From Rhodococcus coprophilus NBRC 100603 (lineage in GTDB: Bacteria > Actinomycetota > Actinomycetes > Mycobacteriales > Mycobacteriaceae), in assembly GCF_001895045.1 (NCBI RefSeq), contig NZ_BDAM01000003.1, positions 62,001-126,000 on the forward strand: a stretch of 64,000 nt of DNA, in the 5' to 3' direction. Every line of letters begins with the position of its first letter. Position 1 is the first letter of the stretch. Shown here piece after piece: positions 1 through 64,000 of the stretch. Below the pieces are notes generated by a model, which worked only from the letters and a program-made list of their open reading frames with translations, made no database searches and was not told the DNA's origin. A program made the position numbers and the translations under genes.

Positions 1-358
1 TTTCACCGCCGATCGCCGCGACATGCCGGGCACTGAGAACGGTCATCTTCGCCGGCACATCGTTGGTGGTGTCGTCGATGTGCCAGCTCAGCGTGCCCTT
101 GAGGTACTCTGCGGACCGCGTCTTCGCCGGGTCCAGAGAGACCGTCATGATCTCCTCCCCCGGTATCGGCTGCACCACGGTGCCGAGCTTTCGACTGAAG
201 GCGATCTGAGCTTCGTCGTCGAGGTGAAGGCCCCGGATGAGCAGTACCCCCCGCCACTTCAGCGCCTCGGTCAGTCGAGGGACCACCGCCTCGTCCAGAC
301 TCTCGACACCGGTGACTTCGACACCGAATGCCGGAGTGAGCGCTCGAGTCTCGATCAT
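1..358 (-). CDS. TauD/TfdA-family 2-oxoglutarate-dependent dioxygenase, N-terminal part
   Basis: The reading frame is open from an ATG at 358 to the window edge, so only the first 119 residues are seen. They read like the N-terminus of TauD/TfdA non-haem iron dioxygenases, which hydroxylate a substrate while decarboxylating 2-oxoglutarate to succinate. Supporting motifs are the early strand 'FGVEVTGVES', the 'RGVLLIRG' segment, and WHIDDT around residues 92-97, whose H93 and D95 would be the first two iron ligands (HxD). A GGAG sits 7 nt before the ATG. The distal His and the Arg that holds the cosubstrate lie outside the window. It is the last visible gene of a minus-strand run with two NTF2-fold proteins and a Rieske oxygenase, which suggests a catabolic role. 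The substrate cannot be named. Confidence 0.8.
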   Translation of the reverse strand, partial: MIETRALTPAFGVEVTGVESLDEAVVPRLTEALKWRGVLLIRGLHLDDEAQIAFSRKLGTVVQPIPGEEIMTVSLDPAKTRSAEYLKGTLSWHIDDTTNDVPAKMTVLSARHVAAIGGE

Positions 359-416
359 GAAAAATCTCCGTTCGTACTCGATCGATCCCGGCCTGCTGCA
401 GACCGGAGACCACACA

Positions 417-956
417 TCAGATGGATACGCCGGCCCTGTCGAGGCAGCGGTGAACGGCTTCCATGTAGGCGGTTTGACCGTGGAACGGACCACTCACGCC
501 GATCGCGACTTCGAGGAAGGGGCTGTACTCGTCGTTGACATGGGTTTCCCACCGCGTGATCTCGGCGTCGTCGTTCGTCTCGACGAAGCTGTACGAATAG
601 AACCCCATCGTGACGCCGTCCGCCTTGGTTCCTTCCCAACGGGTCTTCATGACGAAGCCGTTGTCGGCAGGCCAGTAGTCGAAGCTCTTCGGCTTCCAGT
701 CCGGAAAGGTCAGGGAGTACGCCTTCGCTTCCAACGTCGACGTCCGGGCCGTGTCCTCTGCGACCTCGCTCATCCGAATGACCTGTTCGCCCGTGAAGTA
801 CGGCGACGTGTAGATGGCGTCGGCAGCGAACTTCCAGGCCCCGTCACTGTTTTCGCCCGCGTATTCTTCCCCGTCCTTGACACCCTGGCGCAGGTACGCG
901 TTACCGTAGCTCTCGGCCATCCGGCGATGCTGAGCGATGCGTTCTTCGACGTTCAT
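417..956 (-). CDS. NTF2-like (SnoaL-type) hypothetical protein
   Basis: A 179-residue acidic protein starting MNVEERIAQHRR. The ATG at 956 has AGAGGAG 6 nt upstream, so I prefer it to the in-frame start at 977. Alternating short helices and Trp/Tyr-rich strands (for example DGAWKFAADAIYTSPYF and TRWETHVNDEYSPFLEVAIGVSGPF) look like the cone-shaped NTF2/SnoaL fold used by small cyclases, isomerases, dehydratases and ring-hydroxylating dioxygenase beta subunits. There is no signal peptide or membrane segment. It lies between the TauD-like gene and a second protein of the same size class, downstream of a Rieske oxygenase. A role in the same pathway is inferred from position only. Confidence 0.7.
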   Translation of the reverse strand: MNVEERIAQHRRMAESYGNAYLRQGVKDGEEYAGENSDGAWKFAADAIYTSPYFTGEQVIRMSEVAEDTARTSTLEAKAYSLTFPDWKPKSFDYWPADNGFVMKTRWEGTKADGVTMGFYSYSFVETNDDAEITRWETHVNDEYSPFLEVAIGVSGPFHGQTAYMEAVHRCLDRAGVSI

Positions 957-1031
957 TCGATCTCCTCTTGGATACACGTAGTCGTTCGATCTCGGTCACC
1001 TCGGCGTTCCCCAGCGGGAGACACCGATAGG

Positions 1032-1496
1032 TCATTCCTGAATTCCGACACCCTCATAGCTCGCAAGCATCCCGGCCTCGGGCATCGCCATCTGCAGATA
1101 CACGTCGATGTGGCGAATCTTCCCGGCCTCGTCGAATTCGAAGGCCGCCAGTGAATTCACCACGTTACTGAATTCCCCTACGCTGCTTCGCTCCTCGAGC
1201 TCGAGGAATACCAGCCCCGGCGTTTCGGTGACGCGCTTGAACACACCCTCCCACTCGGACGACGACGCCCAGTTCGTGAGGAAGTCGGTGTACTGCTCCC
1301 AGTTCATAACCTCTTTGAAGTTGCCCACTCGCTCGAATTCGTCGACCGCGACGAGCTCCGCCAGGGGCTCCCAGCTCCGGACGGAGAATCCGGAATCCTT
1401 GGCACTGTCCACAATGCGCTTCGTCACCCGGGTGTATTCCAGCACCGCACGAGACAATCCGGTGTACTCGTCGATGACGTCGTCTATCTTCCTCAT
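1032..1496 (-). CDS. NTF2-like (SnoaL-type) hypothetical protein
   Basis: A 154-residue protein, MRKIDDVIDEYTGLSRAVLEY, with an N-terminal helical segment and then strands such as PGLVFLELEERSSVGEFSNVVNSLAAFEFDEAGKIRHIDVYLQM. The 'AAFEFDEAGKIRHIDVYLQ' stretch resembles the signature strand pair of SnoaL-like proteins. It sits 46 bp downstream of the Rieske gene and 76 bp upstream of the other NTF2-like gene, all on one strand, so co-transcription is likely. It may be an accessory or beta-type subunit, or a separate small enzyme for the Rieske product. Neither can be decided from sequence alone. Confidence 0.7.
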   Translation of the reverse strand: MRKIDDVIDEYTGLSRAVLEYTRVTKRIVDSAKDSGFSVRSWEPLAELVAVDEFERVGNFKEVMNWEQYTDFLTNWASSSEWEGVFKRVTETPGLVFLELEERSSVGEFSNVVNSLAAFEFDEAGKIRHIDVYLQMAMPEAGMLASYEGVGIQE

Positions 1497-1541
1497 TGCC
1501 AGAACCTTTCGAGTTTTCGTTCGCCGAGACCGAGAACGGCG

Positions 1542-2939
1542 TCAGCCCTTGCCTGCGAGGTAGCGATCCAGTACCGAATGGAATTTCGCGATGGGGACTT
1601 CTTCCCTGATGAGGGACATGTATTCGAGGGACTTGTTGCGCAAGCCGATCTGCTGGCGTGGCATCTGCTCGTAATCCTGTTGGAGCGCAAGGAAATACTT
1701 GAAGCTCCCTGGCTCCTCGACCTCGATCTGTTGCGCCCGGGCCGCCTCGCGATATTCCGCGGGCAGGTACATGACGCTGATGATCTGCCAGACGCATCGG
1801 GCGGGGTCACCGTCGGGATGCGGTGTGGCGACGATAACGGTCGCCTCTCCCGCCCGCACCGTCATGAAGAAATTCGGGAAGAGCACCCAGCCGTGATTGT
1901 CACTCATCTGCGCGTCGGTGAGTCCGCTGACGTCGAACCCCATCCCGGTGAGCGTTTCGCGGGTGGCTTGCTGGAGCAACGACCGACCCGAGACTCCCTC
2001 CGGATATTCCAGCACCCCGTCGGTGTTGCGGTACGAGTCGGCGAGCTCCTCGAGACGGGGAAGGTAGGCCGCGATCCCCGGAAACGTGCCCGGGAGTTCC
2101 CTGATCCCTTCGAGTTCGTCTTCCGGACCGAAGTTCTCCACATTCTTGACCTCGAAGGGAGCGACCGAGACGCTGTGGTCTTCGAAGAAGCGGTACCGGA
2201 CGGTGGTCGGATCGATATTGATCACCCGAAGCAGTTCCGGATGAATTCCGGCGATGTGGTAGCCCTCGGAGAAGGCGTCGATGACCACCTTCCAGTTGCA
2301 TTCCAGGCTCTCGCGAACATTGAGCACGGTGGTCATTTCATCCAAGTGGTACGGCGCGAGGAGTTCCGCGACTTCGTCTCCGAAGAACTCGACGAGCGGT
2401 GCTGCGTTCGGATCCGGATTGATGAAAACGAACCCGGCGAAACACTCGACCGACACCTGCAGAAGTGAGTGTTCGGCTTTGTCGATCTCCGCATCGAGAT
2501 CCGACCTGCCGACGCCCACGAGATTGCCCTGCAAATCATAGGACCACAGGTGGTAGGGGCAGTTGATCCGAGCGCCGCCGCCTGTGCCCCGGCACAGGAT
2601 GTTCCCACGATGCCGGCAGGCGTTGACGAACCCCCGGATCACGCCGTCCCTGCCCCGGACGATGAAATAGGACTGATCGAAGATATGGAACTCTTTGCGA
2701 TCTCCCGCGTCGGGCAACTCGTCGGCACGGCCCACCACCTGCCACACACGTTCCCAGATCGAGACCCGCTCCCGCTCAGCGTATTCGCGGGATGTGTAGC
2801 GATCGGTCGTGATCTGCAGCGTCAACGGAGTGAAGTCGAGATCCGACAGGCCCGGTCCCGAATCGACCCATTGCCCCGGCCTCACCGATTCTCCTGCTTC
2901 CACAGGTTGCCCTGTACTCACCGATTCGACAGACACCAT
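1542..2939 (-). CDS. Rieske [2Fe-2S] aromatic ring-hydroxylating oxygenase, alpha subunit
   Basis: This 465-residue cytoplasmic oxygenase would take electrons from a reductase and activate O2 at a mononuclear iron to hydroxylate or demethylate its substrate. The Rieske motif is complete: CRHRG (C108, H110) and CPYHLW (C127, H130). The catalytic domain carries DAFSEGYHIAGIHPE, with bridging D221 and iron ligands H228 and H233. Length is normal for the family. I use ATG 2939 because AAAGGA-CGAGGA precedes it, while the ATG at 2954 has no ribosome binding site. No ferredoxin or reductase gene is visible nearby. The two NTF2-like genes follow directly, and a 16-bp palindrome lies 133 bp upstream. 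Substrate unknown. Confidence 0.9.
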   Translation of the reverse strand: MVSVESVSTGQPVEAGESVRPGQWVDSGPGLSDLDFTPLTLQITTDRYTSREYAERERVSIWERVWQVVGRADELPDAGDRKEFHIFDQSYFIVRGRDGVIRGFVNACRHRGNILCRGTGGGARINCPYHLWSYDLQGNLVGVGRSDLDAEIDKAEHSLLQVSVECFAGFVFINPDPNAAPLVEFFGDEVAELLAPYHLDEMTTVLNVRESLECNWKVVIDAFSEGYHIAGIHPELLRVINIDPTTVRYRFFEDHSVSVAPFEVKNVENFGPEDELEGIRELPGTFPGIAAYLPRLEELADSYRNTDGVLEYPEGVSGRSLLQQATRETLTGMGFDVSGLTDAQMSDNHGWVLFPNFFMTVRAGEATVIVATPHPDGDPARCVWQIISVMYLPAEYREAARAQQIEVEEPGSFKYFLALQQDYEQMPRQQIGLRNKSLEYMSLIREEVPIAKFHSVLDRYLAGKG

Positions 2940-3071
2940 TCCTCGTCCTTTCATGCGAAACCACAGAGCTGGACGCCCGGCGCAACTCGCTCCGAGCAGG
3001 AAAAGGTCAGGTGGGTTTCGCCCCCACGACGTCGGCCCACCTGTGCATCGCCCCGAGCCCCCTCAGGAATC

Positions 3072-3087
3072 AATCAATCGATTGATT
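3072..3087. promoter_or_regulatory. 16-bp perfect palindrome, candidate operator
   Basis: The arms AATCAATC and GATTGATT are exact reverse complements with no spacer. The site lies in the non-coding stretch upstream of the Rieske oxygenase gene, 133 bp before its start. AT-rich palindromes in a GC-rich genome are typical repressor sites. The cognate regulator is not identified; the TetR gene at 4443-5054 is one candidate. Confidence 0.4.
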
Positions 3088-3130
3088 TCTATATGATGAA
3101 GGTCACATTCAATGGTGTCAATGGGCTACG

Positions 3131-3453
3131 TCACAACACATGAAGGAATTCTTTGCACTCCCCGACCGCCCCGCGATCGGCGTACAGGGATTCGAAGGCC
3201 CTGGCGGACAACGCGTCACCGACAAAGGCACGACCGGAGAAAACCCCGGGCGTGCCTGGAACCGCTCCAGCGGGCTGAACGTCGACGAGTCGGAAATCGA
3301 GGCCGTGGTTTGCGAACACACCCTTGCCGATCCCCATGGGACGGCCTCGTTGCAGAGCCCCAGCGTGGTGACACGCAGTGGCACAAGACGGTTGTCGCCG
3401 GCCGTGACCCGTGCCGCCCCGGAGCCGCTCGAACATTGCGAGTCATCGAGCAC
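3131..3453 (-). pseudogene. Frameshifted fragment resembling an SsuA/NMT1-type ABC substrate-binding protein
   Basis: Two minus-strand frames join into one meaningful peptide. Frame one reads VPLRVTTLGLCNEAVP; frame two continues MGIGKGVFANHGLDFRLVDVQ. Together they look like the N-terminus of nitrate/sulfonate/NMT1-type binding proteins, where a 'GIAKGFFAKHGLDVELV' segment is typical. The frames meet near 3336, where the strand reads GTCCC then ATGGGG, and one extra C would restore the frame. The following residues to the TGA at 3131 do not clearly match the family, and there is no signal peptide or full-length body (about 300 residues expected). It fills most of the 608-bp gap between the Rieske and esterase genes. 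I recognised it by eye only. Confidence 0.35.
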
Positions 3454-3547
3454 CGCCGATCCCTTGACAGCCTGACCTCACCGTCGGATGATCAGCGAAA
3501 CATGTCGCCGATTCGGTGGGAGTCCCGTGCGTACAGGTGCCGCCCGT

Positions 3548-4417
3548 ATGAGAGTCGCCGGATCCGTACTCATGACTGCAGTTTTCGTGACGCTTCTGCC
3601 TGCGTCCCAGTCCGCGTCGGCCACTCCGCTCTACGATTCGTATGTTGCGCTCGGGGATTCGTTCACCTCCGGTCCCGGGATTCCGCCTACGGTGTCGGAG
3701 GAATGCGGACGGTCGAGCAGCAACTATCCGACCCTGGTCTCGGAAGTATTGAACGTCTCCCGGTTCATCGACGTGTCGTGCGGCGCCGCGGTGAGCACCG
3801 ACTTCACCGAATCCCAGTCGACGTTCGGCGGCGGCGGCGTGCTGCCGCAGTACGACGCCTTGACACCCGACGTCGACCTCGTGACGGTCGGCATCGGCGG
3901 GAACGACATCGGCGGGAACGACATCGGTCTGGTCCAGTTGGCGATCGGATGCATCAATCTGCGCCCGCCGCCCGATGGGCAGTCCTGTGCCGTGACGAAC
4001 ACCGCGGCCGGTTCCGACCGGGTCGACGCCGCGATCGACGCCTTCGGTCCGCGTTACGGAACGATCACCCAGGAGATCCGGGATCGTTCCCCGAACGCGA
4101 GGATCGTATTCGTCGGCTATCCCACGGCCATCCGCGACGGCGGATGCTTCCCCGACCAGCGGATGTGGCCTGAGGATGCGACCTACCTCCAGGACAAACT
4201 CGACAGGCTGAACGACGTCATGCGCCGGCACGTGCAGGATTCGGGCGCGGAGTACATCGATCTGACCGCGTCGACCGTCGGGCACGACTCGTGCGCCGAC
4301 CCCGCAGAGCGCTGGATGGAAGGCCTTTCACCGGTCACCGAGGCAATCCCCCTGCATCCTAATGCTGCCGGGCACCGCAACGCCGCCGACCGGATCGTGG
4401 CCTCGCTGCTGGGATGA
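3548..4417 (+). CDS. Secreted SGNH/GDSL-family esterase
   Basis: The protein has an N-terminal signal peptide (MRVAGSVLMTAVFVTLLPAS then SASA, cleavage near residue 26) and a mature SGNH hydrolase of about 263 residues. Block I is VALGDSFTSG with nucleophile S38, block III is GGND, and block V is LHPNAAGH with catalytic H270. The usual Asp three residues before that His is replaced by Ile, as in actinobacterial esterases that use a main-chain carbonyl instead. Six cysteines would allow the three disulfides typical of this secreted group. Start 3548 gives the clean signal peptide; an upstream in-frame ATG at 3488 is possible. A 15-bp tandem repeat duplicates the GGND block (see findings). Natural substrate unknown, probably lipid or acyl esters. 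Confidence 0.85.
   Translation: MRVAGSVLMTAVFVTLLPASQSASATPLYDSYVALGDSFTSGPGIPPTVSEECGRSSSNYPTLVSEVLNVSRFIDVSCGAAVSTDFTESQSTFGGGGVLPQYDALTPDVDLVTVGIGGNDIGGNDIGLVQLAIGCINLRPPPDGQSCAVTNTAAGSDRVDAAIDAFGPRYGTITQEIRDRSPNARIVFVGYPTAIRDGGCFPDQRMWPEDATYLQDKLDRLNDVMRRHVQDSGAEYIDLTASTVGHDSCADPAERWMEGLSPVTEAIPLHPNAAGHRNAADRIVASLLG
3896..3925 (+). repeat. 15-bp tandem duplication inside the esterase gene
   Basis: The 15-mer ggcgggaacgacatc occurs twice back to back at 3896-3910 and 3911-3925. It is in frame and repeats Gly-Gly-Asn-Asp-Ile, the block III motif that forms the oxyanion hole of SGNH hydrolases. Confidence 0.95.
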
Positions 4418-4442
4418 ACCCGACCGGCCGCGCGGCCCTTCG

Positions 4443-5054
4443 CTATCCGAGGGAAGCATGTACCGCCGCTGCAAGAAGTGCGGCGACCGTCTGACGCATC
4501 ACGGCGGTGGCGCCGTCGACGTCGAGGCCGTACTCGTCGCGCAGCACCGACCAGGACGCCCACGTGCTCGCGATTCCGAGTGCTTGGATCGTCTGCGTCC
4601 GGCGCGAGGCCGGAAGCGGTGCGAGTTCGCGCGCGAAGAGCACCTCGATCTCGTCGGTGACGCGCGCGATGTGCCGCATACGGTTGGTTCGCAACTCCCG
4701 CGAGAACGGCTCTCTCAATCCCGCCGCGCGCGCGTAGGGAGCGATGAACTCGAGCAGTTTCCCGCGTTGAGCGCAGAACTTGTCGACCCGTTCGGGCAGG
4801 TCGAGATCGGGTGAGACCGGCACGAACATCGTGTCCTGGCGGCTGAGAAGTTCGGCACCCGTGGTGCCGAACAGCGTTTCCAGATCGTTGAAGTTTGCCC
4901 ATAGGGCACGCAGGGAGATTCCTGCCTGCTCCGCTATCTGCGCTCCGGTCGGCTTGAGTTCTCCCGCCTCGATCAGAGCGATGTGCGCGTCGATCACGGC
5001 GCGCCGGGTGCGTTCACCGCGTGCGGTCCGCCCGTCCGAGGTGCTGGTCACCAC
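4443..5054 (-). CDS. TetR-family transcriptional regulator
   Basis: A 203-residue one-component repressor-type protein. The N-terminal domain reads TRRAVIDAHIALIEAGE...GAQIAEQAGISLRALWANFNDLETLF, which has the TetR helix-turn-helix layout, followed by an all-helical ligand domain. I chose the GTG at 5054 because GAGG lies 5 nt upstream; a GTG at 5108 is in frame but has a poorer site. It lies 94 bp downstream of an SDR dehydrogenase gene on the same strand and may be its operon partner. It may control the SDR and the divergent liv transporter. Ligand unknown. Confidence 0.85.
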   Translation of the reverse strand: MVTSTSDGRTARGERTRRAVIDAHIALIEAGELKPTGAQIAEQAGISLRALWANFNDLETLFGTTGAELLSRQDTMFVPVSPDLDLPERVDKFCAQRGKLLEFIAPYARAAGLREPFSRELRTNRMRHIARVTDEIEVLFARELAPLPASRRTQTIQALGIASTWASWSVLRDEYGLDVDGATAVMRQTVAALLAAAVHASLG

Positions 5055-5148
5055 CGATTCCTCACCTGCATCGTTCGTGTACTGCTGTGCTCCATTCTGC
5101 CAGTGCACCCGAGCCTGCTCGCGCCGGCATGAACCCGCCCGCCGAGCC

Positions 5149-5916
5149 TCACTCCGCTGCGGCCGTGAGACCGCCGCCGTCGACGGAGAGGATCTGACCG
5201 GTCACCCAGGATGCGTCGTCGGACGCGAGGTAGGCGACCGCCGATGCGACGTCGGACGGCACGCCGAGGCGCTGCATCGGATATCGCGCCGCCACCTGCT
5301 CTTCCCGGCCTTCGTACAGTGCCGCCGCGAAGCGCGTCTTCACCACCGCCGGGGCGACTGCGTTGACACGGATCGCCGGTCCGAGTTCTGCCGCGAGTGA
5401 GCGAGTGAGTTGGTTGAGGGCCGCTTTGCTCACCCCGTAGAACGCAATTCCAGGTGCATGGGAGAACGCAGATACGGACGAGATGTTCACGACCGCACCA
5501 CCTTCGGTGGTCAGCGCGGCGAAGCGCTGAGTCCAGGCCAACGCAGCGAGCACGTTCACCTCGAGAATCTTGCGGGCAGCCTCGAGGTCGAGATCGATCA
5601 AAGGACCGTAGACGGGGTTGGTACCGGCGTTGTTGACGAGGATGTCGATCCTGCCGAAACGATCGAGGGCTACCCGCATCACCTCATCGCGGTGGGCCGG
5701 GTCGTGCGCCTTGCCCGCCACACCGCACGCGACCTCGGGTCCGAGCGCCGCGACTGCTTCGGCGAGTGGCTCCGGCGACCTCGCCGTGAGCATCACCCGG
5801 GCGCCCTCCGCCACGAGGCGTTCTGCGATACCGAATCCGATTCCTCGACTGGCACCGGTGACCACCGCGACGCGGCCGTCGAGCCGGCGCGGGGCTCCCT
5901 CGTCGGATGCAACCAC
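5149..5916 (-). CDS. SDR-family NAD(P)-dependent oxidoreductase
   Basis: A 255-residue classical short-chain dehydrogenase. The cofactor motif is VVTGASRGIGFGIA near residues 18-31, followed by NNAG and ISSVSAFS, and the active-site Tyr-x3-Lys is YGVSKAALNQ. The C-terminal WVTGQILSVDGG is typical of the FabG-like group. The nucleotide-binding Arg after strand two (TARSPEPL) suggests NADP(H). Start GTG 5916 is supported by CAGGAG 8 nt upstream; the longer in-frame extension to 5967 is probably untranslated. The gene is divergent from livG (gap 153 bp). It could oxidise an alcohol or reduce a keto or acyl intermediate of the neighbouring catabolic genes. Confidence 0.85.
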   Translation of the reverse strand: MVASDEGAPRRLDGRVAVVTGASRGIGFGIAERLVAEGARVMLTARSPEPLAEAVAALGPEVACGVAGKAHDPAHRDEVMRVALDRFGRIDILVNNAGTNPVYGPLIDLDLEAARKILEVNVLAALAWTQRFAALTTEGGAVVNISSVSAFSHAPGIAFYGVSKAALNQLTRSLAAELGPAIRVNAVAPAVVKTRFAAALYEGREEQVAARYPMQRLGVPSDVASAVAYLASDDASWVTGQILSVDGGGLTAAAE

Positions 5917-6069
5917 AGTCTCGACTCCTGTTCCGTAATGATCAGCCCGGACAGTAGGAACATACACTCACGGTGTTGTAACCTTTCGCTGCAAAGTGAT
6001 GCCGGTCTCACTCGGACCCGGCAGATCGCCCGAAAGTCCGAAGAGGGCACGAGAGAAAGTGCACCCGCT

Positions 6070-6873
6070 GTGCAATCAATCGTCACCCGGAGTGAACCTC
6101 CGATCCGGCTCCGACTCGACGGCATCGAGGTTCGCTTCGGCGGCCTCGTCGCTCTCGAAGACGTGTCGCTGCAGGTACCGGCCGGCTCGGTGGTCGGCGT
6201 CATGGGCCCCAACGGCGCGGGGAAGACGACGCTGTTCAACGTCGTCTGCGGATTCCAGCGTCCGCGCGCCGGGACGCTGTCGTTCGACGGCCGCCCGGTG
6301 CGCCCCGCACCTCACCGCCTGGTCCGGCACGGGGTAGCGCGCACGTTGCAGGGACTCGGACTCTTCGGTGGACTCACCGTCCTCGAGAACGTCGCCGCGG
6401 GTGCGTCGCTGTCCCATCGCGCACCGTTCGTGACGAGCCTGCTCGGGTTGCCGTCCGGCGCGCGAACCCAGCGGGCGGCCCGAGACGCGGCTGCAACGCT
6501 GCTCGACGAGTTCGGGATCGGCGACTACGCACAGTCCCTCCCCCCGGCGCTCCCCTACGCGGTGGCGAAGAAAGTGGCGCTCGCACGCGCCCTCATCTCG
6601 GACCCGACGTTGCTCCTTCTCGACGAGCCCGCAGGTGGCCTGGACAGCGCCGACATCGAGGAACTCGGAACGCTGATCCGCCGGCTACCCGCGCGCGGCG
6701 ACGGGTCACGCTCGGTAATGCTGGTGGAACACAACGTCGATCTGATCATGTCGGTGTGCGATCACATCGTCGTCCTCGACTTCGGCAAGGTGATCGCCGC
6801 GGGCACCCCCGACGAGATCCGTGCAGATCCGCTGGTTGCTGCGGCCTACCTCGGCGGAAAGGACGCGGCGTGA
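6070..6873 (+). CDS. livG: ABC transporter ATPase, branched-chain amino-acid type (LivG-like)
   Basis: A 267-residue ATPase that powers a HAAT-family importer with LivF. Walker A is GPNGAGKTTL, followed by the LivG-type Q-loop region RTLQGLGLF, Walker B LLLLDEPAGG and the H-loop MLVEHNVDLI. The usual LSGGQ signature is degenerate: the position reads LPYAVAKKVALARAL. The C-terminus (DEIRADPLVAAAYLG) is the LivG tail. GTG 6070 is the likely start, with a GAGAGAAAG about 10 nt upstream; the open frame further upstream is antisense to the SDR gene. Its stop overlaps the livF start (GTGA). The five genes to 10846 form one operon. Transport of aromatic or branched carboxylates is as likely as amino acids, given the catabolic neighbours. 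Confidence 0.9.
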   Translation: MQSIVTRSEPPIRLRLDGIEVRFGGLVALEDVSLQVPAGSVVGVMGPNGAGKTTLFNVVCGFQRPRAGTLSFDGRPVRPAPHRLVRHGVARTLQGLGLFGGLTVLENVAAGASLSHRAPFVTSLLGLPSGARTQRAARDAAATLLDEFGIGDYAQSLPPALPYAVAKKVALARALISDPTLLLLDEPAGGLDSADIEELGTLIRRLPARGDGSRSVMLVEHNVDLIMSVCDHIVVLDFGKVIAAGTPDEIRADPLVAAAYLGGKDAA

Positions 6874-7589
6874 GCACACCACTCCTGCGTGTCGAAAACC
6901 TCACCGGCGGATACGGTCCCGTGCCGGTACTGCACGAGGTCAGCTTCGACGTCCCGTCGGGTACGATCGCAGCCGTCGTCGGCGCCAACGGTGCCGGGAA
7001 AACGACCCTGCTGCGCGCACTGTCGGGAATGCTGCCTGCCGTCCAGGGATCGATCAGTGTGTCGGGCAGTCCCGTGCTGGGTGTCCCGACGGAAAAACTC
7101 GTGCACCACGGCGTTGCCCACGTGCCCGAGGGCCGTGGCGTGATCGGCGAATTGACCGTCGAGGAGAATCTGCGGCTCGGTGGACTCTGGCGCAAGGACC
7201 GCGCGGACACCAAGCGCGCCATCGCCGAGATGTACGAGATGTTCGAACCTCTCGCCCGTCGACGGAACAGCAGCGGCCATCAACTCTCCGGGGGCGAGCG
7301 GCAGATGCTCGCGATCGGTCGTGCGCTGGTCGCACGGCCGTCGCTGCTGCTTCTCGACGAGCCGTCGCTGGGGCTCGCGCCGCGCATCGTGGACCTCATC
7401 ATGACGGTCCTGCGCGACCTGCGTGACCGCACCGGACTGACTGTGGTGCTCGTCGAACAGAACGTTCACAGCGCGCTCCCGATCGCCGACCAGGCGATCG
7501 TGCTGGCGCTGGGTCGCATCGTCGTCGCCACGTCGGCCGCAGAACTCGTGATGGACAGCGACTTCCGCACCGCCTACCTGGGATTCTGA
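6870..7589 (+). CDS. livF: ABC transporter ATPase, branched-chain amino-acid type (LivF-like)
   Basis: A 239-residue ATPase, the usual LivF length. It shows Walker A GANGAGKTTL, the LivF-specific HVPEGRGVIGELTVEENL, signature LSGGERQMLAIGRAL, Walker B LLLLDEPSLGL and H-loop VVLVEQNVHSAL. Unlike LivG, the signature motif is intact, so this subunit may carry the competent ATP site. The GTG start overlaps the livG stop in GTGA, with GGAAAGGA upstream, which indicates translational coupling. Confidence 0.93.
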   Translation: MSTPLLRVENLTGGYGPVPVLHEVSFDVPSGTIAAVVGANGAGKTTLLRALSGMLPAVQGSISVSGSPVLGVPTEKLVHHGVAHVPEGRGVIGELTVEENLRLGGLWRKDRADTKRAIAEMYEMFEPLARRRNSSGHQLSGGERQMLAIGRALVARPSLLLLDEPSLGLAPRIVDLIMTVLRDLRDRTGLTVVLVEQNVHSALPIADQAIVLALGRIVVATSAAELVMDSDFRTAYLGF

Positions 7590-7599
7590 GGAGTAACCG

Positions 7600-8478
7600 A
7601 TGGACAGATTCCTGTTTCTCACCGTGGACGGGCTCGCGCGCGGCGCCGTATTCGCGGCCTTCGCCCTCGCACTGGTGCTGATCTGGCGGGGCACCCGCGT
7701 GATCAACTTCGCACAGGGTGCGATGGCCGCGGCCACCACGTACATCGCTTACTCGGTCACGTCGGCAACCGGTTCGTACTGGTACGGGCTCCTCGCGGCG
7801 ATCGTGAGCGGCTTCGTGCTGGGGGCGCTCGTCGAGCGGGTGCTGATCCGCCGCCTCGACCACAGCCGCCCACTGGCCGCGGTGATCGTCGCGCTCGGAC
7901 TCGTCATGGTGATCCACGCAGTACTCGGCATGATCTACGGCAACGACTTCCGGCCGATGCAGTTGCCGTTCAGTCGTGATCCGTTGCGCGTCGGGAACGT
8001 TCCGCTGCTGTCACCGTACGACGTGTTCGTCTTCGCAGCGGTGGGCGTGGTGGTCATCGGCCTCGCCCTGCTGTTCACCCGGACCGACCTCGGACTGAGG
8101 ATGCGGGCCTCCGCGTTCGCTCCGGACGTGTCTCGACTGCTCGGCGTGAAGGTCTCGTCGATGCTCACCCTCGGGTGGGCTCTGGCCGGTGCGGTCGGCG
8201 GGCTGGCGGCGCTCCTCGTTGTACCCACCGAACTCGGATTGAACCCGCACGCAGTAGATCTCGTGTTCATCTTCGCGTTCACCGCAGCCGTGATCGGCGG
8301 GCTCGACAGTCCGGTGGGCGCGGTACTCGGCGGACTCGCGACAGGCGTACTGCTGAGCTTCGTCAGCGGTTACCTCAGCGGGAGCATCGCGCCGATCGCG
8401 GTCCTCCTCATGCTGCTGGCAGTGCTCCTGCTGCGGCCCCAAGGCATCTTCTCCGGCGTCGCTGCCAGACAGGTCTGA
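7600..8478 (+). CDS. livH: Branched-chain amino-acid type ABC permease (LivH-like)
   Basis: A 292-residue integral membrane protein with about eight hydrophobic segments. The N-terminal region holds VINFAQGAMA, the LivH signature, and the cytoplasmic coupling segment is LGLRMRASAFAPDVSRLLGVKV. The C-terminal half holds FAFTAAVIGGLDSPVGAVLGGLATGVL, the conserved permease helix-loop. It pairs with the LivM-like protein to form the membrane channel. The start is 11 bp after livF, with GAGGAG as ribosome binding site. Confidence 0.93.
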   Translation: MDRFLFLTVDGLARGAVFAAFALALVLIWRGTRVINFAQGAMAAATTYIAYSVTSATGSYWYGLLAAIVSGFVLGALVERVLIRRLDHSRPLAAVIVALGLVMVIHAVLGMIYGNDFRPMQLPFSRDPLRVGNVPLLSPYDVFVFAAVGVVVIGLALLFTRTDLGLRMRASAFAPDVSRLLGVKVSSMLTLGWALAGAVGGLAALLVVPTELGLNPHAVDLVFIFAFTAAVIGGLDSPVGAVLGGLATGVLLSFVSGYLSGSIAPIAVLLMLLAVLLLRPQGIFSGVAARQV

Positions 8479-8480
8479 CC

Positions 8481-9587
8481 ATGCACAGTTCCCGTTTCGA
8501 TTCGTTCGCCGTACGCGCGGCGGTGGTCGCTGCCGTCACCGTCGCAGTCATCGCGATCATCTTCGTATTACCGCCGTTCCGGAACTACCAGTTGGCCACG
8601 ATTGCCGCCTACCTTTGTGCGACTGCCGGATTGACCGTGCTCATCGGCCGCAACGGTCAGCTCTCGCTCGGCCACGGAGCGCTGATGGCCTGCGGGGCAT
8701 ACTCCTTCGCACTGACCTCGAACGCGATGGGCGACGCGGGAGCAACCGGGATCTCGGTTCTGCTCGTGCCGTTGGCCGCGTCCGTCATCGTGACTTCCGT
8801 GGTCGGCATCGTCGTCGGGGCGGCCGCGGCACGGTTGCACGGCCCCTATCTGGCCGGCTTGACGCTCGCGCTGGTCGTCGTGATCCCGTCTATCACCACC
8901 ACGTTCTCCAGCGTGCTGGGCGGCGACCAGGGTCTGTGGGCATACGTGGAGGGGCCGCCTAGCAGCATCGCGGCGGCGTTCACCGTCGAACAGTGGCAGG
9001 CGACGATCGCGGTGCTCGCTGCGGCCCTCACCGTACTCGCCCTGTCGAATCTCATCGCCGGCGACTTCGGCCGCCGCATGCAGGCCGTGCGCGACGACGA
9101 GATCGCGGCGCGCCTCGCGGGTATCGACGTCGCCCACACCAAGATCACCACATTCGTGGTCAGTGCCGGTGCCGCCGGCCTCGGCGGCGGCGTGCTCGCG
9201 ATGGTTTCCCAGAGCGCCTCACCGGGAGCGTTCGGCGTCACCTTCTCGCTGTTCCTGCTGATGGGTGTGGTCATCGGCGGCCTCGGGTCGCTTCTCGGCG
9301 CGGTGTGGGGCGCAGCGCTCCTCGTCGTGATGCCCGCGCTCGTGTCCGCACTCACCGACTCCCTCCAACTGTCTCCGTCCCTGGCCGAACGTCTGGACGG
9401 AAACCTCGCCATCGCCGTTTTCGGCGTCGCCGTCATCCTCATCGTGCTGCTCGCGCCGGCCGGTCTCCAGGGCCTGTTCGGGGCAGCAATCCGTCGTCTC
9501 CGGCCGGGTAGCGGCGGCCCGCGACACGGCCGTCACCGCGATTCCACTTCCGTCTCCACCCCACCGAAAGCAGAGGCCAGCATATGA
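8481..9587 (+). CDS. livM: Branched-chain amino-acid type ABC permease (LivM-like)
   Basis: A 368-residue permease with ten or so hydrophobic segments. The family motif GRNGQLSLGHGALMACGAY is in the second to third helix, the coupling helix is GRRMQAVRDDEIAARLAGIDVAHTK, and the C-terminal half has GVTFSLFLLMGVVIGGLGSLLGAVWG. The C-terminus carries a hydrophilic Arg/Gly tail of about 40 residues beyond the last helix. ATG 8481 lies 2 nt after the livH stop. Its stop overlaps the binding-protein start (ATGA). Confidence 0.92.
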   Translation: MHSSRFDSFAVRAAVVAAVTVAVIAIIFVLPPFRNYQLATIAAYLCATAGLTVLIGRNGQLSLGHGALMACGAYSFALTSNAMGDAGATGISVLLVPLAASVIVTSVVGIVVGAAAARLHGPYLAGLTLALVVVIPSITTTFSSVLGGDQGLWAYVEGPPSSIAAAFTVEQWQATIAVLAAALTVLALSNLIAGDFGRRMQAVRDDEIAARLAGIDVAHTKITTFVVSAGAAGLGGGVLAMVSQSASPGAFGVTFSLFLLMGVVIGGLGSLLGAVWGAALLVVMPALVSALTDSLQLSPSLAERLDGNLAIAVFGVAVILIVLLAPAGLQGLFGAAIRRLRPGSGGPRHGRHRDSTSVSTPPKAEASI

Positions 9588-10846
9588 AATCAGGTCGGCG
9601 ACACCAACTTTCCCTCGTCGCACTCGCTGCGACGACGGCCCTGACGCTTGCCGCGTGCGGCAGTGGCACCACCGCGTCGACCGGGTCTTCCGGTGACGGG
9701 GACACCACCGGTGTCACCGACACCTCCGTGCTGGTCGGTACTCACATGCCGCTCACGGGCCCCGCCGCCGCCGGTTACTCGAAGATCCCCCCTGCCACCA
9801 AGGCGTACTTCGACTACATCAACGAGCAAGGTGGCGTACACGGCCGGACCATCGAGTACAAGGCACTCGACGACGGGTACAACCCGTCCAACACCCAGCA
9901 GGTCGTGCGGGAGCTGGTGTTGCAGGACCGCGTGTTCGCGATACTCGGCGGCCTGGGGACGCCCACCCATTCGGGTGTCCTCGACTTCCTGGACACCAAC
10001 AATGTTCCGGACCTGTTCGTCGCGTCCGGTTCCCGAATCTGGAATCAGCCCGACAAGTATCCCAACACCTTCGGGTTCAACGCCGACTACACCGTCGAAG
10101 CCAAGATCATGGCGCAGTATGTCAAGGACAACCTCCCCGGCAAGAAGGTGTGCACGCTGGGGCAGGACGACGATCTCGGCGGCGACTACCTGGCGGGTGT
10201 CGAGCAGATCGTCGGGGCCGACGCCGTCGTCGAAAAGCAGTTCTACGCCACCAGCAACACCAATGTCGCCCCTCAGATCGGCGCGCTGCAGGCTGCGGGG
10301 TGCGAGGTCGTCATGCTCGCCACGATTCCCGGTTTCACGGCGTTGGCGATCGGGACCGCGGGCCGACTCGGTTTCCGGCCGCAGTGGACCACCGCCTCGG
10401 TGGGAGGCGACTACCTGACGCTGTCCAAGACCCTCGGCGACGCCGCCCCGCTCGCCGACGGGCTGCTCAGCACCAACTACCTGTCCTCGCACTTCAGCCA
10501 GGACGACGAGTGGACCACCAAGTTCCGGGAGATCAACGCGCAGTACAACAATGACGCCGAATTCGACGGCAACGTCGTCTACGGCATGTCCATGGCACAC
10601 ACGTTCGTTCAGGCACTCGAAGCCGCGGGTGAGAATCCCACTCGCGAATCGATCGTCGAGGCGATCCGGTCCACCGACTTCACCGGCCCCAACCTCGTGC
10701 CGTTCCGGTTCTCCGAGGACGACCATTCCGGAGCCGGGGGTGCACGAGTCAACCAGGTCGCCAACGGTGTCCAGGAGTACTTCGGACCTGCGTACACCAC
10801 CACGGACGCTCCCGGCGATCCGGTCGTGGAGTACCGAGCAGAATAG
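9584..10846 (+). CDS. livK: Lipoprotein substrate-binding protein, branched-chain amino-acid type (LivK-like)
   Basis: A 420-residue exported lipoprotein. The signal peptide ends in the lipobox LAAC (acylated Cys at about residue 25) and is followed by a Ser/Thr/Gly linker. The body is a type I periplasmic binding fold: VLVGTHMPLTGPAAAGY, then GGVHGRTIEYKALDDGYNP and the AILGGLGTPTHSGVLDFLD hinge region. The 'GLGTPTHSG' and 'VPDLFVASGS' segments resemble binding proteins for aromatic or short organic acids in rhodococci rather than strict leucine binders; this is inference. It ends the liv operon and is followed by a strong hairpin. Confidence 0.9.
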   Translation: MKSGRRHQLSLVALAATTALTLAACGSGTTASTGSSGDGDTTGVTDTSVLVGTHMPLTGPAAAGYSKIPPATKAYFDYINEQGGVHGRTIEYKALDDGYNPSNTQQVVRELVLQDRVFAILGGLGTPTHSGVLDFLDTNNVPDLFVASGSRIWNQPDKYPNTFGFNADYTVEAKIMAQYVKDNLPGKKVCTLGQDDDLGGDYLAGVEQIVGADAVVEKQFYATSNTNVAPQIGALQAAGCEVVMLATIPGFTALAIGTAGRLGFRPQWTTASVGGDYLTLSKTLGDAAPLADGLLSTNYLSSHFSQDDEWTTKFREINAQYNNDAEFDGNVVYGMSMAHTFVQALEAAGENPTRESIVEAIRSTDFTGPNLVPFRFSEDDHSGAGGARVNQVANGVQEYFGPAYTTTDAPGDPVVEYRAE

Positions 10847-10894
10847 CGAACAACGGCAAGCCCGAAGAATACGGCTGCCGGCACATCCACAGAC

Positions 10895-10934
10895 GGCGTC
10901 GGCCGGGCATCACACAGGATGCCCGGCCGACGCC
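10895..10934 (+). terminator. Strong hairpin, likely terminator of the liv operon
   Basis: A perfect 17-bp stem (10895-10911 with 10918-10934) encloses the 6-nt loop acacag, 49 bp after the livK stop. No T-tract follows, which is common for actinobacterial terminators. Confidence 0.7.
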
Positions 10935-11134
10935 GGTGTTGTGCAGTGGTCGTCCTCCGTCGAGTCGGCCACCGACGTCGATGGATGTGGTGGTCGAAGG
11001 TCATCGGCCGGCAATCGCGAACAACTCGGACCACTCCGTTGGGGTGCACCGAACGGGGTCACAATCCATGGGGCAGGTCCGCTCACACCTGTCCGGTACG
11101 GCGCACCGGAGGGATCTGCCGTGGCCGGCGTCGT

Positions 11135-11677
11135 TTATGTGAGAACGCGGTATCGGAGGTGGGCTTCGCTGGCGAATGCCGATGTGCCGACACGCTCCAG
11201 TCTTATGGGCTTGCTCAGGCCGGTGAAGAGCGAAACCCCTTGTCCGAGAATGATCGGTACGACGTGCAGCTGGATCTCGTCGACCAGGCCGAGTTCGAGA
11301 CACTGTCTCGAGATGCTGCCTCCGAGCACGCTGACCCACTTGTCCCCTGCCGCCTTCTCGGCGGACTCCACGGCCTGGCCGATATCGTCGACGACGAACG
11401 TGTACGTCACGCCGTCTTTCTCGATCGGATCATGAGAACTGTGGGTCATCAGGTACACCGGCACCCCGGCCATTCCCCCGTAGGGAACTTCTCCGTCATC
11501 GATCGTCTGCGTTCTGTTCGCGCCTCCGACTACCGCGCCGAGTTCACTCATAACTCTTCCCGCGACGGCTTCGTCCTCAGGAGTCACGGTGAATCCGTTC
11601 ATCCAGTCGACCCCTCCGTCTACGTCGGCCATGAATCCGTCCAGGCTCACCGTCGCGTGGATGATCACCTTCGCCAT
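11135..11677 (-). CDS. Dihydrofolate reductase-family (RibD C-terminal domain) protein
   Basis: A 180-residue protein beginning MAKVIIHATVSLDGFMAD, the typical start of the RibD C-terminal/DHFR-like fold, with GGVDWM, VVGGANRT, the central VSVLGGSISRQCLELGLVDEIQLHVVPIILGQGVSLF, and a C-terminal RYRVLT. Members bind NADPH and are often annotated as deaminase-reductases or DHFR-like proteins; exact substrates are mostly unknown. ATG 11677 has AGGAGG 5 nt upstream, so the longer frame to 11782 is rejected. It is divergent from a TetR regulator, with inverted repeats between them that suggest repression by that TetR. Confidence 0.88.
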   Translation of the reverse strand: MAKVIIHATVSLDGFMADVDGGVDWMNGFTVTPEDEAVAGRVMSELGAVVGGANRTQTIDDGEVPYGGMAGVPVYLMTHSSHDPIEKDGVTYTFVVDDIGQAVESAEKAAGDKWVSVLGGSISRQCLELGLVDEIQLHVVPIILGQGVSLFTGLSKPIRLERVGTSAFASEAHLRYRVLT

Positions 11678-11713
11678 TGCGCCTCCTAGGGCACGTGCGG
11701 TTCGATCCAAATT

Positions 11714-11739
11714 TGAGGCGAGACGGTCGACTCGCCTCA
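11714..11739. promoter_or_regulatory. Inverted repeat, probable TetR operator
   Basis: Arms TGAGGCGAG and CTCGCCTCA (9 bp, exact) flank an 8-nt spacer, 37 bp upstream of the DHFR-like gene and inside the divergent intergenic region shared with a TetR gene. Position and symmetry fit an operator. Confidence 0.55.
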
Positions 11740-11766
11740 GCCGAAGGGTATCGGCCGGATTGTTGC

Positions 11767-11780
11767 GAGTCAAGCGACTC
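11767..11780. promoter_or_regulatory. Second inverted repeat, possible TetR half-strength operator
   Basis: GAGTC and GACTC around a 4-nt spacer, 23 bp before the TetR start at 11803. The core GAG...CTC is shared with the larger repeat at 11714-11739, so one regulator may bind both and repress its own gene. Confidence 0.4.
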
Positions 11781-11802
11781 ACCTCTAAGTCATACTGAAT
11801 GC

Positions 11803-12426
11803 ATGCCCCGCGAACTCTCCGCCTACCATCGACAAATCGCTGACGAGAACCGGGCGGCGATTCTCGAGGCCGCCGCCGCGCTGTTCCTCGAACTCGGATA
11901 CGATCGAACGCCGTTGGCCCGGGTCGCCGACCTCGCCGACGTCTCGAAAGCGACTCTGTTCAAACAGTTCCCGACGAAAGCAGAACTCTTCGAGGCAGCA
12001 GTACTCGCGGCGAGCGACACGTCGGGCTCCGAGCCGCTGAGCCCACCACCCGGAGACTTCCACGCAGGTTTGGTCAGTCTCGGCTCGGCATATGCGGAGC
12101 TGTTGTCCCGGCCCCGAACGGCAGACCTGATGCGAGCGGTGATTGCCGAATCCGCGAGGTTCGCAGAACTGCGCGAGAGGACTTTCAACTTCGGCACGTT
12201 GCCCCTACTGAGAGCACTCAGGAGCTACTTCGAGGAGGTGAACGCTGAGGGAACCGCACGCGTGGACGACCTCGATGTCGCAGCGGCACAGTTCCTCGGC
12301 ATGATCGCCACTATCGTGTTCTGGCCACGCCTCATCCACGGCAACTGGTCACTGACGGATGAAGAGACGCTCCACACTGTCGACGAAGCCGCTCGGACCA
12401 TCGTCGCCCGCTACGCGGCGAAGTAG
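11803..12426 (+). CDS. TetR-family transcriptional regulator
   Basis: A 207-residue regulator. The N-terminal helix-turn-helix reads ILEAAAALFLELGYDRTPLARVADLADVSKATLFKQFPTKAELF, a textbook TetR domain at residues 17-60, followed by a helical C-terminal domain with LMRAVIAESARF and a C-terminal TetR dimerisation segment (FLGMIATIVFWPRLI). It is divergent from the DHFR-like gene with 125 bp between starts, and the inverted repeats there suggest auto-repression and repression of the neighbour. Ligand unknown. Confidence 0.9.
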   Translation: MPRELSAYHRQIADENRAAILEAAAALFLELGYDRTPLARVADLADVSKATLFKQFPTKAELFEAAVLAASDTSGSEPLSPPPGDFHAGLVSLGSAYAELLSRPRTADLMRAVIAESARFAELRERTFNFGTLPLLRALRSYFEEVNAEGTARVDDLDVAAAQFLGMIATIVFWPRLIHGNWSLTDEETLHTVDEAARTIVARYAAK

Positions 12427-12566
12427 ACGGACTCATAGTCGCGCGCATCGGACGAGGGCGCTGCTTCCTGGCCGCACAACCGACGACGGGCTCCGCAACT
12501 CGGCGGACCTGGCCCGTATCAGGTCCACAAGCAGGCACTGGGATTCACCGACTCTGCCGATCGGTC

Positions 12567-13553
12567 TCACTCCAGAACTGTCGCCATCGCCGAGAGTCGT
12601 TGCGCGAGAGCTTTTGCCGTCTCCCGTAGTTCGGGGGGTTCGAGGACCACGGCGTCGAAACCCAATCGCGCCACGTGCAGGGCGAGCCAGTCCAGATCCT
12701 GCCCGCCGACGACGAGCAGGCACCAGCCATCGTGGCCGTCTTCGACGCGGCCGACCTGGGGCGGATCCAACTCCCGCACCCGGTCGGCCTCGGCGCGCAG
12801 ACGCACCCGTGCGAGGTAGCGATACGGCGCCTCGGTCACGGCACGCTGCACATACGCGATCGGGTCCGGATAGTCCCTCGGACGGAAGCGCCAGGTCGAC
12901 GCCGCCACATCACCCATGCGGTCCAGCCGGAAGGTGCGCCAGTCGTCGCGGTCGACGTCCCAGGCCATCAGATACCAGCGGTGTCCCGCCACAACCAGTC
13001 GCACCGGTTCGGTCGTACGTTCCCGATCCTCGCCGTCGCGGTCGGGGTACCGGAATCGCACCCGTACCGCGTCGCGGCAGGCACGGGCGAGGACCATCAG
13101 TGTGTCCGCATCGATCTCGATTCCCGGGCCGACGAGGGTCTCCATCGCGCCGTAGACGGCCCGCACCTCCGCCCGGAGCCGAGGTGGCATCACCTGGTCC
13201 AGCTTGGCCAGTGCACGCAAGGAGGCCTCGGCCGATCCGGCGATAGTGCTGCCCGAGGCCAGCCGCAACGACACCGCGGTCGCGATGGCCTCCTCGTCGT
13301 GGAAGAGCAGCGGAGGCAGGCGGGTGCCCGCGCCGAGTCGATAACCACCACCGACACCGGCGGTCGCGTTCACCGGATAGCCCAGCGCACGCAACCTCTC
13401 CACATCCCGGCGGACGGAACGATCGGTGACACGCAATTCGGACGCGAGGTCCGCAGCAGTCCAGGACGGCCGGCTCTGCAGCAGAGCAAGCAACCGCAGG
13501 ACCCGCTCGGTCGTAGCCTCGACGGTCACAAGTTCGATCGTCGCACAGATCAC
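12567..13553 (-). CDS. WYL-domain transcriptional regulator with DeoR-type HTH
   Basis: A 328-residue YafY-type regulator. Residues 10-60 form a winged helix-turn-helix (RVLRLLALLQSRPSWTAADLASELRVTDRSVRRDVERLRALGYPV), followed by the GVGGGYRLGAGTRLPPLLFHDEEA hinge. The WYL domain comes in the middle (HRWYLMAWDVDRDDWRTFRLDRM), and a C-terminal extension (WCX-like) ends the protein. WYL domains sense small ligands or nucleic acid. The start is uncertain: GTG 13553 and GTG 13529 are both possible. Only 39 bp separate it from the divergent DinB-like gene, which it probably regulates. Confidence 0.9.
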   Translation of the reverse strand: MICATIELVTVEATTERVLRLLALLQSRPSWTAADLASELRVTDRSVRRDVERLRALGYPVNATAGVGGGYRLGAGTRLPPLLFHDEEAIATAVSLRLASGSTIAGSAEASLRALAKLDQVMPPRLRAEVRAVYGAMETLVGPGIEIDADTLMVLARACRDAVRVRFRYPDRDGEDRERTTEPVRLVVAGHRWYLMAWDVDRDDWRTFRLDRMGDVAASTWRFRPRDYPDPIAYVQRAVTEAPYRYLARVRLRAEADRVRELDPPQVGRVEDGHDGWCLLVVGGQDLDWLALHVARLGFDAVVLEPPELRETAKALAQRLSAMATVLE

Positions 13554-13592
13554 GGAACCCAGCTGTCCGCTATATGGGGAAACCTCTAGCCC

Positions 13593-14165
13593 ATGACGGA
13601 ACGCAACTGGAACTCCCTACTGCGAAACCAACTCGACGCCTACCCGGTACGCGACCGACTCGACGGCCTCACCGACGACGAATATTTCTGGGAACCCGCG
13701 CCGGGATGCTGGAACGTGCGACCGCGCGGCACCGGCACCGCGCCTGTGCAGGCCGGGGCGGGATCTATGACGATCGACTTCGCGTTTCCCGAGCCGGACC
13801 CGCCACCGTTGACGACGATCGCGTGGCGACTAGGCCACGTCATCGTGGGGGTCCTCGCAATGCGAAACGCGTCCCATTTCGGACGGGCGCCCACCGACTA
13901 TGCCTCCTTCGAGTACGCTGCAACCGCAGACGAGGCACTCGCCCAACTCGACGCGGAATACGCGACCTGGACCGCCGGAGTCGAATCACTCGGCGAAGGT
14001 GGCCTGTTCCGCCCGTGCGGAGAGGCGGAGGGGCCGTACGCCGAATACCCGATGGCGGGCCTTGTACTGCACATCCACCGCGAGTTGATCCATCACATAG
14101 CCGAGGTGTGTCTGCTCCGCGACCTGTATCTACACACCCGTTCCACTCGACAGGAGGTGGGCTGA
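13593..14165 (+). CDS. DinB-family protein
   Basis: A 190-residue four-helix protein of the DinB/YfiT-like type. It contains the conserved early helix NQLDAYPVRDRLDGLTDDEYFWEPAPGCWNVR, a metal-side His in AWRLGHVIVGVLAMRN, and the C-terminal HIHRELIHHIAEVCLLRDLY with several His residues. These place three His ligands for a divalent metal. Many actinobacterial members are predicted thiol-dependent (bacillithiol/mycothiol) S-transferases or simply unknown. It lies 1 nt before a VOC gene and diverges from a WYL regulator. Confidence 0.85.
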   Translation: MTERNWNSLLRNQLDAYPVRDRLDGLTDDEYFWEPAPGCWNVRPRGTGTAPVQAGAGSMTIDFAFPEPDPPPLTTIAWRLGHVIVGVLAMRNASHFGRAPTDYASFEYAATADEALAQLDAEYATWTAGVESLGEGGLFRPCGEAEGPYAEYPMAGLVLHIHRELIHHIAEVCLLRDLYLHTRSTRQEVG

Positions 14166-14166
14166 G

Positions 14167-14601
14167 ATGGCCCGTGACATCCAGATCACGTTCGACTGCG
14201 GCGATCCCGCGAAGCTCGCGGAGTTCTGGGCCGACGTCCTCGGTTACGAGGTGCAGGCTCCCCCTCCGGGCTTCTCGTCGTGGGACGAAGCGCTGGAGGC
14301 GATGGGAGTGCCACCGGAACACCGCAACGACGCGTCCGCTGTCGTCGATCCCGACGGGACCGGACCGCGACTGTTCTTCCAGCGGGTTCCGGAAGGGAAA
14401 CAGGCGAAGAATCGAGTGCATCTCGACGTGCGGGCCGCTGGAGGGGACGACGAAAACCGGATGTCGGCCCTCGAGACGGAAGCCGAGCGCCTCGTCTCGC
14501 GCGGAGCCGAGCGGATCGGCCGCCACGAGCCCGATCCCCCGCTGAACGCCGGGCACATCGTGATGACCGATCCCGAGGGCAACGAATTCTGCCTCGACTG
14601 A
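14167..14601 (+). CDS. VOC-family (glyoxalase-like) protein
   Basis: A 144-residue glyoxalase/bleomycin-resistance-like protein with the opening ITFDCGDPAKLAEFWADVLGYEVQ, the middle FFQRVPEGKQAKNRVHLDV (metal-ligand-like His) and the end IVMTDPEGNEFCLD (Glu). The arrangement is the two beta-alpha-beta3 modules of the vicinal oxygen chelate superfamily. The start is 1 nt after the DinB stop, with GGAGG upstream, so the two genes are probably translationally coupled. Substrate unknown. Confidence 0.88.
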   Translation: MARDIQITFDCGDPAKLAEFWADVLGYEVQAPPPGFSSWDEALEAMGVPPEHRNDASAVVDPDGTGPRLFFQRVPEGKQAKNRVHLDVRAAGGDDENRMSALETEAERLVSRGAERIGRHEPDPPLNAGHIVMTDPEGNEFCLD

Positions 14602-14666
14602 CGGCCGGGGATCGTGCACGGCCGGCTCACGAGCTGTCGGAATCCTTCGCGGTGCAGGCGTACCGG

Positions 14667-15308
14667 CTAAGCGGCGTAGCCGGCGGCGAGCAGCTCGCCG
14701 GCCGAGACAGCCTTCTCCTCTGCGGTCTTGCGCATCATCGCCGCCGTCTCGGTGAACTCGTCGAGTGCGGGATTGCTGCCCACGAGGGTGAACTCACGCT
14801 CGACGATCGTGACGTCTGCGCCCCAGACATCGACGAGGATCCTGCGTGCGTAGTCGGTGCCGTGGTCCCACCCGTCGCGAGGCGTTCCGGGCCCGTACGC
14901 ACCACCGCGCGTAACGACCAGGACCGTGGGTGTCCCGTCGAGAAGGCGAGCGCCGTGCGGAGCGCCGACCACGGCGAGGTCGATCCAGGCTTTCGCATGC
15001 TGGGAGATCCCGTAGTTGTAGAGCGGAAGCGCCAGAATCGCGGTCGTCGCCTGCTGCAGCTCGGTGGCGAGTCGTTCCGCGAGGTCGAGGGCACGGCGCT
15101 GCGACTCGCTGCGATCCTGTTCCGGTATGGCACTTCCGGAGAGAGCCTCGCCCCATGCGTCGGACGGCAGCGCGTCCCGACCGACGTGGCGCCGCACGAC
15201 AGTGGCCTCGGGGTGTGCTGCGGTGACTCGGTCGTGAACGAGATCGGCCAGTGCGCTGCTTGCGGAGTGGTCGCCTTGGATGCTGGCGTCGATACGGAGT
15301 AGGTGCAT
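14667..15308 (-). CDS. azoR: FMN-dependent NADH-azoreductase / flavodoxin-like quinone reductase
   Basis: A 213-residue flavodoxin-fold protein. The N-terminal LLRIDASIQGDHSASSALADLV is the FMN phosphate loop of the AzoR group; PLYNYGISQHAKAWID and VVTRGGAYGPG are its other two FMN-contacting segments. Such enzymes use NAD(P)H to reduce azo dyes and quinones by two electrons, often as defence against electrophiles. The gene faces a divergent MarR-type regulator, and a palindrome lies 21 bp upstream of its start with a second copy further on, so quinone or thiol-stress control is likely. Confidence 0.85.
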   Translation of the reverse strand: MHLLRIDASIQGDHSASSALADLVHDRVTAAHPEATVVRRHVGRDALPSDAWGEALSGSAIPEQDRSESQRRALDLAERLATELQQATTAILALPLYNYGISQHAKAWIDLAVVGAPHGARLLDGTPTVLVVTRGGAYGPGTPRDGWDHGTDYARRILVDVWGADVTIVEREFTLVGSNPALDEFTETAAMMRKTAEEKAVSAGELLAAGYAA

Positions 15309-15328
15309 GATTTCTCCCGAGAGGTAGG

Positions 15329-15344
15329 ACTTGAATGTTCAAGT
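15329..15344. promoter_or_regulatory. MarR-type operator O1 between azoR and marR
   Basis: The palindrome has arms ACTTGAA and TTCAAGT around TG, 21 bp upstream of the azoreductase start. A second copy with the same core lies at 15365-15376, 34 bp away centre to centre, about three helical turns. Confidence 0.7.
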
Positions 15345-15364
15345 CGGACGCTACACGCGGCGCC

Positions 15365-15376
15365 TTGAATGTTCAA
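15365..15376. promoter_or_regulatory. MarR-type operator O2
   Basis: TTGAA-TG-TTCAA, identical to the core of O1, 22 bp before the GTG start of the MarR gene. Being on the same face as O1, the two could be bound together to repress both divergent genes. Confidence 0.7.
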
Positions 15377-15397
15377 CACGTCGGGTACGGTATTCCT

Positions 15398-15979
15398 GTG
15401 AGCGTCGAAAACACCCGCGCATCCGCCCCCTCCGGGAACGACGAGAATCTCTGGCTGTCACCGGACCAACTGCGCGATTGGGTATCCCTCGTCGAACTGC
15501 TGTCGACGCTTCCCCCCGCCATGGACGCGCAGCTCAAGCGAGACGCGGGGATGAATTCGTTCGAATACCACATCCTCGCCGTGCTGGCCGAGGCGCCGGA
15601 CCGCACCCTGATTCTCAGCGAGCTGGCCCCGTTGGCACAGGGCTCACTGTCCCGCCTGTCCCACGCGATCACCAGACTCGAGCGGTCGGGATGGGTCGAG
15701 CGGCGCAGCTGTACCGTCCGCGGCGGTCGGCGAGCCGAAGCGTGGCTCACCGACGCCGGTATTGCGAAGCTCGAGGAGACCGCGCCGGGCCACGTCCGAG
15801 AGGCGCGTCGTCTCGTCGTCGACGTTCTCACTCCCGGCCAGTTCGCCGCGCTCGGCGATGCCGCCCGGACTATCAACGCGGCACTCGCGGATCGGCCGAA
15901 TGCCGGTCGGCCCAAGACTGACCGAGCCGAAATATTTTCTGCCGCAACACTTCCCGGAGATAAAGCAGGACCCGCATAG
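15398..15979 (+). CDS. MarR-family transcriptional regulator
   Basis: A 193-residue winged-helix protein. The core runs DAQLKRDAGMNSFEYHILAVLAEAPDRTLILSELAPLAQGSLSRLSHAITRLERSGWVERRS, with recognition helix SLSRLSHAITRLE, then the wing RGGRRAEAWLTDAG. The GTG at 15398 is taken as start because the upstream in-frame ATG (15335) would put coding sequence over both operators. It diverges from the azoreductase gene and very likely represses it and itself through the paired palindromes. There is a Cys in the wing (RRSCTVRGG) that could sense thiol stress, but this is a guess. Confidence 0.88.
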   Translation: MSVENTRASAPSGNDENLWLSPDQLRDWVSLVELLSTLPPAMDAQLKRDAGMNSFEYHILAVLAEAPDRTLILSELAPLAQGSLSRLSHAITRLERSGWVERRSCTVRGGRRAEAWLTDAGIAKLEETAPGHVREARRLVVDVLTPGQFAALGDAARTINAALADRPNAGRPKTDRAEIFSAATLPGDKAGPA

Positions 15980-16058
15980 TTGTCGCTGTATGTGAACAGA
16001 TCCGCGTGCAATCGAATATCCGGTGGCGTATCCGGCCGTCCGTGTGAAGATCGTGGGC

Positions 16059-16625
16059 ATGTACGTCTTCCTGGAGACCGAACGGCTTGTGCTGCATCCT
16101 TTCACCGGCACCGAGGCGGAAGCCGACGACCTGTTCGCACTCGAGAACGACCCCGACGTCATGCGTTTCATCAACGGCGGCAGATCGGTGAGCCGCGAGA
16201 CCATTCGTAGGCAGATACTTCCTCGACTCCTCCACGACTACCCGTGCTTCGGCACTCGCGGATACTGGGCTGCGGAGGAGAAGAGCACCGGGATGTTCCT
16301 GGGCTGGTTCGAGTTCCGTCCCTTGGACGACTACAGTCCCGCCGTGGTCGAACTCGGCTATCGATTGGCCGGGACCGCCTGGGGGAAGGGCTTTGCCACG
16401 GAGGGCTCACACGCGCTGATCCACAAGGGCTTCACCGACCTCGGAGTGGATCGGGTCACCGCGAACACGATGGCGGTGAACACACGATCTTGCCGTGTGC
16501 TGGAAAAGGTGGGTCTGTCGTTCGTCCGGAACTTCACCGGAGACTGGCCGGAGGCGATCGAAGGATCCGAACACGGTGACGTCGAGTACCACCTCACCCG
16601 GGCCGACTGGGAACAGCGCCGGTAG
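16059..16625 (+). CDS. GNAT-family N-acetyltransferase (RimJ/RimL type)
   Basis: A 188-residue acetyltransferase starting MYVFLETERLVLHPFTGTEA, the typical opening of RimJ/RimL-like GNATs. Later come ELGYRLAGTAWGKGFATEGSHALI (acetyl-CoA pyrophosphate loop, with the WGKGFATEG variant of the R/Q-x-x-G-x-G/A loop) and VNTRSCRVLEKVGLSFVRNF. The target could be an amine on a protein, antibiotic or metabolite. In-frame GTG codons at 16023 and 16044 are alternative starts. Confidence 0.85.
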   Translation: MYVFLETERLVLHPFTGTEAEADDLFALENDPDVMRFINGGRSVSRETIRRQILPRLLHDYPCFGTRGYWAAEEKSTGMFLGWFEFRPLDDYSPAVVELGYRLAGTAWGKGFATEGSHALIHKGFTDLGVDRVTANTMAVNTRSCRVLEKVGLSFVRNFTGDWPEAIEGSEHGDVEYHLTRADWEQRR

Positions 16626-16720
16626 CTGTTTCCGCTTCCCGCTGGGCTCGCCCCACGATGAGTTCCGCCGCGCCGGCGAGTCGACCCATTCGACGACGTT
16701 TCCGCGGGAAGGACCTGACG

Positions 16721-17125
16721 ATGAACGAGGACACCGACAGCGCATTCATCGACGTGATGACGATCGGAGTGCCGGTCACCGACCAGGACCGCGCACTCGA
16801 GTTCTACGTCGGGAAACTGGGCTTCGAGAAACGACTGGATGTACCCCTCGAACAACTCGGGGGCCGTTGGATCATCGTTGCGCCGCCCGATGCCCGCACA
16901 ACAATCGCACTGGTTCCCGCCGGCGACGGCATTCCCGCAGGTATCGAGACCGGTGTCCGGCTGACTACGTCCGATGCCGCCGCGCTGCACACGCAACTAC
17001 GCAATCGAGACGTCACAGTCGGTGAACTGCTCCTCTGGGACGGCGTGCCGCCGATGTTCACGTTCCGCGATCAGGACGGGAACGGTTTCGAGGCGGTCGA
17101 GCAACCAACCCTCGAAGCCGTCTGA
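16721..17125 (+). CDS. VOC-family (glyoxalase-like) protein
   Basis: A 134-residue single-domain vicinal oxygen chelate protein: VMTIGVPVTDQDRALEFYVGKLGFEKRLDVPLEQLGGRWIIVAPPDART, then a second half ending MFTFRDQDGNGFEAVEQP. It resembles the small 'bleomycin-resistance/glyoxalase' proteins of unknown substrate common in actinobacteria. ATG 16721 has GGAAGGAC 6 nt upstream; the frame further upstream is not used. Confidence 0.87.
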   Translation: MNEDTDSAFIDVMTIGVPVTDQDRALEFYVGKLGFEKRLDVPLEQLGGRWIIVAPPDARTTIALVPAGDGIPAGIETGVRLTTSDAAALHTQLRNRDVTVGELLLWDGVPPMFTFRDQDGNGFEAVEQPTLEAV

Positions 17126-17174
17126 GTTGCCTCTCGAGGCAGCAAGATCGCGATCCGTTTTGACGGCTTCCGAG

Positions 17175-18623
17175 TCACAAAGAGATCCAGCCCGCCGCGA
17201 TACCGGCCACTGCGACGACCGCCAGGACGGCTGCACCGAGAAACAGGATCAACTCGACGGGACCGAACACTCGGCGACCCTGTTCGCGGCGAGTCAGGAC
17301 GAACAGAATTGTGGCGGGCGCATAGAAGATGAACGAGAGCAGAACCAACTGGACCCCGGCGGCGACAACCAGAAACGCCGTGTACACGGTGGCCAGCGAC
17401 GAGATCACGAGGTCGACCCGAAGCGTTGCCGGTCTCTCGCCGTCGTAGGTCTCCCGGGTCGTCCGCAACTTCAATGCATATGCGGCCGCGAGCAGGAACG
17501 GGATCAGCGTCATGACAGCGGTCATGTCGAGCGCGAAGTCGAACGCGTCTTCGGAGAAATAGGTCGATACGAGCATGACTTGCGAGAGCAACGTGCTCAG
17601 GGCCAACGCGTTGACGGGCACGTCCCGATCGGTTTGACGCGCCAGAAAGCGCGGCATGTCGCGATCGCGCGCAGCGACGAACAGCACCTCGGCGGCCATC
17701 AGTGTCCACGTCAGGTACGCACCGAGTACAGCGACGATCAAACCGATGCTGACGAGCACGGTGCCCCACGACCCGACGGCCGCGTCGAGCACACCCGCCA
17801 TCGACGGCTGGCGAAGCTCGGCGATCTCCTCGGCCGGCAAAATCCCGTACGACACGATAGTGATCGAAGCGAAGACCGCCAGCACGCTGACGAACCCGAG
17901 GATCGTGGCTCGCCCGACGTCCTCGCGACGTTTCGCATGACGTGAATACACGCTTGCGCCCTCGACGCCGAGGAACACGAAGACCGTGACGAGCATCGTG
18001 GCACTCACCTGGTCGAACAGCGACCCGTAGGACCCTCCGCCCCAATTCGACGCGAACGCGTGCGGGTCGAACACGAACAACGCCAGCAGCACGAAGACGA
18101 TGATGGGGATGATCTTCGCCACCGTCACGATCCGGTTGATCGAGGTTGCTTCTTTGATACCTCGACGCACCAGCAGGAAGAACAACCACAGCCCGACTGT
18201 GGAGGCGGCGATGGCCGGCACCGTGTCTCCCGCTCCCAGGCCGGGAATCCACTGACCGAGGGTGGACATGATGAGCACCCAGTAGGTGACGTTGCCGACG
18301 CATGCGCTGGCCCAGTACCCCGCGGCCGCGAAGAAGCCGGTGTACTCGCCGAACCCGGCCTTGGCGTAGGCGTAGATCCCCGCATCGAGTTGGGGCTTAC
18401 GGATTGCGAGGCGCTGGAACACGAACGCGAGTGTCAGCATGCCAGCGCCGGCGATCGACCAGGCGATCAACGCCCCGGCTACGCCGGTTTCCTGCGCGAA
18501 CCGGCGTGGCAGCGAGAAGACACCGGCACCGACCATCGATCCCACCACCATCGCGGTGAGGGTCAGAAGGGAAACCTTCGTTGTTCGATTTGCCGCTGTT
18601 GCGGTGCCGCCGTCCTGTGTCAT
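17175..18623 (-). CDS. APC-family basic amino-acid antiporter (arginine/ornithine type)
   Basis: A 482-residue membrane protein with 12-13 hydrophobic segments. The start of helix 1 is the APC signature VVGSMVGAGVFSLPRRFAQ, helix 2 follows with GVAGALIAWSIAGAGML, and the middle has VFVFLGVEGASVYSRHAKRREDVG, typical of the ArcD/YdgI/LysP-like basic amino-acid/polyamine antiporters. The usual role is exchange of arginine for ornithine, or of lysine. No deiminase genes are nearby, so the substrate stays open. ATG 18623 is chosen because it gives the family length and a basic short N-terminus. Confidence 0.85.
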   Translation of the reverse strand: MTQDGGTATAANRTTKVSLLTLTAMVVGSMVGAGVFSLPRRFAQETGVAGALIAWSIAGAGMLTLAFVFQRLAIRKPQLDAGIYAYAKAGFGEYTGFFAAAGYWASACVGNVTYWVLIMSTLGQWIPGLGAGDTVPAIAASTVGLWLFFLLVRRGIKEATSINRIVTVAKIIPIIVFVLLALFVFDPHAFASNWGGGSYGSLFDQVSATMLVTVFVFLGVEGASVYSRHAKRREDVGRATILGFVSVLAVFASITIVSYGILPAEEIAELRQPSMAGVLDAAVGSWGTVLVSIGLIVAVLGAYLTWTLMAAEVLFVAARDRDMPRFLARQTDRDVPVNALALSTLLSQVMLVSTYFSEDAFDFALDMTAVMTLIPFLLAAAYALKLRTTRETYDGERPATLRVDLVISSLATVYTAFLVVAAGVQLVLLSFIFYAPATILFVLTRREQGRRVFGPVELILFLGAAVLAVVAVAGIAAGWISL

Positions 18624-19910
<1,287 letters not shown>

Positions 19911-20049
19911 GGCTGCCGATTGCCGAAGAATGACAGGTGCGGTTGTCGCGTGCGGAGAGATGCGCCCACCGGCCGGCGGTGTCCGACTGGACCCAGTCCA
20001 TGAGTTTCGGGAATATGCAGTGCTGTCGACGGTTTCGCCGCTGAGAATG

Positions 20050-20123
20050 TGGGGCGGGCGGGGCTCGAACCCGCGACCAATGGATTATGAGTCCACGGCT
20101 CTAACCGACTGAGCTACCGCCCC
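20050..20123 (-). tRNA. tRNA-Met (CAU)
   Basis: A 74-nt cloverleaf on the minus strand: acceptor GGGGCGG with CCGCCCC, D-arm TAGCTCAGTCGGTTAGAGC, anticodon loop CTCATAA giving CAU, and T-arm GCGGG-TTCGAGC-CCCGC. Discriminator is A and CCA is not encoded. The CAU anticodon fits elongator Met; tRNA-Ile2 with a modified C34 cannot be excluded by eye, but the A37-A38 loop and acceptor resemble actinobacterial tRNA-Met. Confidence 0.9.
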
Positions 20124-20258
20124 TCCGCAGCGACGTCGCCACAGAACACTGTCCGCATCGAACAGCGCTTCGGAATGGTACCCGGAAATGCGCGGGCGAT
20201 TCGACACGGGGTGAGGCAGCGTTGTCGTCATCGTCACACCGACTACCTACCCAACGAA

Positions 20259-20291
20259 AAATCCTCCCACCCGCGATGGGTGGGAGGATTT
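20259..20291 (-). terminator. Intrinsic terminator of tRNA-Asn
   Basis: A perfect 14-bp stem (20278-20291 with 20259-20272) has a 5-nt loop. On the minus strand the stem ends in ATTT and runs into further Ts, so a classic U-tract follows. It lies 7 bp beyond the tRNA-Asn 3' end. Confidence 0.88.
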
Positions 20292-20297
20292 CAGGTG

Positions 20298-20370
20298 CTC
20301 CCCCGGCTGGACTCGAACCAGCAACCGTTCGATTAACAGTCGAATGCTCTGCCAATTGAGCTACAGGGGA
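20298..20370 (-). tRNA. tRNA-Asn (GUU)
   Basis: A 73-nt cloverleaf on the minus strand: acceptor TCCCCTG with CGGGGGA, D-arm TAGCTCAATTGGCAGAGC, anticodon stem TTCGA/TCGAA with loop CTGTTAA giving GUU, and T-arm GCTGG-TTCGAGT-CCAGC. Discriminator is G and CCA is not encoded. The intrinsic terminator follows immediately. Confidence 0.95.
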
Positions 20371-20524
20371 TTGTCCTGCGGTGCTCCGCGGGTTTCCCCC
20401 GGTGCGTGGAAAACCATAGCGCCCTACCCGCCGCGACGCCAAATCGCCTGCACAGTGCGCGTCCGCACGAAGATCAGGCAGGATGGAACGGACGCGCAGA
20501 CACGGGTGGAAGGACAGCACATTG

Positions 20525-20767
20525 ATGGGTTTGTTGGTCGGAGTCGCAGCGGGCTATGTACTGGGCACCAAGGCGGGCCGCGCCCGATACGAGCAGATCA
20601 GCAAGACCGCCCGGGCGGTGGCGGGTAGCCCGGTTACCAAGAAGGTGATCGAGGTGGGGCGACAGAGGCTTGCCGACTCGCTGAGCCCTCAGCCGAAGCT
20701 CGAACCGATGAAGCCGATCGACGAGCACACCACGATCATGATCCCGCGAGATCAACTGAAGAAGTAG
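20525..20767 (+). CDS. Small YtxH-like membrane-associated protein
   Basis: An 80-residue protein, MGLLVGVAAGYVLGTKAGRARYEQI, with one N-terminal glycine-rich hydrophobic segment followed by a basic amphipathic helix (KTARAVAGSPVTKKVIEVGRQRLADSL) and a short tail. The GYVLGTKAGRARYEQI segment is the YtxH-like signature of small actinobacterial proteins of unknown function. The TTG at 20522 and ATG at 20525 are adjacent; GGAAGGAC lies about 9 nt upstream. It converges on dnaG with only 4 bp between the stops. Confidence 0.75.
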   Translation: MGLLVGVAAGYVLGTKAGRARYEQISKTARAVAGSPVTKKVIEVGRQRLADSLSPQPKLEPMKPIDEHTTIMIPRDQLKK

Positions 20768-20771
20768 CTGC

Positions 20772-22685
20772 TCAGCCGGCCAGGCCGTCGCCACTCGTAT
20801 CGCCGATGGCCTGGTCGAGCAAGCTCCGCCGGTACTGCTCGAGGGCCATGAGGTCGCCGAGAAGGGCATGGAATTCGTCGGATTCGGTTGCCGGCGAGAT
20901 GCGCTGCAACTTCGACTTCAGTTCCGCGACCTGCTCCCCCACCCACACCTCTTGCAAGCGGGCCAGTACGCCGCCGATGTAGCGCGGGATGCGGTCTTCC
21001 TCGGCGGGTATCGGCTCGACAGCGAGTTCCATCACCAGGGAGTGCGCCACGGGGTCCTTCGCGGCGCGTCCGACCGCGTCGACCCACTCGCCGCCACCCA
21101 TCCCCGAGCCGGTTCCACCGGCGGCCGCGACCGCCGTGCGCACAGCCGCGTAGGCGGGGTCGGTGAAGGTCTCGTTCGGCAGCGAATCGAATACGGTACC
21201 GGCAATGCCCGGGTACTGGAGGGCAGCCTTGAGCGCGTCGCGTTGCGGCCACAGGGACGGGTCGTTCGGGCGCGGACGACGCAACGCCGACGTGGGCGTC
21301 GCGGGAGCTACGGTGGCTCCGGCCCGCGGCTTCGCTTCGGGCGCCCGGGCGCCGCGACGGGCTTCTTCCTGGACTCGGCGCCGCACCGCAGGGATGTCGT
21401 CCCAGCCCACCCAGTGCGCCAGTTGCACCGAGTAGTTGTCCCGCAAAGTCCTGTCCTTGATCTGCGCGACCACCGGGACGCATCGGCGCAGCGCTTCGAC
21501 TCTGCCCTCCGCGTTGTCCAGATTATGTTCGGAGAGAATGGATTTCACCACGAACTCGAACATCGGAGTTCGGCGGGCGACGAGATCGCGGACGGCACCG
21601 TCACCGGACTCCTGCCGCAGTTCACACGGATCCATCCCCTTGGGGGCGATCGCGACGTAGGTCTTCGCCGCCGTCTTCTGGTCTCCCTCGAACGCCTTCA
21701 TCGCGGCAGCGCGCCCCGCGTCGTCACCGTCGAAGGTGTAGATCACCTCGCCGCGGAAGTAACTGTCGTCCATGAGGAGACGGCGGAGCATGGCGAGATG
21801 TTCGTCACCGAAGGCGGTGCCACAGGCGGCCACAGCCGTCTTCACGCCCGCGAGATGCATCGCCATGACATCGGTGTAACCCTCGACGATCACGGCTTGG
21901 TGGGATTTGGCGATCTCCCGCTTCGCAAGATCCAGCCCGAACAGCACCTGAGACTTCTTGTACAGCTGCGTTTCCGGCGTGTTCATGTACTTCGCGGTGA
22001 TCTGATCGTCGTCGTAGAGTCGCCGTGCCCCGAAGCCGATGACGTCGCCGGAGAGATTGCGGATCGGCCACAGCAGTCGTCGGTGGAACCGGTCGATCGG
22101 CCCCCGACGTCCTTCGCGCGACAGTCCGGCCGCCTCGAGTTCGGAGAATTCGAAGCCGCGCCCGAGGAGGTGCTTGGTGAGCAGATCCCACCCGGCGGGC
22201 GCAAAACCGCAGCCGAACATCTCGGCGGCGGCGCTGTCGAAGTTGCGTTCGGTGAGGTAGTCGCGTGCCGCCTGGGCGCCCGGCGTCCGGAGTTGTTCCG
22301 CGTAGAACTCCTGGGCGGCTGCATTGGCCGCGACGAGGCGCGCACGGGTACCGCGGTCGCGCTGGACCGACGGTCCGCCACCTTCGTAGTTGAGGGTGTA
22401 TCCGACCCGCTCGGCGAGTTGCTCGACGGCCTCCACGAAACTGACGTGTTCGATCTTCTGCAGGAACGAGTAGACGTCGCCGCCCTCGCCGCACCCGAAA
22501 CAGTGGAAGTGCCCGTGGTTGGGGCGTACGTGGAACGACGGCGATTTCTCGTCGTGAAACGGGCACAGTCCCTTGAGAGAGTCGGCGCCACCCCGCTTGA
22601 GCGCGACGTATTCGCCGACGATGTCCTCGATGCGGGCGCGGTCGCGAATGGCCGCGATGTCTCTGTCTGAAATTCGGCCGGCCAC
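20772..22685 (-). CDS. dnaG: DNA primase DnaG
   Basis: A 637-residue primase that makes RNA primers at the replication fork. The N-terminal zinc-binding domain has CPFHDEKSPSF and HCFGCGEGGD (C41, H44, C62, C65). The RNA polymerase core follows with the Toprim motifs VIVEGYTDVMAMH (catalytic Glu) and YTFDGDDAGR (metal-binding DxD). The C-terminal helical DnaB-binding domain is less conserved, preceded by an Ala/Pro-rich linker near residue 440. It starts at a GTG. The order dgt-dnaG is as in mycobacteria. Confidence 0.97.
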   Translation of the reverse strand: MAGRISDRDIAAIRDRARIEDIVGEYVALKRGGADSLKGLCPFHDEKSPSFHVRPNHGHFHCFGCGEGGDVYSFLQKIEHVSFVEAVEQLAERVGYTLNYEGGGPSVQRDRGTRARLVAANAAAQEFYAEQLRTPGAQAARDYLTERNFDSAAAEMFGCGFAPAGWDLLTKHLLGRGFEFSELEAAGLSREGRRGPIDRFHRRLLWPIRNLSGDVIGFGARRLYDDDQITAKYMNTPETQLYKKSQVLFGLDLAKREIAKSHQAVIVEGYTDVMAMHLAGVKTAVAACGTAFGDEHLAMLRRLLMDDSYFRGEVIYTFDGDDAGRAAAMKAFEGDQKTAAKTYVAIAPKGMDPCELRQESGDGAVRDLVARRTPMFEFVVKSILSEHNLDNAEGRVEALRRCVPVVAQIKDRTLRDNYSVQLAHWVGWDDIPAVRRRVQEEARRGARAPEAKPRAGATVAPATPTSALRRPRPNDPSLWPQRDALKAALQYPGIAGTVFDSLPNETFTDPAYAAVRTAVAAAGGTGSGMGGGEWVDAVGRAAKDPVAHSLVMELAVEPIPAEEDRIPRYIGGVLARLQEVWVGEQVAELKSKLQRISPATESDEFHALLGDLMALEQYRRSLLDQAIGDTSGDGLAG

Positions 22686-22745
22686 GACGTCGATTCTAAG
22701 CCGCTGCGCCGCGGGTGCCCGCAGCGGTGGTGCCGCGTCGCAGCA

Positions 22746-24017
22746 CTATCCCCAACTGGCCTGGGCGGCGAGGCTGTCGCGATCGATGCGCTCGAGGCGG
22801 GATTCGGTGCACGACGCGATCTGATCGACGACCACCCGCACCCGGGCCGCGTCGTCGGGGGCGTCGTTCCACGCGGCGACGAAGAACGGATCGAGCCCCA
22901 CCGGAGCGGTCCGGAGAAGCCATTCCGCGACGCGGTGGATGCGCTCACGCTGCGCCTCCTGCCGGGTGCGGTGCACACGATCGGACATGACGAACTGCAA
23001 CGCCATCGTCTTGAGCAGGGCCACCTCGGCGGCCACCACGGGTGGGATCACCAGGTCGGCGTCGTATCTCGTGACGGGTTCGTCGCCGGTGACCTCCCGG
23101 GTCCCGAGGATCGCCGCGGTGGCGTAGCGGCCGACAAGTTCGCTGGTGAGTCGTTTGAGCGCGACGGAACTGGCGAGGGTGCCGTCGTAGGTGCCGACGT
23201 CGATCACCACGGGCATCGCCGAGAGGCGTTTCGCCGCCTCGGTGAGTTCGGCGGGCTCGAGCCCCGAGAATTCGCGCATACCGAGTTCGATGAGTGCAGA
23301 CACCGCATCCGCGTCGCCGAGGACCCGCAGGTCGATCCGGCCGTCGATGACACCGTCCTCGACATCGTGCACGGAGTACGCCACGTCGTCGGACCAGTCC
23401 ATGATCTGCGCCTCGAGGCACTTGCGCTGCCCCGGCGCCCCCTCCCGGACCCACTCGAGCACCTCGACGTCGTCGTCGTAGGCACCGAACTTCGCCCCCG
23501 GCGAGGGCCGGGTCCACGGGTACTTGAGGGTCGCGTCGAGCGCTGCCCGGGTCAGGTTGAGCCCCGCGCTGGTCCCGTCGGGGTAGAGCACCTTCGGTTC
23601 GAGACAGGTGAGGATGCGCAGGTTCTGCGCGTTTCCTTCGAATCCTCCGCACGGCGCGGCCACCGCGTCCAGGGCGCGCTCCCCGTTGTGCCCGTAGGGC
23701 GGGTGCCCGATGTCGTGGGCCAGTCCCGCGAGATCCACGACATCGGGGTCGGCTCCGATCCCCTCCGCGATGCTGCGGCCGATCTGGGCGACCTCCATCG
23801 AATGCGTGAGCCTGGTGCGCGGGGTGTCCCCGTCGCGAGGTCCGACGACCTGCGTCTTGTCGGCCAGCCTGCGCAGGGCAGCGCAGTGCTGGACCCGCGC
23901 GCGGTCTCGGGCGAATGCGGTGCGGTCGGCGGCGACACGTTCCGCGCCGTCCAGCGCCGACCGTTTCGGCGCTTCGGCGACACGCCGCTCCAGATCGTGT
24001 TCGGTGTAGCCCTGCAT
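22746..24017 (-). CDS. dgt: Deoxyguanosinetriphosphate triphosphohydrolase-like protein
   Basis: A 423-residue HD-domain enzyme that splits dNTPs to deoxynucleoside and triphosphate. Metal ligands are visible: [13 protein letters not shown] (H72), [21 protein letters not shown] (H101, D102) and, later, the conserved [17 protein letters not shown] (Asp). The opening [47 protein letters not shown] matches mycobacterial Dgt. I take ATG 24017 (GAAGGA 7 nt upstream) over GTG 24065 because mycobacterial proteins begin at a similar distance from RRVAEAP. It lies 60 bp upstream of dnaG and is probably co-transcribed with it. Confidence 0.93.
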
Positions 24018-24130
24018 CAGACCGTCCTTCGTCGCGCCGACTGTGTGTCCGTCGGCCCTACTCACTATCCCCGCCTACCCATACCCGGCCGGTCACATCT
24101 GGGCCACTCGGGCGGCTCCCTCTGCCGTGG

Positions 24131-24823
24131 TCACTGCTCCGCCGTGTACGGGAAGTCCGCGGAGAAATGGGTGATCTGATACCAGATCAGTGCGCCGGTC
24201 TCACGGGCGATCGCATGCATCTGGGAGTTGCGGGTGAACACTGCCGGCCCCTGACGGGTGGGCGCCGTCCATGCGTCGAGTCCGGAATCGCGGGCCATCG
24301 TCCGGGTGCGGAGCGAATGCCACGGGTCGCTCACCAGGACCGCCGAGGACAGACCCATCCCGTCCATCTCTCTGCTCACCGCTTCCACACTGAGCAGGGT
24401 GTCGGATCCTTCTTCCACCGCGATGATCGCCTCCGCGGGCACACCCCTCGACACGAGGTAGTTCTTGCCCGCGGCCGCTTCGGTGAAAAGGTCGCCCTCC
24501 TGTTTGCCCCCGACCGTCACGATCCTCGGGGACACGCCCGCCTCGTACAGCTTGAGTGCCTGTTCCAGCCGGGCCTCGAACACCGACGACGGCGTTCCCG
24601 AATACTGGGCGGCGCCGAGCACCACGATCGCGTCGGCGGGCGTCCTGTCGTCGATGCGGGCGACCTGCCATACCCGGACCGCGGTTCCGCCGACGACGAG
24701 TACGGCGGCGAGCAAGGCACCGACCACCAATCGCCTCAGCCACCGTGCAACGCGGGCGCCCAGGGCGAGGTCGTCCTCGGCACGGCGCGGCGCGGGGACC
24801 CGGGGGCGGGATTCGGTACTCAC
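24131..24823 (-). CDS. YdcF/SanA-like DUF218 membrane protein
   Basis: A 230-residue protein with a basic N-terminus and one membrane anchor (WLRRLVVGALLAAVLVVGGTAV), then an extracytoplasmic Rossmann-like DUF218 domain: TPADAIVVLGAAQYSGTPSSVFEARLEQALKLYEAGVSPRIVTVGGK, and VSDPWHSLRTRTMARDSGLD near the C-terminus. The family includes E. coli SanA and ElyC, which act in envelope integrity. GTG 24823 is the likely start; the longer frame up to 25042 overlaps the divergent gene. It sits between dgt and a divergent TPM-domain gene. Confidence 0.87.
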   Translation of the reverse strand: MSTESRPRVPAPRRAEDDLALGARVARWLRRLVVGALLAAVLVVGGTAVRVWQVARIDDRTPADAIVVLGAAQYSGTPSSVFEARLEQALKLYEAGVSPRIVTVGGKQEGDLFTEAAAGKNYLVSRGVPAEAIIAVEEGSDTLLSVEAVSREMDGMGLSSAVLVSDPWHSLRTRTMARDSGLDAWTAPTRQGPAVFTRNSQMHAIARETGALIWYQITHFSADFPYTAEQ

Positions 24824-24897
24824 CCCCCAAGTCTGCCAGTGCCCCCGCGGAACGAAGCGGGATGACGCGCCGACCACGTTTCCTACCCTCGAACCAC

Positions 24898-24903
24898 TAG
24901 ATT
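24898..24903 (+). promoter_or_regulatory. -10 hexamer of a probable leaderless promoter
   Basis: TAGATT fits the actinobacterial -10 pattern TANNNT and ends exactly 7 nt before the ATG at 24911, so transcription would start on the A of the start codon. The intervening cggagac also offers a weak ribosome binding site for longer transcripts. Confidence 0.5.
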
Positions 24904-24910
24904 CGGAGAC

Positions 24911-26908
24911 ATGCCTTACGCCTCGTCTCCGCGCCGACATCCCGCACGGATCGTGCCCGCACTGCTGCCCCTCCTGCTGGCGGCGACGGCCTGGCTGTTG
25001 ATGCCCGCAGCGGCGTCGGCCGAGCCGCCTTCGCGCCTCCAATCACCGATCAGCGACTCGGCGGGCGTCCTCGACGCGGACGGCACCGCGCGCATCCAGC
25101 AGGCCGTGGACACCCTGTACAACGAACACCGTCTGCAACTCTGGGTGACGTACGTCCCGAGTTTCGACGGCCAGAACTACGACGCCTGGGCGCAGGCGAC
25201 CGCGCGAGCCAGCAACTTCGGCCCGGACACGGCACTCCTCGCGATCGCGACCGAGGACCGCGAGTTCGCACTGTGGACCCCGTCGGGTTCGGATGTCAGC
25301 GCGTCCGAGCGCGATCGCATCAGTTCGAACGACATCACGCCCGCGTTGCGCGCCGGCGACTGGGCGGGCGCTGCTGTCGCGGCGGCCGACGGACTCGATG
25401 CCGCGCTGACCCCGTCGAGCGCGCCCACGACCACGCTCCTCGTCGGCGGTGGGGTGATCGCCGCAGGCGCGGGCGGCGTCTACGCGTATTCGCGGCGATC
25501 CAAGCGCAAGCGCACCGAGACCGCTGCCGCGCGTGCCGCGGCGATCGACCCCGCCGATACCGGTGCCCTCGCAGCGCTTCCGATCGAGGGGCTCGAAACG
25601 CACGCGCGGAAGGTGCTGGTGGACACCGACAACGCGGTGCGGTCGAGTTCGGAGGCACTCGAGTTGGCGCGCGGCGAATTCGGCGACACCGCGGTCGCAC
25701 CGTTCGATCGGGCATATCGCCAGGCCCAGGCCGCCCTCGCGAACGCGTTCCAGATCCGTCAGCGACTCGACGACGACATTCCCGAGACTCCGCAGCAACA
25801 GCGCGACATGCTGGTCCAGCTCATCTCCTCGTGCGGCCAAGCCGACCGTGAGCTCGACGCGCAGGTGGAAGCCTTCGACCAAATGCGCGATCTGCTACTT
25901 GACGCTCCCGACCGGCTCGACGCACTGACACAGCGAGCGATCGGTCTGCGGGCGCGAATCCCGCAGGGCGAGGCGGCGCTCGCGCAGCTGACCGAGGAAT
26001 TCCCGTCGGAGGCTCTCGTACCCGTCAAGGACAACGTGTCGCTCGCGCTCGAGGAGATCGAGTACGCAGAGAAGGCCATCGACCAGGGCCGCGTCGCGGT
26101 GTCGCGCCCGGTGGGTGAGCAAGGCGACGCCGTCCGTGCGATTCGCGAGTCCGAACGCGCGCTCGGCCATGCGGCAACACTCCTCGACGGCGTCGAGCAC
26201 GCCGCGGAGGACATCCGTCACGCCATCGCGACTCTTCCGGCGGCCATGGAAGATGCGGCGCAGGGCATCGCCGACGCGGAACAACTCGTTGCCGCAGGTG
26301 GCCCGGAACTGGCCGAAGCCCGCCGAGCCGCTCAGGAAGCACTCGAACATGCACGGGCAGCGCAGCACACCGACCCGCTGGGGAGTTTCACGCGGGTCGT
26401 GGAAACCGATGCGCGCCTCGATGCGCTGCGGGCGCAGACCCGTGAGGCTCGAGAAGAGGAAGCGCGCGCCCGCCGACGGCTCGAACAGGACCTGACAGCG
26501 GCGCAGGCGCAGGTCACCGCCGCATCCGACTTCATCGGCACACGACGCGGTGTCGTCGGCGCCGAGGCCCGCACGAGGCTGTCGGAGGCGCAGCGTCATC
26601 TCGACGCGGCCCGGCAGCTCTCGTCGACCGATGCGGCGCAGGCGCTTCAGCACGCGCAGACGGCCTCGGCCCTCGCGTCCCGCGCCCTGAGCGCGGCACG
26701 CCGGGACGTCGAGTCGTGGGAACGCCGCAACCCGCCCCGCGGCGGCGGTTCGTCGGGAGGCAACATCGCCGGCGCCGTGCTGGGCGGCATCTTGATCAAC
26801 AGCGTCCTCGGCGGCGGTGGCCACGGGGGCGGCTTCGGGGGCGGAGGATTCGGCGGTGGCGGCTTCGGCGGTGGCGGCTTCGGCGGATCGAGCGGCGGCA
26901 GGTTCTGA
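24911..26908 (+). CDS. TPM-domain membrane protein with coiled-coil body and Gly/Phe tail
   Basis: A 665-residue exported protein. Residues 1-38 are a signal sequence ending ASAEPP. Residues 45-165 form a TPM domain (ISDSAGVLDADGTARIQQAVDTLYNEHRLQLWVTYVPSFDGQNYDAWA), the fold found in Psb32/YgcG-like proteins and thought to bind phosphate or assist membrane protein turnover. A transmembrane helix follows at about 176-196 (TLLVGGGVIAAGAGGVYAY). The rest is cytoplasmic: a long Ala/Glu/Arg helical region with repeated short coiled coils (about 200-615), then an unstructured tail with repeated GGGFGGGGF units. The mycobacterial counterpart lies in the dgt-glyS interval. Function unknown. Confidence 0.85.
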   Translation: MPYASSPRRHPARIVPALLPLLLAATAWLLMPAAASAEPPSRLQSPISDSAGVLDADGTARIQQAVDTLYNEHRLQLWVTYVPSFDGQNYDAWAQATARASNFGPDTALLAIATEDREFALWTPSGSDVSASERDRISSNDITPALRAGDWAGAAVAAADGLDAALTPSSAPTTTLLVGGGVIAAGAGGVYAYSRRSKRKRTETAAARAAAIDPADTGALAALPIEGLETHARKVLVDTDNAVRSSSEALELARGEFGDTAVAPFDRAYRQAQAALANAFQIRQRLDDDIPETPQQQRDMLVQLISSCGQADRELDAQVEAFDQMRDLLLDAPDRLDALTQRAIGLRARIPQGEAALAQLTEEFPSEALVPVKDNVSLALEEIEYAEKAIDQGRVAVSRPVGEQGDAVRAIRESERALGHAATLLDGVEHAAEDIRHAIATLPAAMEDAAQGIADAEQLVAAGGPELAEARRAAQEALEHARAAQHTDPLGSFTRVVETDARLDALRAQTREAREEEARARRRLEQDLTAAQAQVTAASDFIGTRRGVVGAEARTRLSEAQRHLDAARQLSSTDAAQALQHAQTASALASRALSAARRDVESWERRNPPRGGGSSGGNIAGAVLGGILINSVLGGGGHGGGFGGGGFGGGGFGGGGFGGSSGGRF

Positions 26909-26977
26909 CACCGACGCCGTCGAAACTTGGGTGAGAAACTTCTCGCCCAGCGGGCAACAACTCACCAGAGTTCACAA

Positions 26978-27016
26978 ACTCGCCGGCCCTCCCGTGTCAC
27001 GGGAGGGCCGGCGAGT
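26978..27016. terminator. Bidirectional terminator between the TPM gene and glyS
   Basis: A perfect 16-bp stem (26978-26993 with 27001-27016) encloses a 7-nt loop and lies between two converging genes, 69 bp after the TPM stop and 23 bp from the glyS stop. Confidence 0.8.
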
Positions 27017-27039
27017 CGGTTGAGGTGCGGATCGGCCGA

Positions 27040-28431
27040 TCAGCAGCCGATCAGACGCTGCGCGAGGTAGCCCTCGACCTGGTCGAGGCTCACGCGCTCC
27101 TGCGCCATCGAGTCGCGCTCGCGAATGGTCACCGCGTGATCCTCGAGGGTGTCGAAGTCGACGGTGATGCAGAACGGGGTGCCGATCTCGTCCTGGCGAC
27201 GGTAGCGGCGGCCGATGGCGCCCGCATCGTCGAACTCGATGTTCCAGTGCTGGCGCAGCTGCGCGGCGAGATCCTTCGCCTTCGGGCTCAAGTCTGCGTT
27301 GCGGCTCAGCGGCAGCACGGCGACCTTCACGGGCGCGAGACGGCGGTCGAGACGCAGCACCGTGCGCTTGTCGACCCCGCCCTTGGCGTTGGGGGCCTCG
27401 TCTTCGGTGTACGCGTCGACGAGGAATGCCATGAGCGAACGAGTAAGTCCCGCTGCGGGTTCGATCACGTACGGGGTGTAGCGCTCGTTCGTGGTCTGGT
27501 CGAAGAAACTCAGGTCGGTGCCCGAGTGCTTCGAGTGGGTCGACAGGTCGAAGTCGGTGCGGTTGGCGACGCCTTCGAGCTCACCCCATTCGCTGCCCTG
27601 GAAGTGGAAGCGGTACTCGATGTCGACGGTCCGCTTGGAGTAGTGCGACAGCTTCTCCTGCGCGTGCTCGTACAGGCGGAGGTTGTCCTTGTTGATTCCC
27701 AGGCCCGTGTACCAGTCCATCCGGTAGTCGATCCAGTACTGGTGCCACTCCTCGTCCTCGCCGGGCTTGACGAAGAATTCCATCTCCATCTGCTCGAACT
27801 CGCGGGTGCGGAAGATGAAGTTGCCCGGGGTGATCTCGTTGCGGAAGCTCTTGCCGATCTGGCCGATACCGAACGGCGGCTTCTTGCGCGACGTGGTGAG
27901 CACGTTGGCGAAGTTCACGAAGATACCCTGAGCGGTCTCCGGGCGCAGGTAGTGCAGGCCCTCTTCGCTCTCGATCGGACCCAGGTAGGTCTTGAGCATC
28001 ATGTTGAAGTCGCGCGGCTCGGTCCACTGACCCTTGGTGCCGCAGTCCGGGCACGCGATCTCCGACATCGCAACGGTGTCGGGATCGTCGAGCTTGTGCT
28101 TCTCGGCGTACGCCTCCTGCAGGTGGTCCTGACGGTGGCGCTTGTGGCAGCTGAGGCATTCGACGAGCGGGTCGTTGAACACGCCGACGTGACCGGACGC
28201 GACCCACACCTGACGCGGCAGGATCACCGACGAGTCGAGGCCGACGACGTCCTCGCGGCTGGTGACCATGTTGCGCCACCACTGCTTCTTGATGTTCTCC
28301 TTGAGCTCGACACCCAGCGGCCCGTAGTCCCAGGCCGACCTGGTGCCGCCGTAGATCTCACCACAGGGGTAGACCAGACCTCGGCGCTTGGCGAGGTTGG
28401 CGACGGTATCGATCTTGGATTTGGGTGCCAC
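27040..28431 (-). CDS. glyS: Glycyl-tRNA synthetase
   Basis: A 463-residue class II synthetase of the dimeric alpha2 type, which charges tRNA-Gly. It opens [47 protein letters not shown]; the middle has [16 protein letters not shown] and the motif 2 segment [31 protein letters not shown]; motif 3 is [16 protein letters not shown]. An inserted zinc-like element has CLSCHKRH and CPDCGTKG. The C-terminal anticodon domain follows. GTG 28431 (GGAGAG 7 nt upstream) matches the start of mycobacterial GlyS; the frame to 28536 overlaps the divergent promoter. Confidence 0.96.
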
Positions 28432-28523
28432 TCGGATTCTCTCCATCTTCGATGCGGGGTTTTCGCAGCATGCGTCAGCTACCAAGACTATCGCTCCTGC
28501 CCACCGCGACGAATTCGTGGCGG

Positions 28524-28552
28524 TTGACATGCACATCCATGCATATCAAAAT
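28524..28552 (+). promoter_or_regulatory. Promoter of the smtB-furB operon
   Basis: A consensus -35 TTGACA (28524-28529) is followed after exactly 17 nt by CAAAAT (28547-28552), four of six matches to TATAAT. Transcription would start near 28559, about 36 bp before the GTG of smtB. Confidence 0.65.
28525..28548. promoter_or_regulatory. Inverted repeat overlapping the smtB promoter, probable SmtB operator
   Basis: The repeat is TGA-N-ATGCA, six central bases, TGCAT-N-TCA: eight exactly paired positions per arm over 24 bp. It covers the end of the -35 box, the spacer and the first base pairs of the -10, the usual place for ArsR/SmtB repressors. Confidence 0.6.
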
Positions 28553-28594
28553 GGTATCGGTTTGCAATAAGCCCCCGACAGCCCGAGGAGTCCC

Positions 28595-28954
28595 GTGAGT
28601 GTCGACGCCCGTCGCCGCGAGTGCCCCACGGACGACGCAACACGGCATGCCCCGCCGGCCCACCCACCCGTCTCGCACGAGACGCTGGTCGCCGCGGGTG
28701 AACTGCTCCGCGCCCTGTCGGCGCCGGTCCGCATCGCCATCGTGCTCGAACTGCGCGAATCCGCGCGGTGCGTCCACGAACTCGTCGGCGCCCTCGGGGT
28801 GACCCAACCGCTCATCAGCCAGCACCTGCGCGTCCTCAAGTCCGCGGGAGTGGTTCGGGGCGACCGCACCGGCCGGGAAGTGCTGTACCGCCTGGCCGAC
28901 GACCACCTCGCCCACATCGTCGTCGACGCTGTTGCGCACGCTCAGGAAGGATGA
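28595..28954 (+). CDS. smtB: ArsR/SmtB-family zinc-responsive repressor
   Basis: A 119-residue winged helix-turn-helix protein. The core AGELLRALSAPVRIAIVLELRESARCVHELVGALGVTQPLISQHLRVLKSAGVVRGDRTGREVLYRLADDHLAHIVVDAVAHA has the ArsR fold with recognition helix TQPLISQHLRVLK. The C-terminal DDHLAHIVVDAVAH provides the alpha5 zinc-binding Asp/His set (D-x-H ... H). Mycobacterial SmtB in the same position represses itself and furB and is released by zinc. The stop overlaps the furB start in ATGA. Its own promoter carries a good inverted repeat. Confidence 0.92.
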   Translation: MSVDARRRECPTDDATRHAPPAHPPVSHETLVAAGELLRALSAPVRIAIVLELRESARCVHELVGALGVTQPLISQHLRVLKSAGVVRGDRTGREVLYRLADDHLAHIVVDAVAHAQEG

Positions 28955-29376
28955 CGGCCGCAGTGACCTCCGCACGCAAGCCCCTGGTGGGGGTGCGCTC
29001 GACCAGGCAGCGAAGCGCAATCGTCGACCTGCTCGACAACACCGAAGAGTTCCGTTCCGCCCAGGACCTGCACGACGAACTGCGCAAGCGTGGCCAGGGC
29101 ATCGGTCTGACGACCGTCTACCGCACCCTGCAGTCCCTCGCCGAGACGGGAAGCGTCGACGTACTGCGCACCGACTCCGGCGAATCCCTGTTCCGTCGCT
29201 GCTCCTCCGGACACCACCATCATCTCGTGTGCCGCCGTTGCGGATTCACCGTGGAGGTCGACGGACCGGAAGTCGAACGGTGGTCGCACGAAGTCGCCGA
29301 CACGCACGGATTCGAAGAGGTCAGCCACACCGTCGAGATCTTCGGCACCTGCCGCGACTGCGTGGTGCGGCCGTGA
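28951..29376 (+). CDS. furB: Zinc uptake regulator FurB/Zur
   Basis: A 141-residue Fur-family repressor that shuts off zinc uptake genes when zinc is plentiful. The DNA-binding domain has TRQRSAIVDLLDNTEEFRSAQDLHDELRKRGQGIGLTTVYRTLQSLAETG. The metal and dimer domain has the regulatory site residues in CSSGHHHHLVCRRCGFTVEVDGPEVERW and the structural zinc site from CRRC and the C-terminal CRDC. It is translated coupled to smtB. The pair matches the mycobacterial zinc control operon. Confidence 0.94.
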   Translation: MTAAVTSARKPLVGVRSTRQRSAIVDLLDNTEEFRSAQDLHDELRKRGQGIGLTTVYRTLQSLAETGSVDVLRTDSGESLFRRCSSGHHHHLVCRRCGFTVEVDGPEVERWSHEVADTHGFEEVSHTVEIFGTCRDCVVRP

Positions 29377-29391
29377 CCGGGAGCCGGTAGC

Positions 29392-29922
29392 TCAGCCGCA
29401 GGTGCAGTCGCCGCACCCGCATTCCCCGCCCAGCAGGTTCTCCCCCACCACCGTGTCCGCCGGTCCGTCGAACACGCACGCCTCGCCCCCGAGTCGCGCG
29501 GCCAGCCCGCGCACCTCCGCAGTGAGCGGCACGACGGCGCCCACGGCGCGCAACAGGTGCAGCGGAACGAGCGGGGATGCCCCGACTCGCTGCTCGGCGG
29601 TGACCCGATCCTTGTGCAAAACGAACGTGAACTCGGGGAACTCGAACTGCATCTCGGCGAGCGCCTCGAGAGCTCGGGCACGGTCGGTGATCCCCTCCGC
29701 CAGGAAGGTCGTCAGGTGCACGACGCCCGCTTCCGCGTCGACGCTCGCGAACGTCGGCACGTCGTCGATCCAGATCGGGACGTCACCGTCCTCGTCGGGT
29801 TCGGGTGCCCCGTCCATCGCGTGGGCCAGTGTGCGGACCACCAGGTCGCGGAGCGCGGCGTCGTCGGCCGTCGGGATCGCGAGGTCCCACTGCTCCTCGC
29901 CGGTGCCGGTGACGCCGGTCAT
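29392..29922 (-). CDS. YbjN-domain protein with Cys-rich C-terminus
   Basis: A 176-residue cytoplasmic protein, [38 protein letters not shown], whose body resembles the YbjN / type III secretion chaperone-like fold (EALAEMQFEFPEFTFVLHKDRVTAEQRVGASPLVPLHLLRAVGAVVPL). It ends in CGCGDCTCG, four cysteines within nine residues, directly next to the zinc regulator furB, which suggests metal binding. The start overlaps the stop of the next upstream gene in ATGA, so it belongs to a uppS-led run. Function unknown; the equivalent position in mycobacteria holds a short unknown gene. Confidence 0.8.
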   Translation of the reverse strand: MTGVTGTGEEQWDLAIPTADDAALRDLVVRTLAHAMDGAPEPDEDGDVPIWIDDVPTFASVDAEAGVVHLTTFLAEGITDRARALEALAEMQFEFPEFTFVLHKDRVTAEQRVGASPLVPLHLLRAVGAVVPLTAEVRGLAARLGGEACVFDGPADTVVGENLLGGECGCGDCTCG

Positions 29923-30344
29923 GCGTCGCCCTCGGGTGCGGAAGCACCCGCGACCGTCTCGCGGGCTTCGGCGATGCCGTCGAGCACGAGCAGCAGCATG
30001 GTGGTGAGCGGAGTGTCCTCGAGGCCGGTGGCAGGGAAGGAGTAACGGACGATCACATCCGCCACGGTCTCCCGCTCGATGAGATGGATCGATCCGAACT
30101 GCAGCGCCTCGGCTGCCGACGCGACGCGGGTACGCACCTCGTCGCCGAGTGGGAGATCCCACGCGAGCACACCGGTGAGCGACACCACGTCGAGTCCCTC
30201 GGTGAGCGTGACGACCTGGAGTGCGAACGGGACTGCGCCGTAGTCGAATCCGAACGATCCGTCGCCGTTGTCCGCAGCACCCGGACTGCGCACCTGGACG
30301 AACGGCGCCAGTGCCGCGGAAATGCGGTCGCGCAGTGCGGTCAT
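29919..30344 (-). CDS. YbjN-domain protein
   Basis: A 141-residue protein, [66 protein letters not shown], with the alternating strand-helix layout of the T3SS-chaperone-like YbjN family and a closing helix [20 protein letters not shown]. It overlaps uppS upstream and the Cys-tailed YbjN protein downstream, each by 4 bp (ATGA), so the three are tightly coupled. It may be a paralogue of its neighbour. Role unknown. Confidence 0.8.
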
Positions 30345-31138
30345 TTCACACCCCCGAACCGGCGGTCGCGAGAGGCGTACTCGACGCACGCCGCCCACAG
30401 GTCGCGGCGGTCGAAGTCGGGGAACATCTTGTCCTGGAAGACCAGTTCGGCGTAGGCCGACTGCCACAACAGGAAATTGGACGTGCGCTGCTCACCGGAC
30501 GGCCGGAGGAACAGGTCGACGTCGGGCATGTCGGGTTCGTCGAGGTACCGCGCGACGGTCGCCTCCGTGATGCGTTCCGGGTCCAGTTCTCCCGCTGCCA
30601 CGCGTCGCCCGATTTCCCGGGCGGCGTCGGCGATCTCGGCGCGGCCCCCGTAGTTGACGCACATCGTGAGAGTCATCACATCGTTGTCGCGGGTCAGTTC
30701 CTCGGCCGCTTCGAGTTCTTTGATGACGCTGGTCCACAACCGGGGACGACGCCCCGCCCACCGCACACGAACGCCCATCTCGTGCATTTCGTCGCGGCGA
30801 CGACGGATCACGTCGCGGTTGAAGCCCATGAGGAAACGCACCTCATCGGGACTACGCTTCCAGTTCTCGGTCGAGAACGCGTACGCCGACAGCCACTTGA
30901 CGCCCATCTCGATGCAACCGCACACGGTGTCCATCAAGACTTCTTCGCCGCGCTCGTGCCCGGCGGTGCGGGGCAGCCCGCGTTCCTGCGCCCAGCGCCC
31001 GTTTCCGTCCATGACCAGCGCGACGTGCCGAGGGATCAACTCGGGCTGGAGGACGGGCGGCCTGGCCCCCGACGGGTGGGGGTCGGGCGGCCGGATCGTG
31101 CGATCAGGCGATGGGTGTGGGGCGCGTCGTCGAATCAC
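30341..31138 (-). CDS. uppS: Isoprenyl (decaprenyl) diphosphate synthase, cis type
   Basis: A cis-prenyltransferase of about 265 residues that builds the polyprenyl phosphate carrier for cell-wall precursors (decaprenyl in mycobacteria). Motifs are [27 protein letters not shown] (substrate Asp), [36 protein letters not shown] and the C-terminal [37 protein letters not shown]. The start is uncertain: GTG 31138 or ATG 31147. Either way it overlaps the 3' end of recO. Confidence 0.96.
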
Positions 31139-31919
31139 GGGTCCCATCCTGCCTGACGCCCGAATCGCCACGATCGGCCCCGTGCGTGCCGGCACGTTCG
31201 ACGAGCGGCAACGACCGCAGCTGGCGCTCGAGGTGCCATTGGAGGTGCGCGGCGACGAGCCCGCTGGCCTGGCTGCGCACTCCGGCGCCGGCCTCTTCGG
31301 TCTCGGCCCATCGACCGTGGACGAGCGCGTCGAGGAGCTCGAAGACGGCGGGAGCGGGCGTCGCGGCGCCCGGCGGACGACAGTGCACGCAGACCGCTCC
31401 ACCGGCAGCGACGTGGAAGGCGTTGTGCGGGCCGGGTCGGTCGCACCGCGCGCAACGGGTGATCGCGGGCGCCCATCCGGCGTAGGCCATCGCGCGCAGC
31501 AAGAACGCGTCGAGGATCAGTTCGGGTGGGCGGGTGTGGTCGCAGACCGCGCGCAGCGCCCCCACGGTCAGGGAGTGCAGGCGCGGGGCGGGTGCCCGTT
31601 CTTCGCCGGCGAGACGCTCCGCGGTCTCGAGGATCGCGCACGCGGTGGTGTAGCGGGAGTAGTCGTCGACGATACCGACGGCGAACGCGTCGAGGGTCTG
31701 CACCTGGGTGACGATGTCGAGGCTGCGGCCGGGGTGGAGTTGCACGTCGACGTGTGCGAACGGTTCGAGCCGGGCCCCGAACTTCGAGCGCGTCCGGCGT
31801 ACGCCCTTGGCGACGGCGCGGACGAGGCCGTAACGGCGGGTGAGCAGCGTGACGATGCGGTCGGCTTCGCCGAGCTTGTGCTGGCGCAGCACCACCGCGT
31901 TGTCCCGATACAACCTCAC
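31104..31919 (-). CDS. recO: DNA repair protein RecO
   Basis: A 271-residue recombination mediator that loads RecA with RecR. The N-terminal OB fold reads [63 protein letters not shown]. The helical C-terminal part has a four-cysteine zinc site, CARCDRPGP and CVHCRPP, and [23 protein letters not shown] 31919 (VRLYRDN) matches mycobacterial RecO. Its 3' end overlaps the start of uppS. Confidence 0.95.
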
Positions 31920-31997
31920 CCCCCGAGTGTTCCACGCCGCGACGACATGCGGCACGGCCAGGCCGTCCCGACGTCTCGACGCCGAAACGAGAACACG

Positions 31998-32023
31998 TTA
32001 CTGTTCGTTCGAACGAACAGTAA
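31998..32023. promoter_or_regulatory. 26-bp perfect palindrome over the amidase promoter
   Basis: The left arm TTACTGTTCGTTC is followed directly by its exact reverse complement. It contains TACTGT (31999-32004), a good -10 of the TANNNT type, and ends 9 bp before the amidase ATG. A TetR gene ends the same operon, so autoregulation is the simplest reading. Confidence 0.75.
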
Positions 32024-32032
32024 GGGAGAACG

Positions 32033-33442
32033 ATGAGCGCACCCACCCGCCCGCGCGATCTCGTCGACACCGCGCGGGCACTCGCGACCGGCACCGTCAC
32101 CTCGTACGACCTCGTACGCAGCGCCCTCGATCGCATCGACGCCTCGCAGGCATCCCTCAATGCCTTCCGCGTCGTCCGGCGCGACAACGCCCTGGCGGAG
32201 GCGCGGGAGGCAGACCGCCTCCTCGCAGCAGGTGAACGCCGCCCGTTGCTCGGCGTGCCCGTCGCGATCAAGGACGACACCGACATCGTGGGCGAGACCA
32301 CTATGTTCGGATGCGCCGGCACGTTCGACGTCAAGACCCACGACGCCGAGGTGGTGCGGCGGTTGCGCGAGGCCGGCGCGGTCGTCGTCGGCAAGACGCA
32401 CTCCCCCGAACTCGGTCAGTGGCCGCTCACCGGCGGCGACGCGTTCGGTCACACCCGTAGTCCGTGGTCGCGTGAGCACACCCCCGGTGGTTCGTCGGGA
32501 GGCAGCGCCGCCGCGGTCGCCGCGGGACTCGTGCCTGCCGCGCTGGGGTCCGACGGCGCCGGGTCGGTGCGCATCCCCGCGTCGTGGTCCAACCTGGTCG
32601 GCATCAAACCGCAGCGCGGCCGCATCTCCATGTGGCCCGACGCAGAAGCCTTCGAGGGTCTGACCACGCACGGAACCCTGGCCCGGACGGTCGCCGACGC
32701 CGCGTTGCTGCTCGACATCGTCGCCGGCAACCATCCGGGCGACCTGCACACCCGGCCCGCGGCGACCGTCTCCGACGCCGTCGGGCGCGACCCCGGCAGG
32801 CTGAAGATCGCGTTGTCGATGAAACTTCCCTTCACTGCGACGCCGAGGCGCCTCGACCCGAGAGTCCACATCCGGCTAGCCGCACTCGCCGCCACCCTAC
32901 GCGACCTCGGTCACGAGGTGACGCTCGCCGACCCCGACTACGGGATCCTCTTCGGCCTGAACTTCCTGCCCCGCTCGATGTCGGGCATCGAGAACTGGCT
33001 CCACCGCTTGCCCGACCCGGCGCTGGCCGACGTGCGCACCCGCGCCAACGCACGTACCGGGCGGATGCTGCACGGTGCGCCCCTACGCGCCGCGCGCCGC
33101 GCGGAACCTCGCCTCCGGCGGCGGGTCGGACGGATCTTCGACCGGTTCGACGTCGTCCTGACCCCGACCACCGCGACACCTCCGCTTCCCGTCGACGCGA
33201 TCGACGGCATCGGTGGATGGGCCACCGACAAGGTCATCACGGCGGCCTGTCCGTACGCGTGGCCGTGGAACGTGCTGGGCTGGCCGGGAATCAGCGTTCC
33301 CGCCGGTTTCACCGACGAGGGTCTTCCCGTCGGCGCCCAGCTTCTGGGACCGGAGGATTCCGAACCACTCCTGATCTCCCTGGCCGCACAACTCGAATCG
33401 GTTCTGCGCTGGCACGAGCACATCCCGGAGCCGTGGTGGTGA
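32033..33442 (+). CDS. Amidase signature-family amidase
   Basis: A 469-residue amidohydrolase with the Ser-cisSer-Lys triad: K80 in GVPVAIKDDTD, S154 in PGGSSGGSAAA and nucleophile S178 in GSDGAGSVRIPAS. It would hydrolyse a carboxamide to acid and ammonia; the substrate is unknown. Length is usual for this group, and the counterpart in mycobacteria (AmiA2-like) sits next to recO and era as here. GGGAG lies upstream of ATG 32033. A perfect palindrome covers its promoter, and a TetR gene overlaps its end by 4 bp. Confidence 0.93.
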   Translation: MSAPTRPRDLVDTARALATGTVTSYDLVRSALDRIDASQASLNAFRVVRRDNALAEAREADRLLAAGERRPLLGVPVAIKDDTDIVGETTMFGCAGTFDVKTHDAEVVRRLREAGAVVVGKTHSPELGQWPLTGGDAFGHTRSPWSREHTPGGSSGGSAAAVAAGLVPAALGSDGAGSVRIPASWSNLVGIKPQRGRISMWPDAEAFEGLTTHGTLARTVADAALLLDIVAGNHPGDLHTRPAATVSDAVGRDPGRLKIALSMKLPFTATPRRLDPRVHIRLAALAATLRDLGHEVTLADPDYGILFGLNFLPRSMSGIENWLHRLPDPALADVRTRANARTGRMLHGAPLRAARRAEPRLRRRVGRIFDRFDVVLTPTTATPPLPVDAIDGIGGWATDKVITAACPYAWPWNVLGWPGISVPAGFTDEGLPVGAQLLGPEDSEPLLISLAAQLESVLRWHEHIPEPWW

Positions 33443-34032
33443 GCGAGTTGTCCTCCGTGCGGTCACGCATCATCGACGCGACGCTGTACCTCGTCGGAAC
33501 AGAAGGCGTCGCGGGAGTCACGAACCGCCGCATCGCTTCCCGCGCACAGGTGTCGCCCGGCTCGATCACCTATCACTTCCCCACCCAGGACGACCTGCTG
33601 CGTTCCGCGCTGACGCACTTCGCCGACGAAGAGACGTCGCGGCTGCGCGAGATCGCAGAAACCTATCGCGAGCAGTCGCTTTCGGTGCAGGATGCGGCGG
33701 CACTGACCGAGCAGGTCGCCGAGAGTCTGGCCTTCTCCGCGGAGCGGATCGCGCCCTTCGAACTGTATGTCCAGGCCGGACGAGACCCGAACCTACGCGC
33801 CGCCGCCGCGGAGTGCTGGCGCGCCTACGACGCGCTGACCTTCACCATCCTGACCGAACTCGGCATCCCCGATGCCCGCGCGCTCACCCGCACGCTCGTC
33901 GCGACCATCGCGGGCCTGCAACTCCGGCGCCTGTCGACCGGCGAGGACGCCGACCTCGCCGGCGCGGTGCTGCTCCTCCTCCGGCAGGCCGGGACATCCG
34001 GAGGCGGGGACCCGGAGTCCGAACCGGACTAG
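33439..34032 (+). CDS. TetR-family transcriptional regulator
   Basis: A 197-residue regulator with helix-turn-helix SRIIDATLYLVGTEGVAGVTNRRIASRAQVSPGSITYHFPTQDDLLRSAL near the N-terminus and a helical sensor domain. Three in-frame GTG codons (33433, 33436, 33439) lie in a row; the last gives a 4-bp overlap with the amidase stop. It is probably the repressor that binds the palindrome at 31998-32023. The 3' end overlaps the convergent era gene by 4 bp. Confidence 0.88.
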   Translation: MSELSSVRSRIIDATLYLVGTEGVAGVTNRRIASRAQVSPGSITYHFPTQDDLLRSALTHFADEETSRLREIAETYREQSLSVQDAAALTEQVAESLAFSAERIAPFELYVQAGRDPNLRAAAAECWRAYDALTFTILTELGIPDARALTRTLVATIAGLQLRRLSTGEDADLAGAVLLLLRQAGTSGGGDPESEPD

Positions 34033-34946
34033 AACCCCAGGCGGCCCAACTGCTTCGGGTCTCGCTGCCAGTCCTTGGCGACCTTGACGTGGAGATCGAG
34101 ATAGACCTTCACGCCCAGCAGTTTCTCGATCTGGGTGCGGGCAGCAGTGCCCACCTCCCGGAGCCGGGCACCGCCCTTGCCGATCACGATGCCCTTCTGG
34201 CTGGGACGCTCGACGTAGAGGAAGGCGTGGACGTCGAGCATCGGTCCCTGCTTCTCCGTCCGTCCCTCCCGTTCGACGATCTCTTCGATCACGACGGCGA
34301 GCGAATGCGGCAGTTCGTCGCCGAGGCCCTCGAGTGCGGCTTCGCGGATCAGTTCCGCCATGAGGGTTTCTTCGGGCTCGTCGGTGAGTTCGCCGTCCGG
34401 ATAGAACGCCGGGCCGGGTTCCATGTGCGACGCGAGCACGTCGACGAGCACTTCCACCTGCTCACCGGACGTCGCGGACACGGGCACCACGTCGGAGTTG
34501 TCGCCGAGCAGTTTCGACACGGCCATCAACTGTGCGGCGACCTGCTGCTTACCGACCTTGTCGATCTTGGTGACGATCCCGATCACCGGCGTCTTCGGTG
34601 CGACGTGCCGCAGCTGCTCGAGGATCCACCGATCTCCGGGCCCGATCTTCTCGTCCGCCGGGAAACACATGCCGATGGCGTCGACTTCGGAATAGGTGTC
34701 GCGCACAAGGTCGTTGAGGCGCTGACCGAGCAGGGTCCGCGGCCGGTGCAGGCCGGGAGTGTCCACAAGAATCAACTGGGCATGGTCCCGATGGACGATG
34801 CCGCGAATCGTGTGCCGCGTCGTCTGCGGCCGCGACGAGGTGATGGCGATCTTGCTGCCGACGAGCGCATTCGTCAGCGTCGACTTTCCGGTGTTCGGCC
34901 GGCCGACGAAACAGACGAAGCCGGAACGGAAGTCGGGGTGGGTCAT
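34029..34946 (-). CDS. era: GTPase Era
   Basis: A 305-residue GTPase for 30S subunit maturation. The G domain has G1 [10 protein letters not shown], the switch region [16 protein letters not shown]3 DTPG, G4 TKID and G5 SATSG. The C-terminal KH domain shows the [27 protein letters not shown] motif that binds the 3' end of 16S rRNA. The start overlaps the stop of the CBS-domain gene (ATGA). The cluster era / CBS protein / ybeY / phoH groups ribosome-maturation functions as in other actinobacteria. Confidence 0.97.
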
Positions 34947-36256
34947 GCATGCTCCTCGGTGGTGTCCGTGCGGTGGTCGGTGCTCTCGGGTTCGGCCGCT
35001 CGCTGGACGAACACGGTGCTCACCCGCACCCGTCCTCGCACATCGGGGCCGCCCTCGCCCCGCAGCACCAGTCCGTGCGTGGTGACCTCGGAGCCGGGCA
35101 GCGGGACGCGGCCCAGTTCGTAACCCAGCAGACCACCGACGGTGTCGACCTCGTCGTCGGCGATCTCGATATCGAACAGTTCTCCGAGATCTTCGACGGG
35201 CAGTCTCGGCGACACCCGGAAGGTGCCGTCACCGAGATCCTCGACATCGGGGATCTCGGCGGTGTCGTACTCGTCGGCGATTTCACCGACGATCTCTTCG
35301 ATGACGTCCTCGATCGTGACGAGTCCGGCGATGCCGCCGTATTCGTCGACGAGAACTGCCATGTGGTTGCGGTCACGCTGCATGTCCGCGAGCAGGTCGT
35401 CGAGACGCTTGGAGTCCGGGACGAAGACGGCCGGTCGCATCACCTCGGCGACGGAGACACTGCGGCCGCCGTCGCTGGAGTGGTACGTCCTCTTGACCAA
35501 GTCCTTGAGGTACACCACACCGCGGATGTCGTCGACGTTCTCGCCGATCACCGGAATCCGGGAATGTCCGCTGCGGACCGCGAGCGACGTAGCCTGACCG
35601 GCCGATTTCGTCTCCTCGATCCACACCATCTCGGGTCGGGGCACCATGATCTCGCGGGCGGTGGTGTCGCCGAAATCGAAGACCGACTGGATCATCCGCC
35701 GCTCTTCGTCGGCCACCACACCACGTGCCTGCGCGAGATCGACGAGTTCGCGCAGTTCGATCTCGTTGGCGAACGGCCCGTTCCGGAATCCCCGGCCCGG
35801 AGTCACGGCGTTACCCACGAGAATGAGGATGCGGCTGACGGGGCCGAGCAGGACGCCGAGCATCCGCAGCGGAACGGTCGCTGCCAGCGCGAGTGGATAC
35901 GCGTGCTGCCGTCCGAGCGTGCGGGGGCCGACACCGATCACGACGTAGTCGACGACGACCATCACGGCAGCGGCTGCGACGAGTGCCCACGTCCGGTCGA
36001 GCACGTCGAGCAACGCGCCCGCGAGAACGACCGTCGCTGCGATCTCGCACAGGATGCGCAGCAGCACCGAAAGATTGACGTAGCGGGGCCGGTCGTCGAG
36101 GATGCCGAGCAGACGCTGCGCGCCGGCCCTGCCGTCCTTGGCCAGTTCTTCCACACGCGCGGGCGAGACGGTGTTGAGCGCGGCGTCGAGTCCGGCGAAC
36201 AACCCGCCGAAGGCTACGAGTACGACGGCGAGGACGACCAGGGTCAAGGGGCTCAC
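34943..36256 (-). CDS. CNNM/CorC-type hemolysin-family transporter with CBS pair
   Basis: A 437-residue membrane protein. Residues 1-130 hold four hydrophobic segments of the DUF21/CNNM domain ([34 protein letters not shown]). A pair of CBS domains follows (around 190-320: [18 protein letters not shown] and [28 protein letters not shown]), then a CorC-HlyC domain to about 420. Such proteins are linked to magnesium or cobalt efflux. It starts at GTG 36256 and overlaps era by 4 bp. Confidence 0.92.
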
Positions 36257-36332
36257 GTGGTCCGACCTCCCCGAGCGGACTCGATCAGAACTCGTCGACG
36301 ATGCCGGGGCGCGCCGGGTCTGCCGTCACCCG

Positions 36333-36875
36333 TCATGATTCGGGAGTGTCGACGAAACCGGCCTTGCCCAGCAGGCTCCGGTCGCGTTCTGCAAGGCGGG
36401 CCTGCTCTTCGGCAAGGCGAAGTTCCTCGTACCACTCGGTGAGGAGCTGGTTCTGGAGCGCGAACATCTCCTTCTCCTCGTCGGGTTCGGCGTGGTCGTA
36501 CCCGAGGAGATGGAGCATGCCGTGCACGGTGAGCAGTGCGAGTTCGTGTGCGACCGCGTGACCGGCCTTCTCGGCCTGCTCGGCCGCGAACGGCGGGCAG
36601 AGCACGATGTCGCCGAGCATCGCGGGTCCGGGCTCGGGTGCATCGGGACGGCCACCCGGCTCGAGTTCATCCATGGGGAACGACATCACGTCGGTCGGAC
36701 CCGGTAGGTCCATCCACCTCATGTGCAGGTCCGCCATCGTGTCGGAGTCGACGAGGACCATCGACAGTTCGGCGGCGGGATGGACATCCATCCGGGCGAT
36801 CACGAAACGGGCAACGTCGAGAAGGTCTTCTTCGGAGACTTCCATCCCCGATTCGTTCGAAATCTCGATGCTCAT
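36333..36875 (-). CDS. ybeY: Endoribonuclease YbeY
   Basis: A 180-residue metal-dependent RNase for 16S rRNA 3' maturation and ribosome quality control. The zinc motif [11 protein letters not shown] gives H118, H122 and H128, and the earlier [11 protein letters not shown] segment is the other family signature. The C-terminus has an extra basic helical tail compared with the E. coli protein. It lies 94 bp downstream of phoH and 76 bp upstream of the CBS-protein gene. Confidence 0.97.
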
Positions 36876-36969
36876 GGGTGTCGATCCTTTTTCACTACGG
36901 CCTTGTGTACGACGGGATTCTGCGCGGTGAGCTTTCGCACCGCGGACGGGACGGAGGGTTGGGCGGCCG

Positions 36970-38037
36970 TCACCGGCGCGGCACCCGCTGCTGCGCTACG
37001 GCGCGGCGCTGGGCGCGGTTGCCCGCACCCGTACCGTCTTCTCGGGTCGCTTCGTAACGCCCGTAGGCGTCGACGATGTCGGAGACGAGGCGATGACGCA
37101 CCACGTCGCTGCTGTCGAGCCGGGCGAAGTGGATGTCGTCGATGCCCTCGAGAATCTCGGTCGCCGCGGCGAGACCGGACCGTGCCCCACCGGGCAGGTC
37201 GATCTGGGTGACGTCGCCGGTGACGACGATCTTGGCGCCGAATCCGAGGCGGGTGAGGAACATCTTCATCTGCTCGGCGGTCGTGTTCTGCGCCTCGTCG
37301 AGGATGATGAACGCGTCGTTGAGCGTGCGTCCGCGCATGTAGGCGAGCGGCGCGACCTCGATGACCCCGGCTTGCATGAGCTTCGGGATGGCTTCGGGAT
37401 CCATCATGTCGTGCAGCGCGTCGTGCAGGGGCCGCAGGTAGGGGTCGATCTTCTCGTGCAGGGTGCCCGGGAGGAACCCGAGCCGTTCCCCGGCTTCGAC
37501 CGCCGGCCGCGTGAGGATGATGCGGTTGACCTGCTTGGTCTGCAGCGCCTGCACGGCCTTCGCCATCGCGAGGTACGTCTTGCCGGTGCCGGCGGGACCG
37601 ATCCCGAACACGATGGTGTGGGAGTCGATCGCGTCGACGTAGCGCTTCTGGTTGAGCGTCTTCGGCCGGATCGTCTTGCCGCGCCGGGACAGGATGTCGA
37701 GGCTGAGCACCTCTGCCGGGGACTCCGACAGTCCCTGCGTGAGCATGCCGACGCTGCGGCGCACTGCATCGGGGCCGAGCGACTGACCGCGGCGCACGAT
37801 TGTCACGAGTTCGCCGAATACTCGTTCGGCGAGGGCGACGTCGGCGGGGCTGCCGGTCAGGGTCACGGTGTTGCCGCGCACATGGATATCCGCGGCCAGG
37901 GCACTTTCGAGGGCGATGAGGTTCTCGTCCGTCGCGCCGAGGAGAGGCGCAGCTACCTCCGGTGGAAGGTCCAGGCTGGACCGAACCGGGGTGGGTTCGA
38001 TGTTCTCGGGGGCACGGGTGCGGTCTGGTTGACTCAC
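36970..38037 (-). CDS. phoH: PhoH-like ATPase
   Basis: A 355-residue P-loop NTPase. The N-terminal part is a KH-like module, and the ATPase core has Walker A GPAGTGKT (147-154) and Walker [43 protein letters not shown]. PhoH proteins next to YbeY are thought to act as RNA helicases in rRNA maturation. The C-terminus is Arg/Gln rich ([16 protein letters not shown]). It starts at GTG 38037. Confidence 0.96.
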
Positions 38038-38163
38038 GTGGACGGTACGGCCTGCTTTCCGATGAGCTCCGGCACGACGGTCGTCGTGTCCGCACCAGTC
38101 TAGCGCTGCGCGTTGCCACCCTTCACGGCATCAAGTTCCGCGCGGCGCGGGTCACGCCGCCGC

Positions 38164-38796
38164 TCACAGCTCCCGTGTACTTCCCGCCACCCATCGGCGC
38201 GCGGCATCGAGCACCTCGGCAGATCGGCCGGCGGGCACCCCTGCCAGCACGAGCACGCCGAGTGCCATACTCTCGCCGTCGTCGCGGACGAGCCCGTAGT
38301 TGGCTTGTTCGAGCACGGACATGGTGAGGCCTTCCATCATTCCCACGAGCACCGCGGTGGGCAGATAGGCGGGAAACCTGCCCGAGGCACGACCCCGCTC
38401 GACGACGCCCACAGTTCGGGTACGCACCGGGGCGACGAGTTCGGCGATGCGGTGATCGCCCACTTCCTTGCGGGCGAAAGACAACAGCATCCGGAAGCGG
38501 TCACCGACCGGCCAGGTCCGCAGGGCCCCGACTGCCAGGGCAACCGCGGGGTCATCGGGTTCGGGATGGTCGAGGGCTTCCGCGAGGGCTGCCGACGCCT
38601 CGTCGGAGAGACCGTCGACGAGCGCTTCGCGGTTGGGAAAGTGTCCGTACACCGTGCGGCGCACCACTCCGGCGGCGCGGGCGACGTCGTCCATGCTCGC
38701 GTCCGGGTCCGCGGCGAAGCAGGTCATCGCGGCGTCGAGGATCCGCGCGCGGTTCGCATTGGCTCGCGTGCGCGGCCGCTGCGCCGATTCCTCCAC
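38164..38796 (-). CDS. TetR-family transcriptional regulator
   Basis: A 210-residue regulator with RARILDAAMTCFAADPDASMDDVARAAGVVRRTVYGHFPNREALVDGL as helix-turn-helix, and a helical C-terminal ligand domain (FPAYLPTAVLVGMMEGLTMSVLEQANYGL). The gene diverges from a drug-efflux-type MFS transporter. The 152 bp between them hold three copies of an 18-bp palindrome, so it is almost certainly the local repressor of the pump and of itself. Confidence 0.92.
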   Translation of the reverse strand: MEESAQRPRTRANANRARILDAAMTCFAADPDASMDDVARAAGVVRRTVYGHFPNREALVDGLSDEASAALAEALDHPEPDDPAVALAVGALRTWPVGDRFRMLLSFARKEVGDHRIAELVAPVRTRTVGVVERGRASGRFPAYLPTAVLVGMMEGLTMSVLEQANYGLVRDDGESMALGVLVLAGVPAGRSAEVLDAARRWVAGSTREL

Positions 38797-38846
38797 GTTG
38801 CTGGTCCTCTCCGCCGACTCCGTTCGAGCGAGCTTCCCCAGTCTAC

Positions 38847-38864
38847 TTGCACAGCAGTGTGCAA
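38847..38864. promoter_or_regulatory. TetR operator copy 1
   Basis: TTGCACA-GCAG-TGTGCAA, exact 7-bp arms, 51 bp upstream of the TetR start. It is the reverse complement of copy 3. Confidence 0.8.
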
Positions 38865-38873
38865 ATAGCTAAG

Positions 38874-38891
38874 TTGCACACGGCTGAGCAA
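38874..38891. promoter_or_regulatory. TetR operator copy 2 (imperfect)
   Basis: TTGCACA at the left and GAGCAA at the right, 18 bp in total with one arm degenerate. Spaced 27 bp from copy 1 and 19 bp from copy 3, centre to centre. Confidence 0.7.
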
Positions 38892-38892
38892 G

Positions 38893-38910
38893 TTGCACAC
38901 TGCTGTGCAA
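38893..38910. promoter_or_regulatory. TetR operator copy 3
   Basis: TTGCACA-CTGC-TGTGCAA, exact 7-bp arms, 39 bp before the MFS start; it probably overlaps the core promoter of the pump gene. Confidence 0.8.
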
Positions 38911-38948
38911 ATAGTGCGTCCAGGGGGCGCCGTACGCAGGAGGAAACC

Positions 38949-40598
38949 ATGTCCGCACCCGCCGCCGGGATCGGTCCGGCACTCGGAGCCGAGGCTCCCT
39001 ACCGCCTGCGCTGGGCGGGTCTCGCCGTGCTGTGCCTGAGCCTGCTCATCGTGGTCATGGCCAACACCGCCCTGATCGTCGCGGCACCGAGCATGTTGCG
39101 GGATCTGCAACTCACCAGCACCGACATGCAGTGGGTCATCGACGGCTACACCGTCCCCTACGCAGCACTCATGCTGTTGTGCGGCGTCCTCGGCGACCGC
39201 TTCGGCCGGCGACGCGCCCTGCTCACCGGCCTGGCGGTGTTCGCGGCGGGAGCCGTGTACGGCAGCCTCGCCGACTCGGCGGTCGACGTGATCGCCGCAC
39301 GACTGGTCATGGGGGTCGGGGCGGCGGTCATCATGCCTGCGACGCTCTCGCTTCTGGTCGCTATGTTCCCGAGTCACGAACGCGCCCGCGCGATCGCCGC
39401 CTGGGCCGCGACCTCGGGACTCGCGATCGCACTCGGCCCGATGCTGGCGGGCTGGCTCCTCGAGTCGCACGCGTGGGGTTCGACATTCCTCATCAACGTT
39501 CCGATCGCCGCCGCGGCCGCGATCGCAGCCCTTGCGCTCGTCCCGGCGTCGCGCGCCGAGGGCCTCGACCGCACCGACTGGATCGGCGGCGCGTTGTCGG
39601 TCGTCGCAGTGGGTGGTCTCGTCTACGCCATCATCGAAGGCGCCCACTTCGGCCTGCACGGCACCGCGCTGGTCGCTCTTCTCGCGGCTGTCGTCGCCGC
39701 CGTCGTTTTCGTGGCGTGGGAACTCCGGCATCCGCGACCGCTTCTCGACCTGCGCCGCGTGCGCGACCGCACGGTCGGGGGCGCGACCGTCTCCGTCCTG
39801 CTGCTCTTCTTCGCGACCTTCGGCGCGATCTACTTCGTCGCGCAGCAGTTCCAGTTCGTCTTCGGATACGGACCTCTCGAGACCGGATTTCGACTGCTCC
39901 CCCTTGCCGTAGCGGTCTCGCTGGGCGCGGCGCTGAGCAGCCGGGTCGCGCCCCGTCTCGGCACACGCGTCGCCGTCGGCGGCGGCATGCTCGTCGCCGC
40001 CGCAGGTGTCCTCACTCTGACGGTGCTCGATCCCGCGTCGGGCTACTCCCCGTTCCTCGCCTCGTTGCTGCTCCTCGGATTCGGAATCGGGATCGCCACA
40101 CCGCCGGCGACCGACCTCATCATGGACGGCTTCCCGGATTCGGAACTCGGTGCCGCGGGCGGTCTCAACGACACCGCCGTCGAGTTCGGCGGATCGCTGG
40201 GGATCGCACTGCTCGGATCCGTCCTCGCCACGTCGTACCACCGCGACATCGCAGGGTTCCTCGACGGTCTGCCGCTGAACCAGGTCACAGGCTCGATGGC
40301 GGAACGCGCCGCCGAAGCGGTGCAAGCTGCCGGGGACTCCGTCGGCGGTGCGGCCATAGTCGCAGAGGAACTGGCGAAGAACCCGTTCACCTCCTCGTAC
40401 ACCGAACCGTTGCTCGAGGCATCGGGATCGGCTTTCTCCCAGGCGATCTCGACCGGCAGCCTCGTCAGCGGTGTCATCCTCACCCTGGGAGCGGCCGTGG
40501 TGATCGCACTCCTGCCGCGTAAGGCCGGGCCGAGTCAGGCCGTCAGCAACTCCTGCGACACCGCCCACGACCGGGACCTCTTGTCCAGAAACGCGTAG
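38949..40598 (+). CDS. DHA2-type MFS multidrug efflux transporter
   Basis: A 549-residue transporter with 14 predicted membrane segments, the DHA2 layout (QacA/EmrB-like). The first helices hold LLIVVMANTALIVAAPSMLRDLQLTSTDMQWVIDGYTVPYAALMLLCGVLGDRFGRRRALL (motif A GDRFGRR), and MGVGAAVIMPATLSLLVAMF with motif C-like ALGPMLAGWLLES follow. It exports drugs or toxic compounds by proton antiport. ATG 38949 has AGGAGG 6 nt upstream. The last 64 bp overlap the convergent hydrolase gene, which encodes its hydrophilic C-terminal tail. Confidence 0.93.
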   Translation: MSAPAAGIGPALGAEAPYRLRWAGLAVLCLSLLIVVMANTALIVAAPSMLRDLQLTSTDMQWVIDGYTVPYAALMLLCGVLGDRFGRRRALLTGLAVFAAGAVYGSLADSAVDVIAARLVMGVGAAVIMPATLSLLVAMFPSHERARAIAAWAATSGLAIALGPMLAGWLLESHAWGSTFLINVPIAAAAAIAALALVPASRAEGLDRTDWIGGALSVVAVGGLVYAIIEGAHFGLHGTALVALLAAVVAAVVFVAWELRHPRPLLDLRRVRDRTVGGATVSVLLLFFATFGAIYFVAQQFQFVFGYGPLETGFRLLPLAVAVSLGAALSSRVAPRLGTRVAVGGGMLVAAAGVLTLTVLDPASGYSPFLASLLLLGFGIGIATPPATDLIMDGFPDSELGAAGGLNDTAVEFGGSLGIALLGSVLATSYHRDIAGFLDGLPLNQVTGSMAERAAEAVQAAGDSVGGAAIVAEELAKNPFTSSYTEPLLEASGSAFSQAISTGSLVSGVILTLGAAVVIALLPRKAGPSQAVSNSCDTAHDRDLLSRNA

Positions 40599-41284
40599 TG
40601 ATCCTCGCCGTCGACGATGTGCAGCGACACGTCGTCACCCGCCTCGCGGGCGGCCCGCTCGTAGCGTTTCGCCACCGACACCGGAACCTGAGCGTCCTCG
40701 CTGCCGTGCACGACGGCCACGGGCACACCGATCGGCACGCAGTGCATCGGCGACGCGGACCGATACAGGGCGGGATCCTCGTCGTAGGGAAATCCGAAAA
40801 GGTCCTCGATGTAGTCGATCCGGCGTCCGCGCTCCCCCGCCGACGCCAGGTCGAGCGCACCGGCCTGCACGACCACCAGTTCCGGCCGCGGATCGACGGG
40901 CTGCGCTGCGAGCCACACGGCGAGCTGGCCTCCGGCCGAATGCCCGACGATGCGTATCCGGTCGAGGTCCACTGCGACGCCGGACTTTTCGGCACATTCG
41001 GCCACCGAATCGGGGATGGCGCGATACGCGGCGAGAAGGTCGGCGGACATCTCCGGCCACCGCCCTCCGGCACCGATCCTGCGGTACTCGACGTTCCACG
41101 CGACCACCCCGCGGCGCGCCAGATCCTGGGCGATCGGTGTGCCGAGATTGAGCCGGTACCGGCCGTTCCAGTATCCGCCGTGCACCACCATCACCACGGG
41201 CACGGCGTCTGCTCCGCTCTCGGGGAGGTAGAGATGGCCGAACTGTTCCGGTCCGGGGCCGTAGGGGATTCTCGTGCGGGACAT
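40535..41284 (-). CDS. Alpha/beta hydrolase, kynurenine formamidase/acetyl-esterase-like
   Basis: A 249-residue hydrolase. The oxyanion-hole motif is VVHGGYWNGRY (HGGxW, as in kynurenine formamidase), the nucleophile elbow is GHSAGGQLA, the acid lies in AVVHGSEDAQVP and the catalytic His in GEDHYAF. No tryptophan-degradation genes are adjacent. ATG 41284 is preferred over 41344. Its 3' end overlaps the MFS gene by 64 bp on the other strand, and its start lies 10 bp from rsmE, so it may be in the rsmE-dnaJ-hrcA run. Confidence 0.88.
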   Translation of the reverse strand: MSRTRIPYGPGPEQFGHLYLPESGADAVPVVMVVHGGYWNGRYRLNLGTPIAQDLARRGVVAWNVEYRRIGAGGRWPEMSADLLAAYRAIPDSVAECAEKSGVAVDLDRIRIVGHSAGGQLAVWLAAQPVDPRPELVVVQAGALDLASAGERGRRIDYIEDLFGFPYDEDPALYRSASPMHCVPIGVPVAVVHGSEDAQVPVSVAKRYERAAREAGDDVSLHIVDGEDHYAFLDKRSRSWAVSQELLTA

Positions 41285-41294
41285 ACCGAAAACG

Positions 41295-42053
41295 CTAGTG
41301 CAGTGGCTGATCGTTCCAGCGACCGGTGAGGACGCCGATGGCACCGAGCGCGACCGCCGCCGCTGTCGACGTGCGCAGGACGGTCGGGCCCAGCGAGACC
41401 GCGACTGCGCCCGCCTCGATCAGCGCATCGACTTCGGTGTCGCCGAGTCCGCCTTCGGGCCCGACCACCAGGATCACCTCGTCCGCCCCGCGCAGAGGAA
41501 GTTCCGCGAACGGTGTGGTCGCCGATTCGTGCAGGACCGCGACGACGCCGCCGCGGGCGGTCGTGTCGCGGACCCGGTCGAGTACGTCCGAGGTCCGGTG
41601 CAATGTGTCCACCTGAGGCACGTAGGCGCGACGGGACTGCTTCGCCGCGGCCACGGCGACGGCCTGCCACCGCGCGACGCCCTTGTCCGCCTTTGCATCC
41701 CACCGTGCGACGCACCGCTTCGACTGCCACGGAACGATCGCGTCGACCCCGGCTTCCGTCGCAAGCTCGACGGCAAGTTCCGAGCGATCCGATTTCGGCA
41801 ACGCCTGCACGACCGTCACAGCCGGCTTCGGTGCGGGCACCGTGCGCCGTGCGAGCACAACCGCTTCGAGCCGGTCCTTGGCCGCCGCGGTGACCTCGAC
41901 CTCAGCGACGCCGCCGCGACCGTCGGAGAGCACCAGGGGCTCTCCGACGGAAATGCGGCGGACTGTCGCAGCGTGCCGGCCCTCCTTGCCGTCGAGCACA
42001 GCGGTGTCACCGGGCTCGGGCAGCGGATCGAGATAGAACAGCGTGGCGGCCAC
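41295..42053 (-). CDS. rsmE: 16S rRNA (uracil-1498-N3)-methyltransferase RsmE
   Basis: A 252-residue SPOUT methyltransferase. The N-terminal PUA-like part opens ATLFYLDPLPEPGDTAVLDGKEGRHAATVRRISVGEPLVLSDGRG, and the knotted SAM site is VILVVGPEGGLGDTEVDAL followed by SLGPTVLRTSTAAAVALGAI. It modifies U1498 of 16S rRNA. It follows dnaJ by 5 bp, the conserved order hrcA-dnaJ-rsmE. Confidence 0.96.
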   Translation of the reverse strand: MAATLFYLDPLPEPGDTAVLDGKEGRHAATVRRISVGEPLVLSDGRGGVAEVEVTAAAKDRLEAVVLARRTVPAPKPAVTVVQALPKSDRSELAVELATEAGVDAIVPWQSKRCVARWDAKADKGVARWQAVAVAAAKQSRRAYVPQVDTLHRTSDVLDRVRDTTARGGVVAVLHESATTPFAELPLRGADEVILVVGPEGGLGDTEVDALIEAGAVAVSLGPTVLRTSTAAAVALGAIGVLTGRWNDQPLH

Positions 42054-42058
42054 GGCGG

Positions 42059-43213
42059 CTAGCGGGCGCTGAACGCGTCGCGCAGACGGGAGAACAACCC
42101 GCCGGAGTGCTGCGAACCGTTGGTCACCACTTCGGCGTGGTCACGCTCGGTGAGCCTGCGCAACTCTTCGAGGAGTTTGGTCTGCTTGCCGTCGAGCTTG
42201 GACGGCACGACCACCTCGAGGTGCGCGTGCAGGTCGCCGCGCGTGCCCGACCGCAGTTTCGGCATTCCGTGCCCGCGCAGCACCGTGACGGAACCGGGTT
42301 GGGTTCCCGCGTCGACCGCGATCTCGGTGGGTCCGTCGAGGATAGTCTCGAGCGTCACCGAGGTACCGAGCGCCGCGTCGACCATCGGCACGCGAACGGT
42401 GCAGTGCAGATCGTCGCCGTCGCGCACGAACACCTCGTGCTGCTGTTCGATCACCTCGACGTACAGGTCTCCCGCCGGGCCGCCACCGGGGCCCACTTCG
42501 CCCTGAGCCGCGAGACGGATACGCATGCCGTTGCCGACGCCCGCCGGCACCTTGACGGTGATCTCGCGGCGCGCCCGGACCCGCCCGTCGCCACCGCACT
42601 TACGGCACGGGTCGGGGATGGTCTCACCCACCCCGCGGCAGGTCGGGCAGGGCCGCGAGGTCATGACCTGGCCGAGGAAGGACCGCTGCACCGACTGGAC
42701 TTCACCGGCGCCGCCACACGTCTCGCATCGGACGGGCTTCGAGTCGCCGTGGGTACCGGATCCGGTGCACTCGTCGCACAGGATGGCCGTGTCGACAGTG
42801 ACGCTCTTCGTGACGCCGCGCGCGCACTCCTCGAGGGTCAGGCGGGTACGCAGCAGGGAATCGGCACCGGGCTGCACGCGGCCGCGCGGTCCACGGCTGC
42901 CGCCGGCACCGCCGCCGAAGAACGCCTCGAACACGTCGCCCAGGCCGCCGCCGAAGCCCGCGCCGCCGAAGCCGCCTCCTCCGCCGCCACCACCCGCAGC
43001 GAGGGGGTCGCCGCCGAGGTCCACGATCCGCCGCTTCTCCGGGTCCGACAGCACTTCGTACGCCGCCGAGATCTCCTGGAACCGCACCTGTGCGGTTTCG
43101 GAGGGGTTCACATCTGGGTGGTGTTCCCGCGCCAACTTGCGGTACGCCCGTTTGATCTCCTGGTCGGTCGCGTCTTTGGACACGCCGAGCGTCCCGTAGT
43201 AATCCCGTGCCAC
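42059..43213 (-). CDS. dnaJ: Chaperone protein DnaJ (DnaJ2 type)
   Basis: A 384-residue type I J protein, co-chaperone of DnaK. The J domain has HPD at 32-34, then a Gly/Phe region (about 70-100), and a zinc domain with four CxxCxGxG-like repeats ([32 protein letters not shown]), followed by the substrate-binding domain. Placed after hrcA rather than in the dnaK operon, it matches DnaJ2 of mycobacteria. GTG 43213 is the start. Confidence 0.96.
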
Positions 43214-43274
43214 GTTGAGTTCTCGTCCTTACTTCTCTACACAGATGTGAACAATGTCCGGCGTCGAACCCTGC

Positions 43275-44315
43275 TCAGCGTTCGCCGAGTACTTCGCCGA
43301 TATATCTCGCGACGGTCGCGACCGACGCGATGGTTCCCGGATAATCCATCCGGGTGGGTCCGAGCACACCGAGCCCGCCGAACACCGTGCCCGCCGCACC
43401 GTATCCGGTGGACACGACCGACGTGCTCCGCATCTCCTCGACCTGAGTTTCCTCGCCGATCCGGACGGTCACCCGGCCCGCGTCCTGGCTGGCAGCAAGC
43501 AGCTTGAGCACCACGACCTGCTCCTCGAGAGCCTCGAGGACGGTCCGCAACGACCCTGGCACACCGTGCCCTTCGAAGTCGGCGGCGTTCCGGGTGAGAT
43601 TGACGGTGCCGCCCAGCACGAGCCGTTCCTCCGGGTGCTCGACGAGGGTCTCCACCAGGGTGGTGGCGCACCGGATCACCGCGTCGCGCAGATCCTCGGG
43701 CGCGTCGTCGGCCAGTTCGGTCACCGCGATCGACGCGGCGGCGAGCCTCTTGCCCGCCAATGCGTTACCGAGCAGATCGCGCAGTCGCGCGAGATCTTCG
43801 TCGCTGATGACGTCCCCGAGTTCCACGATGCGCTGATCGACCCGGCCGGAGTCGGTGATCAGAACGAGGAGCAACCGCGCCGGGGTCAGCGCGACGACTT
43901 CGAGATGCCGCACCGATGACGCGGACAGCGTGGGGTACTGCACGATCGCCACCTGCCGGGTCAGCTGCGCCAGCAGACGTACCCCGCGCCGCAGCACGTC
44001 GTCGAGATCGACTCCGGATTCGAGGAACTGCAGGATCGCGCGCCGTTCCGCCGCGGAGAGCGGCTTGACCTCGGCGATGCGGTCGACGAACTGGCGGTAC
44101 CCCTTGTCGGTCGGGACCCGGCCCGAACTCGTATGCGTCTGAGTGATGTACCCCTCCGCTTCCAGTACGGCCATGTCGTTGCGCACCGTCGCGCTGGACA
44201 CACCGAGATTGTGGCGGTCGACAAGCCTCTTCGAGCCGATGGGCTCCTTGGTGGACACATAATCCGCCACGATCGCGCGCAAGACCTGAAATCGTCGTTC
44301 CTCGGTGCTCGACAA
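43275..44315 (-). CDS. hrcA: Heat-inducible transcription repressor HrcA
   Basis: A repressor of about 346 residues for class I heat-shock genes, which binds CIRCE elements. The N-terminal winged helix is [74 protein letters not shown], followed by the GAF-like domain, and the protein ends [24 protein letters not shown] prefer the TTG at 44315, because GGAGG lies 8 nt upstream and the N-terminus then aligns with mycobacterial HrcA; GTG 44324 is the alternative. It lies 61 bp upstream of dnaJ. I see no CIRCE sequence in the 160 bp upstream. Confidence 0.96.
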
Positions 44316-44476
44316 CCCGCCCACCTCCGTTTCCGCATGTGCGTGCTACATCTCGTACCGGACCAGTCTAATCGTGTCCGAAATGTGCTGGAGCCTCCCA
44401 CACCGGCAGGCCTGTAGTCCGGGTCACAGTGGCCGCCGCCTGGAGGCGTGGGCGCGGTCACCCGTACTGTGTGCGC

Positions 44477-44914
44477 ATGATTTTCAAGGGTGTCCGGGAC
44501 GGGAAGCCGTACCCCGATCACGGGTTGTCGCTGCGCGACTGGGCGAGAATCCCGCCGCGGCAGGTGCGTCTCGACGAGATCGTCACGACGACCAAGGTTC
44601 TCGAACTCGACAGGCTGTTGTCCGAGGACTCCACCTTCTACGGCGATCTGTTTCCCCACGCAGTGCAGTGGCAGGGCGTGCTCTATCTCGAGGACGGACT
44701 GCACCGTGCGGTGCGTTCGGCGCTGCGCAACCGCCCCGTCCTGCACGCCCGCGTCTTCGACTACGACGCGCTTGCACTCCCACCGGATGCGGAGGCCGAA
44801 CGTCCCGCCTCCGGCAAACTTCCCCCGGCGGGTGAGCCTCCCGCGTCGGAACCGTTCCCTCCGCCCGATGCATCGGCGGGCCGTCACCGGAGCGACGAGG
44901 TCGACCCCGGATGA
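44477..44914 (+). CDS. Conserved actinobacterial protein of unknown function
   Basis: A 145-residue protein. The first 95 residues (MIFKGVRDGKPYPDHGLSLRDWARIPPRQVRLDEIVTTTKVLELDRLLSEDSTFYGDLFPHAVQWQGVLYLEDGLHRAVRSALRNRPVLHARVF) form a compact conserved domain; the LYLEDGLHRAVRSAL segment recalls ParB-like DNA-binding/nuclease folds. The last 45 residues are Pro/Ala/Glu rich and probably disordered. A homologue holds the same place next to hrcA in mycobacteria. No function is known. Confidence 0.8.
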   Translation: MIFKGVRDGKPYPDHGLSLRDWARIPPRQVRLDEIVTTTKVLELDRLLSEDSTFYGDLFPHAVQWQGVLYLEDGLHRAVRSALRNRPVLHARVFDYDALALPPDAEAERPASGKLPPAGEPPASEPFPPPDASAGRHRSDEVDPG

Positions 44915-44936
44915 CCCCGCCGGCGCCGAACCGCGC

Positions 44937-46199
44937 TCAGCGGTCGGCGCCGAGCAGGATGGTGCGGACCACGCCGTCGGCGAGAAGCCGCCCGCGGTCG
45001 GTGAGGATCAGGTGGTCGCCGGAGACTTCCGCGAGTCCGTCGGCCACCACCGAGTCGGCGGCTGCGCGCTCCCCCTCGTCGAGGACTTCGAGCGGCAACC
45101 CGGTCCGCAACCGGACCGCAAGCATCACCACTTCGGTGTGGACGTCCTCTGTGGTCAGGCGCTCGCTTCCACCGACGGGAAGCCGTCCCTCGGCAAGGAC
45201 ACCCGCGTACCGCGCCGGATGCTTGACGTTCCACCAGCGGGTCCCGCCGACGTGACTGTGCGCGCCGGGACCCGCGCCCCACCAGTCGCCGCCGTCCCAG
45301 TAGCCGAGGTTGTGGGCGCAGCGCGCCGAAGGGTCCTCCGCCGCAGCCCAATTCGACACCTCGTACCAGGTCATCCCCGCGTCCCGGAGACGCGCGTCGA
45401 TCCGCTCGTACCGCGCGGCGAGGACGTCGTCGTCGGGCGCGGGGAGTTCACCCCGTCGTACCCGGCGTGCCAGGGCGGTGCCGTCCTCGACGATGAGTGC
45501 GTAGGCCGAGACGTGATCGACGCCCGCGTCGAGCACCGCATCGAGCGATGCCTCGAGGTCGGAGTCCCGTTCTCCCGGTGTGCCGTAGATGAGGTCGAGG
45601 TTGACATGACCGAACCCTGCGGCGCGGGCCTCGCGGGCCGCCGCCACGGGCCGGCCCGGGGTGTGGGTCCGGTCGAGTACGGCCAGCACGTGCGACGCAG
45701 CCGACTGCATCCCGAGCGACACACGGGTGTACCCCGCCGCACGGATGCGGTCGAAGAACTCGGGCGAGGTCGATTCCGGGTTCGATTCGGTGGTCACTTC
45801 CGCGCCCGGGGCTAGGCCGAAGGACTCCCGGACGGCGCCGAGCACATCGGCCAGGCCGTCCGCGCCGAGCAGCGAGGGCGTACCGCCGCCGACGAAGACC
45901 GTCTGCGCGGGCGGCGCGCCCCGGCCGGCGGCGTCGAGCATCTCCGCACCGGCGGCGAGTTCTCTGCGCAACCCCTCGAGCCACGAAGCCGGTGACGCGG
46001 CACTGCCGAGTTCACCGGCCGTGTAGGTGTTGAAGTCGCAGTAGCCGCAGCGCGTCGCGCAGAAGGGGACATGGATGTAGACCCCGAACGGCCGGGTGCC
46101 GACTCCGTCGAGGGCTTCGGGAGACAGCACGAAGCCGCCTTCGGCATCGGCGACACCGACTTTTCCAGCGGCGCGTTCACCGATTTCCGTCGTACTCAC
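44937..46199 (-). CDS. hemW: Radical SAM heme chaperone HemW
   Basis: A 420-residue radical SAM protein. The cluster motif CATRCGYCDF gives C47, C51, C54 (CxxxCxxC) plus the extra Phe typical of HemW; HemN proper has CxxxCxxCxC. It also has VFVGGGTPSLL, ESNPES, RVSLGMQS and the HemW tail domain (WYEVSNWA...HNLGYWDGGDWWGAGPGAHSH). HemW delivers haem to respiratory enzymes rather than oxidising coproporphyrinogen. The N-terminus has a 35-residue extension before the core. It diverges from the sulfite reductase leader. Confidence 0.93.
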   Translation of the reverse strand: MSTTEIGERAAGKVGVADAEGGFVLSPEALDGVGTRPFGVYIHVPFCATRCGYCDFNTYTAGELGSAASPASWLEGLRRELAAGAEMLDAAGRGAPPAQTVFVGGGTPSLLGADGLADVLGAVRESFGLAPGAEVTTESNPESTSPEFFDRIRAAGYTRVSLGMQSAASHVLAVLDRTHTPGRPVAAAREARAAGFGHVNLDLIYGTPGERDSDLEASLDAVLDAGVDHVSAYALIVEDGTALARRVRRGELPAPDDDVLAARYERIDARLRDAGMTWYEVSNWAAAEDPSARCAHNLGYWDGGDWWGAGPGAHSHVGGTRWWNVKHPARYAGVLAEGRLPVGGSERLTTEDVHTEVVMLAVRLRTGLPLEVLDEGERAAADSVVADGLAEVSGDHLILTDRGRLLADGVVRTILLGADR

Positions 46200-46317
46200 C
46201 CCTCCAGTGTCCCAGACACGCGCAGGCCCGCGACCACGGCCGGGGCGCCTACCTCGACATTTCCCCCGATTTCGGTGGAAATGGCCTCAGCGTTTCGGAA
46301 TCGGCCCGATGACATGG

Positions 46318-46323
46318 CACAAT
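46318..46323 (+). promoter_or_regulatory. -10 element of a probable leaderless promoter for the cysteine leader ORF
   Basis: CACAAT matches TATAAT at four positions and ends 7 nt before the ATG at 46331, so the transcript would start at the start codon itself. There is no ribosome binding site before that ATG, in keeping with a leaderless ORF. Confidence 0.55.
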
Positions 46324-46330
46324 TGGCGAC

Positions 46331-46441
46331 ATGACCGGACCCGGAGTGCGACTCGTGGCTCGACGCCACGTCGACCTCAAGCGTGTCTGTGCGTCTGTCT
46401 GTCTGCCTTGCGCCGCCTGTTTCTGCGCCGACTGTCTGTAG
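46331..46441 (+). CDS. Cysteine-rich leader peptide of the sir-cys operon
   Basis: A 36-codon ORF: MTGPGVRLVARRHVDLKRVC followed by ASVCLPCAACFCADCL and a stop. Cys codons stand at 20, 24, 27, 30, 32 and 35, a density far above chance. The RLVARRHVDLKRVC part matches the small 'putative leader peptides' seen before cysteine genes in actinobacteria. Leaderless polycysteine ORFs of this kind act in mycobacteria as cysteine-responsive attenuators. When Cys-tRNA is short the ribosome would stall, shift the RNA fold and raise sir translation. It ends 112 bp before sir and overlaps a hairpin (46427-46446). Confidence 0.9.
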   Translation: MTGPGVRLVARRHVDLKRVCASVCLPCAACFCADCL

Positions 46442-46546
46442 TCGGCACCACCCGGCAATCCCCCTGATCCCGCCGGGTCGAGGCGCGCTCGCACGAGGAA
46501 CAGCCCCCTCCTGCGTACTCGGCCCGGTCAACGCAAAATCCAGGAG
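46427..46546 (+). promoter_or_regulatory. Attenuator-like RNA structures between leader ORF and sir
   Basis: Candidate stems, in order: GCCGAC/GTCGGC (46427-46432 with 46441-46446), which includes the last two sense codons before Cys35; ACCCGGC/GCCGGGT (46450-46456 with 46472-46478); GAGG/CCTC (46495-46498 with 46507-46510); and CTCCTG/CAGGAG (46508-46513 with 46541-46546). The last buries the AGGAG ribosome binding site of sir. The third and fourth stems share bases and cannot both form. Confidence 0.5.
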
Positions 46547-46553
46547 ACCCCGC

Positions 46554-48272
46554 ATGACGTCGTCCACCGACGCCACTCCCACCGACGGTTCCGCGTCCTC
46601 ACCCCGGCGTGCGGGGCGGCCACCCCAACGCCGCGCCGAAGGCCAGTGGGCTCTCGGCTACCGCGAACCCCTCAACGCCAACGAGCAGACCAAGAAGGAC
46701 GACAACCCACTCAACGTCCGGCGCCGGATCGAGGAGATCTACGCGCACCAGGGCTTCGACAGCATCGACAAGTCCGACCTGCGCGGCCGGTTCCGCTGGT
46801 GGGGCCTGTACACGCAGCGCGAACAGGGCTACGACGGGACGTTCACCGGCGACGAGAACCTCGATCTGCTCGAGGCGAAGTACTTCATGATGCGGGTGCG
46901 CTGCGACGGCGGCGCCCTCAGTGCCGCCCAACTTCGCACCGTCGGTGAACTGTCCACCGAGTTCGCCCGCGACACCGCAGACCTGTCGGACCGGGAGAAC
47001 GTCCAGTACCACTGGATCGAGGTCGAGAACGTTCCCGAGATCTGGCGTCGCCTCGAGGCAGTCGGACTGCAGACCACCGAGGCGTGCGGTGACTGCCCCC
47101 GCGTCGTACTCGGTTCGCCGCTCGCCGGGGAGTCGCTCGACGAGATCATCGACGGCACACCGGCGATCGACGAGATCGTCCGCCGCTACATCGGCGACCC
47201 CAAGTACTCGAACCTGCCGCGTAAGTTCAAGACCGCGATCTCCGGCCAGCAGGACGTCGTGCACGAGATCAACGATGTCGCGTTCGTCGGCGTCGAACAT
47301 CCCGAGCACGGGCCCGGTTTCGATCTGTGGGTGGGCGGTGGCCTGTCCACCAACCCGATGCTCGCCCAGCGCGTCGGCGCCTGGATTCCGCGCGACGAGG
47401 TTCCGGACGTGTGGGAAGCGGTCGTCTCCGTCTTCCGCGACTACGGCTACCGTCGCCTGCGGGCGAAGGCGCGCCTGAAGTTCCTGATCAAGGATTGGGG
47501 CATCGAGAAGTTCCGCGAGGTCCTCGAACAGGAGTACCTGAAGCGTCCGCTGATCGACGGTCCCGCGCCCGAGAAGCCGGCCAGGCCGATCGACCACATC
47601 GGCGTGCAGAAGATTCGCAACGACCTCAACGCCGTCGGCTTCTCCCCGATCGCGGGACGGGTGTCGGGCACGGTCCTGACGAAGGTCGCGGACGCCGCCG
47701 AACGAATCGGTTCGGACCGTATCCGGTTCACCCCGTACCAGAAGCTGGTGATCCTCGACGTCGCCGACGACAAGGTCGAGGAGCTGATCGCCGAACTCGA
47801 GCCCCTCGGGTTGCGTGCACGGCCGTCGCACTGGCGCCGCAACCTGCTCGCGTGCAGCGGCATCGAGTTCTGCAAGCTCTCGTTCGTGGAAACGCGCAAG
47901 CGTTCCCAGGCACTCGCGCCGGAACTCGAACAGCGTCTCGCCGATATCAACGCCGACCTGGACGTGCCGATCACGATCAACATCAACGGCTGCCCGAACT
48001 CCTGCGGGCGTTCACAGATCGCGGACATCGGATTCAAGGGCATGCTCGTCGACGACGGCGACGGGAACCAGGTCGAGGGTTTCCAGGTCCATCTCGGCGG
48101 CAGCCTCGGGCTGGACTCCGCCTTCGGCCGGAAGTTGCGGCAGCACAAGGTGACCAGCGAGGAACTCGGCGACTACATCGAGCGCGTCGTGCGCAACTTC
48201 TTGAAGCACCGCGGTGAGGGCGAACGCTTCGCGCAGTGGGCCCTGCGCGCAGAAGAAGCCGATCTGCGATGA
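46554..48272 (+). CDS. sir: Ferredoxin-type sulfite reductase
   Basis: A 572-residue siroheme/[4Fe-4S] reductase that turns sulfite into sulfide with electrons from ferredoxin, corresponding to mycobacterial SirA/NirA. Two parallel halves each have a ferrodoxin-binding/siroheme domain pair. Cluster cysteines are C434 and C440 (CSGIEFC) and C480 and C484 (GCPNSC), and a conserved EACGDCPR lies near residue 180. The assignment to sulfite rather than nitrite rests on the adjoining cysH-cysD-cysN and chelatase genes. AGGAG lies 8 nt before ATG 46554. It is the first structural gene of a five-gene operon. Confidence 0.93.
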   Translation: MTSSTDATPTDGSASSPRRAGRPPQRRAEGQWALGYREPLNANEQTKKDDNPLNVRRRIEEIYAHQGFDSIDKSDLRGRFRWWGLYTQREQGYDGTFTGDENLDLLEAKYFMMRVRCDGGALSAAQLRTVGELSTEFARDTADLSDRENVQYHWIEVENVPEIWRRLEAVGLQTTEACGDCPRVVLGSPLAGESLDEIIDGTPAIDEIVRRYIGDPKYSNLPRKFKTAISGQQDVVHEINDVAFVGVEHPEHGPGFDLWVGGGLSTNPMLAQRVGAWIPRDEVPDVWEAVVSVFRDYGYRRLRAKARLKFLIKDWGIEKFREVLEQEYLKRPLIDGPAPEKPARPIDHIGVQKIRNDLNAVGFSPIAGRVSGTVLTKVADAAERIGSDRIRFTPYQKLVILDVADDKVEELIAELEPLGLRARPSHWRRNLLACSGIEFCKLSFVETRKRSQALAPELEQRLADINADLDVPITININGCPNSCGRSQIADIGFKGMLVDDGDGNQVEGFQVHLGGSLGLDSAFGRKLRQHKVTSEELGDYIERVVRNFLKHRGEGERFAQWALRAEEADLR

Positions 48273-49030
48273 CCGACACCACCGGAGAGCGGACGAGACA
48301 GATGACAATCGAGACCGCGACAGCCGACGAACTGCGCGCAATTGCCGCGCGGGGAGCGGAAGAACTGGCAGACGCATCCGCGCAGGAACTCCTGCGATGG
48401 ACCGACGAGACGTTCGGGGCTCCCACCGAGGGAGCGCGCAGCGGATACATCGTCGCCTCCAACATGCAGGACGGCGCACTGGTCCACCTGGCGGCGCAGC
48501 AGCGCCCCGGTGTCGATGTGCTGTTCCTCGACACCGGTTACCACTTCGCCGAGACTCTCGGGACCCGCGACGCGGTGGAGCAGGTGTACGGCGTGAACGT
48601 CGTCAACGCCCGGGCAGCAGCCACGGTTGCCGAGCAGGACGCGCTGCTCGGCAAGGACCTGTTCTCGCGGGATCCCAACGAATGCTGCCGCCTGCGCAAG
48701 GTCGTGCCGCTGACCGAGTCCCTGCGGGGTTACCGCGCGTGGGTCACGGGCATCCGCCGGGTCGAGGCACCCACCCGGGCGAACGCCCCGCTGATCTCCT
48801 TCGACGAGGGCTTCGGTCTCGTGAAGATCAACCCGATCGCCGCGTGGTCCGACGAGGACATGCAGAACTACATCGACGAGCACGGAATCCTGGTCAACCC
48901 GCTCGTCGACGAGGGTTACCCGTCCATCGGGTGCGCCCCTTGCACGACCAAACCACTTCCCGGGTCCGATCCGCGCAGCGGACGCTGGGCCGGCCGAGCC
49001 AAGACCGAATGCGGGTTGCACGCCTCATGA
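48269..49030 (+). CDS. cysH: Adenylyl-sulfate (APS) reductase
   Basis: A 253-residue reductase that makes sulfite from APS using thioredoxin. The PP-loop-like P-site reads YIVASNMQDGALVHLA, with VLFLDTGYHFAETL following. The [4Fe-4S] cysteines are a CC pair (C139, C140) and C222, C225 (GCAPC), which marks an APS reductase instead of the PAPS type. The catalytic Cys is in the C-terminal KTECGLH (C248). The ATG overlaps the sir stop; an internal ATG at 48302 is an alternative start. Confidence 0.95.
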   Translation: MTDTTGERTRQMTIETATADELRAIAARGAEELADASAQELLRWTDETFGAPTEGARSGYIVASNMQDGALVHLAAQQRPGVDVLFLDTGYHFAETLGTRDAVEQVYGVNVVNARAAATVAEQDALLGKDLFSRDPNECCRLRKVVPLTESLRGYRAWVTGIRRVEAPTRANAPLISFDEGFGLVKINPIAAWSDEDMQNYIDEHGILVNPLVDEGYPSIGCAPCTTKPLPGSDPRSGRWAGRAKTECGLHAS

Positions 49031-49971
49031 CACTCACCGATTCCAATCCCACAACTGCACGGAACAAGCTGGACGGCAGCAAGTTCGACACTCTCGACGC
49101 CCTCGAATCCGAAGCGATCCACGTCTTCCGCGAGGTGGCCGGCGAGTTCGAACGGCCCGTGATCCTGTTCTCCGGCGGCAAGGACTCCACCGTCCTCCTG
49201 CACCTGGCGATCAAGGCGTTCTGGCCCGCGCCGCTGCCGTTCGCGCTGCTGCACGTCGACACCGGCCACAATCTGCCCGAGGTGCTCGAGTTCCGCGACC
49301 GGATCGTGGAGAAGTACAACCTCCGCCTGCACGTCGCCAGTGTGGAGGACTACATCGCCGACGGACGTCTCACCGAGCGGCCCGACGGGATCCGCAATCC
49401 GCTGCAGACCGTCCCACTGCTCGACGCGATCACCGAGAACCGCTTCGACGCGGTCTTCGGCGGTGGCCGTCGTGACGAGGAACGCTCGCGCGCCAAGGAA
49501 CGGATCTTCTCGCTGCGCAATGCGTTCGGCCAGTGGGATCCGAAGCGGCAGCGCCCCGAGCTGTGGAATCTGTACAACGGGCGTCACTCCCCAGGTGAGC
49601 ACGTCCGGGTGTTCCCGTTGAGCAACTTCACCGAACTCGACATCTGGCGCTACATCGCCCGCGAGGACATCGAACTCGCGAGCATCTACTACGCGCACCA
49701 GCGTCCGGTCTACCGGCGAGACGGCATGTGGATGACCCCCGGAGTGTGGGGCGGCCCTGCCGACGGTGAGTCCCTCGAAACCCGCTCGGTGCGGTACCGC
49801 ACCGTCGGCGACGGCTCCACCACCGGCGCGATCCTGTCCGACGCGGTCACCAACGAGGACATCCTCGACGAGGTGGCCGCCTCTCGGCTGACCGAGCGCG
49901 GCGCCACCCGTGGTGACGACCGTGTGTCCGAAGCGGCCATGGAAGACCGCAAGCGAGAGGGCTACTTCTGA
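49027..49971 (+). CDS. cysD: Sulfate adenylyltransferase subunit 2
   Basis: A 314-residue subunit that forms APS from sulfate and ATP, with GTP hydrolysis on CysN providing the drive. The N-terminal PP-loop is ILFSGGKDSTVLLHLA, followed by ALLHVDTGHNLPEVLEFRD and GGGRRDEERSRAKERIFS. The C-terminal part ends EDRKREGYF, the standard CysD tail. ATG overlaps the cysH stop; cysN follows 2 bp later. Confidence 0.97.
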   Translation: MTLTDSNPTTARNKLDGSKFDTLDALESEAIHVFREVAGEFERPVILFSGGKDSTVLLHLAIKAFWPAPLPFALLHVDTGHNLPEVLEFRDRIVEKYNLRLHVASVEDYIADGRLTERPDGIRNPLQTVPLLDAITENRFDAVFGGGRRDEERSRAKERIFSLRNAFGQWDPKRQRPELWNLYNGRHSPGEHVRVFPLSNFTELDIWRYIAREDIELASIYYAHQRPVYRRDGMWMTPGVWGGPADGESLETRSVRYRTVGDGSTTGAILSDAVTNEDILDEVAASRLTERGATRGDDRVSEAAMEDRKREGYF

Positions 49972-49973
49972 TC

Positions 49974-51308
49974 ATGAGCGACAACCACGAGCAAGGCGCG
50001 CAGAGCCGGTCCCAGCTGCTGCGCCTCGCCACCGCAGGCAGCGTCGACGACGGGAAATCGACCCTCGTCGGCCGACTCCTGTACGACACCAAGTCGGTTC
50101 TCGCCGATCAGATCGACGCCGTGACACGGGCTTCGGTCGACAAGGGCCTCGACACCCCCGACCTGTCCCTGCTCGTCGACGGCCTGCGCGCCGAACGCGA
50201 GCAAGGCATCACCATCGACGTCGCCTATCGGTACTTCGCGACGCCCAAGCGCAGCTTCGTCCTCGCCGACACCCCCGGCCACGTCCAGTACACCCGCAAC
50301 ACGGTCTCCGGCGCGTCGACCGCACAACTGGTCGTGCTGCTCGTCGACGCCCGCAAAGGGGTCATCTCCCAGACCCGCAAGCACGCCGCGGTGCTCGCGC
50401 TGCTCGGTGTGCCGAAGCTGGTTCTCGCCGTCAACAAGATCGACCTGGTCGACAACCCCGCCGAGGTCTTCGCCCGGATCAGCGCAGAGTTCAACGAGCT
50501 GACGGGTTCGCTGGGCTGGTCTTCCGACGACGTCCAGGAGATCCCGGTCTCCGCATTGCACGGCGACAACATCGCGATCCGCAGCGAGAACACCCCGTAC
50601 TACGACGGTCCGACCCTGATCGAGCATCTGGAGTCGGTGCCCGTCGACGCCGACGTGCACGGACGCCACGAAGTGGGCCTGCGTTTCGCCGTCCAGTACG
50701 TGATCCGGCCTCGCACCGCGGAGTACCCGGACTACCGCGGCTACGCGGGTCAGATCGCCGCCGGATCGGTCCGTCCCGGTGACGAGATCGTCGTCCTCCC
50801 GTCGGGTGTGCGATCGACGGTCGAGCGCATCGACACCGCCGACGGCGAACTCGACGTCGCGCACGCGGGGCGCTCGGTGACGCTCGTGCTCACCGACGAC
50901 GTCGACATCTCCCGCGGCGACGTGATCGCCTCGCCCGGAGATGCTCCCGAACCGCTGTCCGAATTCGAGGCCACCGTGTGCTGGCTGGCCGAGAAGCCGT
51001 TGCGGGCCGGAGCGCGTCTGCTCCTCAAGCACGGCACGCGTACCACCCAGGCGATCGTCGGCACGCTCGAGGAACGGTTCGACGAGCAGGACCTCACGTC
51101 GGTCGACAACCCGGACTCCTTGGAGCTCAACGAGATCGCTCGTATCACGTTGCGCGTCGCCGAGCCGGTCGCCGCAGACGATTACAAGGTCAACCGGCGC
51201 AGCGGCAGCTTCCTGCTGATCGACCCGGCCGGTGGCAACACGCTCGCCGCCGGGCTGGTGGGCAACGGCCTGGCGGACATCGAACTCGGAGACCGCGTTC
51301 CCGCATGA
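49974..51308 (+). CDS. cysN: Sulfate adenylyltransferase subunit 1 (GTPase)
   Basis: A 444-residue EF-Tu-like GTPase. G1 is AGSVDDGKST (21-30), and the switch region GITIDVAYRYFATPKRSFVLADTPGH and NKIDLV follow, then two beta-barrel domains. It ends at the CysN domain with no APS kinase (CysC) part, unlike the CysNC fusion of M. tuberculosis. APS would therefore go straight to CysH, in line with the APS-type iron-sulfur reductase. The stop overlaps the chelatase start in ATGA. Confidence 0.96.
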   Translation: MSDNHEQGAQSRSQLLRLATAGSVDDGKSTLVGRLLYDTKSVLADQIDAVTRASVDKGLDTPDLSLLVDGLRAEREQGITIDVAYRYFATPKRSFVLADTPGHVQYTRNTVSGASTAQLVVLLVDARKGVISQTRKHAAVLALLGVPKLVLAVNKIDLVDNPAEVFARISAEFNELTGSLGWSSDDVQEIPVSALHGDNIAIRSENTPYYDGPTLIEHLESVPVDADVHGRHEVGLRFAVQYVIRPRTAEYPDYRGYAGQIAAGSVRPGDEIVVLPSGVRSTVERIDTADGELDVAHAGRSVTLVLTDDVDISRGDVIASPGDAPEPLSEFEATVCWLAEKPLRAGARLLLKHGTRTTQAIVGTLEERFDEQDLTSVDNPDSLELNEIARITLRVAEPVAADDYKVNRRSGSFLLIDPAGGNTLAAGLVGNGLADIELGDRVPA

Positions 51309-52048
51309 TCCCGTTGATCGCCGTCGCGCACGGCAGCCGCGACCCCCGCTCTGCGCGGGCCGTGGCTGCCGCGCTCGCGGTGCTGCGGACGGAGCACCCC
51401 GAATGGGATGTGCGCCTGGCATTCCTGGATCTGAACACCCCGTCGGTACCTCAGGTTCTCGACGCCGTCGCCGCCGACGGGCACCGCCGCGCGGTCGTCG
51501 TACCGTTGCTCCTCGGCAGCGCGTTCCACGCCCGCGTCGACCTGCCCGCGATCCTCGCCGACGCACGCACCCGCAATCCCCTGCTGGATGTGACATGCGC
51601 GGACATTCTCGGTGACGACGCGCGACTGGTCGCGGCCGCTCGCGACAGCATCGCGTCGACGGGTGTCGCACTGGACGACCCGTCCGTAGGGATCGCGTTC
51701 TGCGCCGTCGGTTCTCGCCGCGACGAGGCGAATACCGCCACCGCGCGCGTCGTTCCGCGCGTCACCGCCGGCACCGCATGGTCGGCCGTCGCCTGCTACG
51801 CCACGGCAGCCGGGCCCACTGCCGCGTCGGCGTCGGAACTGCTGGCCCGATCCGGGTGCAGCACCCTCGTGGTCGCCCCCTGGATGCTCGCTCCGGGACT
51901 TCTGTGGGACCGAGCGTGTGCCGCTGTCGTCGAGGCGCATCCCGACGCGCGCATCGCCCCCACCCTCACCACGCATGCCGCGGTCGGGCACGTCGTCGCG
52001 GAGCGATATCTCGCGGCGGTTCACCGCAACACCGTTCGCGCGGCCTGA
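51305..52048 (+). CDS. Sirohydrochlorin chelatase (CbiX/SirB type)
   Basis: A 247-residue protein with two CbiX-like halves. The first has LIAVAHGSRDPRSARAVAAALAVLRTEHPEWDVRLAFLDLNTPSVPQVLDAVAADGHRRAVVVPLLLGSAFHARVDLPAIL, with metal-binding His residues in AHGS and FHARVD. The second half has VVAPWMLAPGLLWDRA. It would insert iron into sirohydrochlorin to make siroheme for Sir, which explains its place at the operon end. The mycobacterial counterpart follows nirA-cysH. Confidence 0.9.
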   Translation: MIPLIAVAHGSRDPRSARAVAAALAVLRTEHPEWDVRLAFLDLNTPSVPQVLDAVAADGHRRAVVVPLLLGSAFHARVDLPAILADARTRNPLLDVTCADILGDDARLVAAARDSIASTGVALDDPSVGIAFCAVGSRRDEANTATARVVPRVTAGTAWSAVACYATAAGPTAASASELLARSGCSTLVVAPWMLAPGLLWDRACAAVVEAHPDARIAPTLTTHAAVGHVVAERYLAAVHRNTVRAA

Positions 52049-52088
52049 CACTCCCGCTGTCCCCTGACACTGCAACCCACCGACGGCA

Positions 52089-52118
52089 GGACAGCGACCC
52101 CGACCTCGTTCGCTGTCC
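52089..52118 (+). terminator. Possible terminator of the sir-cys operon
   Basis: An 8-bp stem GGACAGCG/CGCTGTCC (52089-52096 with 52111-52118) with a 14-nt loop. GCTGTCC at 52056-52062 could pair with the same left arm instead, so two folds compete. No T-tract follows. Confidence 0.4.
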
Positions 52119-52146
52119 ACGCGCTCACTTTTGTCCTATACAGGTA

Positions 52147-52164
52147 CGTGTTCGATCGAACACG
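52147..52164. promoter_or_regulatory. 18-bp perfect palindrome before ppk2, candidate operator
   Basis: CGTGTTCGA followed by its exact reverse complement, 37 bp before the ppk2 start. TATACA (52137-52142) just upstream could be the -10, placing the palindrome over the transcription start. Confidence 0.6.
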
Positions 52165-52200
52165 AACGACCTCGGGCTCGGATCACTTCAGGGAGCGCAC

Positions 52201-53091
52201 GTGCAGAACGAGTTACGCCGCTACATCGACCGTCTCCGCGCCGAGGGATTCTCCGTGCGCGACGATCACGGCGAAGACCCCGACCTGATCGACATCGAGG
52301 GCAAGGCCGTGAACACGTGGCGCAAGAACTACCCGTACGACAAGCGCATGGATCGGGCGACCTACGAGGTCGAGAAGTACCTGCTGCAGATCGAACTGCT
52401 CAAGTTCCAGGCATGGTCGAAGGACAACGGCTCGAAGCACGTCATCGTCTTCGAGGGCCGTGACGCCGCCGGCAAGGGCGGCACGATCAAACGCTTCCAG
52501 GAGTACATCAACGTCCGGAACGCCCGGGTGGTCGCGCTGAACAAGCCGTCCGACCGCGAGCAGGGTCAGTGGTATTTCCAGCGGTACATCAGGCACTTCC
52601 CCACTGCCGGCGAACTGGTCATGTTCGACCGCTCCTGGTACAACCGGGCCGGTGTCGAGCGTGTCATGGGCTTCTGCACCGACGAGGAGTACGAACAGTT
52701 CGTCACGCAGGTCCCGATGTTCGAACAATTGGTCGTCGAGTCCGGCATCTCGCTGACGAAGTTCTGGTTCTCCGTCACGCGGGACGAACAGCGCACGCGA
52801 TTCGCGATTCGTCAGCTCGACCCGGTGCGGCGCTGGAAATTGTCCGAAATGGACCTCGAATCACTCGAGCGCTGGGAGGAATACACAGCGGCGAAGGAAG
52901 AGATGTTCCTGCGTACCGACACCGACCTCACCCCGTGGACCACCATCAAATCGAACGACAAGAAGCGCGCGCGGATCAACGCGATGCGCTTCTTCCTGAA
53001 TCAGTTCGAATACGACGACAAGGACACACAGGTGGTCTTCCCCGCCGACCCGAACATCGTGCAACGCGGAAAGGACGCCGTCGGCGACTGA
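52201..53091 (+). CDS. ppk2: Polyphosphate kinase 2
   Basis: A 296-residue PPK2-family kinase that transfers phosphate between polyphosphate and nucleotides. Walker A is EGRDAAGKGGTIKRF (85-99) and Walker B MFDRSWYNRAGVERVMGFC, with the lid-module segment REQGQWYFQRYIRHFPTAGEL and a C-terminal WTTIKSNDKKRARINAMRFFL. Single-domain length and sequence fit class I PPK2, which favours GDP or ADP phosphorylation. GTG 52201 has GGGAG 5 nt upstream. Confidence 0.94.
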   Translation: MQNELRRYIDRLRAEGFSVRDDHGEDPDLIDIEGKAVNTWRKNYPYDKRMDRATYEVEKYLLQIELLKFQAWSKDNGSKHVIVFEGRDAAGKGGTIKRFQEYINVRNARVVALNKPSDREQGQWYFQRYIRHFPTAGELVMFDRSWYNRAGVERVMGFCTDEEYEQFVTQVPMFEQLVVESGISLTKFWFSVTRDEQRTRFAIRQLDPVRRWKLSEMDLESLERWEEYTAAKEEMFLRTDTDLTPWTTIKSNDKKRARINAMRFFLNQFEYDDKDTQVVFPADPNIVQRGKDAVGD

Positions 53092-53176
53092 GTCTCCGAT
53101 CCGACGCGATACCGCCGATCCGTTGCTCCATCCGTGCGCCCTGCTCCAAACTGGAGAAGACAGGGAGCGAGGTCCC

Positions 53177-54079
53177 ATGAGCACAGGAACACCGGGGGGC
53201 GGAATCTTAGTGGGCATCGACGGCTCCGACAGCGCCGTCGACGCAGCCAGATGGGCCGCAGTCGTCGCGCGTCGGCTCGGAGAACCGCTCCGGCTCGTCC
53301 ACGCCCACTCCGGCGGACCCGGCGACGCCGACGAACCCACTCGCGCCGTACTCGACAATGCCGAAGCCGCAATCCTGGAAGAAGCAGCGGCAGTCGACGC
53401 GGCCGCGCCTCGGGAACCCACGGCCGGGAACGAGCTCACGGCGGAGTTGGCTGTCGAGAAGAAGGCGGTGTCGGGCCGGCCCGCCAACGCCCTGTCCGAT
53501 CTGTCCGCGTCGGCACGGATGCTCGTGCTCGGGCACACCACCACCAGCGAACTTCAATCCATGTTCCGCAGGTCCGACGTCGTCTACGTCGCCAATCATG
53601 CGGTCTGCCCGGTCGTCTCGTGGCGCAGCGAGCAAGGGTTCCGGCCACCGGACGGCCGTCCGATCGTGGTGGGCGTCGACGGTACGCAGCTGAGCTCCGC
53701 GGCGATCGGGGAAGGCTATCGTCTCGCCGCGGCACTCGAGGCACCGCTAGTCGCCGTACACACCTGGGTGGAACACTCCACGATCACCTACGGCGAAGAT
53801 TCCCGCTTCACCGACTGGACGGACTTCGCCGCGTTCCGGAAAGCCAGGATGGTGGAGTCGATGGCCGACTGGGCGTCGGACTTTCCCGACGTGGAGGTCG
53901 AGCACCGGGTCGAACGCGGCAAACCCGACATCGTGCTGCTCGAACATTCGGCCCACGCACAACTGATCGTCGTCGGCAGCCACGGCCGCAGCGCCCAATC
54001 ATCCGCCATCCTCGGTTCCACCAGTCAGGGCCTGATCCACCACAGCTTCTGTCCGGTGGCGATCTGCCGCGCTAGGTGA
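53177..54079 (+). CDS. Tandem-domain universal stress protein
   Basis: A 300-residue protein with two Usp domains. The first (about 10-150) opens [35 protein letters not shown] and ends with the degenerate [33 protein letters not shown]. The second opens [40 protein letters not shown] and ends [34 protein letters not shown], an intact ATP-binding G-x2-G-x9-G(S/T) type motif. Such mycobacterial-type proteins accompany dormancy and hypoxia responses. GGGAG lies 8 nt upstream of ATG 53177. It overlaps the convergent cysA by 8 bp. Confidence 0.92.
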
Positions 54080-55079
54080 CGGGGACCGCGGCCGTCAGCT
54101 GCGGGGCGGTCGTGGCACGGGCGTAGACGGTCTCTCCCGGCGCCAGCCCGAGAGCGTGCGCGTCGCCGCGCGTGACCTGCGCGGAGAAGGACTCCCCGGT
54201 CGCCTCGTTCCGCAATTCGACGCGCACCTCGAAGCCGAGGCGCACGACGCGTTCGACCGTGGCGCGGGTGATGCCCAGGGTCTCGGCCGTTCCCTCGTTC
54301 TGAGCCAGTGCCAGCTCCGGTTGCCGTCCCAGCCGGATGTCGTGGGGTCGCACGAGTTGCCCGTTGAGCTTGGACACGGTGCCGAGGAAGGACATCACGA
54401 AGGTGTTGGCCGGACGGTCGTACAGCTCCTCCGGCGTCCCTACCTGCTCGATTCGACCCGCGTTCATCACCGCGATCCGGTCGGCGACGTCGAGCGCCTC
54501 CTCCTGGTCGTGCGTGACCAGCACCGTCGTGACGTGAACCTCGTCGTGCAGTCGCCGCAGCCAGGTGCGCAGGTCGGTGCGCACCTTCGCGTCGAGCGCG
54601 CCGAACGGCTCGTCGAGCAGCAGCACGCGCGGATCCACCGCGAGCGCCCGCGCCAGTGCCATGCGCTGACGCTGACCGCCCGACAGTTGCGCCGGGTACC
54701 GGGTCTGGAATCCGTCCAGCCCGACGATCTCGAGCAGTTCGTCGACTTTCTTCTGTATTTCCGGCTTGGGCCGCTTCCGGATCTTGAGCCCGAACGCGAC
54801 GTTCTCCCGCACCGTCATGTGCTTGAAGGCTGCGTAGTGCTGAAAGACGAATCCGATGTCGCGCTTCTGCGGCGTCACGGTCGTCACGTCCTCACCCGCG
54901 ATGTGGACGGTGCCCTCGTCCAGCGATTCGAGGCCGGCGATGGAGCGCAACAGGGTCGACTTGCCGGAGCCGGACGGTCCGAGCAGCGCGGTGAGCGATC
55001 CCGACGGGATTTCGAGGCTCACGTCGTCGAGTGCCGCGAAGCTGCCGTAGTTCTTGCGTGCCGAGGTGACGGTGATCAT
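54072..55079 (-). CDS. cysA: Sulfate/thiosulfate ABC transporter ATPase
   Basis: A 335-residue ATPase. Walker [13 protein letters not shown]-loop [22 protein letters not shown], signature [15 protein letters not shown], Walker [17 protein letters not shown] and H-loop [17 protein letters not shown] are all intact. The C-terminal part is the TOBE-like regulatory domain with [10 protein letters not shown]. The GALDAKVR form and gene order mark it as CysA. The start overlaps the cysW stop. Confidence 0.95.
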
Positions 55080-55885
55080 TCTTCGGTGCTCCTCTTGCGG
55101 TCGAGAAGGGTCATCAACAGCAGAACGATCACCGCGATGGCCATCAGCAGGGTCGCGGCGCTGTATGCGCCGAAAGTGTTGTGGTCGTCGATGTACCGGG
55201 CGTGGACGAGGAGGGTGAGCGTCTGCGACACCCCGGGAAAGCCCGACGAAACCATGATGACGGCGCCGAACTCGCCGAGCGCGCGGGCCACGGTCAGCAC
55301 CACGCCGTAGGTCAGTCCCCAGCGGATCGCGGGCAGGGTGATCCGCCAGAAGGTCTGCCAACTGTCGGCACCGAGGGTCGCGGCAGCCTGCTCCTGTTCC
55401 TCACCGATCTCGTACAGCACCGGTTCGACCTCGCGGACGACGAACGGCAGCGTCACGAAGATCGTCGCGATCACCATGCCGGGGAGTCCGAAGATCACCT
55501 TGAAGCCGAGGGATTCGACGGCACCGAACCAGCCGTTCGCGCCCCAGAGCATGATCAGCGCGACGCCCACCACGATGGGTGAGACCGCGAAGGGCAGGTC
55601 GACGACGGACTGCAGGAGTCGCCGGCCGGGAAACCGGCCACGGACCAGAGCCAGCGCGACCACGATGCCGAACACCACGTTGACGGGGACGACGATCGCG
55701 ACGATCAGCAGCGACAAGTTCAGTGCGGAGATGGCCGCCGGGGTGCTGATCGATTCGGCGAATGCGCCGATCCCGTTCTCGAACGTGCGGTACAGAATCA
55801 CGCCGATCGGCACGAGCAGCAGGACGAACAGGTATCCGAGCGCGACGGTGCGCAGCGAGATCTTGACGGGAAGCGACACGTTCAC
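55076..55885 (-). CDS. cysW: Sulfate ABC transporter permease CysW
   Basis: A 269-residue permease with six hydrophobic segments. The binding-protein-dependent transport motif appears as [33 protein letters not shown] (EAA loop), and the C-terminal half has [17 protein letters not shown], the CysW signature. GTG 55885 overlaps the cysT stop. Confidence 0.95.
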
Positions 55886-56757
55886 CGGTCGTCCTCCTGT
55901 CTGCGCAGGCCCCGGCTCGCGACCCAGCGGAGCACGAACAGGGCGACGAAAGCGATGAGCAGCAACACCACCGACACGGCCGCGGCGTTGACGGGCCGGT
56001 CGATCTCGATCTGCTGCTGGATGTACTGGGACGCGACCTGCGTCTGGTACGGAATGTTGCCGCCGATGAGCACGATCGAGCCGTACTCACCGATCGCGCG
56101 TGCGAACGCCAACCCCGTGCCGCCGAGAATCGCCGGTGCCAGGACCGGCAGGACCACGGTGCGGAAGATCGTGAAGTTGCTCGCCCCCAGCGATGCGGCG
56201 GCTTCCTCCACTTCCCGGTCGACCTCGATGAGCACCGGTTGTACGGCCCTGACCACGAACGGGAGGGTGACGAACGCCAGGGCGACGACGAGGCCGGGCT
56301 GTGTCGCGTTCAGTTGCAGTCCGATAGGGCTCTGCGGTCCGTAGAGCGACAGCAGGACGATGCTCGCGACGATCGTCGGGAGAGCGAAGGGCAGGTCGAT
56401 CAGCGCGTTGACGACCTTCTTGCCGGGAAACTCGTCGCGGACGAGGACCCAGGCGATGATCGTGCCCATCACGGCGTTGATCGCGGCGACGACGATCGAG
56501 ACGCCGACGGTCACGCGGAGGGTGGCCAGGGCCGCCGGGGCGGTGACCGCATCCCAGAACCCTCCGAACCCGTCCGACAACGAGTGTGTGGCGAGCGCGG
56601 CGAGGGGCAACAGAACGATCAGGCTCAACCACAGTGTGGCCACGCCGATTCCGAGGGGCCCGACGGTGCCGGTGATCCGTGCTCTGCGCGTGCGACGGCG
56701 GGACGCCGGGGCGGGAGGCGGGGCTCCCGTCCCGGCGGTCTGCTCTGAAATGCTCAA
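55882..56757 (-). CDS. cysT: Sulfate ABC transporter permease CysT
   Basis: A 291-residue permease with an Arg/Pro-rich cytoplasmic N-terminus and six hydrophobic segments. It has DREVEEAAASLGASNFTIFRTVVLPVLAPAILGG (EAA loop) and FARAIGEYGSIVLIGGNIP. The start is a TTG (LSISEQ) 9 bp after the subI stop. It forms the channel with CysW. Confidence 0.94.
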   Translation of the reverse strand: MSISEQTAGTGAPPPAPASRRRTRRARITGTVGPLGIGVATLWLSLIVLLPLAALATHSLSDGFGGFWDAVTAPAALATLRVTVGVSIVVAAINAVMGTIIAWVLVRDEFPGKKVVNALIDLPFALPTIVASIVLLSLYGPQSPIGLQLNATQPGLVVALAFVTLPFVVRAVQPVLIEVDREVEEAAASLGASNFTIFRTVVLPVLAPAILGGTGLAFARAIGEYGSIVLIGGNIPYQTQVASQYIQQQIEIDRPVNAAAVSVVLLLIAFVALFVLRWVASRGLRRQEDDR

Positions 56758-56766
56758 GACGACGCT

Positions 56767-57795
56767 CTACTTCGTGGCGTTGTCGTAGGCGAGCGCGATG
56801 GTGCCGGACCCGTCGGCGAACAGTTCCTCGTCGACCGTGTCCCAGCCACCGAGATCGGCGACGGTCCAGAGCTTGGCCGGCTCCGGGAACTCGTCGGCGA
56901 ATTCTGCTGCCACGGCGGGATCGACGGGCCGGAAGCCGGCTTCGGCCCACAGGCGCTGAGCTTCCTGGGTGTACAGGAAGTCGTCGAACGCCTGGGCGAC
57001 CTCGGCGTTCGGCGAATTCTTCAGCACCGCAGCGGGATTCTCGATCTTGAAGGTGACCGGCGGAGTGACGTGCTCGACGGGGTCACCGTTGCGTTCGATG
57101 AAAAGCGCTTCGTTCTCGTAGCTGAGCAGAACGTCGCCGGTGCCCTGGAGGAACGTCTCGGTGGCTTCACGACCGGATTTCGGCTGCACCTTGACGTGAT
57201 CGTCGACCAGCGCTGTGATGTAGTCGATTCCGGCCTGCGGGTCGGCGCCCCCGTTGCTGATGGCCGCGTACGGGGCGAGCAGATTCCACTTCGCGGAGCC
57301 GGAACTGAACGGGTTGGGCGTGACCACTTCGACGTCGGGACGCAGCAGATCGTCCCAGTCACGGATGTTCTTCGGGTTGCCTTCACGCACCACCATCGTG
57401 ACGACCGACCCGAACGGCACTCCGCCGTAGGCGTTGTCGTTCCACGCCTCGTCGACGAGTCCGGCCTCGACGAGACGGGTGACGTCCGGTTCGACGGAGA
57501 AGTTCACGAAGTCGGCTGCGGCTCCGTCGCGCACCTTGCGCGACTGGTCTCCCGATGCGCCGTAAGACGGCTGGAACGCGACGTCCGTGCCCGCCTCGGT
57601 TTCCTGGAAGGCCGGGATGAGCAGGTCGAAACCGACCTTGGGCACTGCGTACGCGAAGAGGTTGACGGTGCCCGCCGAGCCGTCGTTGCCGCCGTCTGCG
57701 CCCACGACGTCGCTCGACCCTCCGCTGCACGCGGTCAGGGCGGTCACAGTCGCGGCGGCCACCGCGGCGACGAGCATTCTGGAACGGTTCTTCAT
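56767..57795 (-). CDS. subI: Sulfate-binding lipoprotein
   Basis: A 342-residue lipoprotein with signal MKNRSRMLVAAVAAATVTALTAC (lipobox LTAC). The body has the sulfate-binding motifs VNLFAYAVPKVGFDLLIPAFQETEAG, QPSYGASGDQSRKVRDGAAADFVNFSVEPDVTRL, VTPNPFSSGSAKWNLLAPYA and LLSYENEALF. It captures sulfate or thiosulfate outside the membrane for CysTWA. ATG 57795 has AGGAGG 8 nt upstream; the in-frame frame to 57900 overlaps the hairpin leader and has no ribosome binding site. Confidence 0.95.
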   Translation of the reverse strand: MKNRSRMLVAAVAAATVTALTACSGGSSDVVGADGGNDGSAGTVNLFAYAVPKVGFDLLIPAFQETEAGTDVAFQPSYGASGDQSRKVRDGAAADFVNFSVEPDVTRLVEAGLVDEAWNDNAYGGVPFGSVVTMVVREGNPKNIRDWDDLLRPDVEVVTPNPFSSGSAKWNLLAPYAAISNGGADPQAGIDYITALVDDHVKVQPKSGREATETFLQGTGDVLLSYENEALFIERNGDPVEHVTPPVTFKIENPAAVLKNSPNAEVAQAFDDFLYTQEAQRLWAEAGFRPVDPAVAAEFADEFPEPAKLWTVADLGGWDTVDEELFADGSGTIALAYDNATK

Positions 57796-57855
57796 GACAC
57801 GAGCCTCCTGAGGGGCTGTTCGGTGAGGTGTGAAGAACGGATGACGGCAACGCGA

Positions 57856-57940
57856 CACCCCCGCGCCACGAACCGTGGCGTGCCGGGGTGACGGAATCAT
57901 CCGTGAGGGGTTACGAGGACGGGGAGCACGAACGGCTCCC
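57856..57940 (-). promoter_or_regulatory. Hairpins in the long 5' leader of subI
   Basis: Two stems lie between the Cys leader ORF and subI: GGGAGC/GCTCCC (57935-57940 with 57922-57927), and a larger one, 57856-57869 with 57875-57890, of 8 bp plus 6 bp separated by a 2-nt bulge. The larger is strong enough to stop transcription but has no T-tract. Confidence 0.45.
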
Positions 57941-57972
57941 GGTCGAATGGCCGGACCGAGTCGAAGGCAGGG

Positions 57973-58065
57973 TCAGCGACAACAGTGAATATCGGCAACC
58001 GAAGGCATACCTACAGCGATCAACGCCAGTTCATGGCGGATTCGAGGTAGCGTGGTCGCGGTCAC
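57973..58065 (-). CDS. Putative leaderless leader peptide ending in Cys-Cys, upstream of subI
   Basis: A 30-codon ORF starting at GTG 58065: MTATTLPRIRHELALIAVGM followed by PSVADIHCCR and TGA. TAGAGT, a good -10 of the TANNNT type, ends exactly 7 nt before the GTG, so the mRNA would begin at the start codon. The two Cys codons are adjacent and next to the end, which is where a ribosome short of Cys-tRNA would stop. It lies 178 bp before the sulfate importer gene, mirroring the Cys-rich leader ahead of sir. I found it by reading the strand; conservation is untested. Confidence 0.55.
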   Translation of the reverse strand: MTATTLPRIRHELALIAVGMPSVADIHCCR

Positions 58066-58072
58066 CCGGCAG

Positions 58073-58078
58073 ACTCTA
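58073..58078 (-). promoter_or_regulatory. -10 hexamer for the subI leader
   Basis: TAGAGT on the minus strand, 7 nt before the GTG of the leader ORF. The -35 region is weak. Confidence 0.5.
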
Positions 58079-58131
58079 GCAGAGCGCGCGGAGCACCCGA
58101 AAACCGACGTTTCGGGCGGAGAACCGGAGTG

Positions 58132-58209
58132 TCAGCGGGTCAGCAGCCACGCGACGACGACGAGCAGCAGCAGGGCGACCAGCGCCAGGGTCACGCGCGA
58201 GCGCGGCAT
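58132..58209 (-). CDS. 25-residue single-span membrane microprotein
   Basis: The ORF reads MPRSRVTLALVALLLLVVVA then WLLTR: a short basic start, an unbroken hydrophobic helix of about 17 residues, and Arg at the end. It has GGAGG 9 nt upstream and begins 1 nt after the stop of another small membrane protein, so translation is probably coupled. It is too short for standard gene calling. Function unknown; the mycobacterial locus also has short membrane-protein genes here. Confidence 0.6.
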   Translation of the reverse strand: MPRSRVTLALVALLLLVVVAWLLTR

Positions 58210-58210
58210 G

Positions 58211-58417
58211 TCAGCAATCCTCCGGGTCCGGGGCAGGCGATACGGGTTCGCGTCGTCCGACCACCGCGAACGCGCCGGCGATCACACGGTCCAGCAGCCA
58301 GGCGACACCTCCGCACAACGGCACCAGTACGACCAGCACCAGCGCCGATTGCGGCACAAAGGACAGACCCGTGAGCCAGAGCTCGAATCCGTCCCACCAC
58401 GATGCCACCCGATCCAC
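58211..58417 (-). CDS. Small membrane protein of unknown function
   Basis: A 68-residue protein starting at GTG 58417 (VDRVASWWDGFELWLTGLSF). It has two hydrophobic stretches, VPQSALVLVVLVPLCGGVAWLL and the amphipathic AGAFAVVG, then a short acidic tail PVSPAPDPEDC. AAGG and GAGGAGA lie just upstream. The neighbouring 25-residue membrane ORF follows 1 nt after its stop. It lies between trehalase and the sulfate importer, where mycobacteria also carry a small unknown membrane-protein gene. Confidence 0.65.
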   Translation of the reverse strand: MDRVASWWDGFELWLTGLSFVPQSALVLVVLVPLCGGVAWLLDRVIAGAFAVVGRREPVSPAPDPEDC

Positions 58418-58506
58418 TCTCCTCACCTTAGTGGCTGCGGCGAACTCGCCCGTACGCAGCCCGGCAATGCCGCCCGGACGGCTCGTTCCGGCGGGATCAT
58501 AGAAAG

Positions 58507-60444
58507 ATGTCTTGGTCACGACCTCTGCGGGTCGCAGCACTGCACGACAGTCCCCACCCGCCCATCGACGATTACGCGTTTCTTTCCGACTGTGAGACGA
58601 CGTGCCTGGTGGCCCGCGACGGCACGGTGGAATGGATGTGCCTGCCGCGACCGGATTCGCCGAGTGTGTTCGGCGCTGTGCTCGACCGCAGCGCCGGCCG
58701 CTTCCGGCTCGCCCCACACAACCGCACCGTGCCGGCGGCGCGCCGCTACCTGCCCGGTGGGCTCATCCTCGAAACGACGTGGCAGACCGACACCGGCTGG
58801 ATGGTCGTGCGCGACGCGCTGGTGATGGGACGCTGGTACGACGTCGACGAACGCTCACGCACGCATCGGCGCACCCCGTCGGACTGGCAGGCCGAACACG
58901 TTCTGTTGCGCACCGTGCGCTGTGTGAACGGCACGGTCGAACTGGACATGTCGTGCGAACCGGCCTTCGATTATCACCGGGGCGTCGCCGAGTGGCGTTA
59001 CACCGGAAAGGTGTACGAGGAAGCCACGGCCATGGAGATCGCGGCGCCCGACGAGAACCCACAGTTGCGGCTGACCACCGACCTCCGACTCGGCATCGAG
59101 GGCCGTGAGGCACGCGCCCGCACCCGGCTGGAGAAGGGCGACTCGGTCTTCGTCGCCCTGTCCTGGTCGGAACTCACGCCACCGCGCACGTTCACCGAGG
59201 CGGTCGCGAAGATGACCAATACACAGGACTTCTGGCGGGAATGGATCACCACCGGCCGCTTCCCGGACCATCCGTGGCGCACCTATCTGCAGAGCAGTGC
59301 GGCGATCCTGAAGGGACTGACCTACGCCCCAACCGGAGCCCTGCTCGCCGCGCCGACCACTTCCTTACCGGAAACACCTGGTGGAGAGCGCAACTGGGAT
59401 TACCGCTATGCCTGGGTTCGCGACTCGACCTTCGCCCTGTGGGGCTTGCACACGCTCGGCCTCGACCGTGAAGCCGACGACTTCTTCTCGTTCATCCTCG
59501 ACGTCTCCCAGAACGCGGACGGCAGTGACCGCACACTCCAGGTCATGTACGGGGTGGGCGGGGAAAGTTCGCTTCCCGAGTCGACACTCGACCACCTGAG
59601 CGGATACGACGGCGCCAAGCCGTGCCGGATCGGCAACGACGCGTATCACCAACGCCAGCACGATATCTGGGGGACGCTTCTCGACTCGGTGTACCTGCAC
59701 GTGCGCTCGCGGCGGCAGATCCCCGAATCGCTGTGGCCGATCCTGCGCAAGCAGGTCGACGAGGCGGTCACCCATTGGCGCGAACCGGACATGGGCATCT
59801 GGGAAGTGCGGGGCGAACCTCAGCACTTCACGTCGTCGAAGGTCATGTGCTGGGTGGCCCTGGACCGTGGCGCGAAGCTGGCCGACCTTCACGGCCGAGA
59901 CAGCCATGCGCGGCGGTGGGCGGCGATCGCCGACGAGATCAAAGCCGATGTCCTCGAGCACGGAGTCGACGAAAGAGGCGTGTTCACACAGCGTTACGGC
60001 CATCCGTCTCTCGATGCCTCGACGCTCCTGATCCCGTTGCTGCGCTTCCTTCCCGCCGACGACCCGAGGGTCCGCGCGACCGTGCTCGCCGTCGCCGACG
60101 AACTGACCGACGACGGACTCGTGTTGCGCTACCGCGTCGAGACCACCGACGACGGACTCAACGGGAAGGAGGGAACCTTCACGATCTGTTCCTTCTGGCT
60201 GGTGTCGGCATTGGTGGAGATCGGCGAGGTGGAGCGCGCCGCAATGCTCTGCCATCGCCTGCTCGAGTACGCCAGCCCGCTGAAACTCTATGCGGAGGAG
60301 ATCGATCCGGCGTCGGGCCGGCACCTCGGCAATTTCCCACAGGCCTTCACACATCTCGCGCAGATCAACGCCGTGGTGCATGTCGTCCGCGCCGAACACA
60401 AAGTGCAGACCGGGGAGTTCCGGCCCGGGCATCCGGCTTCCTGA
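58507..60444 (+). CDS. GH15-family trehalase
   Basis: A 645-residue glucoamylase-like enzyme. The N-terminal beta-sandwich opens IDDYAFLSDCETTCLVARDGTVEWMCLPRPDSPSVFGAVLDRSAGRF. The (alpha/alpha)6 barrel has GALLAAPTTSLPETPGGERNWDYRYAWVRDSTFALWGL (catalytic-site WDYR) and GKEGTFTICSFWLVSALVEIG (catalytic Glu region), ending ASGRHLGNFPQAFTHLAQINA. The mycobacterial orthologue in this position is a phosphate-dependent alpha,alpha-trehalase. It would turn trehalose into glucose. ATG 58507 has AGAAAG upstream. Confidence 0.9.
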   Translation: MSWSRPLRVAALHDSPHPPIDDYAFLSDCETTCLVARDGTVEWMCLPRPDSPSVFGAVLDRSAGRFRLAPHNRTVPAARRYLPGGLILETTWQTDTGWMVVRDALVMGRWYDVDERSRTHRRTPSDWQAEHVLLRTVRCVNGTVELDMSCEPAFDYHRGVAEWRYTGKVYEEATAMEIAAPDENPQLRLTTDLRLGIEGREARARTRLEKGDSVFVALSWSELTPPRTFTEAVAKMTNTQDFWREWITTGRFPDHPWRTYLQSSAAILKGLTYAPTGALLAAPTTSLPETPGGERNWDYRYAWVRDSTFALWGLHTLGLDREADDFFSFILDVSQNADGSDRTLQVMYGVGGESSLPESTLDHLSGYDGAKPCRIGNDAYHQRQHDIWGTLLDSVYLHVRSRRQIPESLWPILRKQVDEAVTHWREPDMGIWEVRGEPQHFTSSKVMCWVALDRGAKLADLHGRDSHARRWAAIADEIKADVLEHGVDERGVFTQRYGHPSLDASTLLIPLLRFLPADDPRVRATVLAVADELTDDGLVLRYRVETTDDGLNGKEGTFTICSFWLVSALVEIGEVERAAMLCHRLLEYASPLKLYAEEIDPASGRHLGNFPQAFTHLAQINAVVHVVRAEHKVQTGEFRPGHPAS

Positions 60445-60541
60445 GTGCAGCGGAAGGCGCTGTCGCACATACGGATCGGCTCTCCGAGTCGCAACAGTGC
60501 CGCACGACGGGGGCCGAACGCACGACAGGGAGCGTTCCGGG

Positions 60542-61474
60542 TCAGCGGAACCGCGACAGAAGGGCTTCCGCCTGCACGGCGATCTCACGGATCACGTCAC
60601 CTGCGGGTCGCTCCGCCCGCACCGACCCGACGGCTTGCCCCGCATAGACCACGCCGATGTCGGGATCGTCGCCGGTGTAGGCCTCGGCGAGGATGTCCTC
60701 GGATTCGTCGCGGCCGTGCCACCGCTCGGTGAACGCGTTCACCAAGGCGCGTCCACCCCATCGCGACGGCCACGGCTGGTGCCTCGCCCTGTCGAACACG
60801 TCGGTGTACACGGTGTCGGCGCTCGTGGCGTCGACGATCTTGGTGCGCGCGTACACGGGGCCCACCGTTTCCGGGCTCGCCAGCAGCGCGGTCCCCACGA
60901 ATGCTCCCTGCGCACCGGCGGCGAGTACCGCGGCCAATCCTCGTCCGGTGGCGATGCCGCCCGCGGCGAGCACCGGCAACGAAGTGGACTCGAGTACTTC
61001 CTGGAGCAGCGGCAACGTACCGACCCTGCCCGTGTGCCCGCCGGCCTCGTGCCCTTGCGCGACGACAGCGTCCACCCCTGCCGCCTCGACGACTCGCAGG
61101 TCGTCGAGCGTGTTGATCTGGGAAATCACCAGCGCGCCAGCCTCGTGGACGCGGTCGACGTACGGCGCCGGATCACCGAACGACAGCGCGACCACCTGGG
61201 GGCGGTGTTCGAGAACGGCGGCGAGCAGCGAGTCGTCGTCGGCCAGCGACCAGGTCATGAGCCCGAACCCCACCGGGCCGTCACCGATGTCGCGGGCCGT
61301 GCGGACCTCGGCTTCGAGCCATTCCGGGGTGTTGTACCGGGCCGCTCCGATAAGCCCGAGGCCACCGGCCCGGGTCACCTCCCCCGCGAGCACGCCGCCG
61401 GCACGACCACCCATCGGCGCACCCACCAGCGGGACGGAGATTCCGAGCGTTCGGGTCAGCCAGGTCTCGAACAC
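60542..61474 (-). CDS. Nitronate monooxygenase-family flavoprotein
   Basis: A 310-residue FMN TIM-barrel enzyme. It opens FETWLTRTLGISVPLVGAPMGGRAGGVLAGEVTRAGGLGLIGA and has VVAQGHEAGGHTGRVGTLPLLQEVL, then VLAAGGIATGRGLAAVLAAGAQGAFVGTALLAS, the NMO/2-nitropropane dioxygenase signature. The GHEAGGHTG segment holds the class-defining His residues. It would oxidise alkyl nitronates such as 3-nitropropionate nitronate; related members act on other substrates. GTG 61474 has AAGGAG 7 nt upstream. It lies 28 bp downstream of lepA. Confidence 0.9.
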   Translation of the reverse strand: MFETWLTRTLGISVPLVGAPMGGRAGGVLAGEVTRAGGLGLIGAARYNTPEWLEAEVRTARDIGDGPVGFGLMTWSLADDDSLLAAVLEHRPQVVALSFGDPAPYVDRVHEAGALVISQINTLDDLRVVEAAGVDAVVAQGHEAGGHTGRVGTLPLLQEVLESTSLPVLAAGGIATGRGLAAVLAAGAQGAFVGTALLASPETVGPVYARTKIVDATSADTVYTDVFDRARHQPWPSRWGGRALVNAFTERWHGRDESEDILAEAYTGDDPDIGVVYAGQAVGSVRAERPAGDVIREIAVQAEALLSRFR

Positions 61475-61502
61475 TCGGGTCTCCTTCACGGCTTCGCCCG
61501 GA

Positions 61503-63392
<1,890 letters not shown>

Positions 63393-63487
63393 ACCAGCAG
63401 AATATCCAAGCCTGCGCACGGTCGGGACTCCGGCCGGGGCTCCGCTCGCCACACCCGGCGCTCGGAGGCTCGCTAAGCTCGGTGCTC

Positions 63488-64000
63488 GTGGCTGGCACAT
63501 GGAAGAAACTAGGCATACAACTGGGCCGCCTCGCGGCCCAGCAGGGCCCGAAACTGTACAAGCAACTCCAGCAGTCGGGGGCATTGGACAAGGCGCGGAC
63601 GGCGATCGGCAACGCCGCCGGCACGGCTGCGACCGGCACCGCCGGGACGACCCGCGGCCCGGTTCCGGGACGGCCCGTCGCGTCGCGTACCGCGCCCACC
63701 GCGCACCGCGCCCGGCGCATCTCCTACTCCCCGGACCTGGACGGCCGCGCCGATCCCGGTGAGGTCGTGTGGACGTGGGTGGCCTATGAGGAGGACGCGA
63801 GCCAGGGCAAGGACCGGCCCGTTCTGGTGGTGGGCCGCGACGGCAACACCCTCCTGGGGCTGATGCTGTCGTCGAACACCGACCGGGACGGACATCCCGA
63901 CTGGGTCGGCGTGGGAAGCGGACGCTGGGACCCGGAGGGCCGGCCGAGCTGGGTCCGGCTCGATCGTGTGATCGACGTGCCGGAGGACGGCATTCGGCGC
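63488..64000 (+). CDS. PemK/MazF-like domain protein, partial
   Basis: An open frame of 171 codons from GTG 63488 to the window edge, with no stop. It has an N-terminal helical part ([31 protein letters not shown]), an Ala/Thr/Gly/Pro/Arg-rich linker (about 35-75), and then [42 protein letters not shown], which has the opening strands of PemK/MazF-type proteins ([14 protein letters not shown]). The mycobacterial gene next to lepA is a similar unknown. No antitoxin gene is seen upstream. It diverges from lepA with 95 bp between starts. Confidence 0.75.

Follow-up and report, generated by a model that had tools for sequence, protein, structure and literature searches.

A putative leaderless cysteine leader of the Ms4533A family ahead of the Rhodococcus sulfate importer genes, with a conserved in-frame hairpin and an invariant UGU codon

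Introduction

In trp-type attenuators, a leader ORF carries codons for the sensed amino acid near its end and is accompanied by an early hairpin, while TnaC and SecM exemplify the arrest peptides. For leaderless leaders that carry cysteine codons, ribosome stalling at a Cys codon is an established idea, and Canestrari et al. in 2020 reportedly described cysteine-responsive control through the polycysteine leaderless sORFs of mycobacteria. Published work describes Cys leader peptides ahead of mycobacterial cys operons that lack obvious terminators, with Rho suggested instead (Seliverstov 2005, PMC1262725), leaderless Cys-rich uORFs ahead of cysA2, Rv0485 and nirA (Shell 2015, PMC4633059), and six Cys-rich sORFs regarded as regulatory (Smith 2022, PMC9094748); a 2026 paper (PMC13236596) cites Canestrari 2020 on the control of cysteine genes by translation attenuation in M. 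smegmatis.

Here we describe a leader ORF ahead of the sulfate importer genes in a window of Rhodococcus coprophilus NBRC 100603, the window being the whole stretch of 64,000 nucleotides that was analysed. Compared with the mycobacterial polycysteine sORFs, as these are known from citing papers, this leader and its relatives in the Ms4533A family are alike in being short, predicted to be leaderless and cysteine-responsive, terminated by Cys, and placed before sulfur genes, but they need no run of Cys codons, 24 of 91 relatives having a single one. They resemble trp-type attenuators in their end-placed sensor codons and early hairpin, and differ in a spacer without a detected intrinsic terminator. 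With TnaC-type arrest coupled to Rho they share a conserved nascent chain, often a single sensor residue near the stop codon, a C-rich spacer and the lack of an intrinsic terminator, both arrest and Rho being putative here.

The leader ORF and the subI-cysTWA genes

The features of the locus are as follows.

58073..58078, minus strand: -10 box TAGAGT, ending 7 nt before the GTG; predicted leaderless promoter
57973..58065, minus strand: leader ORF, GTG start, 30 aa, NF042937 (Ms4533A family), reading VTATTLPRIRHELALIAVGMPSVADIHCCR and stop
58024..58038, minus strand: ORF-internal hairpin H1, CGCCA-TGAAC-TGGCG, in codons R-H-E-L-A; indicated by the recoding test, arms changing together
57980..57994, minus strand: weaker candidate hairpin H2, CGATA-TTCAC-TGTTG, its 3' arm beginning with the sensor UGU; indicated by the recoding test with TGT kept
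57982..57984, minus strand: putative sensor cysteine codon TGT, the first of two Cys; TGT in 105/105 distinct leaders
57796..57972, minus strand: untranslated spacer of 177 nt from leader stop to subI, without a detected intrinsic terminator
57804..57809, minus strand: Shine-Dalgarno AGGAGG of subI
56767..57795, minus strand: subI, sulfate ABC transporter substrate-binding protein, ATG at 57795; TIGR00971 over cut-off, PF13531
55882..56757, minus strand: cysT permease; TIGR02139 over cut-off
55076..55885, minus strand: cysW permease; TIGR02140 over cut-off
54072..55361, minus strand: cysA ATPase, ORF as listed; TIGR00968 over cut-off

The preliminary description, made from the DNA letters and without a strand, had reported a 30-codon GTG ORF preceded by TAGAGT at exactly 7 nt, and both are present: the frame runs on the minus strand from 58065 to 57973, stop included, and TAGAGT (58078-58073) is followed by CTGCCGG (7 nt) and then by the GTG. 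Nine TANNNT-N7-RTG sites occur on the two strands of the window, and this one alone opens an ORF of at most 45 codons, which argues that the arrangement is more than chance. Transcription would thus, by the -10 spacing, start at the GTG itself. The encoded SubI is 81-86% identical to five named Rhodococcus records and 71% identical to a Rhodococcus MAG and a Nocardia. The true start of cysA is probably internal to the listed ORF, because the TIGR00968 match begins at residue 96. A search of the leader region against plasmids gave no match.

A named leader family conserved ahead of subI

The leader peptide matches NCBIfam NF042937, "Ms4533A family Cys-rich leader peptide", with 54.4 bits (E 1e-14; cut-off 31). 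No other model matches it at E up to 1, and this includes NF042936, the Ms4527A type with the RRHVDL core. By this match the leader is a well-supported member of an already named family, which it resembles in peptide, place upstream of subI and terminal Cys, with no substantive difference. The ORF had initially been presented as unlisted; since the match exceeds the cut-off, its class is one that NCBI already holds. The accompanying proposal that it stands in a class apart from the leader of the sir gene in the same window was borne out, the best match of the sir leader being NF042936, below cut-off.

We searched NF042937 against 151 genomes of the same taxonomic family and 14 control genomes. 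Matches were found in 84 of the 151 (72 over cut-off) and in none of the controls, 92 matches in all, and in 91 of these 92 a subI gene lies directly downstream. One match (G028), with neither a leaderless start nor subI, was dropped, leaving 91. The distance from TANNNT to the start codon is 7 nt in 85 of the 91, 6 nt in three and 8 nt in three, and CTCTGCTA in the promoter region is invariant across 17 genomes of the Rhodococcus group. Leaders with one Cys number 24, those with two 61, with three 4 and with four 2. The window's leader, with its terminal run of two, had been regarded as a shorter version with just two Cys codons; with one to four being the norm among the relatives, that description is rejected. 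Compared across relatives, as the preliminary description had proposed, frame, spacing and terminal Cys are all kept, and its central idea, a leaderless cysteine leader ahead of subI-cysTWA, is backed by the comparison.

Against this reading we count the 67 of 151 family genomes without an NF042937 match; at least two of them (G018 and G023) have divergent leaders that score below the cut-off. When 12 subI loci were re-read, four (L025, L026, L027 and L028) were without such an ORF. A functionless chance ORF could be imagined from the short frame and GTG start, but the family match and the conservation of frame, spacing, peptide and codon choice make this negligibly probable. Strong peptide conservation might also be expected of a small protein acting in trans with no cis leader. 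Here, position is informative: besides the 91 of 92 own-family matches directly upstream of subI, eight genomes have two matches, and in seven of these (G026, G079, G097, G113, G128, G164 and G175) the leader-subI units form a tandem pair within 2 kb, with a leader before each copy, the eighth (G067) having them on two contigs. Cis action explains the tandem genomes better, and a protein acting in trans is highly improbable.

The ORF is thus very probably a leaderless, cysteine-responsive leader. In the fuller form of this reading, to which we assign a probability of roughly 0.85, the ORF would be a leader of the Ms4533A family that is translated, senses cysteine and controls subI-cysTWA. A ribosome would translate the 30 codons and, when Cys-tRNA is short, stall at the UGU near the end of the ORF; from the known kind of leader and the role of the operon, such a stall would raise subI expression. 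The Rhodococcus sulfate importer is thereby placed, with strong comparative support, under a putative cysteine-responsive leader.

The leader ahead of a second importer

Among 345 genomes of the class, NF042937 matches occur in 33, namely 19 of the own family, 13 of f33/g69 and one of f32. The f33/g69 genomes with the leader measure 6.8-11 Mb. The f33 branch is found by the same model, but at its 13 loci (L136-L146, L148 and L149) the leader is followed not by subI but by a lipoprotein with a similar N-terminus. The one such lipoprotein tested is a family-5 solute-binding protein (SBP_bac_5, PF00496, 6.4e-77), whose best NCBIfam relative, the glutathione-binding GsiB, lies far below cut-off (92 vs 594). 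In eight of the 13 loci, as counted by eye, the ATG is preceded at 7 nt by CATATT. An Ms4533A-type leader ahead of this peptide-type importer suggests that the importer takes up a sulfur-containing peptide.

A search of the same 345 genomes with our own alignment (A1) returned 43 genomes at E up to 0.01, and G215, G193, G385, G430 and G406 were read from among the rows weaker than 1e-7. Two f27 genomes (G215 and G193) carry a more distant leader, RLSLIGMHTHAVSDVLC with TGT, that looks real. The matches in G385 and G430 did not, on reading, look like real leaders.

Conserved peptide and invariant UGU codon

The sensor Cys codon is TGT in all 91 family leaders and, with 20 leaders from the class search added and four g50 matches (G381, G423, G438 and G462) left out, in all 105 distinct leaders, while of the Cys codons in the accompanying subI genes only 9 of 88 are TGT. 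Here and in the hairpin counts below, the leaders are related by descent, so that the counts do not represent independent events. The peptide is conserved as well. Across 82 distinct leader cores, the LIAVG and VADI columns have pN/pS of 0.15 (pS 0.53-0.60), compared with 0.65 in the three columns between them. All 91 leaders share V14, D16 and C19, the first of these through four different codons, and an alignment of 35 leaders from f1 and f33, two actinomycete families, shows no change in V, D or C.

These data bear on a refinement compatible with the leader reading, that of an arrest peptide, in which the nascent chain LALIAVGxxxVADIxC would promote the stall within the exit tunnel, as in TnaC or SecM, and sense cysteine supply. 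If the conserved chain itself promoted stalling, one Cys codon would be enough, as in the 24 of 91 leaders with a single Cys, and the conservation of LIAVG and VADI as amino acids with free third positions, together with the V, D and C invariant in both families, points the same way. Part of the peptide conservation, however, may be RNA conservation, because the hairpins described below overlap some of the same codons (H1 at R-H-x-L-A, H2 at D-I-x-C-R). Moreover, the Cys-rich control leader Ms4527A also has a conserved peptide (ARRHVDLKRV), so that leaders with few Cys are not alone in showing such conservation. We regard the arrest peptide as a tentative refinement.

Hairpins inside the reading frame

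In H1, the codons R-H-x-L-A give CGCCA-N5-TGGCG. Counted without an alignment, 98 of the 105 distinct leaders have a perfect stem of at least 5 there. Synonymous recoding gives 19.7 +- 4.1 (maximum 36 in 200) when codons follow the usage of subI and 21.4 +- 4.1 (maximum 32) when they follow that of the leaders. The two arms change together: among 91 leaders, CGC faces GCG in 83, GGC faces GCC in four, AGC faces GCG in two, and neither combination occurs in two. In the family outside g50 (n=86, not deduplicated), the arms are CGCCA/TGGCG in 67, GCGCCA/TGGCGC in 11, ACGCCA/TGGCGT in four and another pair in one, with none in three. The 11 g50 leaders have GAGGGCCA/TGGCCCTC in four, GGCCA/TGGCC in two, three further arms once each, one unrelated pair, and none in one. 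In f33/g69 (n=13) they are CGCCA/TGGCG in ten, another pair in one and none in two, the loop being one base longer and the left arm running through A-A-I codons rather than R-H. As judged from these arms, the H1 RNA is kept in f33/g69 where the encoded amino acids differ. G341 has no H1 arms.

On a MAFFT alignment of 86 rows (A2), in which the longer f33 loop is not gapped and the f33 arms stand one column off, 86.0% of H1 cells are paired vs 83.8 in shuffles, 7 cells are changed on both sides vs 2.0, and slid controls are 22.8-49.2% paired. The covariation score of H1 on A2 is 0.059, and the +2 and +3 slides score higher (0.072 and 0.107); covariation taken alone is therefore weak for H1, and the recoding test is its main support. 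In a helix scan against recoding, H1 ranks first in both score and z (12.9); z alone is no evidence there, since many weak helices also reach at least 10. A third helix, A8-V9-G10 with A15-D16-I17 (UGUCGGC/GCCGACA), was considered and rejected: its score is high, but its z is just 3.8-5.9, and unrelated helices have higher z.

Counted from the start of the presumed transcript, H1 begins at nt 27 or 28 in 80 of 83 stem-bearing family leaders outside g50, which would be a suitable place for a polymerase pause or for ribosome spacing. Most likely H1 would either pause RNA polymerase or time the ribosome.

The candidate H2, scored with a 5-nt loop, G-U pairs allowed and UGU at the start of the 3' arm, is present in 92 of 105 distinct leaders; recoding with TGT kept gives 55.0 +- 5.1 (maximum 68) or 59.8 +- 5.2 (maximum 75). 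In the window it is weak and depends on two G-U pairs, and covariation says little on H2 because its pairs hardly vary.

Judged across the leaders compared, the UGU rule and the embedded hairpin are family-wide and not special to the window's leader, which is otherwise an ordinary family member; these are its parts of most note. The literature searched, to which the main experimental paper on such leaders did not belong, contained neither the name Ms4533A nor a description of the invariant UGU, H1, H2 or a leader before a peptide-type importer.

From the leader to subI

In the spacer between leader and subI, the preliminary description had placed two hairpins. As inverted repeats they can be read by eye (GGGAGC..GCTCCC and CACCCC..GGGGTG); as working parts they are unsupported, because they are not conserved, have no U-tract, and show no excess folding. 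The region after the ORF aligns poorly across the 17 Rhodococcus-group genomes, and against shuffles the transcript folds with a z of -0.72, 42 of 200 shuffles folding at least as well. No intrinsic terminator, in the sense of a hairpin with a U-tract, lies between leader and subI in the window, and terminator-like sites in 8 of 87 relatives' spacers are in no clear excess over 6.4 +- 2.9 in mononucleotide shuffles. A search of Rfam, T-box and riboswitch elements included, found nothing up to E 1 at positions 57700-58600 of the window; in six related loci it gave two matches (E 0.25 and 0.62), far below gathering scores.

Spacers are poorly conserved and, with subI starts chosen by script, 70-241 nt long in relatives. 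C exceeds G in 82 of 87 of them and, for comparison, in 43 of 89 stretches taken from upstream of the leader; this bias is consistent with Rho, without proving it. For the step from stall to subI, two routes that need no intrinsic terminator come into question, either termination by Rho within the C-rich spacer or regulation of subI at translation.

Two pairing models for this step were tried and rejected. Sequestration of the Shine-Dalgarno sequence by the leader tail was modelled as a general mechanism at 87 of the 91 loci with script-chosen subI starts, two loci being without a candidate start and two more (G015 and G017) excluded for a wrong start or one that lacked a Shine-Dalgarno; the mean unpaired probability was 0.34 free, 0.33 stalled and 0.35 with the ribosome at the stop. 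Pairing of the UGU with the spacer showed no excess over shuffles (13.9 vs 13.7, 86 distinct spacers). By eye, AACAG or GACAG, which could pair with CUGUU, stands just before the Shine-Dalgarno in 12 of the 17 Rhodococcus-group genomes; beyond this group, ACAG shows no enrichment (22 vs 23.1, a count over the whole set). As a separate observation, the trinucleotide ACA is enriched in the leader-subI spacers of 86 relatives, at 136 vs 103.9 +- 9.2 in dinucleotide shuffles.

These results weigh on a pure RNA-switch attenuator, in which H1, H2 and a spacer element would be alternative structures chosen by the stalled ribosome, the peptide being incidental. H1 and H2 both exceed synonymous recoding, and H1 persists in 10 of 13 f33 leaders with its left arm encoding other residues, as such a switch would have it. 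Yet the spacer offers no conserved partner and no excess of intrinsic terminators, modelled Shine-Dalgarno accessibility is unchanged, and the peptide is conserved at the amino-acid level, so that we consider this attenuator unlikely.

Within the preferred reading of a cysteine-sensing leader, we put forward, as a speculative proposal and one we hold to be possible rather than probable, that the Ms4533A leader is a portable composite sensor, made of a conserved nascent chain and two in-frame hairpins with the UGU in one 3' arm. With such a combination, one cysteine codon would suffice for gauging the supply of cysteine. The invariance of UGU would then reflect RNA pairing and not codon usage, its third U pairing with the A of the Asp codon, and the same cassette would serve unrelated importers, that for sulfate in Rhodococcus and relatives and the peptide-type importer in the second family. 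Ms4533A leaders, with an in-frame conserved hairpin, an invariant UGU and a conserved peptide, are in any case more than strings of Cys codons, and cysteine sensing through one Cys codon becomes a directly testable question.

Other cysteine leaders in the window and genome

The sir leader of the window (46331-46441, plus strand) reads MTGPGVRLVARRHVDLKRVCASVCLPCAACFCADCL and stop, with six Cys and CACAAT 7 nt before its ATG, and the gene after it is ferredoxin-nitrite/sulfite-reductase-like. Its best match, to NF042936, scores 38.8 against a cut-off of 45. That family is matched in 68 of 81 genomes. Leaders of this Ms4527A type resemble those of the Ms4533A family in the -10 box 7 nt before the ATG, as at the sir leader, in being Cys-rich, in one fixed UGU position, and in a possible ORF-internal hairpin that uses CGCCAY. 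They differ in the core, ARRHVDLKRV, and in having more Cys codons, of mixed UGU and UGC (72 TGT and 42 TGC in the 30 best matches), and their possible hairpin is built instead on V-A-R-R-H (GTGGC/GCCAY). Of the same 30 best matches, 28 have Cys at the last core position, always encoded by TGT, and the V at -4 is always encoded by GTG (28 of 28); GTGGC followed by GCCAY, the possible hairpin, occurs in 19 of 30 by a plain count. A single fixed UGU is thus seen again in a second family of leaders, perhaps together with a hairpin inside the ORF.

Further candidates were seen elsewhere in the same genome. A Cys leader ending RRRAVDLCRLGACCCTCC and stop (L220, G000:C8:220587-220643) precedes an ORF of ~180 codons and lies also upstream of a rhodanese of the 3-mercaptopyruvate sulfurtransferase type (below cut-off). 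Another frame (L221, G000:C10:10282-10332) ends LVRRLAVDLCRMSAHMCCR and stop, its last codons TGT TGT CGC TGA being like those of the subI leader; it scores below cut-off for NF042934 and precedes an NAD(P)-binding flavoprotein oxidoreductase for which no NCBIfam model is over cut-off. Finally, two RRHVDLCR-type candidates (L218, G000:C9:263546-263596, plus strand, and L219, 264933-264980, minus strand) lie ~1.4 kb apart on opposite strands, face to face.
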